Source of the DNA: Arcobacter sp.
GTDB taxonomy: Bacteria; Campylobacterota; Campylobacteria; Campylobacterales; Sulfurimonadaceae
Assembly (NCBI GenBank): GCA_024637195.1
Contig: JAGXFN010000003.1
Span: 62,001 to 126,000, forward strand
DNA length: 64,000 nucleotides
Reading direction: 5' to 3'
The translations under genes were made by a program, and so were the position numbers. This document shows, in pieces, positions 1 through 64,000 of this stretch. The notes beneath the pieces are model-generated. The model made no database searches. It worked only from the letters and a program-made list of their open reading frames with translations, and was not told the origin of the DNA. Numbering within the stretch: the stretch's first letter is position 1; the number at the start of each line of letters is the position of its first letter.

Positions 1-497
1 GGCGTTGTCAATCCCGGAGAGATGACAAGATTGGTAATGGCAGAGGTAGGCTCAATCTTTCCAGTTTCCGGATCACGAAGGCGTCCTTGCGTGATAAATC
101 CGTTGTTATCAACAAAGTTTCCGTTGGCGTCAAACTTGAAATCGCCTGAGCGGGTATATTTATAGGTGCTTCCATTATCTGAACTGACAATGAAAAACCC
201 GTCTCCCTGAATGGCAAGATCGGTGTTTTTGTCCGTGTTCTGGATAGAGCCCTGCGTGTGGATTCGCGTAACCGAGGCAACCGAAGCACCCAAACCTATT
301 TGAACGGCATTTTTACCGCCAAGCTGCCCTTGAGGCGCAGTAGCGATCTGGTTTGTCTGGGCTAGTAGGTCAGAAAAGTTGGCACGAGAGTATTTAAACC
401 CGATGGTGTTGACGTTGGCAATGTTGTTTGACTCGATATCCATTGCGATCTGGTGCGACTGGAGGCCGGACACACCGGAGAAAAGTGACTTAAGCAT
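1..497 (-). CDS. flgE: Flagellar hook protein FlgE, N-terminal part (runs off the window)
   Basis: The reverse strand opens at an ATG at 497 and stays open to base 1, giving about 165 residues. It begins MLKSLFSGVSGLQSHQIAMD and carries the rod/hook N-terminal signature ESNNIANVNTIGFKYSR. The protein closely resembles the main hook subunit of Helicobacter, including the segments IQNTDKNTDLAIQGDGFFIVS and YTRSGDFKFDANGNFV. FlgE polymerises outside the cell into the hook that joins rod and filament. The gene has its own RpoN-type promoter at 530-547 and follows the flgE2 paralog in the same direction. The C-terminal part and stop codon lie outside the window. Confidence 0.93.
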   Translation of the reverse strand, partial: MLKSLFSGVSGLQSHQIAMDIESNNIANVNTIGFKYSRANFSDLLAQTNQIATAPQGQLGGKNAVQIGLGASVASVTRIHTQGSIQNTDKNTDLAIQGDGFFIVSSDNGSTYKYTRSGDFKFDANGNFVDNNGFITQGRLRDPETGKIEPTSAITNLVISPGLTT

Positions 498-529
498 AAT
501 ATATCCTTTTTTGGATTAGTGATAATAAA

Positions 530-547
530 AAGCAAAGAGTGTTCCAA
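530..547 (-). promoter_or_regulatory. RpoN (sigma-54) promoter of flgE
   Basis: The reverse strand reads TTGGAACACTCTTTGCTT. This matches the Campylobacterota sigma-54 consensus with GG (-24) and GC (-12) at correct spacing. It lies 33 bases upstream of the flgE start codon. Hook genes are RpoN class II genes in this phylum. Confidence 0.85.
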
Positions 548-685
548 CTTTATGACATAAGCATAAAGAAAGTTGATATAAAAATATATAAGTTTTTTGA
601 GTCTTAGTATATAAGAGGATAGAAAGCAGTGTAGGGGTAAGAGCATCACAAAAATGACAGGGCGTGCCATTTATGTGATGAAGTT

Positions 686-1951
686 TTACATCTGAAGCGC
701 GTTTTTAAGCATCTCGTCACCGGTGGTAATGGTTTTTGAAGCAGCGTCATAGGAGCGCTGCATAATGATCAATTCGGTCAGGGCTGTATCCAGAGACACA
801 TTCGAACTCTCAAGCATATAGGAGAGAACCTCCCCGTTGTTTTCGGCATAGAAGATAGGAACTCCGCTGTTTGCTGAGGCACGGAACTTGTTTCCGCTGA
901 CAGCTTCAAGCCCTTGATCATTTTGAAAGTGGTAAATGGCAACTTTTCCAACGACGCTGGACTGTCCATTGGTAAACCTGGAGATGATCTCACCGCCTCT
1001 GTCAACGGCATACTCAAGAAGAGATCCTCTTACAACACCGTCCGCAGGCAGGCCTGCTGCAGTAAAGACTCTCTCGCTAGAGACAAGTCCGGTTGCGCCT
1101 GCTCCAAAGTTGACAGTAACCGGGGCGCCGTTGTTGTCGAGGGTACCCAGGGTGGAGCCAAGCATGGTGCCGATCTCATCAAAGGTGACTACGCCCGTTT
1201 GAGTATCATAAACAGTGGATCCGTCCGTTGTCTGTGTGGTAGCTACAACATCCCAGCTTGTTCCAAGCGCCGGCTGTACAGGACTCTTTGCAAAGGCCAA
1301 ACGCAGGGCATTTCGTTCGTTTTGGGGACTGATTACCTCGGAGGTGACGACATGAGAAGGCTCTTGGATACTCAAGTTTCCAAAAAAGTCGGCCTGAGTG
1401 CTCGCTTGTACAGGATAGGTGAGTTCGCTTGGGAAAACAAGGGCTTCTTGCGAAGCAGCGGCGCCAGGGTTGAGGTCGAGTGTTTTTACCACAGGGCTGA
1501 GGATTCCTGCATTGGTATTGTTTGCCAGGGTTCCTGTTACAAAATACCCTTCCGGGCTTACAAGACGCAGATTTGTCAGCGTGTCATTTATTTTCAACGC
1601 ATCGAAATTAAAGTTTCCTGCGCGGGTAAAGAAAGCTTCGTTATTGGGTCCCGAAAGCCCAAACCAGCCGTCCTCTCCGGATATAGCAAGATCAGTGCCG
1701 TTGCCAGAGTGCGAAAGACTGCCCTTGTTAAGATCCAGCGCCGTTGCATTGACCTGCACACCCAGTCCGAGCTGCATGGATGTGATGGCATTGCCGGAGG
1801 TGGAAACAGATTTCTCAAAGAGATTGGAAAACTCTGTTCTTGAGCCTTTGAAGCCGACGGTGTTGACGTTGGCGATGTTATTGGCCAAAACGTCAATGCC
1901 TGTCTGAAAGGACTGCAGACTGCTGACACCGGAATAGATAGACTGTATCAT
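686..1951 (-). CDS. flgE2: FlgE-like flagellar hook protein (FlgE2-type paralog)
   Basis: The 421-residue protein starts MIQSIYSGVSSLQSFQTG and has the N-terminal rod/hook motif LANNIANVNTVGFKG at about residues 23-37. A central hook domain follows, and the conserved C-terminal flagellar module (SNVSLDTALTELIIMQRSYDA, then the end DEMLKNALQM) closes it. It overlaps the end of flgD by 4 bases (ATGA), so the two are translationally coupled. The order fliK-flgD-flgE2 matches the H. pylori HP0906-HP0908 cluster as I remember it, which is why I call this the paralog and the RpoN-driven gene at 1-497 the main hook gene. Which of the two forms the structural hook cannot be decided from sequence alone. 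Confidence 0.88.
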   Translation of the reverse strand: MIQSIYSGVSSLQSFQTGIDVLANNIANVNTVGFKGSRTEFSNLFEKSVSTSGNAITSMQLGLGVQVNATALDLNKGSLSHSGNGTDLAISGEDGWFGLSGPNNEAFFTRAGNFNFDALKINDTLTNLRLVSPEGYFVTGTLANNTNAGILSPVVKTLDLNPGAAASQEALVFPSELTYPVQASTQADFFGNLSIQEPSHVVTSEVISPQNERNALRLAFAKSPVQPALGTSWDVVATTQTTDGSTVYDTQTGVVTFDEIGTMLGSTLGTLDNNGAPVTVNFGAGATGLVSSERVFTAAGLPADGVVRGSLLEYAVDRGGEIISRFTNGQSSVVGKVAIYHFQNDQGLEAVSGNKFRASANSGVPIFYAENNGEVLSYMLESSNVSLDTALTELIIMQRSYDAASKTITTGDEMLKNALQM

Positions 1952-2616
1952 TGGTAAATCTCTTTTATGGAGTCGAACGGCACATAAGAAGAGCCCAGTT
2001 TTAAGAGACTTTTGCCATCTTCAAAACGTACAGATTCAATCGGATAGGCGCCTGCGCGTGTTTTAAGACTCTCGCCCGCTGGGTTTGAGTAGGAGGCTTC
2101 GAGATAGTACACTCCCGAAGAAGCTGCGCTTCCCGAATCGGTAATGCCGTTCCAGTCAAAAGAGTAGACCCCTTTTTCATTAGGCAAGACCGGAATGCTC
2201 TTGACAACATTTCCATCAGAGTTCTTGATCTCGACATTGCCAGAAGCGATGGCCTCGGGAAAGTAGATCTCAAAGCTTGGAGACTCACCCTGCTCGAAGA
2301 TCATCCCGTTGCTTCCCGTATCCGCAATCTTTCCTATAGCCGATACCGTGCTGAACTGCGAGCTGGACAGCAAAGAGGCCGAGAGGGACTCAAGCGCCTT
2401 GTTGGTGTTTGACGAAGACTCAAGAGTAGCCAGCTGTGAGGTCTGTGAAAGGATCTTTTCCGTGTCCATCGGTGAAGTCGGGTCTTGATACTTCAGTTCG
2501 ACTAGAAGAAGTTTTAGAAAATCATCTTTGCCGAGGATAGCGTTAGGATTTGAACCGGATGGAGCGTCGATCAGGTTGGTGGAGGTGGCGATACTGTTTG
2601 TGCTTGTAACGGACAT
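1948..2616 (-). CDS. flgD: Flagellar hook assembly scaffold FlgD
   Basis: The 222-residue protein contains the FlgD N-terminal signature LGKDDFLKLLLVELKYQDPT and then SPMDTEKILSQTSQLATLES (about residues 29-68), which is the cap-forming, export-recognised part. The C-terminal half has the Ig/Tudor-like region with SFDWNGITDSG followed by GVYYLEASY. FlgD caps the growing hook and is lost when the hook is complete. It sits 20 bases after fliK and overlaps flgE2 by 4 bases, so the three form one operon. Confidence 0.93.
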   Translation of the reverse strand: MSVTSTNSIATSTNLIDAPSGSNPNAILGKDDFLKLLLVELKYQDPTSPMDTEKILSQTSQLATLESSSNTNKALESLSASLLSSSQFSTVSAIGKIADTGSNGMIFEQGESPSFEIYFPEAIASGNVEIKNSDGNVVKSIPVLPNEKGVYSFDWNGITDSGSAASSGVYYLEASYSNPAGESLKTRAGAYPIESVRFEDGKSLLKLGSSYVPFDSIKEIYQ

Positions 2617-2636
2617 GATATTTCCTTTTTAGGCGT

Positions 2637-3851
2637 TTATATATATCGAGGTACGACGATCTCAAGTGCCGTTGCTACCTCAGTAAATTCATCTTCAAAC
2701 TCTTGAAATTTCGCATAAGCCGAATGCGCATTTTCTTGTTTATGGTGGTTTTGCTGCTGGTTCGAAGAGAAGTTCATCGAAGCATCGCCGAGGCCTTGTG
2801 CACTCAGCTGGGCTTTGAGTTCATGTGCATTTTGCATCATCACCGTCAGGGCAGTACTGTTGGCATTGATGTTGATATGCACATTGTTTCCGCGTTGAAC
2901 AAGGGTCACTTCCATCTCACCGAATTTTTGGGGATTCAGCTGCATCTTTATTTTGGTAAAAGGAGGTCGGTAGTTTTCGATGCTCTCTTTTATGTTTTGC
3001 GCCATATGTTGTATCAGCTGTTTTGACTCCACTATCTTTTGGGCAAGAGGCTCTGTTTTGTTGGAGGAGAGAGACTGGGCTTTTTCGATTTCATGGCCAC
3101 TTTTGGTCTCGCCTTCAATCGTCTCTTCGGTTTTTTCGCCATGCAAGAGAGCGTTGAGAGAGGCAGTGAAAAGTGGGCTTTTTGCTGCCTTAGGTTCAGT
3201 CTCCAGATGAAGGTTTTTTCCGATCTCTTCGATTTTTAGCAGACTGTTTAACGGGTTTTGCGCTGTTGAAGACTCTTTTTTGCCAGTATGCGCAGGTTTT
3301 ACCAACTCGCTTGTCGAATGCGGAAGCGGACTTTTTATTTGTGCGAGCGTCTCGTTGAAGGGAGTCTGGCTAAGAGACTCAAAGCTGATCGCACGGACAT
3401 CAATACCTGATTTTTCGGCTAGTTTGATCAGGCCGCCGAGCGTGTTGGGGAGCGTCTTAGGAAGCTCTTTAAGGTCGACCTTTTGTAAGATATGCTCTTT
3501 GAGAAAGCTTTTTGCCTGGCCTATGAGTTGCTGGATGTCTTTACCGGAAAAAGCTTTTAGGATATCGGTATGGATAAGCTCTTCGTCTTTGACATCTTCT
3601 TTTCCCAGGGCGAAAAGCTTCAGAAGCGCTGCAGCACCGGCTCCTTTTTTTAGAGCGGTTTTCTCGTTTGTCTGAGACAAAATATTGAGTGTTTCAAGCT
3701 CTTTCGAGATATTTTTACTCTCTGTTTTTCCGAAAGAGAAGGAGTTTAGCAAAAGGGAGAATTTGTCATCTTTACCTTCGCCTTTTAGGCCTAACAGATT
3801 GGCTAACAGGCCCTTGGGACTATCGGTTTTGTCTGTTGATATATTTAGCAT
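2637..3851 (-). CDS. fliK: Flagellar hook-length control protein FliK
   Basis: The 404-residue protein has a low-complexity, charged and Ser/Thr-rich N-terminal two thirds and a conserved C-terminal switch domain. That domain contains PPFTKIKMQLNPQKFGEMEV and the continuation VTLVQRGNNVHININANS (about residues 293-330), the Flg_hook family core. A Gln/Asn/His-rich stretch follows near residue 370. FliK measures the hook and switches the export apparatus to filament substrates. A good ribosome site (GGAGAAGG) precedes the ATG, and the RpoN promoter at 3885-3902 lies just upstream. This is the first gene of the hook operon seen here. Confidence 0.88.
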   Translation of the reverse strand: MLNISTDKTDSPKGLLANLLGLKGEGKDDKFSLLLNSFSFGKTESKNISKELETLNILSQTNEKTALKKGAGAAALLKLFALGKEDVKDEELIHTDILKAFSGKDIQQLIGQAKSFLKEHILQKVDLKELPKTLPNTLGGLIKLAEKSGIDVRAISFESLSQTPFNETLAQIKSPLPHSTSELVKPAHTGKKESSTAQNPLNSLLKIEEIGKNLHLETEPKAAKSPLFTASLNALLHGEKTEETIEGETKSGHEIEKAQSLSSNKTEPLAQKIVESKQLIQHMAQNIKESIENYRPPFTKIKMQLNPQKFGEMEVTLVQRGNNVHININANSTALTVMMQNAHELKAQLSAQGLGDASMNFSSNQQQNHHKQENAHSAYAKFQEFEDEFTEVATALEIVVPRYI

Positions 3852-3884
3852 GCCTTCTCCTTCGCGGTAATAGTAATGTAATTA

Positions 3885-3902
3885 AAGCATTTATTGTTCC
3901 AA
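3885..3902 (-). promoter_or_regulatory. RpoN (sigma-54) promoter of the fliK-flgD-flgE2 operon
   Basis: The reverse strand reads TTGGAACAATAAATGCTT, with GG and GC at the spacing expected for sigma-54 and nearly the same upstream half as the flgE promoter at 530-547. It overlaps the last codons and TAA stop (3891-3893) of the upstream gene. The -12 GC lies about 36 bases upstream of the fliK ATG. Confidence 0.83.
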
Positions 3903-4295
3903 TATGGCGTCAGGCCTTGGGTTTCGCTCTATTTTAAACTCTTTGTCAATGGTCCAGATATCGATATTGTGCTTGTGGCTGACATCCTCAAGACGCCGCA
4001 GATATTTTTCATCTTTTTTCCGATCTTCCATGATCAACAAAACGGCAGCTTTTCGTGATGTCTGTGAGGCATAGTAGAGCGACTGTCCTATACTTTCTGC
4101 CCACTTTTGCGCAAAGTCTACCTCTATGGCATACTCATCGAGCAGGCAGTCGACACGGGTCTTATCATGCAGTACATGTTCCACAACTCCTCCGAGCTCT
4201 TTGCAGAAGTGGGCTTGGTAGACCTTTTCTTTGTGCAGGTGTTTGGCCTGCAGCGTAAGTGCAAAAAGCAGCAGGACAATACTCTTTATAATCAT
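3891..4295 (-). CDS. Putative exported protein, PD-(D/E)XK nuclease-like
   Basis: The 134-residue product begins with a short hydrophobic stretch (MIIKSIVLLLFALTLQA) that looks like a Sec signal peptide. The mature part contains a conserved-looking core: Asp-Cys-Leu near residue 48, then EYAIEVDFAQKWAESIGQSL and YYA. The spacing of Asp, Glu-x-Asp and Lys followed by a Gln-x3-Tyr pattern resembles the PD-(D/E)XK nuclease fold, but I infer this from pattern alone. It overlaps the phosphatase gene upstream by 4 bases, so the pair is co-translated. No precise substrate can be given. It could be a structural relative without activity. Confidence 0.7.
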   Translation of the reverse strand: MIIKSIVLLLFALTLQAKHLHKEKVYQAHFCKELGGVVEHVLHDKTRVDCLLDEYAIEVDFAQKWAESIGQSLYYASQTSRKAAVLLIMEDRKKDEKYLRRLEDVSHKHNIDIWTIDKEFKIERNPRPDAILEQ

Positions 4296-4732
4296 TTTTG
4301 TTCTTTAAGCAGTTCGGTAACACAGCTCTCTATCATAGAAAAGACTTTGTCAAATCCTTCAAATCCCTCAAAGAAAAAAGGGTCAGGAACATCTTCGTTG
4401 AAATGGCCGAAGTGGCCGAGTTTGACAAGGTTTTCAGCGCCCATCTTCTTCAAATTTTCATAATTGCTCTGGTCAAGCGCTATGATCAGGTCAAAGGCTT
4501 CTAAGTCAGCTGCTTCAACCTGGCGCCCTCTTTGAGCGGAGATATCCACGCTGTTCAGAGCAGCCACTTTTATAGAGTGCTCGCAAGGGGCTTCGCCGAT
4601 ATGCCAGTTTCCTGTTCCAGCGGAGTCTACGCGAATATCAAGCCCCTCTTCGTTAATTATTTTTTCTGCTATGCCCTGGGCGAGCGGAGAGCGGCAGATA
4701 TTTCCCAGACAAACAAAAAGGATGGATTTCAT
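4292..4732 (-). CDS. Low-molecular-weight protein-tyrosine phosphatase
   Basis: From the chosen ATG at 4732 the protein is 146 residues and starts MKSILFVCLGNICRSPLAQG. The phosphate loop C8-x5-R14-S is intact, and VPDPFFF near the C-terminus supplies the general-acid Asp. A longer in-frame start at 4801 would add 23 residues with no family similarity, so I reject it. The family dephosphorylates phosphotyrosine, and some members act on arginine phosphate or in polysaccharide export. Here the only tight partner is the nuclease-like gene downstream. Confidence 0.9.
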   Translation of the reverse strand: MKSILFVCLGNICRSPLAQGIAEKIINEEGLDIRVDSAGTGNWHIGEAPCEHSIKVAALNSVDISAQRGRQVEAADLEAFDLIIALDQSNYENLKKMGAENLVKLGHFGHFNEDVPDPFFFEGFEGFDKVFSMIESCVTELLKEQK

Positions 4733-4834
4733 GAGTATTTCCCGGAGTGACACGATAGGGTCTAAAAAGCCCACCGTGTTTATTTTCCTTGTAGCAAGCA
4801 AATTTTGGGCCTAGTACACAAAAAGAGGAGATTA

Positions 4835-4915
4835 ATGGGCACTTTAAATGAAGAAGGTCAAGCACAATTACCGCAAGAAAGGCTGATTTGGCTCGTTAGT
4901 ACTTTTTTACTATAA
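4835..4915 (+). CDS. Possible 26-residue open reading frame
   Basis: A small forward-strand frame (MGTLNEEGQAQLPQERLIWL, then six residues) follows a good ribosome-site match, AGAGGAG, four bases before its ATG. It lies antisense between two reverse-strand genes and overlaps the last 20 bases of the methyltransferase gene. I know no family for it. The ribosome site is the only positive evidence and chance is a real possibility. Confidence 0.22.
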   Translation: MGTLNEEGQAQLPQERLIWLVSTFLL

Positions 4916-5510
4916 CACGGACAACAAGTGCGTCGCCCTGATGCCCCTTGCCCTCATCCAGATAGACCTCGCACTCTTCAAGCAAAACGATTTCACATCC
5001 TGCTATAGCAAAGATCTCTGTGAGGGACTCGACCGTATATAAAAGCGAGAGCTTTTTCGGTCCGCCGCTTGAACGGGGCATCTGATTGGTTGAGAAGAAC
5101 TCGCCGATAAAGTAGCCCCCGGGGTTCAGCGCATTTAACGCTTTTTGAAAAACTTCTGTGCGAAGCGGTTCCTCAAGATGAAGATAGGAGCTGAGAACGC
5201 CGTCATACTTTTCCTGCGGCTCCCACTGCTCAAGATCAAGCAGCAAAGGCGTAATATGCACCCCCTTCTCTTTTGCCCTGGCCAGGGCCTTGGTCATACC
5301 AACAGCAGATGCATCAAGTGCCGTCACGCTATAGCCTTCTAAGGCCAGATGGACGGCATTTCGCCCCTCTCCCTCGCCCAGACAGAGAAGCTTCCCCTGT
5401 GGCTTTAGAAGGTAGGTATGCGAGGCGATAAAGACATTTGGCTCAAATCCGTAAAAATACTCTTCGCGGGAGAATTTCTCATCCCAGAGTTTGTCAATCG
5501 ACGTTTCCAT
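4896..5510 (-). CDS. Class I SAM-dependent methyltransferase (TehB/thiopurine-like small family)
   Basis: The 204-residue protein has the SAM-binding motif I as LLCLGEGEGRNAVHLALEGY (about residues 41-60), motif II VTALDAS, and the post-II Asp in LLLDLEQW. Motif III-like LNPGGYFIGEFF follows. The GEGEGRNA form of motif I is typical of the TehB-like methyltransferases. Its substrate cannot be told from sequence. It lies 18 bases downstream of pcm on the same strand and may be co-transcribed. Confidence 0.85.
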   Translation of the reverse strand: METSIDKLWDEKFSREEYFYGFEPNVFIASHTYLLKPQGKLLCLGEGEGRNAVHLALEGYSVTALDASAVGMTKALARAKEKGVHITPLLLDLEQWEPQEKYDGVLSSYLHLEEPLRTEVFQKALNALNPGGYFIGEFFSTNQMPRSSGGPKKLSLLYTVESLTEIFAIAGCEIVLLEECEVYLDEGKGHQGDALVVRVIVKKY

Positions 5511-5528
5511 GCCTCTCCTTCAAAATCA

Positions 5529-6170
5529 TTATTTTTGAACCCCGTTTAAAACAGGAACAAACTCGCACTCCTCAAGTTCTTCGGCCTGAAGGACGTTGCC
5601 GACTTTGACAAAGCGTGTTATCATCTGTTTGCCGTTTTTTTCCATCGGCGCAACAATGATTCCATCAGGCGAGAGCTGGTCGATCAGCTTTTGGGGGATA
5701 AGCGTAGCAGAGGCGGAAAAAAGGATGCGGTCATAAGGGGCATATTGTATCCAACCCATCTGCCCGTCATCTGTGCGGGTATGGATATTGCCCAGTCCAA
5801 GGTTTCTAAAACGCAGTTTCGCTTCTATCATCAAAGATTCAATGCGCTCGATCGAAAATACACGTCTGAAAAGCTTGGAAAGCACGGCTGCCTGATAACC
5901 GCTGCCGCAGCCGACCTCCAAAACAGAGTCGGCTCCCTGCGGATAGAGGTACTCTGTCATTTTGGCAACGGTGAGGGGAGAGGAGATCCACTGGTTCGCA
6001 CCGATAGGCAGGGCATCAAGTTTGTACGCGTTATGCCTAAAACCTGCCGGCACGAATGCCTCTCTGTTTGTCGAAGCAATCGCTTTTCGTACCGCATCGC
6101 TGAGCAAGAATTTTGCATTGATCTCTTCGGCCAGACGCGTGTTTTTCATCACTGTCATTCTTTCAGTCAT
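5529..6170 (-). CDS. pcm: Protein-L-isoaspartate O-methyltransferase
   Basis: The protein contains the family pattern [19 protein letters not shown], then [10 protein letters not shown], then SAM motif I as [19 protein letters not shown]. It repairs isoaspartyl residues in damaged proteins. I chose the ATG at 6170 (213 residues, the family's usual length) because AAGGGA stands just upstream. An in-frame TTG at 6275 would add 35 residues without similarity and overlap the nitrilase gene. With the short start, 94 bases remain between the two genes, where I see nothing else. Confidence 0.9.
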
Positions 6171-6264
6171 TCTGTCCCTTAAATTTAAAACACTGTCGCA
6201 GATCCCTGTCTTAGGCGCACTGCTTTCTCCTGCCGGCCAGCTTTGCGGAGCGACTTTGTGCAGA

Positions 6265-6990
6265 TCAGATGCCAACGTCCAGATAACGCCTCATCTGGCG
6301 GATTTCTTGTTGATCGTATGCTACACATAAGCAAAGGGCGTTCCCGTTAGCGGTGCTTTTGCCAAAGGGTGATACGATTCTGCTCATCGAGCTGCACTCC
6401 TCGTTAGAAGCATCTGCGGCCATGACATAGCACTGGTTCATCACCGCAAGTGCTTCGGTGAGCACCTTGAAGTTGTCCGCGCGGGTTTTTCCCCAGCGTG
6501 CTGGTACCAAAATAATATCCGCACCTTCGAGGTCCTGCCAATATTTTTTAAAGCGCAGTTCAAAACAGATGAGCAGACCAAACTTTATCCCCTCGATCTC
6601 AAAAAGCGGAAGTTTCTTCTCTTCACCCTGGGTGAAATACGTATGTTCATCACCGAGCTTGAAAAGTCTGTTTTTTGGCTGCTCATGTACAACCTTGCCC
6701 TCATGCAGCACCTTGGCAACATTGAAGAACTCTCCGGTTTCTTTTTTCTCGACCAGGGTGAGCGCGACTATACGCGTTTTCGCCACCTTTAAAAGAGCAT
6801 CTGTGGCTGTGGCCGAAAATTGTGCCGCGGCTTCAAAATGTGTATAATCAAAACCGGTAAGACAGACTTCCGGAGCCAAAACAACAGCGTTAGCGGGTGT
6901 TTGTTCTATGCCTTCAAGCAGTTGTTTAAGATTGTTTTCATAGCTGTCGGTTGACTCGAACTGAAGGGTGCAAAGCGGGCGTTGTTCCAT
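6265..6990 (-). CDS. Nitrilase-superfamily carbon-nitrogen hydrolase (amidase)
   Basis: The 241-residue protein shows the superfamily triad: Glu in [12 protein letters not shown] (about residue 41), Lys in QPKNRLF (about residue 106), and Cys in [10 protein letters not shown] (about residue 143). The Phe-Glu-Leu-Arg after the Cys resembles the omega-amidase/YafV branch, which hydrolyses omega-amides of 2-oxo acids in metabolite repair. The substrate is not certain. It lies upstream of pcm, so both may serve repair functions. Confidence 0.85.
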
Positions 6991-7040
6991 GGTGTGTAGG
7001 TCCTTTGAGGCAGCCCGGAGTACAGGCTTGAGCTAGGCGC

Positions 7041-8060
7041 TTAGAAGTCGTTAAAGTCCAAGGAGCCTTTTGAGTAGTTCGCCACAGTGCCTTCGAAGAA
7101 ATTTGTCTTTTGGTCATTAAACTTGGCAAAGTCATCCACCCATTTGATCGGATGTTTGACATTGTAAAGTTTTTCAAATCCGACGGAATTGAGTCTGTCA
7201 TCGGCAAGGTACTTGATGTACTGTTCGACAATCTCGTTGGTAAGTCCCAGAATCTGACCCTGGGTAATATATTTGCCCCAGGCGACCTCAAGCTCTACCG
7301 CATCTTCAAACATCGCGTAGACTTCTTCTTTGAGCTGATCGGTAAAGAGATCCGCGCGTTCACGCTTGAGCGTGTTGATGATGTTTTGGAAGAGGGTAAG
7401 GTGGGTCACCTCGTCGCGCTGAATAAAGCGGATCATTTGTGCCGATCCGAGCATCTTGCCTGAGCGTGCCAGCGTGTAGAGATAAGCAAATCCGCTATAG
7501 AAGTAGATTCCCTCGAGTATCTGGTTGGCAAAGCAGGCTTTTACAAAGTTATGTTCGCTCGGGTTTTCGCTCAGCTCGGTAAAGACAGCCGCGATAGAAT
7601 CATTTTTTTGTTTAAGCATCATGTCCGAGCGCCATAATTCATAGATCTCTGCCGAGTTCTGAGAGATCGAGTCTACCATGACGGCATACGATTGCGAATG
7701 CAGGGCTTCTTCAAAGGATTGGCGGACCAATATAAGGTTTACCTCCGGACAGGTGACATAAGGATTGATGTTGTCGATAAGGTTGTTCGTCTGAAGCGAA
7801 TCCATAAATATTAGCTGTGCCAAGGCCTTGTCGTAAGCCTTTTTTTCGGTATCGGTCAGCGTCTTGTAGTCGAGTGCATCGCGGGTCATATCGACCTCTT
7901 TGGGGAACCAGGTGTTGTTGAGCATCATCTCCCAGAGATTGTAGGCCCATTGATATTTGATGTTGTTAAGTTCAAATATTCCTGTCGGGTTTCCGCCGAA
8001 TATTCTGCGTTCTGAAACCGTCTCGCGCGAGTCAGGATTGTAGATTTTTTTTCTTTTCAT
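7041..8060 (-). CDS. nrdB: Ribonucleoside-diphosphate reductase class Ia, beta subunit NrdB
   Basis: The chosen ATG at 8060 gives a protein starting [13 protein letters not shown]. An ATG seven codons upstream lacks a ribosome site. Diiron ligands are visible: Asp in [11 protein letters not shown], Glu and His in [11 protein letters not shown] (the Tyr is the radical Tyr position of class Ia), Glu in QILEGIYFY, and Glu/His in [10 protein letters not shown]. The acidic, aromatic C-terminal tail SLDFNDF is the usual docking peptide for NrdA. NrdA is encoded about 4.3 kb away at 12401-14767 on the same strand, with selO and typA in between. Confidence 0.95.
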
Positions 8061-8115
8061 AAAAGACGTCTTTCTTTGCATTGTTTAAGCAATATTTTTT
8101 GCATTTAGTTCAAAA

Positions 8116-8121
8116 ATTATA
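8116..8121 (-). promoter_or_regulatory. Likely -10 element upstream of nrdB
   Basis: The reverse strand carries a perfect TATAAT 56 bases upstream of the nrdB start. No clear -35 element is visible, which is usual for sigma-70 promoters in this phylum. No NrdR box was recognised. Confidence 0.5.
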
Positions 8122-8223
8122 CAATCGTGTGCCCTATTAAATCTTTAAACTTTAAAAGAAATTTCCATGAGTTTTGGCAGGAGTAAAAACACAAAAAAAC
8201 ACATTCCTCTCTTAAGGGCACTT

Positions 8224-9654
8224 CTAAGAAGAGCAGCTTAGCTTCAGGTTTTGATAGCTGGAGGGTGTGCTTTTTGCATATCGTTCAAATTCAAGATGCT
8301 CATCGTAAGGATTCTGCGCCAGTTCTAGCAGGGAATTGACGAGCGTGTTGTCTCCATTTTCTGCTTTTTCAATCGCCTCTTGCAGGATATAATTCTTTAA
8401 AATATATTTTGGATTAGTGCGAAGCATGTTCGTATTTCTGTCTGTGTCGCTTTCTTCTTTCAGGCGCTTGTCATAATCGTCAAGCCATTCGTTCAGCGGC
8501 GTCTGCAATGAACACAGCTCCAACAAGGCTTCTGTGTTTCCGGTATAGTGGCTAAGCGTTCTAAAAAAAGCCGTATAGTCCAAATCTTGAGAGCCCAGGA
8601 CACCCAAAAGATGTTTTACAAGCGCTAGATCATTGCTGTGCTTTTTCTTTAAGCCTAGTTTGGCGCGCATCAGTTCCAAGTACTTCTGCGAAAAGAGCTC
8701 TCCGAAGCTCTCTAAGGATTTTTCTGTCCTCTCTATACTGATGATAGGGGAGAGGGCACGCGCGAGCATAGAGAGGTTCCAGTAGGCAACAGGGGGCTGG
8801 TTTCCAAATGAGTAGCGCCCTTCCTGGTCAGTATGGTTGCAGATATAGTTAAAATCATAAGCATCCAAGAAGGCGTAGGGGCCATAGTCGATCGTAACCG
8901 AAGCGATGGACATGTTGTCTGTGTTCATGACCCCGTGGTTGAATCCGACAGACTGCCAATGCGCCAGCAGCTCTGCGGTGCCTTTGACGACCTCTTCGTA
9001 CATCAAAAAATAAGCATCTTCTTTGTCTTTGAGATGAGTAAAGCTCTGTGCGATGACATAGTCGGCGAGTTCTTCAAGTTTATCATGCTGATCTGTATAG
9101 TAAAAGTACTCAAAAGTGCCAAAACGAACCCATGAAGGAGACATCCGCAGTACGATAGCCCCTTTTTCCCAGCGCTCCCGGGCAACACGTTCATCTGAGC
9201 CGATAAGCGCCAATGCCCGTGTTGTCGGAATTCCCAAAGCATGCATCGCTTCGCTCATCAGGTACTCCCGGATAGAAGAGCGCGTAACAGCGCGTCCGTC
9301 ACCCTGACGTGAATAGAGCGTCGGCCCGGCTCCTTTTAGCTGCAGGTTCCACCCCTGTGTCTCTCCGAGATTGATGGCCCGTCCGTCGCCCAGACGCGGC
9401 ACAAAATGGCCGAACTGATGCCCGGCATAGCACATTGAAAATGGCTGTGAGCCTTTCAAAAGCACCTTTCCGTTGACAAAGTCGATAAATTCCTCTGTCT
9501 GTGTCTCCCCGGCATCAAGACCGATAAGTTTTGCTGCCTCCAGGTTGCCGCTTATGAGATAAGGCTTTTGCAAAGGCAGAGGAGTTGTTTTGTTATAAAA
9601 TATTGGATCAAGCTCCAGATAGGAAGCGTTGAAAATCAGTTCATTTAGTTTCAT
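8224..9654 (-). CDS. selO: SelO/YdiU-family protein adenylyltransferase
   Basis: The 476-residue protein is full length for the bacterial SelO family. It has the glycine-rich and kinase-like motifs CYAGHQFGHFVPRLGDGRAI, LKGAGPTLYSRQGDGRAVTR and then SSIREYLMSEAM, and the active-site region FNHGVMNTDNMSI followed by IDYGPYAF. SelO is a pseudokinase that transfers AMP from ATP to Ser, Thr or Tyr of proteins and takes part in redox stress responses. The C-terminal end is SCSS, so the position that is selenocysteine in animals is Cys here, as in most bacteria. It stands alone between nrdB and typA. Confidence 0.95.
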   Translation of the reverse strand: MKLNELIFNASYLELDPIFYNKTTPLPLQKPYLISGNLEAAKLIGLDAGETQTEEFIDFVNGKVLLKGSQPFSMCYAGHQFGHFVPRLGDGRAINLGETQGWNLQLKGAGPTLYSRQGDGRAVTRSSIREYLMSEAMHALGIPTTRALALIGSDERVARERWEKGAIVLRMSPSWVRFGTFEYFYYTDQHDKLEELADYVIAQSFTHLKDKEDAYFLMYEEVVKGTAELLAHWQSVGFNHGVMNTDNMSIASVTIDYGPYAFLDAYDFNYICNHTDQEGRYSFGNQPPVAYWNLSMLARALSPIISIERTEKSLESFGELFSQKYLELMRAKLGLKKKHSNDLALVKHLLGVLGSQDLDYTAFFRTLSHYTGNTEALLELCSLQTPLNEWLDDYDKRLKEESDTDRNTNMLRTNPKYILKNYILQEAIEKAENGDNTLVNSLLELAQNPYDEHLEFERYAKSTPSSYQNLKLSCSS

Positions 9655-9983
9655 ACCTGAAGTTTTACTCTCTTTGACTTATAGCGATTTCTTTTTATTA
9701 TATTAAATATATTTTTAGAGAAAAGCTTTAGTTTGCAAAGAGCCTGCTTAGAGCTTAAGTTGTCATGCATTAATTTAAACATTCTAAAATTGTCTTTTTA
9801 TTTCTACGGCAGAAAGTTTGCAAGATGATGAGAGATATAGGATTTGTGTTAATGGTGGTCAGTGTCGCATTTTATGTGCACTACAATAGAAATATAATCA
9901 TCGCGTTTTTTTAGGGGGTGTAAGGAGGTTTTGCTGCTATAGCAGCGCCGCCTTCCATGTATCTGGATGGCGGACAAGTGTTT
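9655..9983. other. Intergenic region between typA and selO
   Basis: This AT-rich stretch of 329 bases contains promoter-like TATA runs for selO and a possible 29-residue membrane ORF at 9825-9914. It also contains an extended palindrome GCTGCTATAGCAGC at 9933-9946 that includes one copy of the iterated octamer GCTATAGC. No RNA gene was recognised. Confidence 0.6.
9825..9914 (+). CDS. Possible 29-residue membrane peptide
   Basis: A short frame starts with two ATG codons (MMRDIGFVLMVVSVAFYVHY, then nine residues ending IIIAFF) and would form one transmembrane helix. It lies in an otherwise gene-free gap. The ribosome site is weak (AGAAAG, ten bases off). The hydrophobic composition argues for a real small protein, but AT-rich DNA yields such frames by chance. 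Confidence 0.3.
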   Translation: MMRDIGFVLMVVSVAFYVHYNRNIIIAFF

Positions 9984-11783
9984 TTAGCGGCTGAAACGCT
10001 TACGTTCAGCTTCTGTCAGTAGACGTTTACGAATACGTACACTGATCGGAGTGACTTCGAGAAGTTCATCGTCTTCGATCCACTCGAGTGCTTTTTCTAG
10101 GTTCATATCGCGTGGTGGAACCAGTTTGATCGCCTCATCCGCGCCTGAAGAACGGACGTTTGACTGTGCCTTGCCCTTGATCGGGTTGACGGCTAGGTCA
10201 TTTGAGCGAGAGTGCTCGCCGATGATCATTCCCTCATATACCTTGTCTTGAGGCTTGATGAAGATACCGCCGCGGTCTTGAAGGTTGAAGAGTGAATAGG
10301 CCAAGGCTGTTCCATTCTCCATAGAGATGAGTGCTCCATACTGGCGTGACTCAACCTTGCCGGAATATGGACGGAATTCCAAGAAAGAGTGGTTCATAAC
10401 ACCCTCGCCCTTAGTGTCTGTCAAGAACATACCGCGGAAACCGATAAGACCACGTGCCGGGATCTCAAATTCAATACGCTGGAAGCCCTGGCCCATTGGA
10501 ACCATAGACTTCATCTCAGCCTTACGCTTTCCAAGACGCTCGATAACCGTACCGCCTAAAGTTTCCGGAACATCGATAACAAGGTGCTCAAACGGCTCGC
10601 ATTTGACCCCTTCTACTTCTTTTACGATAACTTCCGGACGGCTTATGCCGAACTCGAAGCCTTCACGACGCATGTTTTCAGCCAAGACGGTGATCTGAAG
10701 TTCACCCCGTCCTGAAACTTTAAATTTGCCTTCGCCTACAGTTTCACATTTCATCGCAACATTCGTCTGCATCTCAGCGTCAAGACGTTCACGGATCTTG
10801 TTCGACGTAATGTGTTTTCCTTCCTGGCCAGCAAGAGGAGAGTCGTTTACCGAGAAGACAACAGTAAGGGTCGGCTCTTCAACGTGCATCGGGTCAAGTG
10901 CAACCGGCTTGATAGGGTCACAGACCGTGTCGCCAACGTTGACTGTCTCCATCCCTGCGATAGCAACGATATCGCCCGCTTCCGCCTCTGTGATCTCCAT
11001 ACGGTTAAGTCCGTGGAAACCGATCAGTTTGGTGATCTTTCCGTTGATCATCTCACCGTCAGCTTTGGCAAGTTTGACGTTGTCGCCTTTTTTGACACGG
11101 CCGTTAAAGATACGAGAGATACCGATCTTACCTACATAGTTGTCATAGTCAAGGGTGAAAACCTGGGCCTGAAGCGGGTTATCAGCAGAACCTTCCGGCT
11201 CAGGGATCATGTTGAGGATAGTTTCAAAGATACACTCAAATCCGCCGTCAGGATCGCTCATATCCATCTTTGCAATTCCGTCACGTGCTGCTGCATAGAT
11301 GATAGGGAAATCTAGCTGGTCATCTGTTGCGTCCATTGCAGCAAAAAGGTCAAACATCTCATCAACAACGCGCTCTGGATCAGCAGAAGGCTTGTCGATC
11401 TTGTTGATAACAACAATAGGCTTTTTGCCAAGTGCAAGCATCTTCTTAACAACAAACTTAGTTTGAGGCATAACGCCCTCATACGCATCCACAAGAACCA
11501 AAACGCCGTCTACCATTTTCAGTACACGTTCAACTTCTCCACCGAAGTCGGCGTGGCCCGGAGTATCGATGATATTGATCTTGTAGTCTTTGTAGCGGAC
11601 AGCCGTGTTCTTAGAAAGGATCGTGATACCACGTTCTTTCTCCAAAGCATTTGAATCCATTGCGCGTTCGTCATGTTGTTCATGAGATCCGTACGTTCCT
11701 GATTGCTCCAATAGACCATCTACGAGGGTTGTTTTACCGTGGTCAACGTGCGCGATAACGGCGATATTTCTGATTTTTTGCAT
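9984..11783 (-). CDS. typA: Ribosome-associated translational GTPase TypA/BipA
   Basis: The 599-residue protein begins with the G1 motif [20 protein letters not shown], has G2/G3 in [12 protein letters not shown] and [15 protein letters not shown], and G4 NKID. Translation-factor domain 2, EF-G-like domain III/V and the BipA-specific C-terminal domain follow, ending in [16 protein letters not shown]-like sequence. BipA binds the ribosome and aids 50S assembly and stress or cold adaptation. It is full length and monocistronic as far as can be seen. Confidence 0.97.
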
Positions 11784-11994
11784 ATAAGCTCCAGCATTTG
11801 CTTTCTCAATCTATGAGCAACTTTTGGGTATAGCTCATTTCATAAGTGACTATTTTTTTGAAATTTTACCCAAATAATGCTTTAAATTATCAAAAACATT
11901 TTTATTATGTGTATTATAGGAACAATTTTGTTGATCTGAAGGGGATATCTTCTGTTTTTAAGTGAGAATGTAAGAGAGGAAGAGGACTCGGCGC

Positions 11995-12354
11995 TTAGAG
12001 CTGAAAGTCGCGCTCTTCATATTTGAGTGTTGCCGCCGTGAGATGTAGAGGCGAAGAGAGATACTCATCAGAGCCGAAGCCGACCAGTACGCCCTCGTCA
12101 GTAAAGGCAATGTTCATTCCCTCTTCCATATCGACGGCTTTGAGCGCTTTGTCGTCGAGAAGTTTGGCCTCGGTGACTCCGCTAAACTCGATGACAAGAT
12201 TGACCCAGTCAAAGGCGCGGTTTGTGTCCTGTACGGTGAGCGCTATAGCAAAGCAGGCGGGATTGAGTATTTCAAGAGAGACCAGTTCTCCCCCTTTGGC
12301 ACTGTCAAAACGGTGCATAAAGTCTTTGAGATCATTTTTGCAGAGGGGCTTCAT
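11995..12354 (-). CDS. Conserved hypothetical protein, 119 residues
   Basis: I do not recognise the family. The protein has no signal peptide or membrane segment and is acidic, with a mixed alpha/beta-looking pattern (for example FAIALTVQDTNRAFDWVNLV and MNIAFTDEGVLVGFGSDEYL). It starts MKPLCKNDLKDFMHRFD. It lies 46 bases downstream of nrdA on the same strand and may be co-transcribed with it. The codon use looks like that of its neighbours, so it is probably a real gene. Confidence 0.75.
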   Translation of the reverse strand: MKPLCKNDLKDFMHRFDSAKGGELVSLEILNPACFAIALTVQDTNRAFDWVNLVIEFSGVTEAKLLDDKALKAVDMEEGMNIAFTDEGVLVGFGSDEYLSSPLHLTAATLKYEERDFQL

Positions 12355-12400
12355 GGGAATTTCCTTAAGAGTATAGACGCGAATCCGAAAAGACCGGATC

Positions 12401-14767
12401 CTATTGGCAGCCTACGCACTCCATAGAGCGGTCTTCCACATCATTTTTAGCTTCTGGTGACTGGCTTCTTAGGTAGTAGGTCGACTTGAGGCCCAGTTTC
12501 CACGCGAGCATATAGATCTCGTTCAGATACTTTCCGCTTGCCTTGTCCAAAGAGATAAAGATGTTGAGGCTCTGTCCCTGGTCGATCCACTTCTGGCGGA
12601 CGGCGGCGGCTTTGACCAGGAGCTTCTGGTCGAGGTCGTAGGCCGGCGTATAGTAGGACCAGGTCTCAGGAGAGAGCTTGGGTACAACGACCGGGATGAG
12701 TCCCGAGAGGTTTTCTTCAAACCATTTGCGTTTGTAGACCGGCTCGATCGTCTGTGTTGTGCCTGTCAGGATAGAGATCGAAGAGGTTGGTGCTACAGCC
12801 ATCAGATAGCCGTTGCGCATCCCCTGCGTCTTTACTTTCGTTCGCAACTCATCCCAGTCATAGGTTGAAGCAAAAAGACCGCCTCTGTCGACAAGGTTTC
12901 TCACCTCTGCAGTGGCATGGTCCATCGGCATGATGCCGCGGCTCCACTTTGATCCTTCGAACTCCGGGTAAGAACCCTTTTCCTTGGCGTTGTCGCTTGA
13001 AGCGGAGATGGCGTTATAAGAGATCGCTTCCAATACTTCGTCGATCTTGTCGAAGTGGTCCTGCGATCCCCAGGCGATCGCCTGCTCCGCTAACATCTGT
13101 GCCTCGCCCATAACACCCAGACCGACAGCGCGGCTTCTGAGGTTAGTGCGTTTGACCTTCTCGACCGGATAGAAGTTAAGATCAATAACATTGTCCAAAG
13201 CACGCATAGCGATCGGAACAATGCGTTCGATATCCTCTTTTGTGTTGATGCGGGAGAGATTGACTGAGGCCAGGTTACATACGGCCGTGTCTCCGTTTAC
13301 TCTCTCTTTTTCAACGATAAAGATCTCTCTGCCGTCGATAGAGTCGAGAGCGGTCACCTTGGAGGCCGGTTTTTCCACACCGCTGTCCACGCGCACCATC
13401 TCGTCTTCTTCGTAGCTTACGTGTGTGCCGTCTTCAAACTTGAGTTTGATCTTGTAGCTGTTCGGGCTGGTGTTTTGGAAGATCTCCGTACAGAGGTTAG
13501 AGCTTCGGATAACACCATAATGGTCATTCGGGTTAGCGCGGTTAGCGTTGTCTTTGAAACACAAGAAAGGCGATCCCGACTCAAAGTAGGAGGTAAGGAT
13601 CTTTTTCCAGAGGTCTTTTGCCTTGATGCGCTCTTTGATGATATCGTCGTCGTTCTCTAACTCAACATAACGCTTTTCAAACTCTTCGCCGTGCAAAATG
13701 GTAAGCTCTTTTGTCTGGTAGGGATCGAAAAGGGTCCAGATCGCATCTTGTTGAACGCGTTTCATAAAGAGGTCGTTGATCCACAGGGCAGGGAAAAGAT
13801 CATGCGCACGGCGACGCTCTTCGCCCGAGTTCTTTTTCAGATCAAGGAAGTCATTGACGTCAAGATGCCATGGCTCGAGATAGACGGCGATGGCGCCCTT
13901 GCGTGTTCCCAGCTGATCGACAGCGATAGCGATATCGTTGGTGATCTTTAGAAAAGGAACCGTTCCGCCGGCTGCATTTTTGTGCCCGTCGATATAGGAG
14001 CCGATAGAGCGGACCTGCGTCCAGTCCCAGCCGATACCCCCGCCGAACTTGGAGAGCATTGCCATCTCCTGGTAGGAGTCAAAGATCCCTTCGATATTGT
14101 CCGGTGTCGATCCGATGTAGCAGGAGCTGAGCTGGTGTCGCGGGGTACGCGCGTTAGAAAGAGTCGGCGTCGCCAGCATTACTTCGAAGGTAGAGATCAT
14201 ATCGTAGAACTTTTTTGCCCACTCTTGGCGGTTCTCTTCGCGCTGTGCCAAGAACATCGCAATGCCCATAAACATATGTTGAGGGAGCTCTATAGGCACG
14301 TTGTTTCTGTCTTTTATCAGGTAGCGGTCGTAGAGTGTTTTGATGCCGAGGTAGTTGAACTGAAGATCGCGTTCGGGTTTGATGTAGGTGTCAAGCTCAT
14401 CAAGATCATACATCTCGCGCAGGCCGCGAAGGATGCGTCCCTCTTTCTCTCCGCGCTCAAAATATTTGTCAAGCTTGCAGTAGCCTGTGAAATGGTTTAC
14501 GGTGTGATAAAGATTGTAAAGAAACAGACGTGAAGCGACAAAGGTCCAATTTGGAGCATCAATATCGATCTTGTCCACAGCGGTTTTAATCAGCGTCTCC
14601 TGAATATCTTTAGACGCGATACCGTCGCGAAACATGATCTGTGCATCCACTTCAAGTTCGCTTTGGCTGACGCCTTCCAAGCCTTGAACGGACGCGGATG
14701 TATATTTTTGGATCTTTGTGATGTCTAGCGGTTCGCTTCGACCATTTCTTTTAATAACTGTAATCAT
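12401..14767 (-). CDS. nrdA: Ribonucleoside-diphosphate reductase class Ia, alpha subunit NrdA
   Basis: The 788-residue protein starts MITVIKRNGRSEPLDITKIQ, an N-terminal ATP-cone (about residues 1-90) that senses dATP/ATP. The catalytic barrel has the first active-site Cys in LSSCYIGS, the central Cys with its Glu in SSNLCTEI, and the partner Cys in AVCNLASVNLS. The C-terminal redox pair is ECVGCQ at the very end. It reduces ribonucleoside diphosphates using the radical made by NrdB. NrdB is encoded about 4.3 kb away rather than next door. Confidence 0.97.
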   Translation of the reverse strand: MITVIKRNGRSEPLDITKIQKYTSASVQGLEGVSQSELEVDAQIMFRDGIASKDIQETLIKTAVDKIDIDAPNWTFVASRLFLYNLYHTVNHFTGYCKLDKYFERGEKEGRILRGLREMYDLDELDTYIKPERDLQFNYLGIKTLYDRYLIKDRNNVPIELPQHMFMGIAMFLAQREENRQEWAKKFYDMISTFEVMLATPTLSNARTPRHQLSSCYIGSTPDNIEGIFDSYQEMAMLSKFGGGIGWDWTQVRSIGSYIDGHKNAAGGTVPFLKITNDIAIAVDQLGTRKGAIAVYLEPWHLDVNDFLDLKKNSGEERRRAHDLFPALWINDLFMKRVQQDAIWTLFDPYQTKELTILHGEEFEKRYVELENDDDIIKERIKAKDLWKKILTSYFESGSPFLCFKDNANRANPNDHYGVIRSSNLCTEIFQNTSPNSYKIKLKFEDGTHVSYEEDEMVRVDSGVEKPASKVTALDSIDGREIFIVEKERVNGDTAVCNLASVNLSRINTKEDIERIVPIAMRALDNVIDLNFYPVEKVKRTNLRSRAVGLGVMGEAQMLAEQAIAWGSQDHFDKIDEVLEAISYNAISASSDNAKEKGSYPEFEGSKWSRGIMPMDHATAEVRNLVDRGGLFASTYDWDELRTKVKTQGMRNGYLMAVAPTSSISILTGTTQTIEPVYKRKWFEENLSGLIPVVVPKLSPETWSYYTPAYDLDQKLLVKAAAVRQKWIDQGQSLNIFISLDKASGKYLNEIYMLAWKLGLKSTYYLRSQSPEAKNDVEDRSMECVGCQ

Positions 14768-14841
14768 TTATCATGCCTTATAAAAGTTTCAAGATGTACT
14801 ATAAGCAATAAATTGCCACCATCTTGTATTAGTTTTGCTTA

Positions 14842-16173
14842 TTATTTACCGAATACTCTTTCAAATATTCTATCCACATTTTTTGTATAGTAGTCATAAT
14901 TAAAGCACTCTCGTATCTCTTCTTCGCTGAGGCTGTTACGTAACTCCTCATCCGCCAAAAGGTTCTCGAGGTAAAGACTTTCGCCCGCTTCGTTTGTCGT
15001 TTTTTTGCCCTGTTGTATCTCTTCCCAGACCTTCATCGCATTGCGCTGGACGATGCGGTAGGCATCTTCGCGGCTGACGCCTTTGAGCGGGAGTTCAAGC
15101 AGCACGCGCTGAGAGAAGACCAGGCCGCCTGTGAGGTTCAGGTTTCGGATCATGTTCTGCGGATAGACGGTCAGGTTGGCGATAACATTGTTCATGCGGT
15201 GGAGCATAAAGTCAGAGGTGATAAAAGAGTCAGGCAGCCAGAAGCGCTCAGTTGAACTGTGTGAGATATCGCGTTCGTGCCAAAGTGCTACATTTTCCAT
15301 TGCAGGCACCGCGTAGGAGCGGATCATGCGTGCCAGACCTGTTATGTTCTCTGTTAGAATCGGGTTGCGTTTGTGTGGCATTGCCGATGAGCCCTTCTGC
15401 CCTTTTGCGAAGTACTCTTCGCACTCGTAGACTTCGGTGCGCTGCCAGTGACGTACCTGAACGGCAAACTTCTCAATGCTCGATGCCATCAAAGCCAAGG
15501 CTGTTGCCAGACGTGCGTAACGATCACGCTGAATGACCTGGTTGGATGCGGGTGCAGGTTTCAGTCCCAGCTCTTCGCAGGTGATCTCTTCAAGTTCCAA
15601 GGGTGCATGGGCGAAGTTGCCCATGGCTCCGGAGACTTGACCGACAGCGATAACGTCCATAGTCTGCTCAAGGTTTTCAAGGTGGCGTTTCATCTCATCA
15701 TACCAAACGGCCAAGACAAGTCCGAAGGTTATCGGTTCTCCGTGGATGCCGTGCGAGCGACCGACCATTAAGGTCATCTTGTGCTCAAGTGCGCGTTTTT
15801 TGATCGACTCCATAATCATCTTTACATCTTCAATGATGATGTTCAAAGAGTCTTTCATCTGAAGGGCAACGGCAGTATCGACCGTATCAGAAGAGGTCAT
15901 GCCGTAATGGAACCAGCGGCTCTCATCGCCGAGTGTTTCAGAAACAGAGGTCGTAAAGGCGATAAGGTCATGGCGTGTAACGGCTTCGATCTCATCGATT
16001 CTCTTTATGTCAAATCCTGCATTTTTCACAATCTTGTCGGCGTCGTCTTGAGGTATCTTTCCAAGTTTTGCCCATGCTTTGACAACGGCTTTTTCGACAT
16101 CAAGCCAAGCCTGATACTTAGCCTGCATCGTCCATTTGTCAGACATCTCTTTTCTGGAGTAGCGTTCAACCAT
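14842..16173 (-). CDS. purB: Adenylosuccinate lyase
   Basis: The 443-residue protein has the fumarase/aspartase-superfamily signature KGSSAMPHKRNPILTENI (about residues 264-281), plus the conserved GMTSSDTVDTA and VGRSHGIHGEPITFG motifs that carry catalytic His residues. It removes fumarate from SAICAR and adenylosuccinate in purine synthesis. The length and start (MVERYSRKEMSDKW) are standard. The upstream region also holds a parS site. Confidence 0.97.
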   Translation of the reverse strand: MVERYSRKEMSDKWTMQAKYQAWLDVEKAVVKAWAKLGKIPQDDADKIVKNAGFDIKRIDEIEAVTRHDLIAFTTSVSETLGDESRWFHYGMTSSDTVDTAVALQMKDSLNIIIEDVKMIMESIKKRALEHKMTLMVGRSHGIHGEPITFGLVLAVWYDEMKRHLENLEQTMDVIAVGQVSGAMGNFAHAPLELEEITCEELGLKPAPASNQVIQRDRYARLATALALMASSIEKFAVQVRHWQRTEVYECEEYFAKGQKGSSAMPHKRNPILTENITGLARMIRSYAVPAMENVALWHERDISHSSTERFWLPDSFITSDFMLHRMNNVIANLTVYPQNMIRNLNLTGGLVFSQRVLLELPLKGVSREDAYRIVQRNAMKVWEEIQQGKKTTNEAGESLYLENLLADEELRNSLSEEEIRECFNYDYYTKNVDRIFERVFGK

Positions 16174-16332
16174 TTTATAACCTTCGGTGGGAGTAATTAA
16201 TGAAAAGAATAATATCGAAGTGTGACTAATATATGGATTAAATTTAAGTGAATTTTTCTATATTTATTGAGATGCCGCGTGCAGAAAATATGAGCCGTCA
16301 CAGCTTGGCAGCGGATAAAGCAGATTGTTCAA

Positions 16333-16364
16333 CTTGGGGATGTTTCACGTGAAACATCCCCAAG
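16333..16364. other. parS: parS centromere site inside a perfect 32-bp palindrome
   Basis: Bases 16341-16356 are TGTTTCACGTGAAACA, the exact 16-bp bacterial parS consensus bound by ParB. Eight further bases on each side (CTTGGGGA and its complement) extend the palindrome to a perfect 32 bp, which is more than ParB needs. It lies in the divergent gap between purB and the RluA-family gene. As RNA it could also fold as a terminator-like hairpin. Confidence 0.93.
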
Positions 16365-16426
16365 CCCATACATCTTATTCAGTTCAGCTTTGATACAATT
16401 CCCCAACTATATTTCAAAGGAAGAGA

Positions 16427-17338
16427 ATGCCTTTTGTCCAAAAAGAGTATGTGCTAAAGGAAAGAACAAAAGCATTTTTATTTTTGATAAACGAACTGGG
16501 ATATACCCAAAAAGAGGCGCAGCGCCTTATCGCAAAAGGACGTCTTAGCGTCAATGGCGAGGTGATGAGCCACACTTCGGGTTACGCTGAAGGAAGACTC
16601 TCTTTTATCTGTTTTGAGCCTGAGAGCAGAGGTCTTGAACCCATCTTTCACACCAAAGACTTTGCCATTTATGATAAACCGACCGGAGTTTTGGTCCACC
16701 CTCAAAATAGGCATACCCCCTATTCTGTTATAGACGAGGCAAAGCATGCTTTCGGTAAAGATGCCAATATCACCCACCGCATCGACCAAGAGACAAGCGG
16801 ACTGCTGCTGATCTCTAAGAACAAAATATCCGAGCGGCGTTTGAAGATGATGTTTGAAAACAGAGAGATAAAGAAGAGTTATCTTGCGTTAGTGCATGGA
16901 AGATTTCCGGATGAACTGCGTGTAGAAGCGCCTCTACTACGGCGTGAGGATGAGAGTACGATTGTTAGAATGGTAGTGAGGGTCCATGAGGAGGGGAAGG
17001 CATCCCTAACAGACTTCACACGCATCTGTTATTACCCCGATCTGGACATGAGCCTGGTCGAAGCCTCTCCGCATACAGGAAGACAGCATCAGATCCGTGT
17101 CCATTTGTTTCACGTGAAACATCCTATCGTGGGTGATCCGATCTACGGACAGACAGAAGAGGATGTGGTGAGATTTTTAGATAGAGAGATAAGTCAAAAA
17201 GAAAGAATAGAAAAAAGCGGTGCCGGCCGGCTGATGCTTCATGCCAACAGACTCTCGTTCAGTTACGGTCCACAATTTTGTATAAGTTCAAAAGATATCT
17301 TTGCAACTGACCCGCTCTCGCAGTTAGGCTTGATTTAA
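16427..17338 (+). CDS. RluA-family 23S rRNA/tRNA pseudouridine synthase
   Basis: The 303-residue protein has an N-terminal S4-like RNA-binding region (YTQKEAQRLIAKGRLSVNGE, about residues 26-45) and the RluA catalytic motif HRIDQETSGLLLISKN, whose Asp is catalytic. The C-terminal motif PHTGRQHQIRVHLFHVKHPI followed by VGDPIYG completes the fold. In most relatives the segment after RVHL is not FHVKH. Here it is spelled by a perfect parS site in the DNA (17106-17121). The target uridine is not predictable. The gene converges on the acyltransferase gene with a 15-base overlap. Confidence 0.92.
   Translation: MPFVQKEYVLKERTKAFLFLINELGYTQKEAQRLIAKGRLSVNGEVMSHTSGYAEGRLSFICFEPESRGLEPIFHTKDFAIYDKPTGVLVHPQNRHTPYSVIDEAKHAFGKDANITHRIDQETSGLLLISKNKISERRLKMMFENREIKKSYLALVHGRFPDELRVEAPLLRREDESTIVRMVVRVHEEGKASLTDFTRICYYPDLDMSLVEASPHTGRQHQIRVHLFHVKHPIVGDPIYGQTEEDVVRFLDREISQKERIEKSGAGRLMLHANRLSFSYGPQFCISSKDIFATDPLSQLGLI
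17106..17121. other. parS: Second parS site, inside the RluA-family coding sequence
   Basis: The sequence TGTTTCACGTGAAACA is a perfect match to the ParB-binding consensus, 765 bases from the first site. It is translated in frame as Leu-Phe-His-Val-Lys-His. Two perfect 16-bp matches so close together are essentially impossible by chance. Confidence 0.93.
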
Positions 17339-19051
17339 ATACCGGCGTCGTTTTTCCTCTTTCAGGCGGTGAAGATCAACCAGAAGATAGCCGTCGACCG
17401 CATTGTTGAAATCAGGATCACTTCCAAAGTCAAAAAACTTAACCCCGCCTTCTTCACAGAGTTCTCCATATTGTTTATACAGAGTCGGAACAGTGACTTC
17501 AAAGCCTTTTAGATAGGATTTAAGCGTCCGGAATGCCTCATTGTATGTCTGATCTTCAAAGAGTTCATCAAACTCTGCCCGAGTGTTTTTAGAAAGAAGA
17601 TAAGGAAGCTTTGCCGAAAATAATTTTGAATCATCTTTGAAATAGCGTGAATAAAAATAGACCAAAATATCTTTTGCCGCCTTGGGATAGGAGTTGCTGA
17701 TAGAGACCGGTCCATACATATATCTGACTTCCGGATTGTGAGACAGATAAGCACCGATCCCCTGCCATAAGTAATCAAGTGCACGCGAACCCCAATACTT
17801 TGGCTGGACAAAACTTCGTCCGAGCTCGATGGCATTTTCAAGTGTTGCATCCAGACCCTCATTCATTGTGCACAACTCATTCATATAAAGGCCCTCTTTT
17901 CCTAGCCAAGAAAGTATCCATGCACAGTCGCCTATACGGTATGCGCCTGCGATCTCTAAGGCTTCGTCGTCCCACAGAACCAAATGCATATAGTACTCGT
18001 CATATCTGTCTATGTCGCGCTTGGAACCTGTACCCTCGCCGACTTTTCTGAAGGTATACTCACGCAAGCGTCCAATCTCTTTGATCACAGTGGAGGAGCC
18101 TTCTGCTTCGACAAGATAGATCTCTTTGCCGTCCGTCGTCGTTCCTAGCCGCTCAGAAGATTTGAGTTCACTTCGCAGCAGTTGGCGTTCGACGGGACGC
18201 GAGATGCACTGCTCTGTTTGCAAGAGCCCTTTTCTACCTTTTGCTATGCGGTAGAGGTGTTTTCTGAACAGACGCGCATACTGGCTGGCCTTGAGCGAGG
18301 GGTTTTGAAAAGAGCTCGGAGGTATGATCTCGCCTATCTTAAATGCCAAGGGCTTGTTGGAGCGCGAACGCATCAGTTCATGACCCAGTAAAAAAGCGCT
18401 CAAGGGTTTATAGATATAGGACAAGGCATAAAACACAGATGAGTTGCGTGCGGCGATGTGAACAGGAAGTACCGGCGTAAAGGTGCGCTGTGCAATCTTA
18501 ATAAAGCCGCTTTTCCAATGGCTGTCTTTTACCCCGCTGAATGAAGCACGAGAGACTTCGCCAGCGGGAAAAAATATAACAGCCTCTTCGTTGTCCAGAG
18601 CCTCATCAATGGCCTGCAGAGATTTGCGTGTCAGTTTTCCTTGTATGTTGTCCACAGGGACAAGAAGCTGCGATAACTGCGGGATGTGAGAAAGCATCTG
18701 GTTGGCAACAATCTTGATCTTTTTGTCCTGACGCACGTCACTGACCATCTTGATCAGTGTCAAGGCGTCTGCAGCACCCAGGGGATGGTTGGCAACGATG
18801 ATTACCTTGCCGATGGAAGGAATGTTATCGAGCTGTTGCTGATTTGTCGTATAAGAGATATGCAGATGATCTAAAATGGCTTCTACAAAGTCCAGACCGC
18901 ACAGACGTGAATGCGTGTCCAAGAAGGTATTTACCTCTTTCTCATGAAAGAGTTTTTTTAAAAGCTCTATAAAAGGACGCAGAGCAATAGAGGGAACCTT
19001 ACTGTAGAGCGCGGGGTAAGCAGAACGAATCATATTTTCAATATGAACCAT
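17324..19051 (-). CDS. Bifunctional acyltransferase: PlsC-like domain plus GNAT/hemolysin-like domain (OlsF-like)
   Basis: The 575-residue protein has two halves. Residues about 60-290 form a PlsC-like glycerolipid acyltransferase domain with the HxxxxD motif as NHPLGAADAL and a later block FFPAGEVSR. Residues about 310-540 resemble the N-acyltransferase (hemolysin/OlsB-like) domain, with RLREYTFRKVGEGTG and then KRDIDRYDEYYMHLVLWD. This layout and length match OlsF, which makes ornithine lipid by N- and then O-acylation. Function as an ornithine lipid synthase is inferred. The alternative is acylation of another amino acid or lysolipid. It converges with the RluA-family gene. Confidence 0.82.
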   Translation of the reverse strand: MVHIENMIRSAYPALYSKVPSIALRPFIELLKKLFHEKEVNTFLDTHSRLCGLDFVEAILDHLHISYTTNQQQLDNIPSIGKVIIVANHPLGAADALTLIKMVSDVRQDKKIKIVANQMLSHIPQLSQLLVPVDNIQGKLTRKSLQAIDEALDNEEAVIFFPAGEVSRASFSGVKDSHWKSGFIKIAQRTFTPVLPVHIAARNSSVFYALSYIYKPLSAFLLGHELMRSRSNKPLAFKIGEIIPPSSFQNPSLKASQYARLFRKHLYRIAKGRKGLLQTEQCISRPVERQLLRSELKSSERLGTTTDGKEIYLVEAEGSSTVIKEIGRLREYTFRKVGEGTGSKRDIDRYDEYYMHLVLWDDEALEIAGAYRIGDCAWILSWLGKEGLYMNELCTMNEGLDATLENAIELGRSFVQPKYWGSRALDYLWQGIGAYLSHNPEVRYMYGPVSISNSYPKAAKDILVYFYSRYFKDDSKLFSAKLPYLLSKNTRAEFDELFEDQTYNEAFRTLKSYLKGFEVTVPTLYKQYGELCEEGGVKFFDFGSDPDFNNAVDGYLLVDLHRLKEEKRRRYLNQA

Positions 19052-19431
19052 AAGTATCCTTTAGGAATGGTCTAATGATAAAAGTCTAAATCCAATTGGT
19101 TACACAATGGATACCTATTGACTACAGGAGTATTACGATGGTGTGAATATCTCTTGCAAGAGAGGATCCGGATAAAGATAATCACATCTACACGCCTGTT
19201 AAATATAAAATGTGAATAAAGAATAAGTACAGAGAATACGCAGAGCTTATATCTTGCTAGATAGCTGTTGAAAAATATTATAAAAGTCAACAAACCCCTA
19301 TAAATAGGGCTTATAACAGGAGTTTATATAGAGCATTATAAGAAAATATAATTAAATTTCAGGAAAAAATAAAGAAACTTTTATAAAAAATTAAGCCCTT
19401 AAAATCAAATCAGAGCCAAAATCTATATAGA

Positions 19432-19460
19432 GTTGTTCACACTTTAGAACAACGTGTGAA
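19432..19460 (+). other. Possible H-type pseudoknot
   Basis: GTTGTTC pairs with GAACAAC across the 8-base loop ACACTTTA. The bases directly after the stem, GTGT, are complementary to ACAC in that loop. This is the geometry of a classic H-type pseudoknot. No coding frame explains it. Confidence 0.35.
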
Positions 19461-19602
19461 TACTACACATATTTGAAAGTTCTATAGATTTTATGCAGAG
19501 AAAAATATAAATTAAGAGAGTAGCTTAGAAATATATGAAGCTATTTCCGTTAAGCATTTGTTGTTTTGTTTGTGTAAGAAACTTTTGGTATCATTGCAGG
19601 AT

Positions 19603-19640
19603 AAACAGCCTCCCTGGTGTGTTGGCTGTTTTCTTTCTTA
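19603..19640 (+). terminator. Orphan intrinsic terminator-like hairpin
   Basis: AAACAGCC and GGCTGTTT form an 8-bp stem around a 13-base loop, followed by the U-rich run TCTTTCTTA. The nearest upstream forward gene ends at 17338, more than 2 kb away, so the hairpin probably ends an unannotated transcript in this gap. Confidence 0.5.
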
Positions 19641-19727
19641 TTCCTCCCAATTTGATTACAATCTTAAATTACTCCTAACGCAGTCTGAATTGTTTCTCTT
19701 CGCCATAGTTGCCTAAGATTGAGGTGT

Positions 19728-19741
19728 TATACTTAAGTATA
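19728..19741. promoter_or_regulatory. 14-bp palindrome upstream of rubrerythrin, possible operator
   Basis: TATACTTAAGTATA is a perfect inverted repeat 16 bases before the first ATG of the rubrerythrin gene, overlapping its likely core promoter. Peroxide-defence genes in this phylum are controlled by PerR/Fur-family regulators or CosR. The site does not clearly match their published boxes, so the binder is unknown. Confidence 0.45.
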
Positions 19742-19757
19742 TTTACTATAAAGGCAA

Positions 19758-20411
19758 ATGATGAGACAGTATGAAACCTATAGGTGCAATGTATGTGGAA
19801 ATGAAGTTGAAGTCAGCCATGTCGGCGGAGGAGAACTCCATTGCTGCGCTCAAGCGATGGAGTGCCTCACCACAAATCTGACGATGGTCAATCTGCTCAA
19901 GGCGTTTGCCGGTGAGTCAATGGCCCGGAACAAATATGAATTTTATGCAAAAATAGCACAGAAAGAGGGTCTTCGCGATATCGCTGCACATTTTCAGCGT
20001 GCGGCAGATAACGAGAAGCAGCATGGCAAGCTTGAGCTTAAACTGCATAATATGATAAAGAATAATCAGGAATTTGGTGATACAATAGCCAATCTCAAAG
20101 ATGCTATAGCAGGTGAGAATTACGAAAACTTGACGATGTATCCTGAGTTTGCACAAATTGCCGAAAAAGAAGGCCACAGCGAGGCTGCACGTATCTTTAA
20201 AGCGATAGGCAAGGTCGAGGTCGAGCATGAGAAGATGTACAAAGAACTTCTGGAGCGTCTTGAGAGCGGACATGAGTATGAAAGCGATGAAGAAGAGGAA
20301 TGGATCTGCGAGGTCTGCGGCCATATCCATCGGGGCAAGAAAGCGCTGAAGGTCTGTCCTGTCTGCAATCATCCGCAAGAGTATCAGTCGCGTCTAAACA
20401 GTAAAAAATAA
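19758..20411 (+). CDS. rbr: Desulforubrerythrin (rubrerythrin with N-terminal desulforedoxin-like domain)
   Basis: The 217-residue protein has three iron modules. Residues 1-36 form a desulforedoxin-like Fe(SCys)4 site with C10-x2-C13 and C29-C30. Residues about 45-175 form the four-helix diiron domain with GESMARNKYEFYA and VEVEHEKMYKELL motifs. The C-terminus is a rubredoxin domain with WICEVCGHIHRG and VCPVCNHP. This matches the C. jejuni desulforubrerythrin, a cytoplasmic NADH-linked peroxide reductase. It is followed closely by cytochrome c peroxidase, so peroxide is handled in both compartments. Confidence 0.95.
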   Translation: MMRQYETYRCNVCGNEVEVSHVGGGELHCCAQAMECLTTNLTMVNLLKAFAGESMARNKYEFYAKIAQKEGLRDIAAHFQRAADNEKQHGKLELKLHNMIKNNQEFGDTIANLKDAIAGENYENLTMYPEFAQIAEKEGHSEAARIFKAIGKVEVEHEKMYKELLERLESGHEYESDEEEEWICEVCGHIHRGKKALKVCPVCNHPQEYQSRLNSKK

Positions 20412-20422
20412 GGAGATTGAAA

Positions 20423-21439
20423 ATGGTTAAAGCAGTAGTATTAAGTACATTGGCAGCAAGTTTGGTTATGGGTGCCTCGTTGGCAAAAGAGGCTAAAGAT
20501 GCAGGTCTTTTGCCTATACCGAAGAACAGCAAAGAGCTGCGCAAGCTTATCAATAATCCTGAAAACCCGATTACGAACGCTAAGGTGGAGCTGGGAAAAC
20601 AGCTTTATTTTGAGCCACGTATCTCAAAAAGCGGTTTGATAAGCTGCAATACCTGCCATAACCTCGGTGCAGGCGGTGCAGACGGCGTAAGTGCAGCGAT
20701 AGGGCACAAATGGACATCAAATCCCCATCATCTGAACTCACCGACAGTCTATAACTCTGTATTTTTCGGCTCACAATTCTGGGACGGCCGTGATCCTAAC
20801 CTTGAAAAACAGGCACAGGGTCCTATCCTTGCTGCTCCGGAGATGGGAGCAACAAAAGAGCATGTTGTCGCCACCGTTACTTCCATGCCGGAATATGTCA
20901 AGTCGTTTCAGATCGCATACGGCAAAGATGTTACTATTGATTATGAGAAGATCGCCGATACGATCGCGACATTTGAACGTACCCTGGTAACACCGGCGCC
21001 GTTTGATGCCTATCTCAACGGAGACGAAAAAGCGATGAGCACCGAGCAGAAAGAGGGACTGAAGACCTTTATCGACAAAGGGTGTGCGACCTGTCACAAC
21101 GGCATCGCGCTAGGCGGCTATATGCAGCCTTTTGGTATTACGGGAGAGTACAAATATGCAGATGTAGGTGATTTCAAGGGGAATGAGAACGGACTGGTAA
21201 AGGTGCCGACCCTTCGCAATATCACCCAAACGGCTCCTTATTTTCACAACGGAGCTATCTGGACGCTAAAAGAGGCTATCGTTGAGATGGGACGTATTCA
21301 GCTTGGAACACAGATCAACGACAAAGAAGCCGCTTCTATCGAGAGTTTCTTTAAGGCTCTGGAGGGTCAAAAATCTGAGATTATCTATCCGCAGCTGCCG
21401 GCTTCAACCGCAACAACACCGCGCCCTGATATGAACTAA
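20423..21439 (+). CDS. ccpA: Di-heme cytochrome c peroxidase
   Basis: From the ATG at 20423 (GGAG seven bases upstream; a TTG six bases earlier is less likely) the protein is 338 residues, with a Sec signal peptide ending near LAKEA. Two heme c motifs are present: C75-N-T-C-H79 (the peroxidatic heme) and C221-A-T-C-H225 (the electron-accepting heme). The motif VPTLRNITQTAPYFHNGAIW is typical of bacterial CCP. It reduces periplasmic H2O2 to water with electrons from cytochrome c. It begins 11 bases after the rubrerythrin stop, so the two are one operon. Confidence 0.95.
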   Translation: MVKAVVLSTLAASLVMGASLAKEAKDAGLLPIPKNSKELRKLINNPENPITNAKVELGKQLYFEPRISKSGLISCNTCHNLGAGGADGVSAAIGHKWTSNPHHLNSPTVYNSVFFGSQFWDGRDPNLEKQAQGPILAAPEMGATKEHVVATVTSMPEYVKSFQIAYGKDVTIDYEKIADTIATFERTLVTPAPFDAYLNGDEKAMSTEQKEGLKTFIDKGCATCHNGIALGGYMQPFGITGEYKYADVGDFKGNENGLVKVPTLRNITQTAPYFHNGAIWTLKEAIVEMGRIQLGTQINDKEAASIESFFKALEGQKSEIIYPQLPASTATTPRPDMN

Positions 21440-21450
21440 TATGTAAAACA

Positions 21451-21496
21451 GTTCGGCTGCACTCTGAGAAATTTTCAGAGCGCAATAGCCCGACTA
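21451..21496. terminator. Bidirectional terminator-like hairpin between ccpA and the rlmN operon
   Basis: CTCTGA and TCAGAG pair around GAAATTT, and the flanks TCGGCT and AGCCCGA can extend the stem imperfectly. The position between two converging transcripts fits a shared terminator. No long T tract follows. Confidence 0.45.
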
Positions 21497-21598
21497 CTCC
21501 TCTTCATCCTTGGAGCGAAGCGCCATAATGAAACCACTCACACTGACAATCACAACAATACTCAAAAAAATAATCTGAAAAAGATCCGTTCCCAGCAA
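21494..21598 (-). CDS. Small single-pass membrane protein, 34 residues, TTG start
   Basis: Directly after the rlmN stop codon (TAA, then TTG) a frame encodes LLGTDLFQIIFLSIVVIVSV, then SGFIMALRSKDEEE. It has one clear transmembrane helix and an acidic C-terminal tail. The ribosome site AAGAAGGGG lies inside the last rlmN codons at good distance from the TTG. It looks like a translationally coupled last gene of the hisF operon. I do not recognise a family. The size is that of small respiratory accessory subunits, but that is not evidence of such a role. Confidence 0.55.
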   Translation of the reverse strand: MLGTDLFQIIFLSIVVIVSVSGFIMALRSKDEEE

Positions 21599-22708
21599 TT
21601 AAAGCCCCTTCTTATCAAGTCTGCCGTCTGCTTCGATCAAACGCATCTCGTCTTGATCTTTTTCTTTGAGCTGTCCGCAGGCGGCGGAGATATCAATCCC
21701 TTTTGACTGGCGGATGGTGCACAAGAGGCCGTGGTTGATCAGATACTCTTGAAACTTCACCATAGAAGAGACACTCGGACGTTCATACGGACTTCCCGGG
21801 TAGGGATTGAAGAAGATGAGATTGACTTTTGCCTTGATCGTGCTAAGGAGCTTGACAAGCTTTTTAGCCGAGACGAGGTCATCATTTTTGTCTTTGATGA
21901 CAAGGTACTCGAACATGACACGTTTGCGCGTGTCTATTGGAAAACGTTTCACCGCTTCGATGATAGAGGCGATATTGTAGGCTTTGTTCATCGGAATAAG
22001 CTCAGATCTCAACTCATCGTCAACAGCGTGCAAAGAGATAGCAATATGTACGCCCAGGTCCATCTGGCCAAGTTTGTCGATCTTGCTGCTCAGTCCGCTG
22101 GTAGACACCGTCTGGCGTTTGGCGGAGATAGCCAGGCCGTCCTCGTCCTTGAAGATCTTGATGGCCGTCGCAAGGTTGTCGAGGTTGTCCAAAGGTTCGC
22201 CCATTCCCATATAGACGATATTCATACGTCTGGCCGCGGGAATGTCGTTGTCCATTTTGATGGCAAGGACTTGCGCGACGATCTCTCCGGGGGTAAGATC
22301 GCGGGTAAATCCTCCTTTTGCCGTCAGACAGAAGGTGCAGCCGACCTTACAGCCGACCTGGGTAGAGACGCAGACAGTGTATTTTGCCTGCTGGGTGAGT
22401 TCGCCGTTCTCATCCTTCTCCTCTTCTTTCATACGCAACAAGACCGCTTCGATCGTTTTGCCATCAGGCAAAGAGAAGAGATATTTTATCGTGCCGTCTT
22501 CACTGTATTCTTTTTTAACGATCTCCAGAGGCATCAGGCTGTATTTCTCATCGAGCTCCTGACGCATCGCCTTGGGGATGTTCTGCATCTGCTCAAAGCT
22601 CTTGACGTAAGAGTGGTAGATCCAACCGTAGATCTGCTTGGCCCGAAAAGAGGGGGAAATGAGCTTCGCCAGCTCGTCTTTGCTAAAGTCTAAAATAGTC
22701 TGTTTCAT
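21599..22708 (-). CDS. rlmN: Dual-specificity 23S rRNA/tRNA adenine-C2 methyltransferase RlmN
   Basis: The 369-residue protein is a radical-SAM enzyme. The cluster motif is [20 protein letters not shown] (about residues 117-137), with a VSTQVGC lead-in and GMGEPLDN shortly after. The C-terminal Cys in ISAACGQL supplies the methyl-carrying residue. It methylates A2503 in 23S rRNA and A37 in some tRNAs. It overlaps the phosphorylase-like gene upstream by 4 bases. Confidence 0.96.
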
Positions 22709-23244
22709 GAGGTAAGCTCTTTGATTCGTTTTGTCACATGTTCGTGCAGCAGTGCTTTGGCCTTCTCATGGTTGGCCAAAAAGTCTGCATGGGCATCTTT
22801 ATTGGTGAAGTTGGTGACACAGAAAACCCCTCCCGCAGGAATGCTGAATTCCTGCGCGACCTTAAGCACGGCAAAAAACTCCATGTTCTCTATGCCGACA
22901 CCCAGTTTAAGAAAATTTTGCGACAGCTCAAAATCTGTCGAGATGTAGTTTGAGCTATTGACGATAATCTCTTTTTTTGCCTCGGTGTTAGTCGATACGA
23001 CGTTGTCTAGAGGCGTATAGGCCTTGTTCTGTAAAAATGCTAACTCGATGTTAGCTGCTGTTTTGGACTCGACAATGTTAAAAATCTGCTCTTTTCCGTA
23101 GGAGCCGGCCGATCCAACAAAAAGAAGGAACTCAGGTTTGTCAAAAAGGCACAGGCGGGTCAGGTTCATCGCCATCTCCACCATCCCTACGCCCATAGGC
23201 AGTGCAAAGTCAAAGCTCTCGTTGTTTCCGGCGCAGACGATCAT
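22705..23244 (-). CDS. Short nucleoside-phosphorylase-like protein (PNP/UDP superfamily)
   Basis: The 179-residue protein has a reduced version of the purine nucleoside phosphorylase fold: [11 protein letters not shown] corresponds to the phosphate- or base-binding Gly loop, and [20 protein letters not shown] to the ribose-binding Met-Glu region. It is clearly shorter than MTA/SAH nucleosidase or PNP (about 230 residues) because the N-terminal strands are missing. It may act on a purine or menaquinone-pathway nucleoside, but this is unproven. It sits between hisF (1-base gap) and rlmN (4-base overlap). Confidence 0.72.
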
Positions 23245-23245
23245 C

Positions 23246-24004
23246 TTAAAGTCTTACCGGAATGTTGTGGCGGTGAAGATAGTGTTTCAAATCCATAATA
23301 TCGATCTCTTTATAGTGAAAGATAGAGGCGGCCAGTGCAGCGTCTGCTCCGTGCTCAAATGCCTCTTTGATATGCTCCATCGTACCCGCTCCGCCGCTGG
23401 CGATGACGGGAACATTGACAAGCGAGCTGATCTGTTCGGTAATGAAGATATCGAATCCGGCTTTTGTGCCGTCCGCATCCATAGAGGTAAGAAGGATCTC
23501 TCCCGCGCCGCGCTCAACAGCCTCTTTTGCCCACTCAAGCGCGTTTATGCCGGTATCGACACGGCCGCCATTGAGATAGACGTTGTAATGATCACCCGTC
23601 TTTTTCACATCAATGGCAACGACGATGCACTGTGCGCCAAAACGTTTTGCCGCTTCGTTGATAAACTCGGGACGTTTGATCGCTGCCGAGTTGAGACTGA
23701 CCTTGTCGCAGCCGACGTTGAGAAGCTTGTAGATGTCTTCGAGCTTGCGAATACCGCCGCCGACCGTCAAGGGAATAAAGACCTCTTTTGCTACTTTTTC
23801 AACAATGTCGACAATCGTCTCGCGGTTATCGCTTGAGGCAGTGATGTCCAAAAAGGTTAGCTCATCCGCGCCCTCTTCGTTGTAGCGCTTGGCTACTTCG
23901 ACAGGATCTCCGGCGTCTTTGAGGCCGACAAAGTTAACACCCTTTACCACACGCCCGTCTTTGACATCGAGGCAGGGAATGATGCGTTTTGCAAAATAGT
24001 CCAT
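23246..24004 (-). CDS. hisF: Imidazole glycerol phosphate synthase subunit HisF
   Basis: The 252-residue TIM barrel begins [20 protein letters not shown], with catalytic Asp near residue 13, and has the second catalytic Asp in [10 protein letters not shown]. Phosphate-binding loops are LTVGGGIRK and PVIASGGAG. With HisH it converts PRFAR to IGP and AICAR in histidine synthesis. HisH is not in the window. It is the first gene of the hisF-phosphorylase-rlmN operon. Confidence 0.97.
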
Positions 24005-24098
24005 CTATTACTCTTCTTTTGAACAGGGTTTAATGGGCGCATTATAGTAGAGCTTGGCTTATGCTCAGGTGAGGATTCGTGCGCACAAAAAGAAAGGG

Positions 24099-24104
24099 TA
24101 TAAT
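24099..24104 (+). promoter_or_regulatory. TATAAT element six bases before an ATG
   Basis: A perfect -10 hexamer ends six bases before the start codon at 24111. If used, transcription would start at or next to the ATG and the mRNA would be leaderless. Confidence 0.45.
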
Positions 24105-24110
24105 ACCTTT

Positions 24111-24479
24111 ATGAAAGTGATAATAGATCTGATAGAAGATATTCGAGAAGCCATCAAGAATGAAACGAGCTTCTCTCTCGTTGCTATGGCGCTTAAAGAG
24201 CAGGAGAGCGGCGAGCTGATTCCCTCTTGGGAGAGCCCGGTCTGTAGCATGAAGGCAGACGAAGAAAAACAGAAGCTCTTTTTGTTTTTGGGAAAGGGCG
24301 AGCCTTTGGGGATCGGGACTTTTCTCGAAAGTACAGACACCCTCTGCAACAAAACGATGATGCATGAGGTTCTTGTCTCCTACTCCAAAGAAGCAAAGCG
24401 CATAGACAGCTCCTTAATCGGTTTTGGGGAGTCTCTTGAAGAAAAGAAATATTTTCTATTTATTCTTGAGCAGCAGTAA
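24111..24479 (+). CDS. Conserved hypothetical protein, 122 residues
   Basis: From the ATG at 24111 the protein starts MKVIIDLIEDIREAI and has no signal peptide. It is mixed alpha/beta, with a middle block GELIPSWESPVCSMKADEEK and a C-terminal strand EEKKYFLFILEQQ. I do not recognise a family. The frame could be extended to a TTG at 24054, but those extra residues are basic and not protein-like. It is followed after 15 bases by a lipoprotein gene in the same direction. Confidence 0.7.
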   Translation: MKVIIDLIEDIREAIKNETSFSLVAMALKEQESGELIPSWESPVCSMKADEEKQKLFLFLGKGEPLGIGTFLESTDTLCNKTMMHEVLVSYSKEAKRIDSSLIGFGESLEEKKYFLFILEQQ

Positions 24480-24494
24480 AGAGAGCAAAACAGA

Positions 24495-24944
24495 ATGAAA
24501 AATATCATTTTAGTGCTTCTAACACTCTTTATGAGCGGCTGTTCTCCCAAGCCACCGGGAGTCAAGCCTCCTTTTCTTATCTACCCGTATGAGTTTTACG
24601 ACAGATTCAATCTGCGCACGATCATCAGCTCATACAGCGAGGCGCTCAAGCACTACTGCGCCTCCTACCCCAAAGACTTTTTCACACGAGATCAGCTCTA
24701 TATGCCAAATACCGATACCCTGGTCATAGAAGATGAGACTAAAAAACTGGTCTTTGAACTCTACGAAGAGGATAAGGTCATCGTCACAGAAGAGACAAAA
24801 GACGGCTCTTATCGGGCAAAATATCTTTATACTATTTACTATAATGAAGAAAATGATGATTTTAGGACAGACAGATTTTTTATACCAAAGCATGAGAAAT
24901 GCAAAGCACATGGACTTCAAGATGCCAATCTGAGCAGACCCTGA
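24495..24944 (+). CDS. Putative lipoprotein, 149 residues
   Basis: The N-terminus MKNIILVLLTLFMSGCSPKP is a type II signal peptide with the lipobox MSGC, so Cys16 should be lipidated. The mature part is hydrophilic, rich in Tyr and acidic residues, and carries no recognised domain. It may be co-transcribed with the preceding hypothetical gene and perhaps ksgA downstream. Confidence 0.75.
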   Translation: MKNIILVLLTLFMSGCSPKPPGVKPPFLIYPYEFYDRFNLRTIISSYSEALKHYCASYPKDFFTRDQLYMPNTDTLVIEDETKKLVFELYEEDKVIVTEETKDGSYRAKYLYTIYYNEENDDFRTDRFFIPKHEKCKAHGLQDANLSRP

Positions 24945-25065
24945 GCTTCGGTTCGGCTCCGCTATAGCGAGAAGCACAAAGAGCCTATGTTAAATTTAAG
25001 CCAAAAAAGATAAACTTTAGCCATTAAAACCTTTACTAAGTACTTTTTAGGTATTCTTCCACTTA

Positions 25066-25941
25066 ATGAGAAAAGACATAGTAGCTAAGAAGAGGTTCGG
25101 ACAGAACTTTCTGATCGATGAAAGTGTTGTAAGAAAGATTGTCGAAGCGATGCCCCATAATGCGAACAAAATTGCAGAGATCGGGCCTGGCTTAGGTGAT
25201 TTGACTAAACATTTAGTGAACGTCAAAAGCGTTGTTGCTTTTGAAGTGGACACCGATTTGTGCAAGCTCCTTAACGAGAACTTTAAAGAGGCAATAGATA
25301 CCAACTCCCTTGAGCTTCGCTGCGGCGATGTGCTTGAGGCCTGGAAGACTAATCTGCTTAATGAACAATATGATCTAGTGGCGAATCTACCCTATTATAT
25401 TGCAACAAATATTATTTTAAAAGCATTAGCCGATCCCTATTGTAGCTCTTTGCTCGTTATGGTTCAACGCGAGGTCGCAGAGAAGTTTTCTGCGCACCCT
25501 GGCGATAAAGACTTTGGCTCACTCGCCGTCATCACCCAGACGGTAGGAGAAGCCTCCATTGTTATTGCAGTACCCCCAGAAGCGTTTAACCCGCCGCCGA
25601 AGATCCATTCGGCAGTATTGAGGATAAAAAAACGCCAAAGTCGTACTGATACCGGTTTAGAAGAGATGTTGCGTGTGGCTTTTGCCCAGCCGCGCAAGAC
25701 CCTGCTTAAAAATCTCTCCGCCGTCTATGACAAAGAAGAAGTCTCCAATGCTCTGCAGTCTATGGGCCTGACTGCCACAATTCGTCCGCATCAAACAACA
25801 ACGGCTAATTATCACCAACTCTATAAGATACTACCAAGGAGTTTGGATGGAAGAGAACAACAACACAAGTGCGACAGAGAGTCGTCCTCAAACCGAAAAC
25901 AAGACAAGCACGACAGAAAGTCGTCCTCAAACCAGCAGTAA
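25066..25941 (+). CDS. rsmA: 16S rRNA dimethyladenosine transferase KsgA/RsmA
   Basis: The 291-residue protein has the family start KKRFGQNFLIDESVVRKIVE, SAM motif I EIGPGLGDLT (G40, G42, G44), and the catalytic motif VANLPYYIATNI. It dimethylates two adjacent adenines near the 3' end of 16S rRNA. The conserved part ends around residue 265. The last roughly 25 residues (Arg/Lys/Asp/Ser rich) are an out-of-frame reading of the start of the RNase J gene, with which it overlaps by 95 bases. Confidence 0.95.
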   Translation: MRKDIVAKKRFGQNFLIDESVVRKIVEAMPHNANKIAEIGPGLGDLTKHLVNVKSVVAFEVDTDLCKLLNENFKEAIDTNSLELRCGDVLEAWKTNLLNEQYDLVANLPYYIATNIILKALADPYCSSLLVMVQREVAEKFSAHPGDKDFGSLAVITQTVGEASIVIAVPPEAFNPPPKIHSAVLRIKKRQSRTDTGLEEMLRVAFAQPRKTLLKNLSAVYDKEEVSNALQSMGLTATIRPHQTTTANYHQLYKILPRSLDGREQQHKCDRESSSNRKQDKHDRKSSSNQQ

Positions 25942-27913
25942 TGCACGCCCTCAGGGCAACAGAAACCGTCGTCCACAGGGCAACAGAGGCCGTCGTCCTC
26001 AGGGCAACGAGAGCACTGAGAACAAAGGTACGGAAAACAAGAGCGAAGAGAAACAGCAAGAAAGAGGCGGTCAAAACCGTCAAGGCGGAAACCGCAATGC
26101 CTCTTCTGGCTCAGGTTCAGCAAACCGCAATAAATTCAGACGCGGATTTAATCCAGGCGGAGCACCGGCTGACAAACTGCTAAAAGAGTGTGTGGAAAGA
26201 AATCAAGAGGTTCAAAAAGATCGCCTTAATCCGCATCACAAACTTGATCTCAATACCAAAGGCATAATCCGCATCACCCCACTGGGCGGTCTTAACGAGA
26301 TCGGCGGAAACATCACGGTCATCGAAACAGAGAATGAGGCTATTCTTGTCGATATCGGTATGAGCTTCCCGGATGAAGAGATGCACGGTGTCGATATTTT
26401 GGTTCCGGACTTTAGCTATATCCGCGAGATCAAAGACAAGATTGTCGGTGTTATCATTACCCATGCACACGAAGACCACATCGGCGCAACCCCTTATTTT
26501 TACAAAGAGTTTCAGTACCCTCTTTACGGAACAGCCTTTCCGTTGGCGATGATCGCAAACAAGTTTGACGAACATCATATCAAACAGCACAAAAGTTTTT
26601 TCCGTCCGGTAGAGAAACGAAAAGCCTACAAGATCGGTAAAGATTTTGAAGTAGAGTGGATGCACATGACGCACTCTATCATCGACGCTTCCTCATTGGC
26701 GATCACGACAGAGGCCGGAACGATCATCCATACGGGTGACTTTAAGATCGACCACACCCCTGTGGACGGTTATCCAGCAGACATCCACCGTCTTGCACAT
26801 TATGGCGAAAAAGGTGTTCTGTGTCTGCTTTCAGACTCGACAAACTCGTATAACACGGGAATGACGCCATCAGAACTTGCCGTTGCCCCGGGACTTGACA
26901 GAATCTTCGCAAAGGCAGAGGGACGCGTAATCCTTTCGACCTTCAGCTCGAATATTCACCGTCTTCAGCAGGCAATACAGTATGCGCTGAAGTATGACAG
27001 AAAAATCTGTGTTATCGGCCGCTCGATGGAGAGAAACCTTGAAGTGGCGATGGCCTATGACTATATCCGTCTGGACAAAAATATCTTTATCGATCCGGAT
27101 GACGTCAGCCGCCTAGAAGACAAAAAGGTGATGATCGTCACGACAGGTTCACAAGGCGAGCCGAGTTCGGCACTCTTTAGAATGGCGACGGGAGAACACA
27201 GACACATCAAGATCAAGCCGACTGACCTTATCGTCCTCTCCTCCCGTGCTATCCCCGGTAATGAAGGCTCGATCTCGGGCATGCTTAACCACCTGCAGCG
27301 CGCAGGTGCTCGTGTTGCCCAAGACAGAGATATTCACGTTTCCGGCCACGCCGCACAAGAAGAGCAGAAGCTGATGCTTCGTCTTACACAGCCGAAGTTC
27401 TTCTTGCCGATCCACGGTGAGTTCAACCACACGATGAAGCACAGAGAGACAGGTATGCTTTGTGGTATTCCTGAACGCAACATCCTGATCATGGGCGACG
27501 GCGAGACGATTGAAGTCACTCCTAAATATATGCGCAAAGTGAAAAAGGTCAAGAGCGGAAAAACTTATATCGACAATCAGAACAATCACCAGATTGCGGA
27601 TGATATCGTTATCGACAGACAAAAACTTGCAGGCGAGGGCATCGTAATGATCGTTGCCCAGGTCAACGAGTCTGATTCGCTTCTGATCAGCAAACCGCGC
27701 GTTACCTCATTCGGTCTTGTTGCAGACAAGAACGACAAAGCCTTCTCAAAAGAGATGGAAGATGTTCTTGAACACTTCTTGCTCAACCTGAAGCCGGGCC
27801 TGATCGAAAACCAAAGAGCCCTTGAGAATGACCTGCGCCAAGTCGTGCGAAAGCACATCTACCGCAAGATGAAGAAATACCCACTAATAGTACCAACCGT
27901 CTTTGTAATGTGA
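25847..27913 (+). CDS. rnj: Ribonuclease J
   Basis: The 688-residue protein begins with a 130-residue disordered extension rich in Asn, Gln, Arg and Gly with repeats of RPQGNR. RNase J proteins of Helicobacter also carry a long N-terminal extension. The metallo-beta-lactamase core has H206AHEDHIG, the Asp of HTGDFKIDHTP, and the beta-CASP region with SGHAAQEE. The C-terminal domain is complete. RNase J is an endo- and 5'-exonuclease central to RNA decay in this phylum, where it works with an RNA helicase. The start is fixed by AAGGAG five bases before the ATG, inside ksgA. Confidence 0.96.
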   Translation: MEENNNTSATESRPQTENKTSTTESRPQTSSNARPQGNRNRRPQGNRGRRPQGNESTENKGTENKSEEKQQERGGQNRQGGNRNASSGSGSANRNKFRRGFNPGGAPADKLLKECVERNQEVQKDRLNPHHKLDLNTKGIIRITPLGGLNEIGGNITVIETENEAILVDIGMSFPDEEMHGVDILVPDFSYIREIKDKIVGVIITHAHEDHIGATPYFYKEFQYPLYGTAFPLAMIANKFDEHHIKQHKSFFRPVEKRKAYKIGKDFEVEWMHMTHSIIDASSLAITTEAGTIIHTGDFKIDHTPVDGYPADIHRLAHYGEKGVLCLLSDSTNSYNTGMTPSELAVAPGLDRIFAKAEGRVILSTFSSNIHRLQQAIQYALKYDRKICVIGRSMERNLEVAMAYDYIRLDKNIFIDPDDVSRLEDKKVMIVTTGSQGEPSSALFRMATGEHRHIKIKPTDLIVLSSRAIPGNEGSISGMLNHLQRAGARVAQDRDIHVSGHAAQEEQKLMLRLTQPKFFLPIHGEFNHTMKHRETGMLCGIPERNILIMGDGETIEVTPKYMRKVKKVKSGKTYIDNQNNHQIADDIVIDRQKLAGEGIVMIVAQVNESDSLLISKPRVTSFGLVADKNDKAFSKEMEDVLEHFLLNLKPGLIENQRALENDLRQVVRKHIYRKMKKYPLIVPTVFVM

Positions 27914-27923
27914 GTTCGCAATA

Positions 27924-27949
27924 GTAAAGGCCCACTGCTGGGCCTTTAC
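27924..27949. terminator. Hairpin after the RNase J gene
   Basis: GTAAAGGCCCA and its exact complement form an 11-bp stem around CTGC. It begins 11 bases after the stop codon of the RNase J gene. No T tract follows, so it may stall decay or work with Rho rather than act alone. Confidence 0.7.
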
Positions 27950-28163
27950 CCGAACATGCCCTGAATGAAACGAAGAAATGCCCTTGGGGTGAAACCAGAG
28001 GTGTTGTACCACAGGTATCACCGACGGCTTAACATGAACAAAGAGACGAAGTCTCCTCATCTTACAGTCAAATACTTCCTTAATCCTTTTTCTCTTCCAA
28101 AACAAAACAGATCCAAACAAAAGATTTGATAGAATGCATTATCAAAACGCGGAGGCTGTCCCC

Positions 28164-28706
28164 ATGCAAGCGATAGAAAAAATACTTCATCCCGAAGAGT
28201 CGATCCTTGCCTCTGCCGATATCTCAAAGACGTTTTATATTGACATCATCTCGCTTTATTCCCTCGGCTTTTTGCTGCTTTTCATTGGATATGAGTATGA
28301 GATAGGCGTTATCGGCGGAGTTCTTGTCTTGCGGACGTTTTATATGCATCTCAAAGAGATTCAAGAGAAGAAGTTTTATCACTGCATCTTGACGCAAAAG
28401 AGGATCATCATACACAAGGGGTATAAAAAACGCGAGGTCTTTCCTATAAAACTTGAAGAGATACGAACGATCTATATCAAACCTCTCAATGAGCGCTTTA
28501 AGAAGTTTATTGATGTGGGAACGCTGGAGGTGATTACGACCTCCGGAGGACGCTATGTGATCAGTCATATTAAGGAGCCTTACGCCTACCATCGCGCGAT
28601 CATCGGAGATGTAGTCAGTTCGACAAACTATGCAAAACAAAACATTAAAAATGTGCCAGACAAAGACACCCAACCTGAACAGGGAAAGAATAAAAGTAAT
28701 ATCTGA
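28164..28706 (+). CDS. Membrane protein with bacterial PH-like domain
   Basis: The chosen ATG at 28164 has GGAGG eight bases upstream; an ATG ten codons earlier has no ribosome site. The 180-residue protein starts MQAIEKILHPEESILASADI, has two closely spaced transmembrane segments (about residues 28-60), and a PH-like domain (YHCILTQKRIIIHKGYKKRE, then the strand TLEVITTSGGRYVI). The layout is that of YdbS/bPH2-type proteins of unknown role at the inner membrane. A polar C-terminal tail follows. Confidence 0.78.
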   Translation: MQAIEKILHPEESILASADISKTFYIDIISLYSLGFLLLFIGYEYEIGVIGGVLVLRTFYMHLKEIQEKKFYHCILTQKRIIIHKGYKKREVFPIKLEEIRTIYIKPLNERFKKFIDVGTLEVITTSGGRYVISHIKEPYAYHRAIIGDVVSSTNYAKQNIKNVPDKDTQPEQGKNKSNI

Positions 28707-28738
28707 TATAATAAAACATTAACAAACAAGGACGCGTA

Positions 28739-31600
28739 ATGTTTAAGAAGATGCTTTTTACGTTTTTCATTCTTTCCGCACTGTTGTTTTACAGCCTGAT
28801 CGGTTTTTATATCCTTCCTCCTCTTGCCAAAAAACAACTCATACAGAGCATTGAGAAGGTCTTGAACCAAAAGGCGAGCATTGATTCTGTCTCATTTAAC
28901 CCGTTTACGTTCACACTCAGCATACACAGGCTGAGCCTGTCTGATGATAAAACTCAAAAGCTTTTGGCAGGGATAGAAGATATTGAAGTAGACATCGATC
29001 CCTTCTATCTGCTTTTAAAAGAGATCAAGATCGCCTCGGTAACGATTTTAAAGCCCTCGCTGTTCATACGTAAAAACAAGGAAGGAGAACTTAATCTCTC
29101 TGACCTGCTGCGCATCAATGGGAAAGATCAGGATGGCGAAACGCAGAAGACTGAGCTTGCGAACATTGTGATAGAAAAGTTTGTGATCACCGAGGGAAAG
29201 ATAGATATTACAGACGACTCCGGTGAAAAAACAGTCTTTCAGTCCTTGACTCTCAGCCGTGCAAGTCTGAATGATTTTACGACAATAAAAAAGAGCAAGA
29301 ACGAACTTCAGCTCTTCATGCAGGCCGATGACGGGTCGGATCTTGAGTATACAGGGAGGATTGGCTCAGTTGAACCTCTGCAAATAGAAGGCGAGATAGA
29401 GCTGCACGGCATCAAGATGCATACCTACTGGAAATATGTTCAAGATTCACTCGGGTTTGTCGTTACAAAAGGCGCCATAGATGCATCTGTAGCGCATAAG
29501 TTCACTTTCTCGGGGGAAAAAACACAGCTTGATATTAATAAATATAAGATTGAGTTGACAAATCTGCTGCTTGAGGAGAAGGGAACGAAAGAGAGGCTGC
29601 TTGACATACCTCTGCTTGTACTGAAGGGGAGTGCAGACATCACAAATGCCAACTACCCGATAAAATCTGTCGATGCAGAAGCTGTTTTTTTGAAGCTGCG
29701 GCAGAACGGCAAGGGAGAGATCAACTGGGCTTCGTATTTTCCAAAGCAAAATGCACAAGAGAGCGAGTCATCTGCAATAGCCTGGGATATCGAAACGCTT
29801 AAAATAAAAGATGCCAAGGTGGATTTTGAGGATGAGTTCAATGCCAAGAGCGGACATGTAGCGCTTGATGATATTCAGCTGTATGCGGAGGGGCTCTCTT
29901 CAAAAAAGCAGAGCGTGGCAAAGAGTACTCTCTCGTTTAGAGTAAACAAAACAGGAAAGATCGAGACAAAGAGCACGATCCGGCATACGCCTTTGAAGAT
30001 CGAGACAGCGTTAAAGATGAACGGACTGGAGCTCCTTACTTTTCAGGCCTACCTCGATAAGTATGCCGATATAAAGATCAACAGCGGAGTAGCAAATCTT
30101 GATCTAAAAGCGGTGATAGCGGATGAAAACAGAAGTTTTTTGGCCAATGCGCAAATAGACAGGCTTTCACTCTCGCGGCCGCATGAGAAGAGTGCATTTC
30201 TTACTTTTACAAGACTTTTGGCTAAAAATATTGATTATTCCGCGGACTCCGAGCAGGTGAAGATATCAAGACTGGATCTGGTTTCGCCCTATTTGGGTAT
30301 AGATATTGATGCCGATGAAAAAACAAACTTCTCCGGCATTATGCATGTTCAAAGCAGAGATCCTGCCAAGACGAATACTTCAGATGATGAGTCTATAGAA
30401 TTCCTTATCGACAAGATCATGCTCAAAGATGGGGAAGTCGCATTTACAGACCGCTCGCTTAAGGTGCCTTTTAAGAGCAATATCAATGCTTTCAACGGAA
30501 GCATTATAGCCGTAGGAAGCCAGAGCGATGTCAAAAGTGTGCTAAACCTTGAAGGAACCATCAACAAATATGCGCTCGCGAAGATCAAAGGCAGTCTTCT
30601 CCCGGCACAGCCAAAAGCCTTTACCGAGATGGATCTGGAGTTGAAAAATATAAACATGAGCAACCTCTCTTCATATTCAAGCCACTTTATCGGCTACACG
30701 CTCAAAAAAGGAAAACTTAATGCCGATTTGAGTTACAGGGTCAACAATGCGCAGATGAAAAGCAGCAACAAGATCGTGTTAAAAAACTTAGAACTTGGCA
30801 AAAAGGTGCAAAGCAATACGGAGGTCTTGTCTTCAATCGAGCTGGCGCTATCCCTGCTCAAAGACAGCCAGGGCGTGATTGATATTGATGTTCCGATATC
30901 GGGAGATCTGAATTCGCCGGATTTTGCTATCGCTCCATTGGTACTCAAAGCCTTTAAAAATCTGACGGTCGGCATCGCTACGGCACCCTTTCGTTTTATA
31001 GGAAGTATTGTGGGCATAGATGCGCAGAAGCTGGAAAATATCTATTTCGAAGCGGGCAAGGCAGAGCTTCTTCCGCCTGAACGTGAGATACTTGAAGCAC
31101 TTTCAGGCGTCTTGATAGAAAAGAAGAGTCTGCTTTTGAGTATTTCGGGTGCTTATAACGAAGCACATGATGGCATGCAGATGAGAAAGAACAAGGTCTA
31201 TGCGGAAGTTTTAAGAAGATTTAAAGACGAGAAAACGGATATCACGCAAATTCAAAGAGATGAACTGGACAAACTGCTGAAGGATCTCTATATAGAGTAT
31301 TTTGATGAAGAGAAGTATGCGCGTGAAAAAAAGAGTGTTGAGGCAAAAAAGCTAGATGAACAGACAAAAAGAGAGATGCTGCATACACAGATCATAGAAA
31401 CGCTGGCCAAAGAACAGGGGCTAAAACAGACAGAGCTTGAAACGTTGGCGCAAGAGCGGGGAGAAAGTATTTTAAATTATCTGCGCAGCAAAGGCGTAGA
31501 AGCGGGACGTCTAAAGCTTTTGAAGACGACTAAAACAGAGCTCTTCGCACCGAAGAACGCATATATTCCAAGCCGACTCACGCTTGGAGTAAAAAAGTGA
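28739..31600 (+). CDS. DUF748 (AsmA-like) envelope protein
   Basis: The 953-residue protein has an N-terminal membrane anchor (about residues 5-30), followed by long beta-rich repeats of the AsmA/TamB-like type (for example SVSFNPFTFTLSIHRLSLSD). It ends with a DUF748 C-terminal part. Near residue 763 the stretch YFEAGKAELLPPEREILEAL resembles the first half of an OmpA-like domain, and near residue 905 LAQERGESILNYLRSKGVEA resembles the second half, with about 120 charged residues in between. AsmA-like proteins bridge the periplasm and help move lipids to the outer membrane. This role is inferred for the present protein. Confidence 0.85.
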   Translation: MFKKMLFTFFILSALLFYSLIGFYILPPLAKKQLIQSIEKVLNQKASIDSVSFNPFTFTLSIHRLSLSDDKTQKLLAGIEDIEVDIDPFYLLLKEIKIASVTILKPSLFIRKNKEGELNLSDLLRINGKDQDGETQKTELANIVIEKFVITEGKIDITDDSGEKTVFQSLTLSRASLNDFTTIKKSKNELQLFMQADDGSDLEYTGRIGSVEPLQIEGEIELHGIKMHTYWKYVQDSLGFVVTKGAIDASVAHKFTFSGEKTQLDINKYKIELTNLLLEEKGTKERLLDIPLLVLKGSADITNANYPIKSVDAEAVFLKLRQNGKGEINWASYFPKQNAQESESSAIAWDIETLKIKDAKVDFEDEFNAKSGHVALDDIQLYAEGLSSKKQSVAKSTLSFRVNKTGKIETKSTIRHTPLKIETALKMNGLELLTFQAYLDKYADIKINSGVANLDLKAVIADENRSFLANAQIDRLSLSRPHEKSAFLTFTRLLAKNIDYSADSEQVKISRLDLVSPYLGIDIDADEKTNFSGIMHVQSRDPAKTNTSDDESIEFLIDKIMLKDGEVAFTDRSLKVPFKSNINAFNGSIIAVGSQSDVKSVLNLEGTINKYALAKIKGSLLPAQPKAFTEMDLELKNINMSNLSSYSSHFIGYTLKKGKLNADLSYRVNNAQMKSSNKIVLKNLELGKKVQSNTEVLSSIELALSLLKDSQGVIDIDVPISGDLNSPDFAIAPLVLKAFKNLTVGIATAPFRFIGSIVGIDAQKLENIYFEAGKAELLPPEREILEALSGVLIEKKSLLLSISGAYNEAHDGMQMRKNKVYAEVLRRFKDEKTDITQIQRDELDKLLKDLYIEYFDEEKYAREKKSVEAKKLDEQTKREMLHTQIIETLAKEQGLKQTELETLAQERGESILNYLRSKGVEAGRLKLLKTTKTELFAPKNAYIPSRLTLGVKK

Positions 31601-31688
31601 AGATGAGGAGACAAATATCTCTGTAGCTCTGCGCACTTTAGTACGTTTATAACCTCTATATCAGTGCGATTGTGATAAAATGTGTACC

Positions 31689-32666
31689 ATGAAAAATAGA
31701 CGTAACGACTATATCCAAATCACCAAAGAGACACTTCAGACCGAAGCCGATGCTCTGCTTGATGCCATACACCATGTTGCGGATGAAATCAGCAACGCCG
31801 TCGAGTGCATCCGGCAGTGTCGGGGGAAACTGATTATAACCGGCGTAGGCAAATCTGGCCTTATCGGAGCAAAAATGGCAGCGACCTTCGCTTCAACAGG
31901 AACACCGAGCTTCTTTTTGCATCCTACCGAGGCTCTGCATGGCGACCTGGGCATGATCAGTTCACACGACGTTGTCTTAGCGATCTCTTATAGCGGAGAG
32001 AGCAGCGAACTCAGCGCCATCTTGCCGCATATCAAACGCTTTGACATTCCCTTGATAGGGATGACGCGCGACACGAACTCGACCTTGGGCAAATTTTCTG
32101 ACATTGTCTTGTCGATCGAGGTCTCAAAAGAGGCCTGTCCTTTAGGTATCGCCCCAACCTCTTCTACAACGCTGACGCTTGCTTTGGGAGATGCTCTGGC
32201 CATCTGCTTGATGCACGCACGCGACTTTAAAAAAGAGGATTTTGCCTCGTTTCATCCTGGCGGAGCACTGGGGCGGCAGCTTTTTGTCAAGGTCTCCGAC
32301 CTGATGCGCACTAACGACCTTCCTTTTGTGAAGAAGGATACGCTCGTCAAGGATGCGATCCTTTCGATCAGCGAAGGGCATCTGGGCACGGCACTTTTAG
32401 TGGACGAGAACAAAAAACTGTTAGGGCTGATCTCAGACGGGGATATCCGCCGTGCTTTGATGCAAGAAGGTTTTTCGCTTGAAAAAAAGATATCTGAGTA
32501 TGCCACAATACATCCGATGACGATAAACAATGAAAATATGCTTGCTTCGGATGCCTTGGTTTTGATCGAGAGTAAAAAGATACAGTTGATGGTTGTTACC
32601 GATGAAGAAAATACCGTCAAAGGTGTTTTACATATTCATAAATTGATAGAAGAAGGCATAAAATAA
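31689..32666 (+). CDS. kdsD: Arabinose-5-phosphate isomerase (KdsD/KpsF family)
   Basis: The protein (325 residues from the Met at 31689; a start three codons earlier is possible) has an SIS domain with ITGVGKSGLIGAKMAATFAS and HPTEALHGDLGM, and two CBS domains (about residues 205-320, with TALLVDENKKLLGLISDGDI). It converts ribulose-5-phosphate to arabinose-5-phosphate for Kdo and lipopolysaccharide synthesis. Its stop overlaps the start of the next gene (TAATG). Confidence 0.93.
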   Translation: MKNRRNDYIQITKETLQTEADALLDAIHHVADEISNAVECIRQCRGKLIITGVGKSGLIGAKMAATFASTGTPSFFLHPTEALHGDLGMISSHDVVLAISYSGESSELSAILPHIKRFDIPLIGMTRDTNSTLGKFSDIVLSIEVSKEACPLGIAPTSSTTLTLALGDALAICLMHARDFKKEDFASFHPGGALGRQLFVKVSDLMRTNDLPFVKKDTLVKDAILSISEGHLGTALLVDENKKLLGLISDGDIRRALMQEGFSLEKKISEYATIHPMTINNENMLASDALVLIESKKIQLMVVTDEENTVKGVLHIHKLIEEGIK

Positions 32667-33604
32667 TGATGCGCTTAAACAAATTTATTGCACACTACTC
32701 CACGTATTCGCGTCGCGAGGCAGATGTTGCTATCCAAAAAGGCTTTGTAAAAGTCGATGGTGAGGTGCAGGACAATCCGGCCACTCAGGTTGATGAACAG
32801 AAGTCAAAAGTCTATGTCAGCGGGAAGCGAGTCGCCCCCTCGGACATTGTCACGGTCATCGCCTACAACAAGCCAAAGGGCGAACTGGTCACGAAAAAAG
32901 ACCCGCGCGGCAGAAAGATCATTTATGATACTTTAGGCCATAAGTTCCGCCACTTTATCCCTATTGGCCGGCTCGACTACGCGACCGAAGGGCTTCTGCT
33001 TTTGACAGACTCCTCGGTAGTAGCGACGATACTGATGAACTCGGATCTAGAGAGGGTCTACAAGGTCAAGATCAAAGGCCCCGTAACCGAAGTCATGGAA
33101 GCTGCGATGAAAGGTGGTCTGGAACTTGATGATGCGAGTGCGGGCGGGCATGAGCTCTCCAAGGTCACGTCAATGAGTTTCGCGCCGTTTTTTGCTTACA
33201 GAATAGAGAAGAACACGCCGAAGTATTCCATTTTGAAGATCGGGATCACCGAGGGGAAAAACCGTGAGATCAGACGCTTCTTCTCACATTTCGGTGCGGA
33301 AGTCGCCGACCTTAAGCGTTTAAGCTACGGCGGGATTGAGCTAAACAACCTTCCCGAGGGGAAAACCCGTTATCTTGAGCGAAGCGAGTATACAAGCGTG
33401 CGCGGCTATGTCGATCAGGTAACAAAAACCGACAAGCAAAGAGAGAATTTCAAAAAACGCAAAGAAGAAGCGGTAGAAAAAGAGAAAGAGAAGATCAAGA
33501 GCGATACCGAGCAGTTGAAGAACATGGAGGCAGACAAAGATAAGCGCCGCCGTATCAACAAGGTCAAAAACAAGCTCAGTGAGATCTTGAAAGATGATGA
33601 CTAA
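32666..33604 (+). CDS. rluB: RsuA/RluB-family rRNA pseudouridine synthase
   Basis: The 312-residue protein starts with an S4 domain (MMRLNKFIAHYSTYSRREAD) and has the catalytic motif GRLDYATEGLLLLTDSSVVA. The Asp in RLDYA is the nucleophile. A block EGKNREIRRFFSHFG follows. The C-terminal 65 residues form a highly charged Lys/Glu coiled tail not needed for catalysis. It probably modifies helix 89/93 of 23S rRNA like RluB, but the target is inferred. Confidence 0.9.
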   Translation: MMRLNKFIAHYSTYSRREADVAIQKGFVKVDGEVQDNPATQVDEQKSKVYVSGKRVAPSDIVTVIAYNKPKGELVTKKDPRGRKIIYDTLGHKFRHFIPIGRLDYATEGLLLLTDSSVVATILMNSDLERVYKVKIKGPVTEVMEAAMKGGLELDDASAGGHELSKVTSMSFAPFFAYRIEKNTPKYSILKIGITEGKNREIRRFFSHFGAEVADLKRLSYGGIELNNLPEGKTRYLERSEYTSVRGYVDQVTKTDKQRENFKKRKEEAVEKEKEKIKSDTEQLKNMEADKDKRRRINKVKNKLSEILKDDD

Positions 33605-33625
33605 CACCAACAACTAAGGACAGCA

Positions 33626-34021
33626 ATGACAAAGATCCAGCTTGAAACCGAACACACTACGCAGATGATAGACATCTCGGCCGAGGTCAAAGAGGCCGTC
33701 ATCACTTCGGGGGTAAAGGACGGTATTGTCGTCGTATTTACACCACACACGACAAGTTCCATTGTCCTTTTTGAGAAGGTTGATCAGAACCTGCGCCGCG
33801 ACTATCTTAAGCTGTTAAAGACCTATGTCTCAGGCGGAGAGTACTCGCACAAGGGCGGCAACGCGGCAGGGCATCTTAAGTCTGCTATGACAGGTGCCTC
33901 TGTCAGTATCCCTTTCATGGACGGGCATCCGATGTTTGGTGAGTGGCAGGGCGTCTTCTTTTGCGAGTTTGACGGCCCGCGAGAAGTGCGTGATGTGATC
34001 ATCAAAGTCATCAAGGGCTAA
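33626..34021 (+). CDS. yjbQ: YjbQ/UPF0047 family protein
   Basis: The 131-residue protein shows the UPF0047 signature: FTPHTTSSIVLFEK, then DGHPMFGEWQGVFFCEFDGP, with conserved His and Glu residues. Family members have low thiamine-phosphate synthase activity in vitro. The physiological role is not settled. It lies between rluB and rarA with short gaps, so it belongs to the kdsD-rarA operon. Confidence 0.9.
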   Translation: MTKIQLETEHTTQMIDISAEVKEAVITSGVKDGIVVVFTPHTTSSIVLFEKVDQNLRRDYLKLLKTYVSGGEYSHKGGNAAGHLKSAMTGASVSIPFMDGHPMFGEWQGVFFCEFDGPREVRDVIIKVIKG

Positions 34022-34030
34022 GAGGGTATT

Positions 34031-35209
34031 TTGGCAGATTTCACCTATCTTCTGCGTCCCAAGGTCTTTGAAGACTTTGTCGGGCAGCAGCACATCGTTT
34101 CGGAAAACTCTCCTCTAAGACACCTGGTGAAAAATGCGCAGATGCCGCATGCTTTTTTCTATGGACCTCCGGGATGCGGCAAGACAACTCTGGCGCGTAT
34201 CATCGCAACGGCGCTTGATTTTCCTTTTTATGAGTTCAATGCCACCTCGGTTAAAATAGAACAGCTGCGAAAGATATTCACACAGTATGAAAATGCCCTG
34301 CAAAAACCCCTGATATTTATCGACGAGGTACACCGTCTGGCCAAAAACCAGCAGGAGGTACTACTGCCTGTTATGGAGACTAACGCGGTGTTAGTCATCG
34401 GGGCATCGACAGAAAACCCTTATTTCAGTCTGACGGCGGCGATGCGGTCGCGCTCGATGCTTTTTGAGTTGAAGCCACTCAGCGATGAAGATCTTCATGC
34501 TCTGGCGAAACGGGCCTGCGATAAAGAGCAGCTTGTTCTGGACAAAGAGGCTTTGCGCTATCTGGTGATTTCTAGTAACGGGGACGCGCGAGCGTTGCTG
34601 AAACTGTTGGAGTTTGTCTCTGTGGGCAAAAAAAAGATCTCACTTGAAGATCTCAAGGCTCTGCGCCCGCACTCGCTCAACGACGGCACGGGCGAGGCCT
34701 CGGTCCATTACGACCTGATCTCGGCGATGATCAAATCTATCCGCGGCTCGGACCCGGACGCGGCGGTCTACTACCTTGCGCGTTTGATCGAAGGCGGAGA
34801 GAACCCGGCCTTTATCGCGCGCCGCCTGGTGATCCTGGCCTCGGAAGATATCGGCAATGCCAACCCTCAGGCTCTGACGCTATGCACTTCAGCCATGACA
34901 TCGGTAGCGCAGATCGGCTATCCGGAGTCGCGCATTATTCTCTCGCAGGCAGTGATCTATCTTTGTGCTTCACCCAAGTCCAACTCGGCTTACATGGCCA
35001 TCAATCAGGCTCAGGCAGCCATCAGAGCAGGCGAAATACTTCCTATACCGGAAACTATCCAGCAACACAATAAAAACTATCGCTATCCGCATGATTTTGG
35101 CGGCTGGGTAGAGCAGCGCTATTTGAGCAAAGAGATGAAGTTTGTCGAGTTTAAACCTATAGGGTACGAGCATAAAATGGGGGAATGGCTGAAACAGATC
35201 AGGAGTTAG
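34031..35209 (+). CDS. rarA: Replication-associated recombination protein A (RarA/MgsA)
   Basis: The 392-residue AAA+ ATPase has Walker A GPPGCGKTTLARIIA, Walker B IFIDEVHRLAKNQQ, sensor 1 GASTENPYFSLT, and the RarA-specific C-terminal tetramerisation domain (YPHDFGGWVEQRYL). It acts at stalled replication forks. The start is TTG with GAGGG upstream. Confidence 0.95.
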   Translation: MADFTYLLRPKVFEDFVGQQHIVSENSPLRHLVKNAQMPHAFFYGPPGCGKTTLARIIATALDFPFYEFNATSVKIEQLRKIFTQYENALQKPLIFIDEVHRLAKNQQEVLLPVMETNAVLVIGASTENPYFSLTAAMRSRSMLFELKPLSDEDLHALAKRACDKEQLVLDKEALRYLVISSNGDARALLKLLEFVSVGKKKISLEDLKALRPHSLNDGTGEASVHYDLISAMIKSIRGSDPDAAVYYLARLIEGGENPAFIARRLVILASEDIGNANPQALTLCTSAMTSVAQIGYPESRIILSQAVIYLCASPKSNSAYMAINQAQAAIRAGEILPIPETIQQHNKNYRYPHDFGGWVEQRYLSKEMKFVEFKPIGYEHKMGEWLKQIRS

Positions 35210-35800
35210 ACTCCTGACCGGAGGCTTTTTCACAGGGAGCCGCTGTTGCGGCAGAAAAGATCTGTTTTAGAGGAGTCAACGCCCTTTATAGTCTGCTTCA
35301 ATACGCAAGGCTTCACGGCCTGAAATAAGGTTTGCATCTTCTCACGTCTATAACACGCGTTTCGTTCGAGTGAATAAAAGAGCACGTTTAAAAGTTCTTA
35401 TGTTGCCTAGCAACCTGCACCGAGCACAACGTTTGTTACAGAAGATCTCTTCTCTTCTCGCCCGACCGGGTCTCACTCTCAAGCCAAATAACACTCAACT
35501 TTTTTCTAGAGCGGGCTTTTACAAATGAGCCAAGGCCTAAAGCCGATAAAATAATTTTTATTATCATGGGCTTCCTTTCTCAAGGTTTTGTACGTACTCA
35601 ACAATACTAGCGCGCAAATAATAAAAGAAATATAAAATTTTATCTTTAAGAAATCTTCTGATTGCGTTGAGGCGCAGATTTTGTATGATTTGCCTTTATA
35701 TTAAGAGCAGCTCTTTTTCTTTTCTCTGCGGTTGCTTATAGCTTATGCTACAATAAATAAAAAACAGACGCACTCTGCACAGGATGCGCAAAGAGAGCAG
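35210..35800. other. Intergenic region after rarA with a small reverse-strand gene
   Basis: This 591-base stretch contains a short hairpin after rarA (near 35214-35230), a 43-residue reverse-strand frame at 35436-35567, and the promoter region of the symporter gene (TACAAT near 35748). No RNA gene was recognised in the rest. Confidence 0.6.
35436..35567 (-). CDS. Small protein, 43 residues, with hydrophobic N-terminus
   Basis: The reverse strand encodes MIIKIILSALGLGSFVKARS followed by 23 residues ending in GEKRRDLL. The ATG is preceded at ideal distance by GAAAGGAAG, one of the better ribosome sites in the window. The first 16 residues are hydrophobic and the rest is basic. I do not recognise a family. 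It stands alone in a long intergenic gap. Confidence 0.5.
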   Translation of the reverse strand: MIIKIILSALGLGSFVKARSRKKLSVIWLESETRSGEKRRDLL

Positions 35801-37465
35801 ATGACAACGATGATTATTGAGGCGCTCTCAGGTTTGGGGATCTTTCTTTTTGGCATGCTCTATATGGAGCTGGCACTCAAAGAAGCGGCAGGATTGCGGT
35901 TTAAACAGTGGATAAAAAACTCAACATCAACACCGTTAAAGTCTCTCTTTGCCGGAGCAGGGGCGACAGCGGCGCTGCAGAGCTCCTCGGTCGTTACCCT
36001 GATGACGCTCTCTTTTGTAAGTGCGGGACTGGTCTCTTTGGAGTCGAGCATCGGCATTATATTCGGCTCAAACCTGGGCACGACTGCAACGGCATGGATT
36101 GTTGCCACATTGGGTTTTAAGGTCCAGATCGAAGCCTTTGCTCTTCCTCTGATCGGAACAGGAGGGTTTCTTCTTGTCATGAGTGTTTCGCATCAAAAAC
36201 TCTCCGCTATAGCAAAGACATTCATCGGCTTCGGTCTACTTTTTTTCGGCCTAAGCATCATGAAGACGGCGATCGGATCCGTGGCATCAAGCATCGATCT
36301 TTCTTTGTACACGCATTTCCATCTCATCGCCTTTGTCGGATTTGGGTTTGTTGTTACGGCACTGATACAGTCAAGTTCAGCGGCCACGGCGATTGTCTTA
36401 AGTGCTTTGTATGCACAGATACTTAACTTTGACCAGTCCGCCGCGATGGTGATCGGCACGAACATCGGCACGACGGTCACCGCACTGATAGGAAGCATTG
36501 GCGGCATCCCTGATAAAAAGCGCGCAGCAGCGGCGCACCTGCTCTTTAACCTGATCACCGCATTGGTCGCATTTTTAGTGCTTCCTTTTGCAACACTTTT
36601 TTTGATGAAGACACTTGCTATGCAAAGTGAACCAATTATCGCTTTGGCACTTTTTCATACCTTTTTTAACCTCTTGGGAGTTGTTTTGCTTGCCCCGTTT
36701 ATACCCTTTATGGCGAAGCATCTGAAAAAGATGTTTACACAGGTCGAACGCTTGCCGACAAAATATATCCATCTTGTCGATCCGAAGATTCCGGACACGG
36801 CTCTGATCGCTCTGCGCAACGAGGTGAGCCGTCTTTTTATCAAAACGATGAAATTTTCTTTGCTGCTGCTCAATATCAGACCAAACGATATTTTGAGCAA
36901 AAATCTCGATGCGAAGGAGTCTGTCGCCTTGAACCAGAGCCTCATCGAGTTTGATTATCACCGCGTCTATGACACAATCAAAGACATTGAGATCAACACG
37001 GTTGCCTTTATCAACGAGCTGACTCAGCAAAATCTGACTCCTGAACAGAGTGCAAGCATCGAGCCTTTGCTCAGTTCAGTGCGCGAGAGCGTTTATGCGG
37101 CAAAACTCCTCAAAGATATAAAAAACAACATTAACGAGTTTGCACTAAGCGACCGTTTGCCGATTGTTCAGAGTTATGATGCCATCCGCAGGAACCTGGC
37201 CTACACGATGATTATCTTTGCCAATTGTATGGATGAGAAGTGGGCGCCGGACAAATGCGAGGAGAAGTTTGCCAAGGCAGAAGAGGACAACAAGCATATT
37301 ATGAAAGAGACGACACTGTTGCTAAGCAGCGACAGGGTCAAGGAGAAGGTCGTCGCTTCGCTGCTCAATACCAACCGCAGTGTCTACATTGCGATGCAGT
37401 CTCTGCAAAGCGCTTCAAAAGTGGTGAATTTGCACTTCTCGCTTGATGAGGAGAGCCCTTCTTGA
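35801..37465 (+). CDS. Na+/phosphate symporter family protein (NptA/PNaS) with PhoU-like domain
   Basis: The chosen ATG at 35801 (GAGAG upstream) gives 554 residues. The N-terminal 310 residues hold two inverted repeats with the hallmark QSS motifs, AALQSSSVVTLMTLSFVSAG and ALIQSSSAATAIVLSA, each with several transmembrane segments. The C-terminal 200 residues are soluble helices of the PhoU type. It probably imports phosphate with Na+. A start 23 codons upstream is possible but polar and unlikely. Confidence 0.9.
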   Translation: MTTMIIEALSGLGIFLFGMLYMELALKEAAGLRFKQWIKNSTSTPLKSLFAGAGATAALQSSSVVTLMTLSFVSAGLVSLESSIGIIFGSNLGTTATAWIVATLGFKVQIEAFALPLIGTGGFLLVMSVSHQKLSAIAKTFIGFGLLFFGLSIMKTAIGSVASSIDLSLYTHFHLIAFVGFGFVVTALIQSSSAATAIVLSALYAQILNFDQSAAMVIGTNIGTTVTALIGSIGGIPDKKRAAAAHLLFNLITALVAFLVLPFATLFLMKTLAMQSEPIIALALFHTFFNLLGVVLLAPFIPFMAKHLKKMFTQVERLPTKYIHLVDPKIPDTALIALRNEVSRLFIKTMKFSLLLLNIRPNDILSKNLDAKESVALNQSLIEFDYHRVYDTIKDIEINTVAFINELTQQNLTPEQSASIEPLLSSVRESVYAAKLLKDIKNNINEFALSDRLPIVQSYDAIRRNLAYTMIIFANCMDEKWAPDKCEEKFAKAEEDNKHIMKETTLLLSSDRVKEKVVASLLNTNRSVYIAMQSLQSASKVVNLHFSLDEESPS

Positions 37466-37467
37466 GA

Positions 37468-38286
37468 TCACTTTAGCAGGTGTTCGAGTGAGCTTTTGAT
37501 GTCGGGGTATTTAAAGACAAAGCCCTCTTTTTTAAGCGCTATGGGGTAGATCTCTTTTGACCCGGTAAGCACGGAGGCCCCTTCGCCGTACATAATGCGC
37601 AGGGCGAACTCCGGTATAGGCAGGATCGTCGGCCGGTGCACAGCAGCGCCCAAAGATTTCGTAAAGGTGTAGTTACTCACAGGGTGGGGCGAGACGGCGT
37701 TAAATGTTCCCTCTAGCTTCTTGTCTATAACAAAACGGTAGATGCGGACAAGGTCTGCAATATCAATCCAGCTTGTCATCATCTTTCCGTCTCCTATAGT
37801 GCCTCCCACTCCCAGACGAAAAGGGGTAAGCATCTGCGCCAAGGCTCCCCCTTCTTCTCCCAAAACCACGCCAAAGCGCAAAATCGTCGTCGGTTTATGG
37901 CACAAGCGTGCTTCTTCTTCCCATTTTTGTGCAAGTCTGCCGATAAAATCATCCGCAATCTCACTGCATGATTCGTCGCAGGGCTTGTCATCAGGGTAGA
38001 TCCCCACAGCAGACGTTGAGATAAAATGGCTAACGCTGCTTTGGTTGATAGCCGTGACGATCTGACGTGTCGTGTCGATCCGGCTGTTAGTTAGGATTTT
38101 TTTATAAGGGTCGCTCCAGCGTTTGATGATGGGCGCTCCGGCAAGGTTGATGACGACATCCACTCCTGTGAGTTTTTCAAGTATGGCCTTTTCGTCATCC
38201 TTGCGGGAGATGATGACACACTCTGTAAAAGCCTCTTGCAGAGCTGTTCCAACAAACCCGCTGGCTCCGGTCAATGCAATCTTCAT
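37468..38286 (-). CDS. TIGR01777-family NAD(P)-dependent epimerase-like SDR protein
   Basis: From the ATG at 38286 (272 residues) the protein begins MKIALTGASGFVGTALQEAF, with the GxxGxxG nucleotide loop, and has VVINLAGAPI and the conserved SAVGIYPDD with the catalytic Tyr. The C-terminal DUF1731-like region includes VLTGSKEIYPIALKKEGFVF. The family (YfcH-like) has no settled substrate. It converges on the symporter gene with a 2-base gap. Confidence 0.88.
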   Translation of the reverse strand: MKIALTGASGFVGTALQEAFTECVIISRKDDEKAILEKLTGVDVVINLAGAPIIKRWSDPYKKILTNSRIDTTRQIVTAINQSSVSHFISTSAVGIYPDDKPCDESCSEIADDFIGRLAQKWEEEARLCHKPTTILRFGVVLGEEGGALAQMLTPFRLGVGGTIGDGKMMTSWIDIADLVRIYRFVIDKKLEGTFNAVSPHPVSNYTFTKSLGAAVHRPTILPIPEFALRIMYGEGASVLTGSKEIYPIALKKEGFVFKYPDIKSSLEHLLK

Positions 38287-38414
38287 AAGGATCTCCGTTT
38301 TTAGCAATATTATGACAAAGATTTCTTTACTCCTTGGCGTGTAGGCAGATCAATCTATGTCTCTAAGCTGATTTTGACATTGTGTTGAGGTATAATCTCT
38401 AACAAAGGACAAAC

Positions 38415-38888
38415 ATGAAAAATCAGATGATCAAAATATTTATGCTCACCGCGGTACTCTTTTCTATGGCACTTTATGCCGCTGAGCAGAAGGTCGTTTT
38501 TGACCTGACAAGCGGCGATGAGGCAAAAATACGCAAGCACCTTATTGCAAACATAGAGGGTCTGGAAAACTATTATAGTGCCAATGATATCGAGTTCAAG
38601 GTCGCGGTAGTCATTTCAGGTGATGCCTACAAATATTTTGTGAAAGACATCGCCGCTTCGCCTTACAAGGCGCAGAAGCCCCTGATAGCCGCGCAGACGA
38701 GACTGGCGCCGCTCCTGCAGAAGCTGCACAGCGTGCATAAAGTAGAGTTTTATATGTGCAAGGCCGGAATGAAAGCCAGAAAAATCGATAAAAAGGTCCT
38801 TTATCCTTACGTCCAAAATGAGATGAACAAGAGTGCCTACCTGATAAAATGGCAGAATTTGGGCTATGCCTATCTGCCGATTCACTAG
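38415..38888 (+). CDS. Exported DsrE-like protein
   Basis: The 157-residue product has a Sec signal peptide (MIKIFMLTAVLFSMALYAAE) and a DsrE/F-like alpha/beta domain with VAVVISGDAYKYFV and the potential sulfur-carrying Cys in VEFYMCKAGMKARKI. Cytoplasmic DsrE proteins relay sulfur in sulfur oxidation. Exported versions are common in sulfur-metabolising Campylobacterota but their role is not established. It is monocistronic. Confidence 0.82.
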   Translation: MKNQMIKIFMLTAVLFSMALYAAEQKVVFDLTSGDEAKIRKHLIANIEGLENYYSANDIEFKVAVVISGDAYKYFVKDIAASPYKAQKPLIAAQTRLAPLLQKLHSVHKVEFYMCKAGMKARKIDKKVLYPYVQNEMNKSAYLIKWQNLGYAYLPIH

Positions 38889-38977
38889 GTCCATTGAGAA
38901 CTGCCTGTCAGTGAGAGCCGTAAAATAGCCGGATACTAAGTTGCTTTACCACGTTTGATTACAAAAGAGGAGCTACT

Positions 38978-41677
38978 ATGAAAAATAACTCTGTTTGGCA
39001 TAGTCTGAGTATTGAAGAAACACTAAAGGAGACGGGCAGTTCCGTGACGGGCCTCACTCCCGAAGAAGCTGCACAGCGCTTAGAAAATAATGGCCCCAAC
39101 CGGCTTCAGGAGCCTCCCGGACGCAGCGTCTGGGTGCGTTTTTTGCTTCAGTTTCACAACATCCTTATCTATGTGCTGCTCGCGGCGGCTGTGGTCACTG
39201 CCTTACTCGATCACCTGATCGATACCGTCGTTATTCTTGCCGTCGTCATTGCCAATGCAGTCATCGGTTTTATTCAAGAAGGCAAGGCGGAAAAAGCCCT
39301 CGATGCGATCAAGCAGATGCTCTCTTTAAAAGCGGCCGTCATCCGCGGCGGCAAACGTATCAGCGTACAGGGCGAGTCTCTTGTCGTGGGAGATATCGTC
39401 TTGCTTGAAGCGGGAGACAAGGTCCCCGCCGATATACGTCTGATACAGATCCATGGTCTGCAGGTGCAAGAGGCGATCTTGACAGGGGAATCTTTGGCGG
39501 TGGACAAGCAGGTCTTTCCTGTCGATAAAGAGGTAACACTCGGAGACCGTACCTGTATGGCCTTCAGCGGAACAACAGCGACCGCGGGCACGGCTAAGGG
39601 TGTGGTGATCGCTACGGGTGCGCAGACGCAGATCGGTCGCATCAGCGGACTTCTTCAGAGCGTGCAGACCCTGACGACGCCTTTGGTAGAGCAGATGGAC
39701 GTCTTTGCCAAGATGCTGACCTTTTTTATATTGGTCCTTTCGGCGCTTATCCTGAGTTATGGTATTCTGGCAACCAATCAGGTGTTTGATGAGCTCTTTA
39801 TGGCCATCGTCGGGCTTGCGGTTGCGGCTATTCCTGAGGGCTTGCCGGCGGTATTGACGATCACGCTTGCCGTAGGAGTCCAGTCGATGGCAGGGCGCAA
39901 CGCCATTGTACGTCGTCTGCCTGCTATCGAGACAATCGGCGCAGTTTCGGTCATCTGCTCAGACAAGACGGGAACGCTTACCCGCAATGAGATGATGGTA
40001 TCGGCAGTTGCTATAGAAGGAAAAAACCTCGAAGTCAAAGGCGAGGGATATGCGCCGATAGGCAACATAAAAGATGGAAATCAGAACGTGTCTGCGCGAG
40101 AGAGCAGTGTGCTCTCGCTGATGGCCCATGTGAGTGTCATATGCAACGATGCCGAGTTGAAAAACGACGGGGGAACATGGAGTGTCGAAGGCGATCCTAT
40201 GGAGGGGGCGCTGCTGAGTTTTGGTGCTAAAGCGGAATGTGACCATGGAACCTGCCGCAGTGAGTATCAGCGCACCGACCTCATTCCTTTTGACGCCGAA
40301 TATCAGTATATGGCAACCCTCAACCACAACCATGACGGCGAGGCCTTTGTTTATGTCAAAGGTGCACCGGAACGCATTCTTGCCCTGTGCAGTCATGTTA
40401 TTCGCGAGGATGGCGAACTGCTCGAAATGGATCGTGTGCAGTGGGAGGAGCGCATCGAAGCCATTGCGGCTCAGGGACAGAGGGTATTAGGCCTGGCTTA
40501 CAAGCGTGTCGATACCGCTCAGACAGTCTTGCAGCACAGCGACCTTGACGAGGGCCTTGTTCTGCTGGGCCTGGTGGGCTTGATAGACCCGCCGCGACGC
40601 GAAGCGATTGAGGCCGTCGCCGAGTGCCACAGTGCGGGCATAGAGGTGAAGATGATCACCGGAGACCATGCTCTCACCGCCGCCGCTATCGGCAGACAGA
40701 TCGGGCTCAAACACCATCAGGAGGTACTGACGGGCACGCAGATCAATGCCTTAAGCGAAGAGGAGCTTTTTAGCGCGGTACTGCGAACCGACATCTTTGC
40801 CCGCACCACTCCTGAACACAAGCTGCGCCTGGTGATGGCACTGCAGTCGCATGATATGACAGTCGCGATGACGGGCGACGGCGTGAATGACGCCCCTGCG
40901 CTCAAGCGCGCCGACGCCGGAATCGCCATGGGGCAAAAAGGAAGCGAAGCAGCCAAAGAAGCCTCTGAACTGGTCCTGGCCGACGACAACTTCGCCTCTA
41001 TAGCCGCCGCGATACGTGAGGGACGGACGGTTTATAACAACATCAAAAAGGTGATCAGCTGGACCCTGCCGACCAATGCGGGGGAGGCCTCGGTCATTAT
41101 CCTGGCCCTGCTGTTGGGAGAGATGCTTCCTATAACGCCAATCCAAATCCTTTGGGTAAATATGATCACTGCCGTGACACTGGGTATTGCCCTCGCCTTT
41201 GAACCGGCCGACGAGGACACAATGCGCCGCGCGCCGCGTAAACGCAATGAACCTCTTTTAGGCGGCGAGCTGCTATGGCACATCAGTTTTGTGGCCATGC
41301 TTTTTATAGCAGGGGTGTTCGGAATGTATCACTACGCTCTTGCTGAGGGCAAAGAGATAGACTATGCCCGTACCGTAGCCTTCAATACGCTGGTCATCAT
41401 GGAGATCTTTCACCTTTTTTATATCCGAAACATGAACAGTATCACATTTACGCGAAGGATGCTTCGCGGCACCAAGGCGCTTTGGATCGCAGTGGGAATT
41501 GTTGTGATCGCCCAGCTGGCCGCCACCTATACACCGCTCTTGCAGAGTGTCTTTGCGACACACGCGCTTGAGCTTGATGCGGTGATGCTTATCGTCGGTA
41601 TCGGTATGCTTCTTTTTATCATTGTCGAGAGTGAAAAACAGCTTCGCCTGCGCCTTAGAAGAAATAGAGAAAAATAA
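38978..41677 (+). CDS. Cation-transporting P-type ATPase (P2-like)
   Basis: The 899-residue protein has an N-terminal cation ATPase domain, the actuator motif ILTGESLAVDK, the TM4 motif AIPEGLPAVLTITLAVG, the phosphorylation site CSDKTGTLTRNEM, and the hinge MTGDGVNDAPALKRAD. The PEGL motif is typical of Ca2+-type P2 pumps. In TM6, however, the sequence is ILWVNMITAVTLG, where SERCA-type pumps have Asn-x2-Thr-Asp; the Asp is replaced by Ala. Ion specificity is therefore uncertain. It is the first gene of a three-gene operon. Confidence 0.93.
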   Translation: MKNNSVWHSLSIEETLKETGSSVTGLTPEEAAQRLENNGPNRLQEPPGRSVWVRFLLQFHNILIYVLLAAAVVTALLDHLIDTVVILAVVIANAVIGFIQEGKAEKALDAIKQMLSLKAAVIRGGKRISVQGESLVVGDIVLLEAGDKVPADIRLIQIHGLQVQEAILTGESLAVDKQVFPVDKEVTLGDRTCMAFSGTTATAGTAKGVVIATGAQTQIGRISGLLQSVQTLTTPLVEQMDVFAKMLTFFILVLSALILSYGILATNQVFDELFMAIVGLAVAAIPEGLPAVLTITLAVGVQSMAGRNAIVRRLPAIETIGAVSVICSDKTGTLTRNEMMVSAVAIEGKNLEVKGEGYAPIGNIKDGNQNVSARESSVLSLMAHVSVICNDAELKNDGGTWSVEGDPMEGALLSFGAKAECDHGTCRSEYQRTDLIPFDAEYQYMATLNHNHDGEAFVYVKGAPERILALCSHVIREDGELLEMDRVQWEERIEAIAAQGQRVLGLAYKRVDTAQTVLQHSDLDEGLVLLGLVGLIDPPRREAIEAVAECHSAGIEVKMITGDHALTAAAIGRQIGLKHHQEVLTGTQINALSEEELFSAVLRTDIFARTTPEHKLRLVMALQSHDMTVAMTGDGVNDAPALKRADAGIAMGQKGSEAAKEASELVLADDNFASIAAAIREGRTVYNNIKKVISWTLPTNAGEASVIILALLLGEMLPITPIQILWVNMITAVTLGIALAFEPADEDTMRRAPRKRNEPLLGGELLWHISFVAMLFIAGVFGMYHYALAEGKEIDYARTVAFNTLVIMEIFHLFYIRNMNSITFTRRMLRGTKALWIAVGIVVIAQLAATYTPLLQSVFATHALELDAVMLIVGIGMLLFIIVESEKQLRLRLRRNREK

Positions 41678-43426
41678 ATGGGACTGCTTGAACTGACAGA
41701 GATTATCCATCAGAACCCTTTCTATGAGATTGCGGCTTTGGTAATGATGGCCGCCGTTGTCGGTTTCGGCGGACTGCTGCTGCGCCAGCCTATGATCGTC
41801 AGCTTTATCGCCGTGGGGATATTGGCCGGTCCTTCTATACTCAATATCGTGGAGTCACAGGAGCTTATCGGACTTCTGGCGGAACTGGGAATCGCTCTGC
41901 TGCTCTTTTTGGTGGGGCTTAAACTCGATGTGAAGCTGATACGCTCCTTGGGTCTAGTCGCACTTGCAACGGGTACGGGGCAGGTGCTCTTTACCTCACT
42001 CTTTGGATTTTTTATCGGAGTGGCTTTGGGTTTCGATACCATCACCTCGCTCTATATCGCGGTGGCGCTCACCTTTTCAAGCACGATCATCATTGTCAAG
42101 CTTCTTTCGGATAAAAAAGAGGTGGACTCTCTGCACGGACGCATCGCGATCGGTTTTTTGATCGTTCAAGATCTTTTTGTCGTTATTGCCATGATGGTGC
42201 TCTCCTCTTTCGGTATTGGCGATCAGGGGGATGGCGATGCGTGGAGACGAGTGGGAACGGTACTCTTCTATGGAGCCATTATGCTTTCCGTAGTCATCAT
42301 CTTTATCCGCTTCGTTGCAAACAATCTAATTGAACGGATGGCGCGCTCGCCCGAACTGCTGATCACCTTTGCCATCGGATGGGCTGCTTTGCTGGCCGCA
42401 CTGGGGAGTCATTTCGGTTTTAGTAAGGAGCTCGGCGGGCTTCTAGCTGGGGTTTCGCTTGCCACAACGGAATATCGCGAGATCATAGTTGCACGCATGG
42501 CGGCACTTCGGGACTTTCTGCTCCTGTTTTTCTTTATCGCTCTGGGCTCACATCTGGATCTCTCCATGCTGGACACACAGATCAGCGCAGCTCTGATTTT
42601 TTCATTTTTTGTGATCATCGGCAATCCGATGATCGTTATGGCCATCATGGGCTATCTGGGCTATCGGAAGCGAACGGGCTTTTTGGCGGGACTGACCGTC
42701 GCGCAGATCAGCGAGTTCTCGCTTATCTTTATGGCAATGGGTCTCTCGCTCGGGCATATCTCTTCAGATGCTCTGGGACTGGTGACGCTGGTGGGGCTGA
42801 TCACCATTGCAGGTTCGGTCTATATGATCAGCTACTCCCACCGTCTTTATGAGTACTTTGAGCCGTTGTTGGGTATTTTTGAACGCCGTGCAGCATCACT
42901 GGATAGCAAAAGAGGCTTCGCCTTACCGCTTGATTCACATTACGATATTATCCTTTTCGGGGCGGGCCGCTATGGCAATGCCCTTGCCCAGGCTCTGAAA
43001 AAAACAGGCAAACGGCTGCTGATTGTCGACTTCAACCCCGAAGAGGTGATGCATCAGCGCCGGCGCGGTTTTGACGCGTTATACGGCGACGCAAGCGATC
43101 AGGAGTTTGTCGCCTCGCTGCCGCTGGAAGGGGTGAAGTATGTCATCCTTGCTATATCACAGCACTATGCCAACTTGCAGCATGAAGACCCGAGGATCGT
43201 CCTTGTGGATGCCCTGAAGCGCCACGGCTACACGGGCAAGATCGCCCTCACGATACAGCAGCACAATGGTGAAGAGGCGAGGGAGCAGAAGTGGCTTGAA
43301 GCGCAGGGGGCCTCCTTGGTCTTTATGCCCTACCACGATGCTGCGCATTATGCTGTCGAACGGCTTGAAGAAGAGATGAAGAAAACACTTATCAACATTA
43401 CAGGAGAGAATCATGCAACACTTTAA
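41678..43426 (+). CDS. Monovalent cation:proton antiporter, CPA2/Kef type, with RCK domain
   Basis: The 582-residue protein has about 12 transmembrane segments (residues about 18-400). It carries CPA2 motifs such as LAELGIALLLFLVGLKLDVK and the region FLIVQDLFVVIAMMVL. A TrkA-N/RCK nucleotide-binding domain follows (IILFGAGRYGNALAQALKKT). It likely exchanges K+ or Na+ for H+ under control of a nucleotide ligand. Its ATG follows the ATPase stop codon without a gap, so the two are coupled. Confidence 0.92.
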   Translation: MGLLELTEIIHQNPFYEIAALVMMAAVVGFGGLLLRQPMIVSFIAVGILAGPSILNIVESQELIGLLAELGIALLLFLVGLKLDVKLIRSLGLVALATGTGQVLFTSLFGFFIGVALGFDTITSLYIAVALTFSSTIIIVKLLSDKKEVDSLHGRIAIGFLIVQDLFVVIAMMVLSSFGIGDQGDGDAWRRVGTVLFYGAIMLSVVIIFIRFVANNLIERMARSPELLITFAIGWAALLAALGSHFGFSKELGGLLAGVSLATTEYREIIVARMAALRDFLLLFFFIALGSHLDLSMLDTQISAALIFSFFVIIGNPMIVMAIMGYLGYRKRTGFLAGLTVAQISEFSLIFMAMGLSLGHISSDALGLVTLVGLITIAGSVYMISYSHRLYEYFEPLLGIFERRAASLDSKRGFALPLDSHYDIILFGAGRYGNALAQALKKTGKRLLIVDFNPEEVMHQRRRGFDALYGDASDQEFVASLPLEGVKYVILAISQHYANLQHEDPRIVLVDALKRHGYTGKIALTIQQHNGEEAREQKWLEAQGASLVFMPYHDAAHYAVERLEEEMKKTLINITGENHATL

Positions 43427-44348
43427 AAACATACTTTACGCCATGAATATGTCAGGCGAAGAGACAGAAGGATTGAAGCAGGCGCTTTCACTTGCACGCA
43501 ACCATGAGGCAGCCTTGAATGTTCTGACCCTTTATCCCGCCTTGCCGACCAAACTGCAGGCACAAAAGGAGGCCTTTGAAGCCTTTTTGGCCCAGCGTAC
43601 GGAGGATGCCCTTGCGCGTGCACGCCAGATCGTGCCAGCAGTTGTACCGGAGCTGACACAGGAGGTCGTGGAAAGCGAACTTCCTCTTGCGGTGGGGCTG
43701 ACGCGTTATGTCATGCGTCATGAGCATGATCTATTGATCAAAGAGGCGGAGCCGACGGCATCGGAGGGGTTTAAAGCACTTGACATGACCCTGCTGCGCA
43801 AATGTCCCAGCGTCGTCTGGCTTGCCCGCCCTATCGCGCACCCGCGTGAAAAGATCCGTGTTGCCGTTGCTATTGATCCGCTGGGCCAAGGGGAGAATGC
43901 CCGCGACCTTTCGCTGAGATTGCTGCGGACGGCCCGTGCTGTTGCCGACAGCTGCAGCGGGACACTCGATATCGTCTCTTATTGGGAGTATGCCTATGAG
44001 AACTATCTGCGCCACAGCAGCTGGGTCAGCATCTCCTCGGAAGATATTGTCGATACAGTCCAAAGTGCGCGGGCAGATCACTATCTGGAATTAAAAGAGC
44101 TGATAAGTGCCTCTGGCATCCAGGGCGAACAGCATATTCACCATCTTCGCGGAGAGGCGTCGGAACTGCTGGCTGATTTTGCGAAGCAGAAGGGGGTCGA
44201 CATAATAGTAATGGGTACGATCGCACGGACCGGTATCGCCGGCTTTTTCATCGGGAACACGGCGGAAAATGTTTTTGAAAAACTGACCTGCTCCCTCCTG
44301 ACCCTCAAGCCGCACGGCTATGTCTCTCCGATTTCGGCATACGACTAA
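43413..44348 (+). CDS. Tandem universal stress protein (UspE-like)
   Basis: The 311-residue protein has two Usp domains: an N-terminal one that is partly degenerate (ILYAMNMSGEETEGLKQALS) and a C-terminal one with the ATP/phosphate loop VMGTIARTGIAGFFIGNTAE. It overlaps the antiporter gene by 14 bases. Usp proteins bind nucleotides and tune transporters. Co-translation with two cation transporters suggests that it regulates ion homeostasis under stress. Confidence 0.88.
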   Translation: MQHFKNILYAMNMSGEETEGLKQALSLARNHEAALNVLTLYPALPTKLQAQKEAFEAFLAQRTEDALARARQIVPAVVPELTQEVVESELPLAVGLTRYVMRHEHDLLIKEAEPTASEGFKALDMTLLRKCPSVVWLARPIAHPREKIRVAVAIDPLGQGENARDLSLRLLRTARAVADSCSGTLDIVSYWEYAYENYLRHSSWVSISSEDIVDTVQSARADHYLELKELISASGIQGEQHIHHLRGEASELLADFAKQKGVDIIVMGTIARTGIAGFFIGNTAENVFEKLTCSLLTLKPHGYVSPISAYD

Positions 44349-44410
44349 GGCGCTTTTGGCTAAACTGTGAGTCAATATTGTTCCGTGAGCAGAAGATGAC
44401 CCCGTTTCTG

Positions 44411-44470
44411 CCCGAACTCAATGTCTTCCGTGTGAAGTTTCTCGGTGCCAAGGTCATCGCCGGTACGCAG
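44411..44470 (+). pseudogene. Fragment of tryptophan synthase beta gene (trpB remnant)
   Basis: The forward strand encodes PELNVFRVKFLGAKVIAGTQ. In its core it matches the intact TrpB of this window, [16 protein letters not shown] (13 of 16 residues, and 39 of the 48 matching bases by hand alignment). Most base differences are synonymous. Flanking sequence does not match TrpB and no full gene fits. It is thus a short relic of a second trpB copy, in opposite orientation to the intact gene at 47462-48670. Confidence 0.65.
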
Positions 44471-44567
44471 AAACCTCTGCTTTTGCTGCGCCAATCTTCG
44501 CGAAGCGCTTGCTTTTATAGAAAAATTGTGTTAAAAAAGCACAACAAAAGAGTCCAACAAGGAGTAC

Positions 44568-45437
44568 ATGGTCGTGAAAGAGATCATCAACAGCTACAAA
44601 AAGTATAAAAATACCGTCGACAACTATGTGTTGACTTCTATCAAAAACGAAAGCGGTGATTATATCGAGCGCGCGGATGCGATCTTGAAGAAGAACAGCT
44701 TTATTCAGTTGGTCTATGAGGTGGACAAAGATTTCAGGCAGGTGAGTCCGGTTATTTGCCGGCGCTCCAGTGAGACGAGCAGCCTCAGGTGCGACAAGAG
44801 CCATTATTTCACCAAGCTGATGCTCGACAAGGAGGGGTTTTATATCTCCAATCCCTACATCCACTACCGCACCGGCAAGGCGAGCATCACGGTCGTACGC
44901 AAGGTAGACGAGAACTATTTTGTCTTCGACTGCGACCTGATCTTGTTGCTTGAAGAGCTGAAGCTGATCGAGTACAACTCTCTGCACGAGAGGATCAAAC
45001 GCGGGGTCTATATCATCGGGTCTACCCTATTGGCGGCCATTGCGTTGATTTTGATCTTGTATGGAGGATGGCAGTTGGTCTCGATCTTTTTTATGCCTGA
45101 ACAGGGAGAATTTTTCCATGTGATGTTCAAGTCTATTATCGCGGTGACGCTGGGAATCGCTGTCTTTGACTTGTCCAAACAGATCATGGAGCATGAGGTG
45201 CTCTTTCACTCTTTCACCCACGAGGAAGAACGCCCCTACAAGATACTGGGCAAGTTTCTTGTCTCCATCGTCATCGCGCTCTCCATCGAGACCCTTATGG
45301 TGGTCTTTAAGATCACGCTTGACAACTACAACAATATGCTCTCGGCCTTTTATCTGCTGATAGGAACGACGGCGATGTTCGTCGGCCTGGCCTACTTCTA
45401 CAAGACCATCACCAAGAGAAGCTTCGACACAGAGTAA
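44568..45437 (+). CDS. Membrane protein with N-terminal PDC-like sensor region
   Basis: The 289-residue protein has a soluble N-terminal part (about residues 1-145) whose pattern, SFIQLVYEVDKDFRQVSPVI then GFYISNPYIHYRTGKASITV, resembles PDC/Cache sensor domains. Four transmembrane segments follow (about 150-285). No output domain is present. A GTG two codons after the ATG is better spaced from the ribosome site GGAG and may be the real start. Similar proteins occur in relatives without known function. Confidence 0.75.
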   Translation: MVVKEIINSYKKYKNTVDNYVLTSIKNESGDYIERADAILKKNSFIQLVYEVDKDFRQVSPVICRRSSETSSLRCDKSHYFTKLMLDKEGFYISNPYIHYRTGKASITVVRKVDENYFVFDCDLILLLEELKLIEYNSLHERIKRGVYIIGSTLLAAIALILILYGGWQLVSIFFMPEQGEFFHVMFKSIIAVTLGIAVFDLSKQIMEHEVLFHSFTHEEERPYKILGKFLVSIVIALSIETLMVVFKITLDNYNNMLSAFYLLIGTTAMFVGLAYFYKTITKRSFDTE

Positions 45438-45447
45438 GGACTTGGTG

Positions 45448-45996
45448 TTAGTTGAGCAGCTTTTCGATCTCCGGCTCCAGCATTTTTGGGGCGGTCGATG
45501 AGGCAAAGCGTTTTATAACATTTCCTTCCCGGTCAACCAAAAACTTCGTAAAATTCCACTTTATCGCCTCTGTGCCCAGTATCCACTTCTGCTCTTTTTT
45601 CAAAAAAACATAGAGCGCGGAGGCCTGCGCACCGTTGACATCAATCTTGGCAAACATAGGAAAACTCACCCCGTAGTTGAGCCGGCAAAAAGAAAGGATC
45701 TCTTCTTCGCTCCCGGGCTCCTGCGCGCCGAACTGGTTGCAGGGAAAGCCCAGTATCACCAGCCCTTTTTCTTTGTACTGTTGATAAAGGGTTTCAAGTC
45801 CTTCGTACTGAGAGGTGAAGCCGCATTTACTGGCGACATTGACGATGAGCATGACCTTGTTTTTGTAGGGCGCGAGGCTTGTTTTTGTTCCGTCTATTGT
45901 GATGACTTCGATCTCGTAGATGCTGGGCATCATTTTCTCCTTGGCATGGATTTGCAGGGAAAGCAGGAGTGCTATGGCAGCTATTCTTCTTATCAT
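45448..45996 (-). CDS. Exported glutathione-peroxidase-family protein
   Basis: The 182-residue protein has a Sec signal peptide ([20 protein letters not shown]) and the family motifs [12 protein letters not shown] (peroxidatic Cys), [19 protein letters not shown] (including the second Cys), and [14 protein letters not shown]. Its location in the periplasm suggests thioredoxin-like partners rather than glutathione. It overlaps the upstream SDR gene by 4 bases. Confidence 0.92.
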
Positions 45997-47465
45997 GCTT
46001 TTTCCTCTTTTGAGCCTTCTTCTATTTCCTTGGCGCGCGAAATCACCGAGCGTATCATATCGCGAAAGACAAGATAATGGACCGGGATCAACGCGTACCA
46101 GTAGAGGCGTCCGAGTATCCCCTTGGGAAGAAAATAGGCGCTTTGAACGAGTTTTCCCTCATGGATCTTGAACTCCAGCCACGCTTTGCCGGGAAGGTGC
46201 ATCTGCGCATAGAGCAGAAGCCGTTCATTCTCTTGGATGTCGACGACTTTCCAGAAGTCGAGGCTGTCGCCGATGCGAAGTTCGTTTTGAGAGCGTCGGC
46301 CGCGGTTAAGGCCTGCTCCCCCGGACATCTTGTCAATAAGTCCCCTCACTGTCCAGAGCCAGTCAAAACGGAACCAGCCGTTTTCTCCGCCGATAGAGAG
46401 ATAGCTTTGCTGAATTGATGCCGCACTTAGCGTGCCAAGCGGAAGCTCCTGTCTGTCGATGAAGAAGGCATTGGCGATGGAGTCCTTGTGGTCGGTTTCC
46501 CAGACATCGCCGCCGTGATCGCTCCAGCGGCTGACGACCTGATTTTCCTCCGCCTCCTGAAGTGCTTTTTGGACCGCTTCCTTGAAAGTGATCGGGCGGA
46601 TCTGTGCAAAGAGGGTGTGCGCCATGTCGTTTTGCACGACGACCTCGGAGCGCAGCCCTTTGATCAGCGAAAAGGCCACGTTGAAGGGGACAGGAGTGAA
46701 AAGGTTGAGCCAGTAAGAAGAGAGGCCGATGGAGAGAAAGGGGACAGGGATGATGAGACGCTTGAGCCCCATTACCTCTGCGCACTGGTGCATCATCGTT
46801 TGGTAGCAGAGTATCTCCGAGCCGATGTCCACCATGTGGCTCCCGCTGATACTCTCCTCTTTTGCCGCGTCAAGGTAGGAGATAACGTCGTCCACACCGA
46901 TGCTCTGAGCGCGGGTACGGACCCATTTTGGGGTGGTCATCACCGGGAGTTTCTGGATAAGGTTGCGGATGATCTCGAAACTCGCACTTCCCGAGCCGAT
47001 GATAACGCCGGCGCGAAACCAGATGACGTCGAGCTTGTCGGGACGCGCAGAGAGAATCTTCCCTGTTTCGATGCGGCTGAGCAGATGCTCGCTGGTATTC
47101 TCGTTGACGACGCCCAGTCCGCCCAGATAGATGATCTTTTTCACCCCTGCTGCTATAGCCGCCTCACGGAAGTTTTCGGCACTGGTCCTGTCGCGTTGGG
47201 CATAGTCATCCTGGCCTAGCGAATGGATGAGGTAGTAGGCTGTGTCCACACCTTCCATCGCCCGGGCCAGCACTTCGCTCTCGAAGCTGCTCCCCTCAAA
47301 AACGCTTGTCTTTTCTATGGCGGATGAGTGCAGGGCGCTGGCATGGCGCACCAGCAGATTCAGGCTCACGTTCTCATCTTGAAGGAGTTTTTGTTTCAGG
47401 CGGCGGCCGATGTAGCCGGTGGCGCCGGTGAGTAAGATCTTTTGTTTTGCAGAGGATGTTTTCAT
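45993..47465 (-). CDS. SDR oxidoreductase fused to DUF2867
   Basis: The 490-residue protein begins with a Rossmann domain ([20 protein letters not shown]) of the atypical NmrA/SDR type with [11 protein letters not shown]. Its C-terminal 150 residues match DUF2867, with [20 protein letters not shown] and [20 protein letters not shown]. The DUF2867 part resembles the SRPBCC-like polyketide-cyclase fold. Function is not known. It overlaps trpB by 4 bases. Confidence 0.87.
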
Positions 47466-48670
47466 AGTTTCAGTAGCTCCATTGCTTGTATCATATCTTT
47501 GTCGCCGCGCCCGGAGAGGCTGACGATGATCTTCTTACCCTTTATCATCTCCGGGGGCATCTTTTTGAGGTAGGCGATGGCATGTGCGCTCTCGAAAGCC
47601 GGGACTATTCCCTCCGCGCGGCTGAGCCAGACAAAGGCCTCGATCGCCTCCTCGTCGGTCACGCTGTCGTAGATGACCTTTCCCTCTTCCATCAGGTAGG
47701 AGTGCTCGGGGCCGATGCCCGGGTAGTCAAGTCCGGCGGAGATGGAGTGGGCTTCGCTGATCTGCCCCTCGTCATGCTGGAGAAGATAGCTGAGCTGTCC
47801 GTGCAGAATTCCCGGTTTTCCCAGCGCCAGACTCGCCCCGTGTTTTCCGCTCTCCAGCCCGTGTCCACCCGCCTCAATGCCGATGCACTGAACCGAACTC
47901 TCCTCTATGAAGTGCGCAAACATCCCCAAGGCGTTACTGCCGCCGCCGATGCAGGCGATGACATAGTCGGGGAGACTGTTCGTCTTTTCAAGAAGCTGCG
48001 CCTTCGCCTCGTAGCTGATGACACCCTGAAAGTCGCGCACCATCAGAGGATAGGGGTGTGGGCCCGCCGCGGTTCCGATGATGTAGAAGGTGTCGCGTGC
48101 GTGCGTCACCCAGTGGCGGATGGCGTCGTTCATCGCGTCTTTGAGCGTGCGGCTTCCCGAAGTGACGGCGTGAACCTTGGCACCGAGGAGCTTCATGCGA
48201 AAGACATTGAGCTCCTGACGCTGCACGTCCTTCTCGCCCATAAAGACCTCACACTCCAGCCCCATCAGTGCTGCTATAGTGGCCGTGGCAACACCGTGCT
48301 GGCCCGCGCCCGTTTCGGCGATGACCTTTGTCTTTCCCATCCGTTTGGCCAGAAGCCCTTGGACGATGGTGTTGTTGATCTTGTGCGCGCCGGTGTGGTT
48401 GAGGTCTTCGCGTTTGAGATAGACTTCAGCGCCGATCTCGTCGGAGATATGCTGGGCCTTGTACAGCGGCGAAGGGCGGCCGACGTACTCCTTGAAGTAG
48501 TAGTTCACCTCGGCCCAGAAGTCGGGATCGAAGCGCACGGAGGTGTAGTAGGCATCAAGTTCGATGAGTGCAGGCATCAGCGTCTCGGGGACAAAGCGCC
48601 CGCCGAATTTTCCAAAATGGCCCCGTGTATCAGGGTCGGAGGCAAAAGTCTGAGGGATATAATCATTCAT
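47462..48670 (-). CDS. trpB: Tryptophan synthase beta subunit
   Basis: From the ATG at 48670 (AAGGAG five bases upstream) the protein is 402 residues. It has [20 protein letters not shown], the PLP lysine in [13 protein letters not shown], and the phosphate loop [13 protein letters not shown]. It belongs to the TrpB1 group that pairs with TrpA. No trpA or other trp gene is adjacent. The neighbours are an SDR protein and an SRPBCC protein. A longer in-frame start at 48727 would overlap the neighbour more and lacks similarity. Confidence 0.96.
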
Positions 48671-49142
48671 GTGAACTCCTTTGCTCGGTCTCGAGCAGAA
48701 ATTTGGTACGTTCGTGGCGGTAGGCAAACATCTTGCGCATGTCGCGGTACAGCAGCGGAAGCAGCAGCAGGCTCAGCGGGTAAAAGGGGAGCGAAAACTC
48801 TACCCGGTCGCAGAGCAGGCTGCTCTTTTCATCCACAGCGCTGAAACGGTGCTCATGCACAAAATGCGAAAAGGGGCTCTGCAGGGCGCGGTCGCACAGA
48901 AGCGAGGGCGCCTCTAGCGCGGCCACCTCCATCTTCCAGCGGGTCGTGAAGCCCAGACGTTTGATGTCGAGTTCGATCACGCTTCCCGTTCGCAGCGGCA
49001 GGTCAATCGAAACGATGGAGGCCTGCGTTCCCGGCGGGGTGATGAGCGGAAGGTTTCGCGTGTCGAGGTGAAAGGCATAGAGACTCAGCACATTCGTCTG
49101 TACAACAGTGCAGAACTCAAGAACCCTTTTGGCTTCAAACAT
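48663..49142 (-). CDS. SRPBCC-family (START/Bet v1-like) protein
   Basis: The 159-residue protein starts [20 protein letters not shown] and has the SRPBCC pattern [20 protein letters not shown] and [20 protein letters not shown]. It ends with a Leu-rich stretch near the C-terminus. The family binds hydrophobic ligands. It lies between a lipocalin and trpB, overlapping trpB by 8 bases, and shares this fold with the DUF2867 protein two genes on. Confidence 0.8.
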
Positions 49143-49144
49143 CT

Positions 49145-49657
49145 TTACTCTCCCTGCTTCGTCCAGATCAGCGGCGCGGCCGTGTAACCCAGAGAAGGAA
49201 GCTTTTGCAGAATGCTCTGAACGATCGCCTCATCGAGCTGCGGCGTGCGTGAGAGGATCCAGAGGTACTCCCGCGAAGGATCGCCCACAAGGGCGTAGCG
49301 ATACTCCTCGTCGAGTATGAGTATCCAGTAGTCGCCGTAGAAGGGGCGGAAAAAACTCACCTTTAGGCGGCTGTTGCTCTCATCCACGGCGTAGGCGATG
49401 CCCTTTGCCTCTTTGCGTTTGCCCTCTTCGTCGGTGCAGCGGTTGATGACCTCGACCTTTCCCTCGTCGGTGAGGGTGTAGGTCGCACTGACATCACTGC
49501 ACCCTTTTTCAAAAGAGTGCTCATAACGCGCGATCTCGTACCAGGTCCCCGCATAACGTTGCAGATCGACCTTCTCCACTGTCGCCAGCGGAGCATACTG
49601 CGGAGCGCATCCGGTCAAAACCAGAAGTGTAAAGAGAAGAAGAGAGTAGTTTTTCAT
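49145..49657 (-). CDS. blc: Bacterial lipocalin lipoprotein (Blc-like)
   Basis: The 170-residue protein has a lipobox signal peptide (LLVLTGCAPQ, lipidated Cys at about residue 17) and lipocalin motifs: RYAGTWYEIARYEHSFEKGC, and YWILILDEEYRYALVGDPSR. Blc proteins sit in the outer membrane and bind lysophospholipids or fatty acids. It is the first gene of the blc-SRPBCC-trpB-SDR-gpx run. Confidence 0.92.
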   Translation of the reverse strand: MKNYSLLLFTLLVLTGCAPQYAPLATVEKVDLQRYAGTWYEIARYEHSFEKGCSDVSATYTLTDEGKVEVINRCTDEEGKRKEAKGIAYAVDESNSRLKVSFFRPFYGDYWILILDEEYRYALVGDPSREYLWILSRTPQLDEAIVQSILQKLPSLGYTAAPLIWTKQGE

Positions 49658-49770
49658 GTCGTTGTCCTGAGTGTTTAGGATAAGTGAGCTCTACTATTCT
49701 AGCGTGTTAATGGGGAGATTGGTGTCCTAATTTTGTCGGTTTAAAAGAGGGGCTTTGCTTGTCCCTGTCT

Positions 49771-49949
49771 CTACTCAAACCCTTTTTCTGTCATTTTTTT
49801 ATACTCTAGAAGTCTTGATTTCAGTTTGACAAATGCCGGCTGCGGCAGGTATTGCAGAAGATTGACGATCTCTCGCATCTCTTTGGAGTAGAGCGGATGT
49901 TGTTTTCGCTGGTGTGCTCTATGTGCGCGCTGAACACCCCTGTGAATGA
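49771..49949 (-). pseudogene. Truncated 3' end of a small gene beside the insertion
   Basis: A reverse frame ending at a TAG (49771-49773) encodes KEMREIVNLLQYLPQPAFVK and LKSRLLEYKKMTEKGFE, preceded by a basic His-rich stretch. It looks coding (amphipathic helix, normal codon use) but has no credible start codon with a ribosome site. Its upstream part runs directly into the left 15-bp repeat of the insertion. I infer a gene whose 5' end was lost or separated by the insertion. A genuine 35-residue gene starting at 49878 is possible. Confidence 0.35.
49935..49949. repeat. Left copy of the 15-bp direct repeat flanking the FISUMP gene
   Basis: CACCCCTGTGAATGA is repeated exactly at 51473-51487 in the same orientation, 1538 bases away. 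The two copies enclose one AT-rich gene. Confidence 0.75.
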
Positions 49950-49979
49950 TTAAGCTACTGTTTCCAAGATTCCGCGCGA

Positions 49980-49999
49980 TTCCATGCTAAAGCATGGAA
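49980..49999. repeat. Inverted repeat 13 bases after the FISUMP gene stop
   Basis: TTCCATGCT and AGCATGGAA are exact complements with two bases between them. Inverted repeats that extrude as hairpins right after the variable region are a required element of DGR targets. It could instead be the transcription terminator. Confidence 0.55.
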
Positions 50000-50012
50000 A
50001 AGGTATTAAGTT

Positions 50013-50204
50013 TTAATCCTTGAGACAGCGAACACTAAACCCGTAAGCACGAGTGCCTAAGTCGAACTTGTTAGCAGCAGAGTTGGTGAAGAACAAGTAG
50101 CCCGAGGAACCGCCCGAGACACTGCTAGACCACACCTTGCCTTCGGTGCCAGAAACATTATTCCAAGAACCATCGCCGCCGTTGCGGTTACCAGCGGAGG
50201 GCAA
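50013..50204 (-). other. Candidate DGR variable region
   Basis: These 192 bases encode residues 383-445 plus the stop. Many codons end in C or T (GGC, TCC, TAC, TTC, GCT, AAC), as expected when AAC/AAT codons in a template are mutated at adenines. The conserved frame GFSVRC at the end fits the fixed 3' anchor of such regions. Confidence 0.45.
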
Positions 50205-51350
50205 TTTTAGGAAGCTATTAAAGGCGTCTGTGTTGTTAGCAACCGGTGTGCTTGCTGATGTTGTTTCAAGTGTTAGTTCTGTTATTGTCGGTACGCGGTA
50301 ACCTACCGGACAAACGGATGAGCCGTCTGTTTTAGACCAGTTAGTGTTTCTTAGAGATCCATTTGAATCTGCTGTTGTCCAGTCAAGTGGCGATACTGTA
50401 GAATTAGTTATAAAATTACTATTAGCTGCTGTAATAGTTGTTGCTAATGTAGCTGTTGGTGTACTTGTTGTTTTCTCATGTCCATCAGTAGCTCTACCCC
50501 ATTGGTAGTAGTCTCCATAACAAGCGGTGTCATTTAGAACCGTACACACTTGAGAAGCACCTAGATTTCTGTCTAGCCATATTTTGCCCGTGTATGGTGA
50601 AATTACTGAGGCATATGTTGTTCCATTGTGAGTTGGAGTGAAATCAAAGTTTAAATCAGTTTTAGTGATATTTAGAGTTGTCTCATATGCAGAAACACTT
50701 CCGTTTATAGCTTTAACTGCAGTTAAAAATGCTCTGTATGTAATTCCTTGTATTCCCATAGTCGCATTTACATCTGCCTCTGCCAGAGTAAATATATCAT
50801 TTAAACTAGCAGGATTAGCACCAGCTACTCTTAGCTTAAATGCATTTTTAAGAGTGGCATTTGTTTCTACCATATAAAGCAGTTGAGAGAGTTTTGCTAA
50901 GTCTGTGTTGTTTGTGTCTACATAATCAACCGCAAATGAATCTATGCTATCAGAAACAGAAAGTGCGATTGCAAGCTTAGTCTGCAAAGAAGCATTGTTT
51001 TCTAAGAATGTTGTTATAGGAGAGATGACAAGTCCGCTTTGAGCCGTCATGTTTATGTCAAATGAAGCATTTGTGTCTTCTAATGCACCACCAGTAAGAG
51101 TAAGCGGGTAAGCGACACTGCCTGAAAATGTATACTGACCATTTGAAGTGTAAGTTCCAACCTTGCCTCCATTATCTGTAAGAGTGGCATTTTTAACATA
51201 GCCATCTACAGCTGTTACAGTTGTTGTACCAACAGCAGGAGTACTGCTATCATCTCCACACCCAATCATTACAAACGGCACAATTATAAAAAGTAGTGCC
51301 TTAGCTAATAACTCTTTCTCTACAAAGAGCTTTTTTATAACAGTTTTCAT
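50013..51350 (-). CDS. Lipoprotein with C-terminal FISUMP (C-type-lectin-like) domain; candidate DGR variable protein
   Basis: The 445-residue protein has a lipobox signal peptide (FVMIGCGDD, lipidated Cys at about 31), a Thr/Asn-rich middle, and a C-terminal FISUMP domain (about residues 235-445) with GKIWLDRNLGASQVC, GDYYQWGRATDGHE and VCPVGYRVPTITEL. Its last 63 residues (383-445, LPSAGNRNGGDGSW to GFSVRCLKD) are encoded by DNA with only 34 adenines in 192 bases and 53% G+C. An upstream 60-base stretch coding for residues near 296-315 has 42% adenine. Such adenine depletion at a CLec-fold C-terminus is what DGR mutagenesis produces. No TR or RT is in the window, so this is inference. Confidence 0.85.
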   Translation of the reverse strand: MKTVIKKLFVEKELLAKALLFIIVPFVMIGCGDDSSTPAVGTTTVTAVDGYVKNATLTDNGGKVGTYTSNGQYTFSGSVAYPLTLTGGALEDTNASFDINMTAQSGLVISPITTFLENNASLQTKLAIALSVSDSIDSFAVDYVDTNNTDLAKLSQLLYMVETNATLKNAFKLRVAGANPASLNDIFTLAEADVNATMGIQGITYRAFLTAVKAINGSVSAYETTLNITKTDLNFDFTPTHNGTTYASVISPYTGKIWLDRNLGASQVCTVLNDTACYGDYYQWGRATDGHEKTTSTPTATLATTITAANSNFITNSTVSPLDWTTADSNGSLRNTNWSKTDGSSVCPVGYRVPTITELTLETTSASTPVANNTDAFNSFLKLPSAGNRNGGDGSWNNVSGTEGKVWSSSVSGGSSGYLFFTNSAANKFDLGTRAYGFSVRCLKD

Positions 51351-51472
51351 TAAAAGCCTTTTTTTGTTAAATTTTGTAACATTTTAACGAATAATTGTAG
51401 TATAAAAAGTTATAAATACTATGAGTTTATTGTAAATCGTTTTTTTTGTTACAAAATTACATACTGCAAAAG

Positions 51473-51487
51473 CACCCCTGTGAATGA
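51473..51487. repeat. Right copy of the 15-bp direct repeat
   Basis: CACCCCTGTGAATGA matches 49935-49949 exactly. It lies 36 bases downstream of the phrB stop codon. Confidence 0.75.
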
Positions 51488-51522
51488 ATCTCCACTTTTC
51501 ATCTTTTTAGACTAGAGTTACT

Positions 51523-52884
51523 CTAAACTACCTGCCTTTTAAAATAGGCCAAAGCGGCTGCGGCAGCCTCTTTATGGCGGAGGATGGGTTTGGGATAGTC
51601 TGCTATAGCGTGGCTGAGAAGATACTCCTCGTTGTGGAGTTCTTTGGGGGAAATCTCTTTGAGTGCGGGGCAGAAAGTTTTGATATAGAGCGCTTCTTTG
51701 TCAAACTTCTTTGCCTGAAGGTAGGGGTTGAAGATGCGGAAGTAGGGCTGGGGGTCGATGCCCGTACCCGCGCTCCATTGCCAGGAGAGGATATTTGAGG
51801 CCGCGTCGTAGTCGAGAAGATGCTCTGCAAAAAAAGCCTCGCCCCACTGCCAGGGCAGCAAAAGGTCCTTGGTGAAAAAGGAGGCGCAGACCATGCGTAC
51901 GCGGTTGTGCATCGTGCCCCTTTGCAAAAGCTCTTTGACGCCGGCATCGATGAGGGGTACGCCCGTCTCGCCTTTGCAGAACGCCTCATACTTTTCGGGG
52001 TCTTGCACGCCTTTGAAACGGTATTTGTAGTTCTCTTTTTCTATGCGGGGGAAGTGATAAAGGAGGTAGGCATAGAAGTCGCGGAAGAGCAGCTGCCTGA
52101 AAAATGCCTCCGTCTGCAGACCTGCTTTTTCCTGTGTACTTAAAAAGCGCAGGACTTCGCGCACGCTGATCGTGCCGAAACGCAGGTCGATGCTCAGCCC
52201 GGAGCTGCCTTGAAGCGAGGGAAAATTCCGGTGTGTTTCATAGCTGTCGAGTCTTTGCTTCAGCCGCTGCAGTTTTGTCTCGGGTGCCTCGTACAAAAAC
52301 GTCTGCTGCGTAAAGCCTATGGAGGTGATTTGGAAGGCAAGAAGCTTCTCTTTGCCCTGCGATATCTGTGTTATCCCTTCGTAGTCTTGGGGAAAAAGCT
52401 GCTGCCGGGCAAAAGAGCAGGCCTTCATGTGTTCAGCCGAAAACAGGGTCCTGGCCCTGTTGTAGAAAGGGGTGAAGAGAAGGTAAGGCGTCTTGTCGGC
52501 CTTGAGCACCTCATCAAAAGAAAAAACATAGGTGTCATTAAGGCAGCGAAAATGCAGCAGGCGCGAGACTTCGAGGTCTCTTTGTCGGGCATAAGCGTCA
52601 TAATCGCCGCTGGCAGCCACCTCATCAAAACCCAGCGGAGCAAGCGCGGCAAAGACCTCTATCGGGGAGCCGAAAAAGAGTTTGAGATCAAGGCCTTTTG
52701 CCTGCAGATCCTGTTTCAGCTTCAGCACACGCGAAAAGATAAAAGAGACGCGCCGGTCATCTTCGCGCAGCGATTTGAGGATATTGGTATCAAAGATGAA
52801 GATGGGCAGGACCTCGCCGCCGAGGCTGAGCAGAGGGTTGTCCTCTACTCTAAGGTCGCGGCGAAACCAGAGGATGCGTCTCAT
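51523..52884 (-). CDS. phrB: Deoxyribodipyrimidine photolyase
   Basis: The 453-residue protein starts MRRILWFRRDLRVEDNPLLS, the antenna-binding N-terminal domain. The FAD domain contains GTMHNRVRMVCASFFTKDLL, then WQWGEAFF, DYDAASNILSWQWSAGTGID and PYFRIFNPYLQAKKFD, which include the electron-transfer Trp residues. It repairs UV-induced pyrimidine dimers using light. It overlaps the ybgA-like gene by 4 bases, as in the E. coli ybgA-phr pair. Confidence 0.96.
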   Translation of the reverse strand: MRRILWFRRDLRVEDNPLLSLGGEVLPIFIFDTNILKSLREDDRRVSFIFSRVLKLKQDLQAKGLDLKLFFGSPIEVFAALAPLGFDEVAASGDYDAYARQRDLEVSRLLHFRCLNDTYVFSFDEVLKADKTPYLLFTPFYNRARTLFSAEHMKACSFARQQLFPQDYEGITQISQGKEKLLAFQITSIGFTQQTFLYEAPETKLQRLKQRLDSYETHRNFPSLQGSSGLSIDLRFGTISVREVLRFLSTQEKAGLQTEAFFRQLLFRDFYAYLLYHFPRIEKENYKYRFKGVQDPEKYEAFCKGETGVPLIDAGVKELLQRGTMHNRVRMVCASFFTKDLLLPWQWGEAFFAEHLLDYDAASNILSWQWSAGTGIDPQPYFRIFNPYLQAKKFDKEALYIKTFCPALKEISPKELHNEEYLLSHAIADYPKPILRHKEAAAAALAYFKRQVV

Positions 52885-53828
52885 TTGCCGCTTTTGATGT
52901 CGGAGCGCAGTGCCAGCACTTTTGGATAGGGATGGAGGAACTTCTGTTGCAGCAGATAGGTGGCCTCATACTTCTGCGCAAACATATGCAGGGTGCTCAG
53001 CGGAGTGATCAGCGGGATTATCTTATGGGCGAAGTCGCTGATCTGCTCATGGAACATTGACTTTTCTACCGGGGTGAGTTCATTTTTTAAAAATCCTGCC
53101 ATATGCTCAAGCACATTGCGCGTCTTGGAAATGCTGCTCTTGCGCGCTATAGCACTTTTGAAGATCAGCTCGTAGCGCGAAAGTGTCTCGGCACTGCTCA
53201 GTCCTTCGTGGTTGCCGACGATGTTGCCGAGCAGACGGTAGGCCTTTTCATCTTTGGACTGGAGCATAAACTTATACTGCTGGTGGAAGCTTACAAGCGA
53301 TTTCATCTGCGGCGCGGAGGCCTTGAACTCTTCGAAGTCCTCGTAGGCAAAGAGCTGCATCACGAAGTTCTCTCTCAGCCAAGGATCGTTCAGCCGTCCC
53401 TCCTCCTCCATCGGAAGAAGAGGAAAGTGCTGCTGACAGAGCTCGGCAAAAAGACCGTTGCTCTTTCCCTCGGCAAAGCCGTTTTCTCGGTAGGACTTCG
53501 CGCTTCCCAGGGCGCAGCTTGGGGATTTTGATTTGAAGATGATGCCGCTGAGACGGTGTTCTTTTAGCGTGCGGAGTTCTTTTTCAGAGGCTTCAAGAAG
53601 GCTTAGGGTGAGATCTTCACCGGTTTTGTTCGACTGGATGATGCTCACATCGTCACCCTGTACAATACGAAGCGAAGGACGGGGTGTGCCAAAAGCGAGG
53701 TGCTCGGGGCAAAAGGGAATGAGCTGGGCAAACTCGCCCAGCTCGTCAGTGATAAAGTGGTCATGTTTGTGCCCGGCATCAAAACGGACTTTTGCGCCCA
53801 GAAGACAAGAAGAGACGGCTATTTTCAT
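52881..53828 (-). CDS. ybgA: DUF523-DUF1722 protein (YbgA-like)
   Basis: From the ATG at 53828 (315 residues) the protein starts MKIAVSSCLLGAKVRFDAGH, the DUF523 domain with conserved Cys residues (SSCLLG, IPFCPEHLAFGTPRP, SPSCALG) that could bind a metal or cluster. The C-terminal DUF1722 domain includes LVSFHQQYKFMLQSKDEKAY. It is coupled to phrB and thus may act in UV damage repair. A longer start 24 codons upstream lacks support. Confidence 0.9.
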   Translation of the reverse strand: MKIAVSSCLLGAKVRFDAGHKHDHFITDELGEFAQLIPFCPEHLAFGTPRPSLRIVQGDDVSIIQSNKTGEDLTLSLLEASEKELRTLKEHRLSGIIFKSKSPSCALGSAKSYRENGFAEGKSNGLFAELCQQHFPLLPMEEEGRLNDPWLRENFVMQLFAYEDFEEFKASAPQMKSLVSFHQQYKFMLQSKDEKAYRLLGNIVGNHEGLSSAETLSRYELIFKSAIARKSSISKTRNVLEHMAGFLKNELTPVEKSMFHEQISDFAHKIIPLITPLSTLHMFAQKYEATYLLQQKFLHPYPKVLALRSDIKSGK

Positions 53829-54029
53829 CAGATGCTCCCTATGGTAACCCTGCAACGGCGGATGCGCCAGCAGACTTTTTAGATACAAATAGTAGCACAT
53901 AAGCAGTGAAAAAAGTCCATGCGGCGGACAGGTGGTTTTAAAGGTGTCAGTATGATAAAATAGTGTGATTTAAAGTGTCTGGATATTAAACCGACAACAG
54001 CACTTGAGATAAAATCATCAGGACAGACC

Positions 54030-56999
54030 ATGCAGGATACGACACAGGATCAACTTTATACAGCAGTAGCTATTCCTTTTATTTTTATGATGGTTGTTAT
54101 TTCGGCCAGGTTGTTTGAAGGCCACCTTCTTTTTCACTCTCTTGCGGAACTTTTTACTATTACTGTCGGCATTGTGATGGCCGTCGTCTCTTATTACACC
54201 TTCCAGTTTACCAAAAACAACTTCTTGTTCTATCTGGGGATGGGCTACTTCTGGATCGCAGTCCTTGATCTTTTTCATATGCTGACATTCAAAGGAATGG
54301 CGATCTACAGCATTGATAATGTAAACGTGACCTTGACTTTTTGGGTCTTCTCTCGCCTGTTTGAAGCCCTGCTGCTGCTCAGTGCGCCTTTTATAATCTT
54401 TCGTCGTTTTTCTGCAACGCAGGTGTTTGTTCTCTTCGCCGCTGTCGTCGGAGCTATCTATTGGCTCGCGTTCTCCCCTTATCGTCCGGACTTGTATTTG
54501 CAAGACAGCGGACTGACGGGCCTGAAGATATCCTTGGAATACACAACTATAGCGCTTCTGGCAGCAGCACTCTTTTTGTATAAAAAACTCAAGAAGAAGT
54601 TTGACCGATTTGTTTATTACTGCGTTGTGCTCTCTATCACGTTTACAATCTTTGCGGAGTTCTCTTTAACCTTGTATGTCGATTTTCATGCCTATTCCAG
54701 TGTGCTGGGCCACCTCTTTAAGTTCATCTCCTACTGGATGATCTTCTTGGCCATTGTCCAGGTCTCTTTGCAAAAGCCTTTTCGCGCGATGGCGTACGAG
54801 TCAAGTACGTACAACGCTATTCCCGTTCCGACGGTCGTGGTGGATGCGGGGGGTCGTATCCGTCAGGCAAATCAGGCCGCACTGAGTTTTCTTGCGCGGA
54901 CAAAAGAGGAGGTCTTCAACCACAGCAACCACACGCTCTTTCATGACAAGAGTGTTTACGAGGGGGAGTGCGAACTCTGCCAGGCGATAAAAAATGGCCA
55001 GGCCCTCTCTTCATACGAGCTCTCTGTCGGCTCAAACACATACCGCTTCAGTCTGAGTCCTATCGGTTTTGAAGATGAAGTCTCCGGGGGCACGCAGATC
55101 TGCATCGACATCTCCGAGCAAAAAAATGCCGAACAGAAACTGATCCGCGAAAGCAGCCTGCTCAAAACCATCATCAACACCGTCCCGATACGGATCTTCT
55201 GGAAAGACCGGCAGTCACGTTTCCTCGGGTGTAACCGGCTCTTTGCCGAAGATGCGGGGCTGACAGCTGAGGAAGAACTTGTCGGCAAGACAGACTACGA
55301 TATGCCCTGGCGCGAAGAAGCGGCCTCTTTTGTGCACGATGACAACGCCGTGATGACAACGCACAAAAGCAAGCTCGACTATGAAGAGGCCCAGACCCTC
55401 GAAGACGGCTCAACCCGGTGGGTCAACACTTCCAAGGTCCCCCTTCTCGATCATACCGGGGCGGTTGAAGGCATTTTGGGAGCTTATTTTAACATCACGG
55501 AGCGCAAGCAGGAGCAGGAGAGGCTGATAAGGGCATACAAGCTCTTAAGCAATGCCGAGCAGCTCGGAAATATGGGAAGCTGGGAATTTGACCTGGAGAC
55601 AAAGCGGCTTTTTTGGTCGGATGAGGTCTTCAGGATACACGCAGAAGAGGTCGGTGCCTTTACGCCAACACTTGAGATCGCCCTGAGTTACATGGCACAA
55701 GAGGACAGGCAAAAGATCGAAGGCATCATCATCCGGATCGAAGAAAACGAGGAAACGCCCCCTGTACACTATAAACTGAACCGCAAAGACGGGAGCGTCC
55801 GAGACATTCTGCTTAAAAAAGAGCTTATGAGATCTGGCGAAGAAAGGCAGACGAAGGTATCAGGGATCATCTTTGACGTGACGGATGATGAAATCTCTGA
55901 ACAAAAACTTAGAAAATTTCAGACGGCAGTGGAGCAGAGCCCGGTCTCCATCGTCATCACGGATCTTGAGGGTAACATCGAGTATGTCAATCCCCAGTTC
56001 TCGCGGATCACCGGCTATACCTTTGAGGAGGCCATCGGCAAAAACCCCAGAATTCTCGCCTCGGGACAGACCAGCGAGGATGAATATGTGCATCTGTGGA
56101 ACGAAGTGGCCCACGACAAGACCTGGTCGGGTATCTTCAAGAACATCAAGAAAAGCGGAGAGGCCTACTGGGAGTCTGCGATCATCTCGCCCATCAAAGA
56201 CAAGGAAGAGCGCATCGTCAACTACATCGGTATCAAGCAAGACATCACCGAGAAGATGGGGATGCGCGAGCTGCTCAAAGACCAGGAAGAGCTGATGATC
56301 GTGCAGTCGCGCCACGCGGCTATGGGCGAGATGGTAGGGATGATAGCGCACCAGTGGCGTCAGCCTCTTTCGGTGATCTCCATGGGGGCGAACAACCTGC
56401 TGCTTGACATCGAGATGAAGGATATCAACTCCGAGGTCTTTAAAGAGGAGGCGCTCTCCATCGTCGAGCAGGTGAATCACCTTTCGCAGACCATAGACGA
56501 CTTTAGAAACTATTTCCGCCCCGACCGCGAAAAAGAGCATGTGCATATCGAAGAGGTGCTCAAAGAGGCCCTGCATATCATCGGAAAGAGTCTCGAGACC
56601 AACGGGATAGAATTGATTCTTTCTCTGGGAGAGAGTACCGCTGTCGATATCTTCAGACGGGAATTTATACAGGTCCTGATCAATGTCATCAACAATGCCA
56701 AAGAGGCGATGAACGAGCACTGTAAGGAGGAGAAACGTCTTTCTATCAGTATCAAAGAGGTCTCCGATGCCATCATCATGAGCATCTGCGATAACGGAGG
56801 AGGCATAGACAACAAGATCATCCACCGGATCTTCGAGCCCTATTTCAGCACCAAAGATAAGCAAAACGGCACAGGACTGGGGCTGTTTATGAGTAAAACG
56901 ATCATGGAAAAACATCTCAACGGCACGATTGAAGCAGTCAAAAACGGCGCAGACGGCACCTGCTTCATCTTGAGCATCTACAAAAAGGAAGGTGAATGA
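54030..56999 (+). CDS. MASE3-PAS sensor histidine kinase
   Basis: The 989-residue protein has an N-terminal MASE3 membrane sensor with seven transmembrane segments (about residues 10-245). Four PAS-type segments follow (about 262-370, 375-498, 500-622, 625-755), the last with TDLEGNIEYVNPQFSRITGY. The HisKA box is GEMVGMIAHQWRQPLSVISM with phospho-acceptor H774, and the HATPase domain has INVINNAKEAM and CDNGGGIDNK. It should phosphorylate the two response regulators encoded downstream; its stop overlaps the next ATG. MASE3 ligands are not known. Confidence 0.93.
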   Translation: MQDTTQDQLYTAVAIPFIFMMVVISARLFEGHLLFHSLAELFTITVGIVMAVVSYYTFQFTKNNFLFYLGMGYFWIAVLDLFHMLTFKGMAIYSIDNVNVTLTFWVFSRLFEALLLLSAPFIIFRRFSATQVFVLFAAVVGAIYWLAFSPYRPDLYLQDSGLTGLKISLEYTTIALLAAALFLYKKLKKKFDRFVYYCVVLSITFTIFAEFSLTLYVDFHAYSSVLGHLFKFISYWMIFLAIVQVSLQKPFRAMAYESSTYNAIPVPTVVVDAGGRIRQANQAALSFLARTKEEVFNHSNHTLFHDKSVYEGECELCQAIKNGQALSSYELSVGSNTYRFSLSPIGFEDEVSGGTQICIDISEQKNAEQKLIRESSLLKTIINTVPIRIFWKDRQSRFLGCNRLFAEDAGLTAEEELVGKTDYDMPWREEAASFVHDDNAVMTTHKSKLDYEEAQTLEDGSTRWVNTSKVPLLDHTGAVEGILGAYFNITERKQEQERLIRAYKLLSNAEQLGNMGSWEFDLETKRLFWSDEVFRIHAEEVGAFTPTLEIALSYMAQEDRQKIEGIIIRIEENEETPPVHYKLNRKDGSVRDILLKKELMRSGEERQTKVSGIIFDVTDDEISEQKLRKFQTAVEQSPVSIVITDLEGNIEYVNPQFSRITGYTFEEAIGKNPRILASGQTSEDEYVHLWNEVAHDKTWSGIFKNIKKSGEAYWESAIISPIKDKEERIVNYIGIKQDITEKMGMRELLKDQEELMIVQSRHAAMGEMVGMIAHQWRQPLSVISMGANNLLLDIEMKDINSEVFKEEALSIVEQVNHLSQTIDDFRNYFRPDREKEHVHIEEVLKEALHIIGKSLETNGIELILSLGESTAVDIFRREFIQVLINVINNAKEAMNEHCKEEKRLSISIKEVSDAIIMSICDNGGGIDNKIIHRIFEPYFSTKDKQNGTGLGLFMSKTIMEKHLNGTIEAVKNGADGTCFILSIYKKEGE

Positions 57000-58471
57000 T
57001 CGATATTGAACAGCTTAAGACGTACTGCGGGGCATTGAGCGTTTTGTATGTCGAAGATGACAAGGAGCTGCACGAAGCCGTCTTTCGCTATCTGGCAAAG
57101 CTTTTCAAAAGTGTAGAGAGTGCCTATGACGGAGAAGAAGGACTGCAGAAGTACCGCGAAGAAGAGTATGACATCGTTATGAGCGATATCAAGATGCCCA
57201 GACTAAGCGGCATCGAGATGATAAAAGAGATCAAGGCGGAAAATCCCGACCAGGAGGTCATCATCATCTCCGCACACGCCGAAACGGGCTACTTTATGGA
57301 CGCCATACACCTGAACGTCTCGGAGTATGTCATCAAGCCCATCGATTATATACAGATGAAAGAGGTCCTTTTCAAAGTGGCCAGGCGACTGCATGCCTTC
57401 AAGGAGAATCAACGCTACCATGCCGATCTGGAGCTACTGGTTGCCGAGAAGACCAAGTCGCTCACCGACAACTACGAACAGACGCTTCGGGCGATGGTGG
57501 AGATGATCGAGGTGAGAGACTCTTATACCGGAGGACACTCGGAACGCGTGGCACGCTACTCCCGCGCTATAGCCGAAGAGATGGACCTATCGCCGCAAGA
57601 GTGCAGCCTTATCTACCGTGCAGGGATGCTGCATGACATCGGAAAGGTCACCACGCCCGACACCATACTGCTCAAGCCGGGAAAACTCTCCGAGCGCGAA
57701 TTTCTTCTCATCAAAGACCACGTCACGGTGAGTCACCATCTGCTCTCGCAGATCCCCATGTACAGGACGATTTCTGAAATCGTCCTGCATCACCATGAAC
57801 GCTACGACGGGGCAGGTTATCCGCAGGGGCTCAGTGGCGATAAGATCCCTCTTCTTTCGCAGATCATGATCCTTGCGGACGCCTTTGACGCGATGACGAC
57901 CAACCGGATTTACAAGGGACGAAAAAGCCTTAAAGAGGCGATAGAGGAGGTTCAGCTGTGCAGCGGGAAACAGTTTGATCCAGCTGTCGTCCCCTTTGCC
58001 TGCCGTGCGCTTGGCCGCATGAACATTTCTCATGACATCTCTCAGCTTCCAAAGAGCACGATGGAAAAAGAGCGCTTCTCTTACTTCTTCCGCGACAGTC
58101 TGACCGACATGTACAACAAAGACTATCTTGATTTTTTCCTTCAGCAGGGCATCGAGGGGAGCCGTTACAAGGCCTGGGCCTGTTTTTTGAGAAACTTCTC
58201 GCAGTACAACAGTAAACACGGCTGGGAAAAAGGGAACGAGCTCTTGCAGAGGTTTGCACAGTTTCTTCAGGAGCGCTATAGTGGGGCCATGGTCTTTCGC
58301 ATTCATGGAGATGACTTTATTCTGCTCTTTGACGAAGAGAGGATGGGGAACTTAAAAGAATACGAACAACCTTCTTTTTTGGACAATACCGAGATCGATT
58401 CGATCTGCCATCACCTCGATACCTTGGATAACCTGATGGTCCAGCTCAAGCATCTGGAGCGAAGCGAATAA
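56996..58471 (+). CDS. Response regulator: receiver, HD-GYP phosphodiesterase, degenerate GGDEF
   Basis: The 491-residue protein has a receiver domain with phospho-acceptor D64 (MSDIKMPRLSG). An intact HD-GYP domain follows with H213-D214 (MLHDIGK) and HHHERYDGAGYP (265-276). A C-terminal GGDEF-like domain begins DSLTDMYNKDYL (about residue 363), but the signature is HGDDF (437-441) instead of GGDEF. It should degrade c-di-GMP when phosphorylated. The degenerate GGDEF part may bind a nucleotide and regulate it. It overlaps the kinase gene by 4 bases. Confidence 0.92.
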   Translation: MIDIEQLKTYCGALSVLYVEDDKELHEAVFRYLAKLFKSVESAYDGEEGLQKYREEEYDIVMSDIKMPRLSGIEMIKEIKAENPDQEVIIISAHAETGYFMDAIHLNVSEYVIKPIDYIQMKEVLFKVARRLHAFKENQRYHADLELLVAEKTKSLTDNYEQTLRAMVEMIEVRDSYTGGHSERVARYSRAIAEEMDLSPQECSLIYRAGMLHDIGKVTTPDTILLKPGKLSEREFLLIKDHVTVSHHLLSQIPMYRTISEIVLHHHERYDGAGYPQGLSGDKIPLLSQIMILADAFDAMTTNRIYKGRKSLKEAIEEVQLCSGKQFDPAVVPFACRALGRMNISHDISQLPKSTMEKERFSYFFRDSLTDMYNKDYLDFFLQQGIEGSRYKAWACFLRNFSQYNSKHGWEKGNELLQRFAQFLQERYSGAMVFRIHGDDFILLFDEERMGNLKEYEQPSFLDNTEIDSICHHLDTLDNLMVQLKHLERSE

Positions 58472-59986
58472 ATGATCACACTCGAGACGATAAGTAAACT
58501 CAAAGCGCACTCCGAGGGCTTGACGCTTATGTATGTCGAGGACAACGAAGGGCTGCGCATCAAAGCACATCGTCTCATGCAGAAGTTTTTTGCCAACGTC
58601 GTCTCGGCCTCGGATGGCGAAGAGGGGCTGGCGGCCTTTAAAGAGCACCGTCCGCAGATCGTCATAACAGACATTAAAATGCCAAAACTTGACGGGATCG
58701 AGATGATAGCTCAGATCAAAGAGCTGAACCCCTCGACAAAATTCATCATCATCTCGGCCTTTGACGACAAAGCGCATCTTCTGCGCGCCATTAGTGTCGG
58801 GATCTTCGACTACCTGAAAAAACCCATCAAGATCGACGAGCTTATGCAGACGCTTTTGCGCTGCATCGAATCGATCGATACCGAAGAGAACAGCTCCCTT
58901 TTCAACAGCTATATGGACGATCTGCTCAACTACCAAAGTGATCTTTTGGCACTCATCTCCAAGGACAGACTTCTCTTCGTGAACCAGATGTTTCTTGACT
59001 TCTTCACGGTGCAGACGCTCGAGGAGTTCGATGCCAAGTACGCCGACTTCGGCTCCGTTTTGCGTGATCACAAGGCTTTTCTCTGCAACCGTGAACCGGG
59101 GAGCTGGTTTGTGGAGGCGAGCCGTGAACCAGGCAAGCTTTTTCACACGAAGATAGCCGACAAAGAGGGAAAGAGCCGCCACTTTATCCTGAAGATGCAT
59201 CCGCTGCCCAAGAAAAAAGAGATGTACATCATGTCGCTCAATGATATCACCGAGCTGAATCTTCTCTCACTTTTTGACAGCCGGGCCGTTGAAGAGGAGG
59301 AGAAGTATAAAAACCGCAACACCCTGGTCAAACTGATGAAAGTGGTCCAAAAGAACAATGCCGAGATCAAGATACACAACTTCTACAAAGGACTCACGAT
59401 CACCAATGCCGGGATGATTGCCGAGATAAACGAGAAGCATGTTGTGGTGAAGAGCTCTTTTGTGCAACAAAAGGCGGCGCAGTACCAAAGAAGCATACTG
59501 ATCTCTTCAGAGATCTTTCCCAGCGCAGTGCTGTGCGAGCCGATTTTGAAGATCGACTTCGAACAGCAGACGATCGTCTTCAAAGAGATGCGTTTTCTCC
59601 CAAGAAACCCTACCCAGCGAAAATCGGTCAGAGTCTGTCCTGAAGAGCAGCATACGGTCTCGCTCTTTTATGAGGAGCGCAAATTTTATGGTGAAGTCCG
59701 CGTGCATGACATCTCCGTCGATGCCGTCAAACTTGAACTTAATGCGCTTCCCGCGGGACTCAAGGAAGGGACAAAGGTCACGATAAACATGGTCTTGGCA
59801 AATGACAGAAAACCGATGATTATTCATGTTCCGGCCGAGGTACAGCGCATTGAAGAACTGGCCCGGAGTTTTTATGTCGTCGTGATCTTGGCGTCAGAAC
59901 CGGAACACAGGCGGCAACTGATCGAGTATGTCTCTCGAAGACAGATGAATTTAATCCGTGAATTTAAAGGAATGCAGTTTGGGTGA
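58472..59986 (+). CDS. Response regulator: receiver, PAS-like middle, PilZ-type C-terminus
   Basis: The 504-residue protein has a receiver domain with D67 (VITDIKMPKLDG) and a PAS-like middle (about residues 155-270, with ALISKDRLLFVNQMFLDFFT). The C-terminal region (about 290-500) includes an N-PilZ-like barrel and a PilZ domain. Its c-di-GMP motif is R383-KSV-R387, and DISVDAVKLEL stands where D/NxSxxG is usual; the Gly is replaced. Binding of c-di-GMP is plausible but not assured. Its ATG directly follows the HD-GYP regulator stop. Confidence 0.85.
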   Translation: MITLETISKLKAHSEGLTLMYVEDNEGLRIKAHRLMQKFFANVVSASDGEEGLAAFKEHRPQIVITDIKMPKLDGIEMIAQIKELNPSTKFIIISAFDDKAHLLRAISVGIFDYLKKPIKIDELMQTLLRCIESIDTEENSSLFNSYMDDLLNYQSDLLALISKDRLLFVNQMFLDFFTVQTLEEFDAKYADFGSVLRDHKAFLCNREPGSWFVEASREPGKLFHTKIADKEGKSRHFILKMHPLPKKKEMYIMSLNDITELNLLSLFDSRAVEEEEKYKNRNTLVKLMKVVQKNNAEIKIHNFYKGLTITNAGMIAEINEKHVVVKSSFVQQKAAQYQRSILISSEIFPSAVLCEPILKIDFEQQTIVFKEMRFLPRNPTQRKSVRVCPEEQHTVSLFYEERKFYGEVRVHDISVDAVKLELNALPAGLKEGTKVTINMVLANDRKPMIIHVPAEVQRIEELARSFYVVVILASEPEHRRQLIEYVSRRQMNLIREFKGMQFG

Positions 59987-60734
59987 AGAAAAGATTTTAT
60001 TTGACAAGGGTACGCACAAGTGCGTGATGTTCAGCATTGATGACGAAAGTCACGAAGAGAGTTTTTTGGCGGTGAACCAGTTCTTGTTGATTCAAAACGG
60101 TTCAGGCATCGTGATCGATCCCGGAAGTGCGGCCATCTTCCACGAGCTATGCGACGCGATAGAGCGGCACATCCCTCTTCAAAACCTGAAATTTGTGTTT
60201 TTCTCGCATCAAGACCCCGATGTTGCCGGCTCCATCTCCGAATGGTCGGTCGCAACCTCGACGCGTTTTGTGATGTCGGGACTGTGGACACGTTTTATGA
60301 CCCACTACGGTGTTTTGGACATGGAGCGGATCTTTTCTCTGCCGGACAAGGGAACAAAGATACCCTTCGGTGAGGGGTATCTCCAGTTTTTGCCGGCGCA
60401 TTTTATGCACAGCCCGGGAAATTTCAGTCTCTATGACAGCCAGTCGAAGATACTTTTTTCAGGTGATATTGGTGCGGCCGTCATGCCGGCGATGAGTGCG
60501 TACAAGGAGATCAGCAGTTTCGAGAGCCATCTTCCCTATCTAGAGGGCTTTCATCGACGCTATATGGCGGGAAATATCTTCTGTAAGGCTTGGGTAAACT
60601 CCCTTGCCGATCTGGATGTCTCGATGATAGCGCCCCAGCACGGGGCCGTTTTCAAAGATGAAAATGTGCAAAAGTTTTTAGAGTGGCTGCACGGTCTGCA
60701 GTGTGGCGCAGACCTGATAGAAGATCTCTACTAG
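59958..60734 (+). CDS. ODP-type metallo-beta-lactamase-fold diiron protein
   Basis: The protein (258 residues from GTG at 59958; a TTG at 59979 with better placed AAAGG is also possible) has the ODP/flavodiiron diiron motif H84-Q-D86-P-D88. Further ligands are His in AHFMHSPGNFSL, Asp in ILFSGDIGAAVM and His in APQHGAVF. It lacks a flavodoxin domain. Such proteins bind O2 and in other bacteria act as oxygen sensors for chemotaxis or signalling. The 29-base overlap with the PilZ regulator shows that it belongs to the signalling operon. Confidence 0.88.
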   Translation: MNLKECSLGEEKILFDKGTHKCVMFSIDDESHEESFLAVNQFLLIQNGSGIVIDPGSAAIFHELCDAIERHIPLQNLKFVFFSHQDPDVAGSISEWSVATSTRFVMSGLWTRFMTHYGVLDMERIFSLPDKGTKIPFGEGYLQFLPAHFMHSPGNFSLYDSQSKILFSGDIGAAVMPAMSAYKEISSFESHLPYLEGFHRRYMAGNIFCKAWVNSLADLDVSMIAPQHGAVFKDENVQKFLEWLHGLQCGADLIEDLY

Positions 60735-60735
60735 C

Positions 60736-61947
60736 TTACTCATACCTGAGCGCGTCGATAGGGTTCATGTTGGCCGCTTTTCGCGCGGGGATGATGCCGA
60801 AGATAATGCCGATCAGCATCGAAAAGAGCAGAGCGATGACCGTTATGGCGGGGTCGATGATCATGACGATATCCAGAGCCTGTGCCGCGCCGAAGGTGAT
60901 AGCCAGGCCAAGGAAGACTCCCACGATACCCCCCAGACCCGAGAGCACGATCGCCTCGATGAGAAACTGGATCAGGATATCCTGCGGCAGGGCACCGATG
61001 GCCATGCGGATGCCGATCTCGCGGGTTCGTTCGGTAACAGAGACCAGCATGATGTTCATGATCCCTATTCCGCCGACTACAAGGGAGATCCCTGCAACTG
61101 CACCCAGCATCAGCGTCAACATCGTCGTGATCTTTGAGATCGTGTCAAGCAGGGCGGTCATGCTGCGTACCCTGAAGTTATCTTCCTCGTCTGCTTTGAG
61201 GTTTCTGCGCTCACGTAGAACCTGACGGATCTGCAAGATCGACTGTTCAAGGGGAAAGTTCTCTTTGACCGACGCCATGATAAGAGGGATGTTCGGGTTT
61301 CCGCTGATGCGGCGCTGAAACATCTTGATCGGTACGAGGACAAGGTCATCTTGATCGCTGCCGAAGGTGTTTGCCCCCTTCTCTTCGAGGATGCCGATCA
61401 CCTCGCAGGAGATCTTTTGCAGGCGTATCTTCTTGCCCAGTGCAGACTCCCCTGAGGGAAAAAGTTTTGAAAGAACGGTCTGGCCGAGGATGCAGACACC
61501 CTGCCCTGTCCTGATTTCGCTCTTTTCAAAAGGTCTTCCTTCCGTAAGGTCCCAGTTTTGCACCTCGAAGTAGCCGTTTTCTATGCCGCGGATACTGGTC
61601 TGGTAGTTTTGCTCCTTGTAGAGCACCGTCATGGTAGAGCTTGCCATAGGCGAAACCGCTTCGAGGGTAAAGATGGAGGACTTGATGATGTTCACATCTT
61701 TCATGTCAAAAGGTCTCGCTACAGCGGCCTGTCCTGCGGGTCCATGTTCCTGTGAGGGCATGATAAAGAGGGTGTTGCTGCCCAGACTGCTGATGTTCTG
61801 CGTAATCGATTCGCTGGCTCCCTTGCCGATGTTGACCATGGCGATAACCGAAGCGATGCCGATGACGATGCCGATCGCCGTGAGCAATGAACGCATAAGA
61901 TTGCGCTTTATCTCGCGGATGGCCTGCAAAAAAGCGTTAAGCAGCAT
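60736..61947 (-). CDS. MacB-like ABC transporter permease
   Basis: From the ATG at 61947 (403 residues; AAGGA upstream) the protein starts [20 protein letters not shown], has one N-terminal transmembrane helix, a large periplasmic domain (about residues 45-275) and a C-terminal FtsX domain with three helices (TERTREIGIRMAIGALPQDI). This is the MacB membrane module without its ATPase, which is the separate gene upstream. A start 36 codons further upstream in the ATPase gene has a shadow-like sequence and is rejected. Confidence 0.92.
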   Translation of the reverse strand: MLLNAFLQAIREIKRNLMRSLLTAIGIVIGIASVIAMVNIGKGASESITQNISSLGSNTLFIMPSQEHGPAGQAAVARPFDMKDVNIIKSSIFTLEAVSPMASSTMTVLYKEQNYQTSIRGIENGYFEVQNWDLTEGRPFEKSEIRTGQGVCILGQTVLSKLFPSGESALGKKIRLQKISCEVIGILEEKGANTFGSDQDDLVLVPIKMFQRRISGNPNIPLIMASVKENFPLEQSILQIRQVLRERRNLKADEEDNFRVRSMTALLDTISKITTMLTLMLGAVAGISLVVGGIGIMNIMLVSVTERTREIGIRMAIGALPQDILIQFLIEAIVLSGLGGIVGVFLGLAITFGAAQALDIVMIIDPAITVIALLFSMLIGIIFGIIPARKAANMNPIDALRYE

Positions 61948-62617
61948 GGCCGCTGTCCTTTTCGATGATGCCGTCGCGCATAAGGATGGTGCGCGTGGCA
62001 TAGGCGGCGATATGCTCCTCATGCGTGACCATGATGATAGTGATGCCGTTTTCATTGAAGCTGCGCATGAGCTTCATGATCTCATGGCTGCGTTTGGTGT
62101 CGAGGTTTCCGGTGGGCTCGTCGGCGATGAGCACCTTGGGATGCGTTACCATCGCCCTTGCGATCGCCACACGCTGCTGCTGTCCGCCGGAGAGCTGGCT
62201 GGGATCATAATCAACACGCGTATCAAGCCCCACGTCGATCAACGCTTTTAATGCGCGTTCCCTGCGCTCTTGCGCCTTGATGCCCTGATAGATAAGCGGC
62301 ATCTCTACATTTTCCAAAGAGGAGGCTTTTTTAAGAAGATTGAAGCCTTGAAAGACGAAGCCGAGGATGTAGCGGCGAAAGAGAGCCCGCTGGGCCTTGG
62401 AGAGTTTGCCCAGATCGGTTTCTGCGAAATGGTAGCTCCCGCTGCTCGGCTCATCCAGTGCTCCGATGATGTTCAAAAGCGTCGATTTGCCGCTGCCGCT
62501 GGGGCCCATGATGGCCACAAACTCCCCGCTCTTTATCTCAAGGTCGATGGCTTTGAGCACGGGGCTGGCTGCTTTGCCGCTGCCGTAGCTCTTGCTGATC
62601 TTCTCCAGAGTGATCAT
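61937..62617 (-). CDS. MacB/LolD-type ABC transporter ATP-binding protein
   Basis: The 226-residue protein has Walker [21 protein letters not shown], signature [16 protein letters not shown], Walker [13 protein letters not shown] and the H-loop [10 protein letters not shown]. It overlaps both the adaptor gene upstream (4 bases) and the permease gene (11 bases). It powers the MacB-like permease. Confidence 0.95.
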
Positions 62618-63822
62618 TTTTTCTTCTCCTGTGCAATGATCAGCAGGGCGTCCTCTTTGAGTTCGTCCGAAGAGACGGCACTGAGCAGTCCGCTGCTTCC
62701 AAGCACGGTGACGTAGACTTTTTTTGGCTGGCCGTTTTCAAGAATCCATAGGTGCGGTTTAGGGTCTATTTCGGGCGTTATCCTCTCTCTAAAACCAAAC
62801 AGTTTTCTCTGTACCGGCTCCAGCGGGGTAAAGAGCAGCGCTGAGCGCGGCGCCGTAAAGGTCTCCTTGAGTGTCTCGATGACGATACTGACATCCGCGC
62901 TCATCCCCGGACGCAGCAGAAGATCAGAATTGTCAACCGTGAGCACCGCGATGTAGGTGACGACTCCGTCAAGGATCTCCGAGTTGACCCGAACCAGTTT
63001 GATGTGCCCTTCAAATGTCAGTTCAGGATAGGCATCTACGCTAAACTTTGTCTTCTGTCCCGCTTTTATCTTGGCGATGTCGGCTTCGTCGATACTGACT
63101 TTTAGCTCCATCTTGGTCAAGTCCTTTGCGATCTGAAAAAGAACAGGAGTCTGAAACGAGGCGGCCAGAGTCTGCCCCGGATCGACGTTGCGCACCAGAA
63201 CAGTTCCGTCGATGGGTGAATAGATCAATGTTCTGTCTAGGTCGTACTGTGCAGAGATAAGGCTGTATCTGGCCTGACTGACCTGCGCGGCGCTATTTTC
63301 TACCTGCGCTTGGGCAGCAAGGTGGTCTGCCCAGTGGTTGTCCCACTCCTGCTGTGAGGGGAGTATCCCCTTGGTAGAGATTTTGAGACTCTTGTCCCGC
63401 TCGATTGTCGCCGAGGTGCGGTAGAGCTGCGCCTGCGCGTTTTGCAAGGAGGCCTTCATCGAAGACAAAGAAGCCTGGGCCCTGTCCACGGCACTTTTGT
63501 ATTTTGTCTTGTCGAGTATGGCAAGGAGCTGCCCTTTTTTGACCAGGTCGTTGTAGTCGACTTTGACGTCGGTGATCGTTCCGGAGACTTCTATTCCCAC
63601 GTCGATGTTCTCGACAGGCTCGAGGTAGCCTGTCGCCGAGACGGTGAGCGTAAGCTCGCTTTTGTTAAGGGTGTGTGTCACATAGCTGAACGCCTCTTTT
63701 TGTGAACTCGGCGCAAAAAAGAGGTAGAGTCCTCCTGCGGTCAGCAGCACGCCAAGTGCAAGGAGTGCCTTTGCTTTCCAGCTGCGTCCTTGATACTCAG
63801 TAATCTTTTTCATCTCATCCAT
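62614..63822 (-). CDS. MacA-like periplasmic adaptor
   Basis: The 402-residue protein has an N-terminal membrane anchor (LLALGVLLTAGGLYLFFAPS), a lipoyl/barrel-sandwich part (GYLEPVENIDVGIEVSGTIT and IYSPIDGTVLVRNVDPGQTL) flanking a helical hairpin (about residues 105-190). A beta-barrel follows. It joins the permease to the outer-membrane channel. It lies 14 bases after the TolC-type gene. Confidence 0.94.
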   Translation of the reverse strand: MDEMKKITEYQGRSWKAKALLALGVLLTAGGLYLFFAPSSQKEAFSYVTHTLNKSELTLTVSATGYLEPVENIDVGIEVSGTITDVKVDYNDLVKKGQLLAILDKTKYKSAVDRAQASLSSMKASLQNAQAQLYRTSATIERDKSLKISTKGILPSQQEWDNHWADHLAAQAQVENSAAQVSQARYSLISAQYDLDRTLIYSPIDGTVLVRNVDPGQTLAASFQTPVLFQIAKDLTKMELKVSIDEADIAKIKAGQKTKFSVDAYPELTFEGHIKLVRVNSEILDGVVTYIAVLTVDNSDLLLRPGMSADVSIVIETLKETFTAPRSALLFTPLEPVQRKLFGFRERITPEIDPKPHLWILENGQPKKVYVTVLGSSGLLSAVSSDELKEDALLIIAQEKKK

Positions 63823-63836
63823 GGGATCTTCCTCTT

Positions 63837-64000
63837 CTACTGTTTGGTGTCAAAATAGAGTGCGATCTTCTCTATTAAAATATTGTTTGTCTGTATCTCT
63901 TTTTCAAGCCGCTGTATCTCTACGGAGTTTCCCAGTGATTCGAGCTCGTAGACAGACTTGGCGCCGGTTTGAACCTGCTGCTTGGTAAAGGTATAAAGTT
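63837..64000 (-). CDS. TolC-family outer-membrane efflux protein, C-terminal end (runs off the window)
   Basis: The frame encodes 54 residues ending LIEKIALYFDTKQ and contains LYTFTKQQVQTGAKSVYELE, the conserved C-terminal coil of TolC-family proteins. The start lies outside the window. It is followed by the adaptor and the ABC genes, so this is a complete tripartite exporter. Confidence 0.8.
   Translation of the reverse strand, partial: LYTFTKQQVQTGAKSVYELESLGNSVEIQRLEKEIQTNNILIEKIALYFDTKQ

Follow-up and report, generated by a model that had tools for sequence, protein, structure and literature searches.

An apparently solitary FISUMP lipoprotein gene of a Campylobacterota genome very probably carries a variable repeat of the diversity-generating retroelement type

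Introduction

The diversity-generating retroelement (DGR) of Bordetella phage BPP-1 is a complete, phage-borne system whose target is Mtd, and only a few bases separate its variable repeat (VR) from a downstream hairpin with a 4-nt loop. Published DGR targets also include FISUMP domains on lipoproteins, described for the human microbiome (PMC4159848). Target genes can occur without a reverse transcriptase (RT) or template repeat (TR), as relics of lost DGRs or as genes acquired alone. Such cases have been published for Treponema denticola isolates (PMC4891356), for the partial DGRs of the nanoarchaeal DUSEL4 (PMC4372165), and for degenerate loci of Thiohalocapsa PB-PSB1 (PMC10907252).

Here, we analyze a FISUMP lipoprotein gene located in the window, that is, the whole stretch of DNA studied (64,000 nucleotides). 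As in the BPP-1 DGR, a hairpin with a 4-nt loop lies shortly after the VR, but the loop sequence (TTTA) differs and the system is not complete. Like the FISUMP-targeting DGRs (PMC4159848 and the Sulfurovum locus L051), the gene has a C-terminal FISUMP domain on a lipoprotein and a VR that ends at the stop codon; with L051 it further shares the 5′ border of the VR and a similar spacer and hairpin. Unlike in these DGRs, RT, Avd, and TR neither adjoin the gene nor occur in its assembly. The RT-less targets (PMC4891356, PMC4372165, PMC10907252) resemble it in consisting of a VR and cis elements only and in that fossil and remote target are not told apart, but the present gene differs by lying on a self-contained insert between 15-nt direct repeats and by having no strain with a known cognate TR. 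Both FISUMP targets of DGRs and variable genes that lack an RT have been published before, and this gene adds one more such case.

Results

The encoded protein is a lipoprotein that ends in a FISUMP domain

The features of the locus are collected in Table 1. The gene lies in the middle of its contig (C6:112016–113350 of the assembly). Its G+C content is low and its codon use unusual compared with the neighboring genes. In profile searches, the protein matched TIGR02145 (E 1.8e-6, residues 257–445) and Fib_succ_major (E 7.9e-5), both short of their curated cut-offs. The FISUMP domain aligns with 48 homologous domains at 33–62% identity and was modeled by AlphaFold with a pLDDT of 93.9. A Foldseek search of this model against the PDB gave no match at E ≤ 0.001, and some of the short, weak alignments were with C-type lectins; the top match in the viral library was a Fib_succ_major domain (E 0.028, probability 0.96). 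Judging by the literature on FISUMP/DUF1566, a lectin fold is plausible for this domain.

Table 1. Coordinates of the features at the locus, as positions in the window
Feature	Position	Strand	Basis
FISUMP lipoprotein gene, 445 aa	50013–51350	−	ORF; lipobox ...VMIGC; profile matches; domain model
DGR-type variable repeat (VR), codons 383–445 plus stop	50013–50204	−	Changepoint; border alignment with the VRs of L051 and L057
Post-stop spacer AACTTAATACC, common to DGR-type relatives	50002–50012	−	Match to CTTARTACT
Hairpin TTCCATGC-TTTA-GCATGGAA, at the position of DGR target hairpins	49980–49999	−	Fold, shuffles, homologues
Insert of FISUMP gene, spacer, and hairpin only, about 1.55 kb, absent from G034	49935–51506		Comparison with G034
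Direct repeat copy 1, CACCCCTGTGAATGA	49935–49949	+	Homology with same-genus G034 stops at 49934
Direct repeat copy 2, CACCCCTGTGAATGA	51473–51487	+	Exact recurrence
Truncated remnant of a small regulator-like gene, fuller form in G034	49725–49934	−	Comparison with G034

The 3′ end of the gene is depleted in adenine

A sequence-only reading had proposed the 3′ end of the gene as a DGR variable region. The composition on which it relied was confirmed: the final 192 coding bases contain 34 adenines and are 53% G+C. It had also reported an upstream 60-base stretch with 42% adenine, which falls within the 40–47% that we obtained, the peak being 47% in a 60-base window at gene bases 871–930 with 40% in the adjoining windows. 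A-ending codons drop from 37% to 3% at a single sharp changepoint, codon 383 (window position 50204, at LPSAG), with a log-likelihood ratio of 18.8 compared to a maximum of 9.9 in 2000 permutations. The changepoint was again at codon 383 when codons with any A were scored, while A/T-ending codons placed the border 11 codons earlier. At residues for which an A-ending codon is an option, such a codon is used in 2/45 cases in the 3′ region versus 140/286 upstream (p = 9e-10). In the other genes of the window this use is mostly 0.18–0.36, the lowest value being 0.12, and the region is therefore depleted relative to the host and to its own gene alike. The depletion is due to more than amino-acid choice.

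Related loci have template and variable repeats with the same borders

Homologous loci were collected by protein similarity, and 12 A-depleted homologues (the window gene included) were compared with 40 that are not depleted; the depletion is thus common to 11 other homologues. At two loci on Sulfurovum MAG contigs, L051 and L057, a second, noncoding copy of the C-terminal stretch lies downstream of the FISUMP gene. In L051 the TR/VR pair spans 188 bases and all of its 20 mismatches are at template adenines (20/20); in L057 it spans 186 bases, with 21/23 mismatches at template adenines. Both VRs start in alignment with codon 383 of the window gene and end at the stop. L051 is a complete DGR, in which an RT with GLPIGNLTSQ and YVDD motifs and a bAvd above the Pfam cut-off stand beside the TR/VR pair. 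As regards an IMH/IMH* pair, the 3′ end of the window VR, GTTCGCTGTCTCAAGGATTAA, is the counterpart of the 3′ end that TR and VR of L051 have in common. At the 14 AAC/AAT codons of the L051 template, the window gene has NNY in 12 (the exceptions are AAG and TTA). Residue identity between the two is 3/14 at these AAY codons versus 31/48 elsewhere, although another 17 positions, not in AAY codons, are different as well in this interspecies comparison at moderate identity. The comparison would be compatible with past mutagenesis of the window copy or with inheritance of a repeat that was already written.

These data bear on the possibility that the FISUMP domain is an ordinary one whose 3′ composition comes from recombination with host-like sequence or from selection on a Gly/Ser/Trp-rich protein. 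FISUMP homologues without DGR features are indeed common, some of them in complete, RT-less genomes, and the gene outside its 3′ region has a lower G+C content than the host genome, as such an origin would suggest. Nevertheless, the use of A-ending codons falls below that of most host genes as well as of the upstream part, the border falls where L051 and L057 have their TR/VR border, and the homologues without DGR features show no A depletion. We consider this explanation improbable; by its resemblance to the Sulfurovum repeats, the 3′ region appears very probably to be DGR-written.

DGRs are numerous across the family of the window genome, several having two VRs around one TR. Adenine-specific TR/VR pairs were seen at L105, L106, L119, L121–L127, L129–L137, L147–L150, L152, and L153. 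Within the genus, G034 has a phage-like locus (L178, 5868–10466) with a long tail-fiber-like target, an RT with GIPIGNLLSQ, and a TR/VR pair in which 11/11 mismatches fall on adenines. The L057 locus (10796–11436) keeps VR, TR, and Avd, but its RT is reduced to the last codons beside Avd, and a short inverted repeat occupies the place expected for the RT. The same genome has two tandem FISUMP genes (L072, 10001–11533) with 3′ ends that are 93% identical; the locus has a template for neither of them. A candidate TR/VR pair at L023 (3440–3648) was rejected; it is a tandem array with a 9-base unit, which mimics matches in the adenine-bias scan, and not a DGR. Our literature search found no paper on DGRs in Sulfurovum.

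A conserved spacer and a hairpin follow the stop codon

The protein end GFSVRCLKD right at the stop codon, the border at that codon, and the inverted repeat with 9-bp arms 13 nt past it are all as the sequence-only reading had described them. The hairpin can be drawn with an 8-bp stem and a 4-nt loop or with the 9-bp arms and a 2-nt loop. A hairpin of at least 8 bp at that position occurred in 0.14% of shuffles, and the DNA fold has a z of −2.76. The spacer before it also recurs: CTTARTACT was found within 2 mismatches after the stop in 9/12 A-depleted homologues (window included) versus 4/40 of the others. In L045, L050, L051, and L057, an ACTTARTACTT-like spacer leads to a 6-bp stem with a TTCA loop 12 nt past the stop, and these stems show paired changes between GAGAGC/GCTCTC and GCAAGC/GCTTGC. 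We rejected the hairpin as independent proof of a DGR: hairpins also follow 8/40 non-depleted homologues, some of them terminator-like, and the association of hairpin with depletion, taken alone, lacks significance (p = 0.15).

RT, Avd, and TR are not found in the assembly

The assembly comprises 2,175,166 bases in 15 contigs and is 89.4% complete, with a contamination estimate of 0.22%. As claimed from the sequence, the window has no RT: no RVT_1 match was found in it or in the rest of the assembly, and the L051 RT used as query gave no match there either. Avd of L051 matched nothing in the assembly at E ≤ 10, in a search run without a positive control. A BLAST search of the assembly with the VR returned the gene itself and chance matches of 14–29 bases, none of which included the VR 3′ end. 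The check that the sequence-only reading had named as its own refutation, for a DGR-type RT and a template repeat in the full genome, therefore had a negative outcome at about 89% completeness. With roughly a tenth of the genome not assembled, absence from the assembly is no proof of absence from the organism. VR DNA gave only short matches in 151 family genomes (in G084 and G145), its 3′ end used as a pattern was not found in IMG/VR, and a protein search of IMG/VR, phage, and plasmid records gave no match. A small downstream ORF was rejected as an accessory gene; it has no convincing Pfam/NCBIfam match and corresponds to the truncated remnant of a G034 gene (Table 1).

Similar solitary repeats occur elsewhere. 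The A-depleted FISUMP C-termini of L045 and L047 (both in G154) have no cognate TR in their own genome and match only each other, and the genome of L011 (G145, 99% complete), which also has an A-depleted FISUMP C-terminus, contains no RVT_1. This wider pattern leans towards solitary genes.

The incompleteness of the assembly leaves room for a DGR with all its parts, RT, Avd, and TR, that lies in the unassembled tenth or so and rewrites the VR in trans. The VR is still sharply unlike the rest of the gene, its spacer and hairpin are intact, trans-acting DGRs are on record (PMC10907252, PMC4891356), and DGRs are frequent in the family, with one in the same genus. Yet this requires RT, Avd, and TR alike to lie in the missing part, the VR itself was assembled well inside a contig, and an RT or a TR is also lacking from further genomes whose VRs are similar, including one that is 99% complete. 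We hold a complete DGR in the gap to be rather unlikely. The initial proposal, in which a DGR located elsewhere in the genome acts on this gene as a remote target, may hold, but an orphan is no less probable.

The gene lies on a short insert between direct repeats

Compared to the window, G034 (L177) is 90% identical over 45445–49934 and 81% identical over 51507–53921; in place of the intervening segment it has an unrelated segment of about 4.2 kb. On the left, the insert begins at the first base of CACCCCTGTGAATGA (15 nt; chance expectation of 0.06 matches in the window), and the junction cuts the small regulator-like gene. Such flanking direct repeats suggest recombination or a target-site duplication.

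The flanks also bear on an assembly or binning artefact that would have placed a gene of another organism here. Compared with its neighbors, the gene is low in G+C and odd in codon use, which would fit such an error, but it is mid-contig between flanks that align with a genome of the same genus, and the estimated contamination is very low. An artefact is thus very improbable.

CACCCCTGTGAATGA is part of a longer, dispersed motif, TACACCCCTGTGAATGAATCTCCACTTTT (about 28 bp), present in 85/228 family genomes and in almost none for a reversed control. At L054 this motif flanks a FISUMP gene as well. It is possibly a transposon or MITE end; as the end of a transposase-coding element it was rejected because it is inconsistent between loci. 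It also occurs at G000:C2:16007, C15:22128, and C6:140765, and it is sometimes clustered or arranged as inverted pairs.

Discussion

Our results partly uphold the initial proposal of a DGR variable region: homology, borders, A depletion, spacer, and hairpin are shared with the Sulfurovum VRs, but neither RT nor template was found in the assembly. The explanation that we favor, and hold to be likely, is a solitary DGR-type target, horizontally acquired and with a VR written in the past, that stands without the rest of a DGR, whether orphan or served in trans. We classify the gene as a DGR target and not as a DGR, because the three defining parts (RT, TR, and Avd) were sought and not found in the assembly; it functions, or once functioned, as DGR targets do. 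It is somewhat the likelier case that the gene is an orphan, frozen since its transfer or since the loss of its DGR, and quite possible that a DGR in the missing tenth of the genome continues to diversify it in trans.

According to this model, the last 63 codons of a surface-lipoprotein target would have been written in the past by adenine-mutagenic retrohoming. RT and Avd would copy a template RNA, placing random bases opposite A, and the cDNA would replace the VR between two landmarks, the conserved LPSAG at the start and VRCLKD at the 3′ end, beside the spacer and hairpin. The outcome would be changed exposed residues in a ligand-binding FISUMP domain. The gene would have arrived on the chromosome as the single-gene insert, with the other DGR parts not included. 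We infer the past mutagenesis of the window copy, the surface exposure, the ligand binding, and the mode of transfer.

With this gene, the range of known DGR targets extends to FISUMP lipoproteins of Campylobacterota. It indicates that codon composition can by itself reveal A-depleted variable repeats where RT and template are missing. Solitary targets of this kind are overlooked when a survey takes the RT as its starting point, and one such survey itself makes this remark for remote targets (PMC8144416). A more speculative idea, which we regard as doubtful, is that DGR targets travel as single-gene inserts (gene, VR, and hairpin) bounded by a dispersed short repeat. If true, hypervariable receptors would spread without their mutator, to remain as a frozen repertoire or to be re-activated on meeting a matching DGR.
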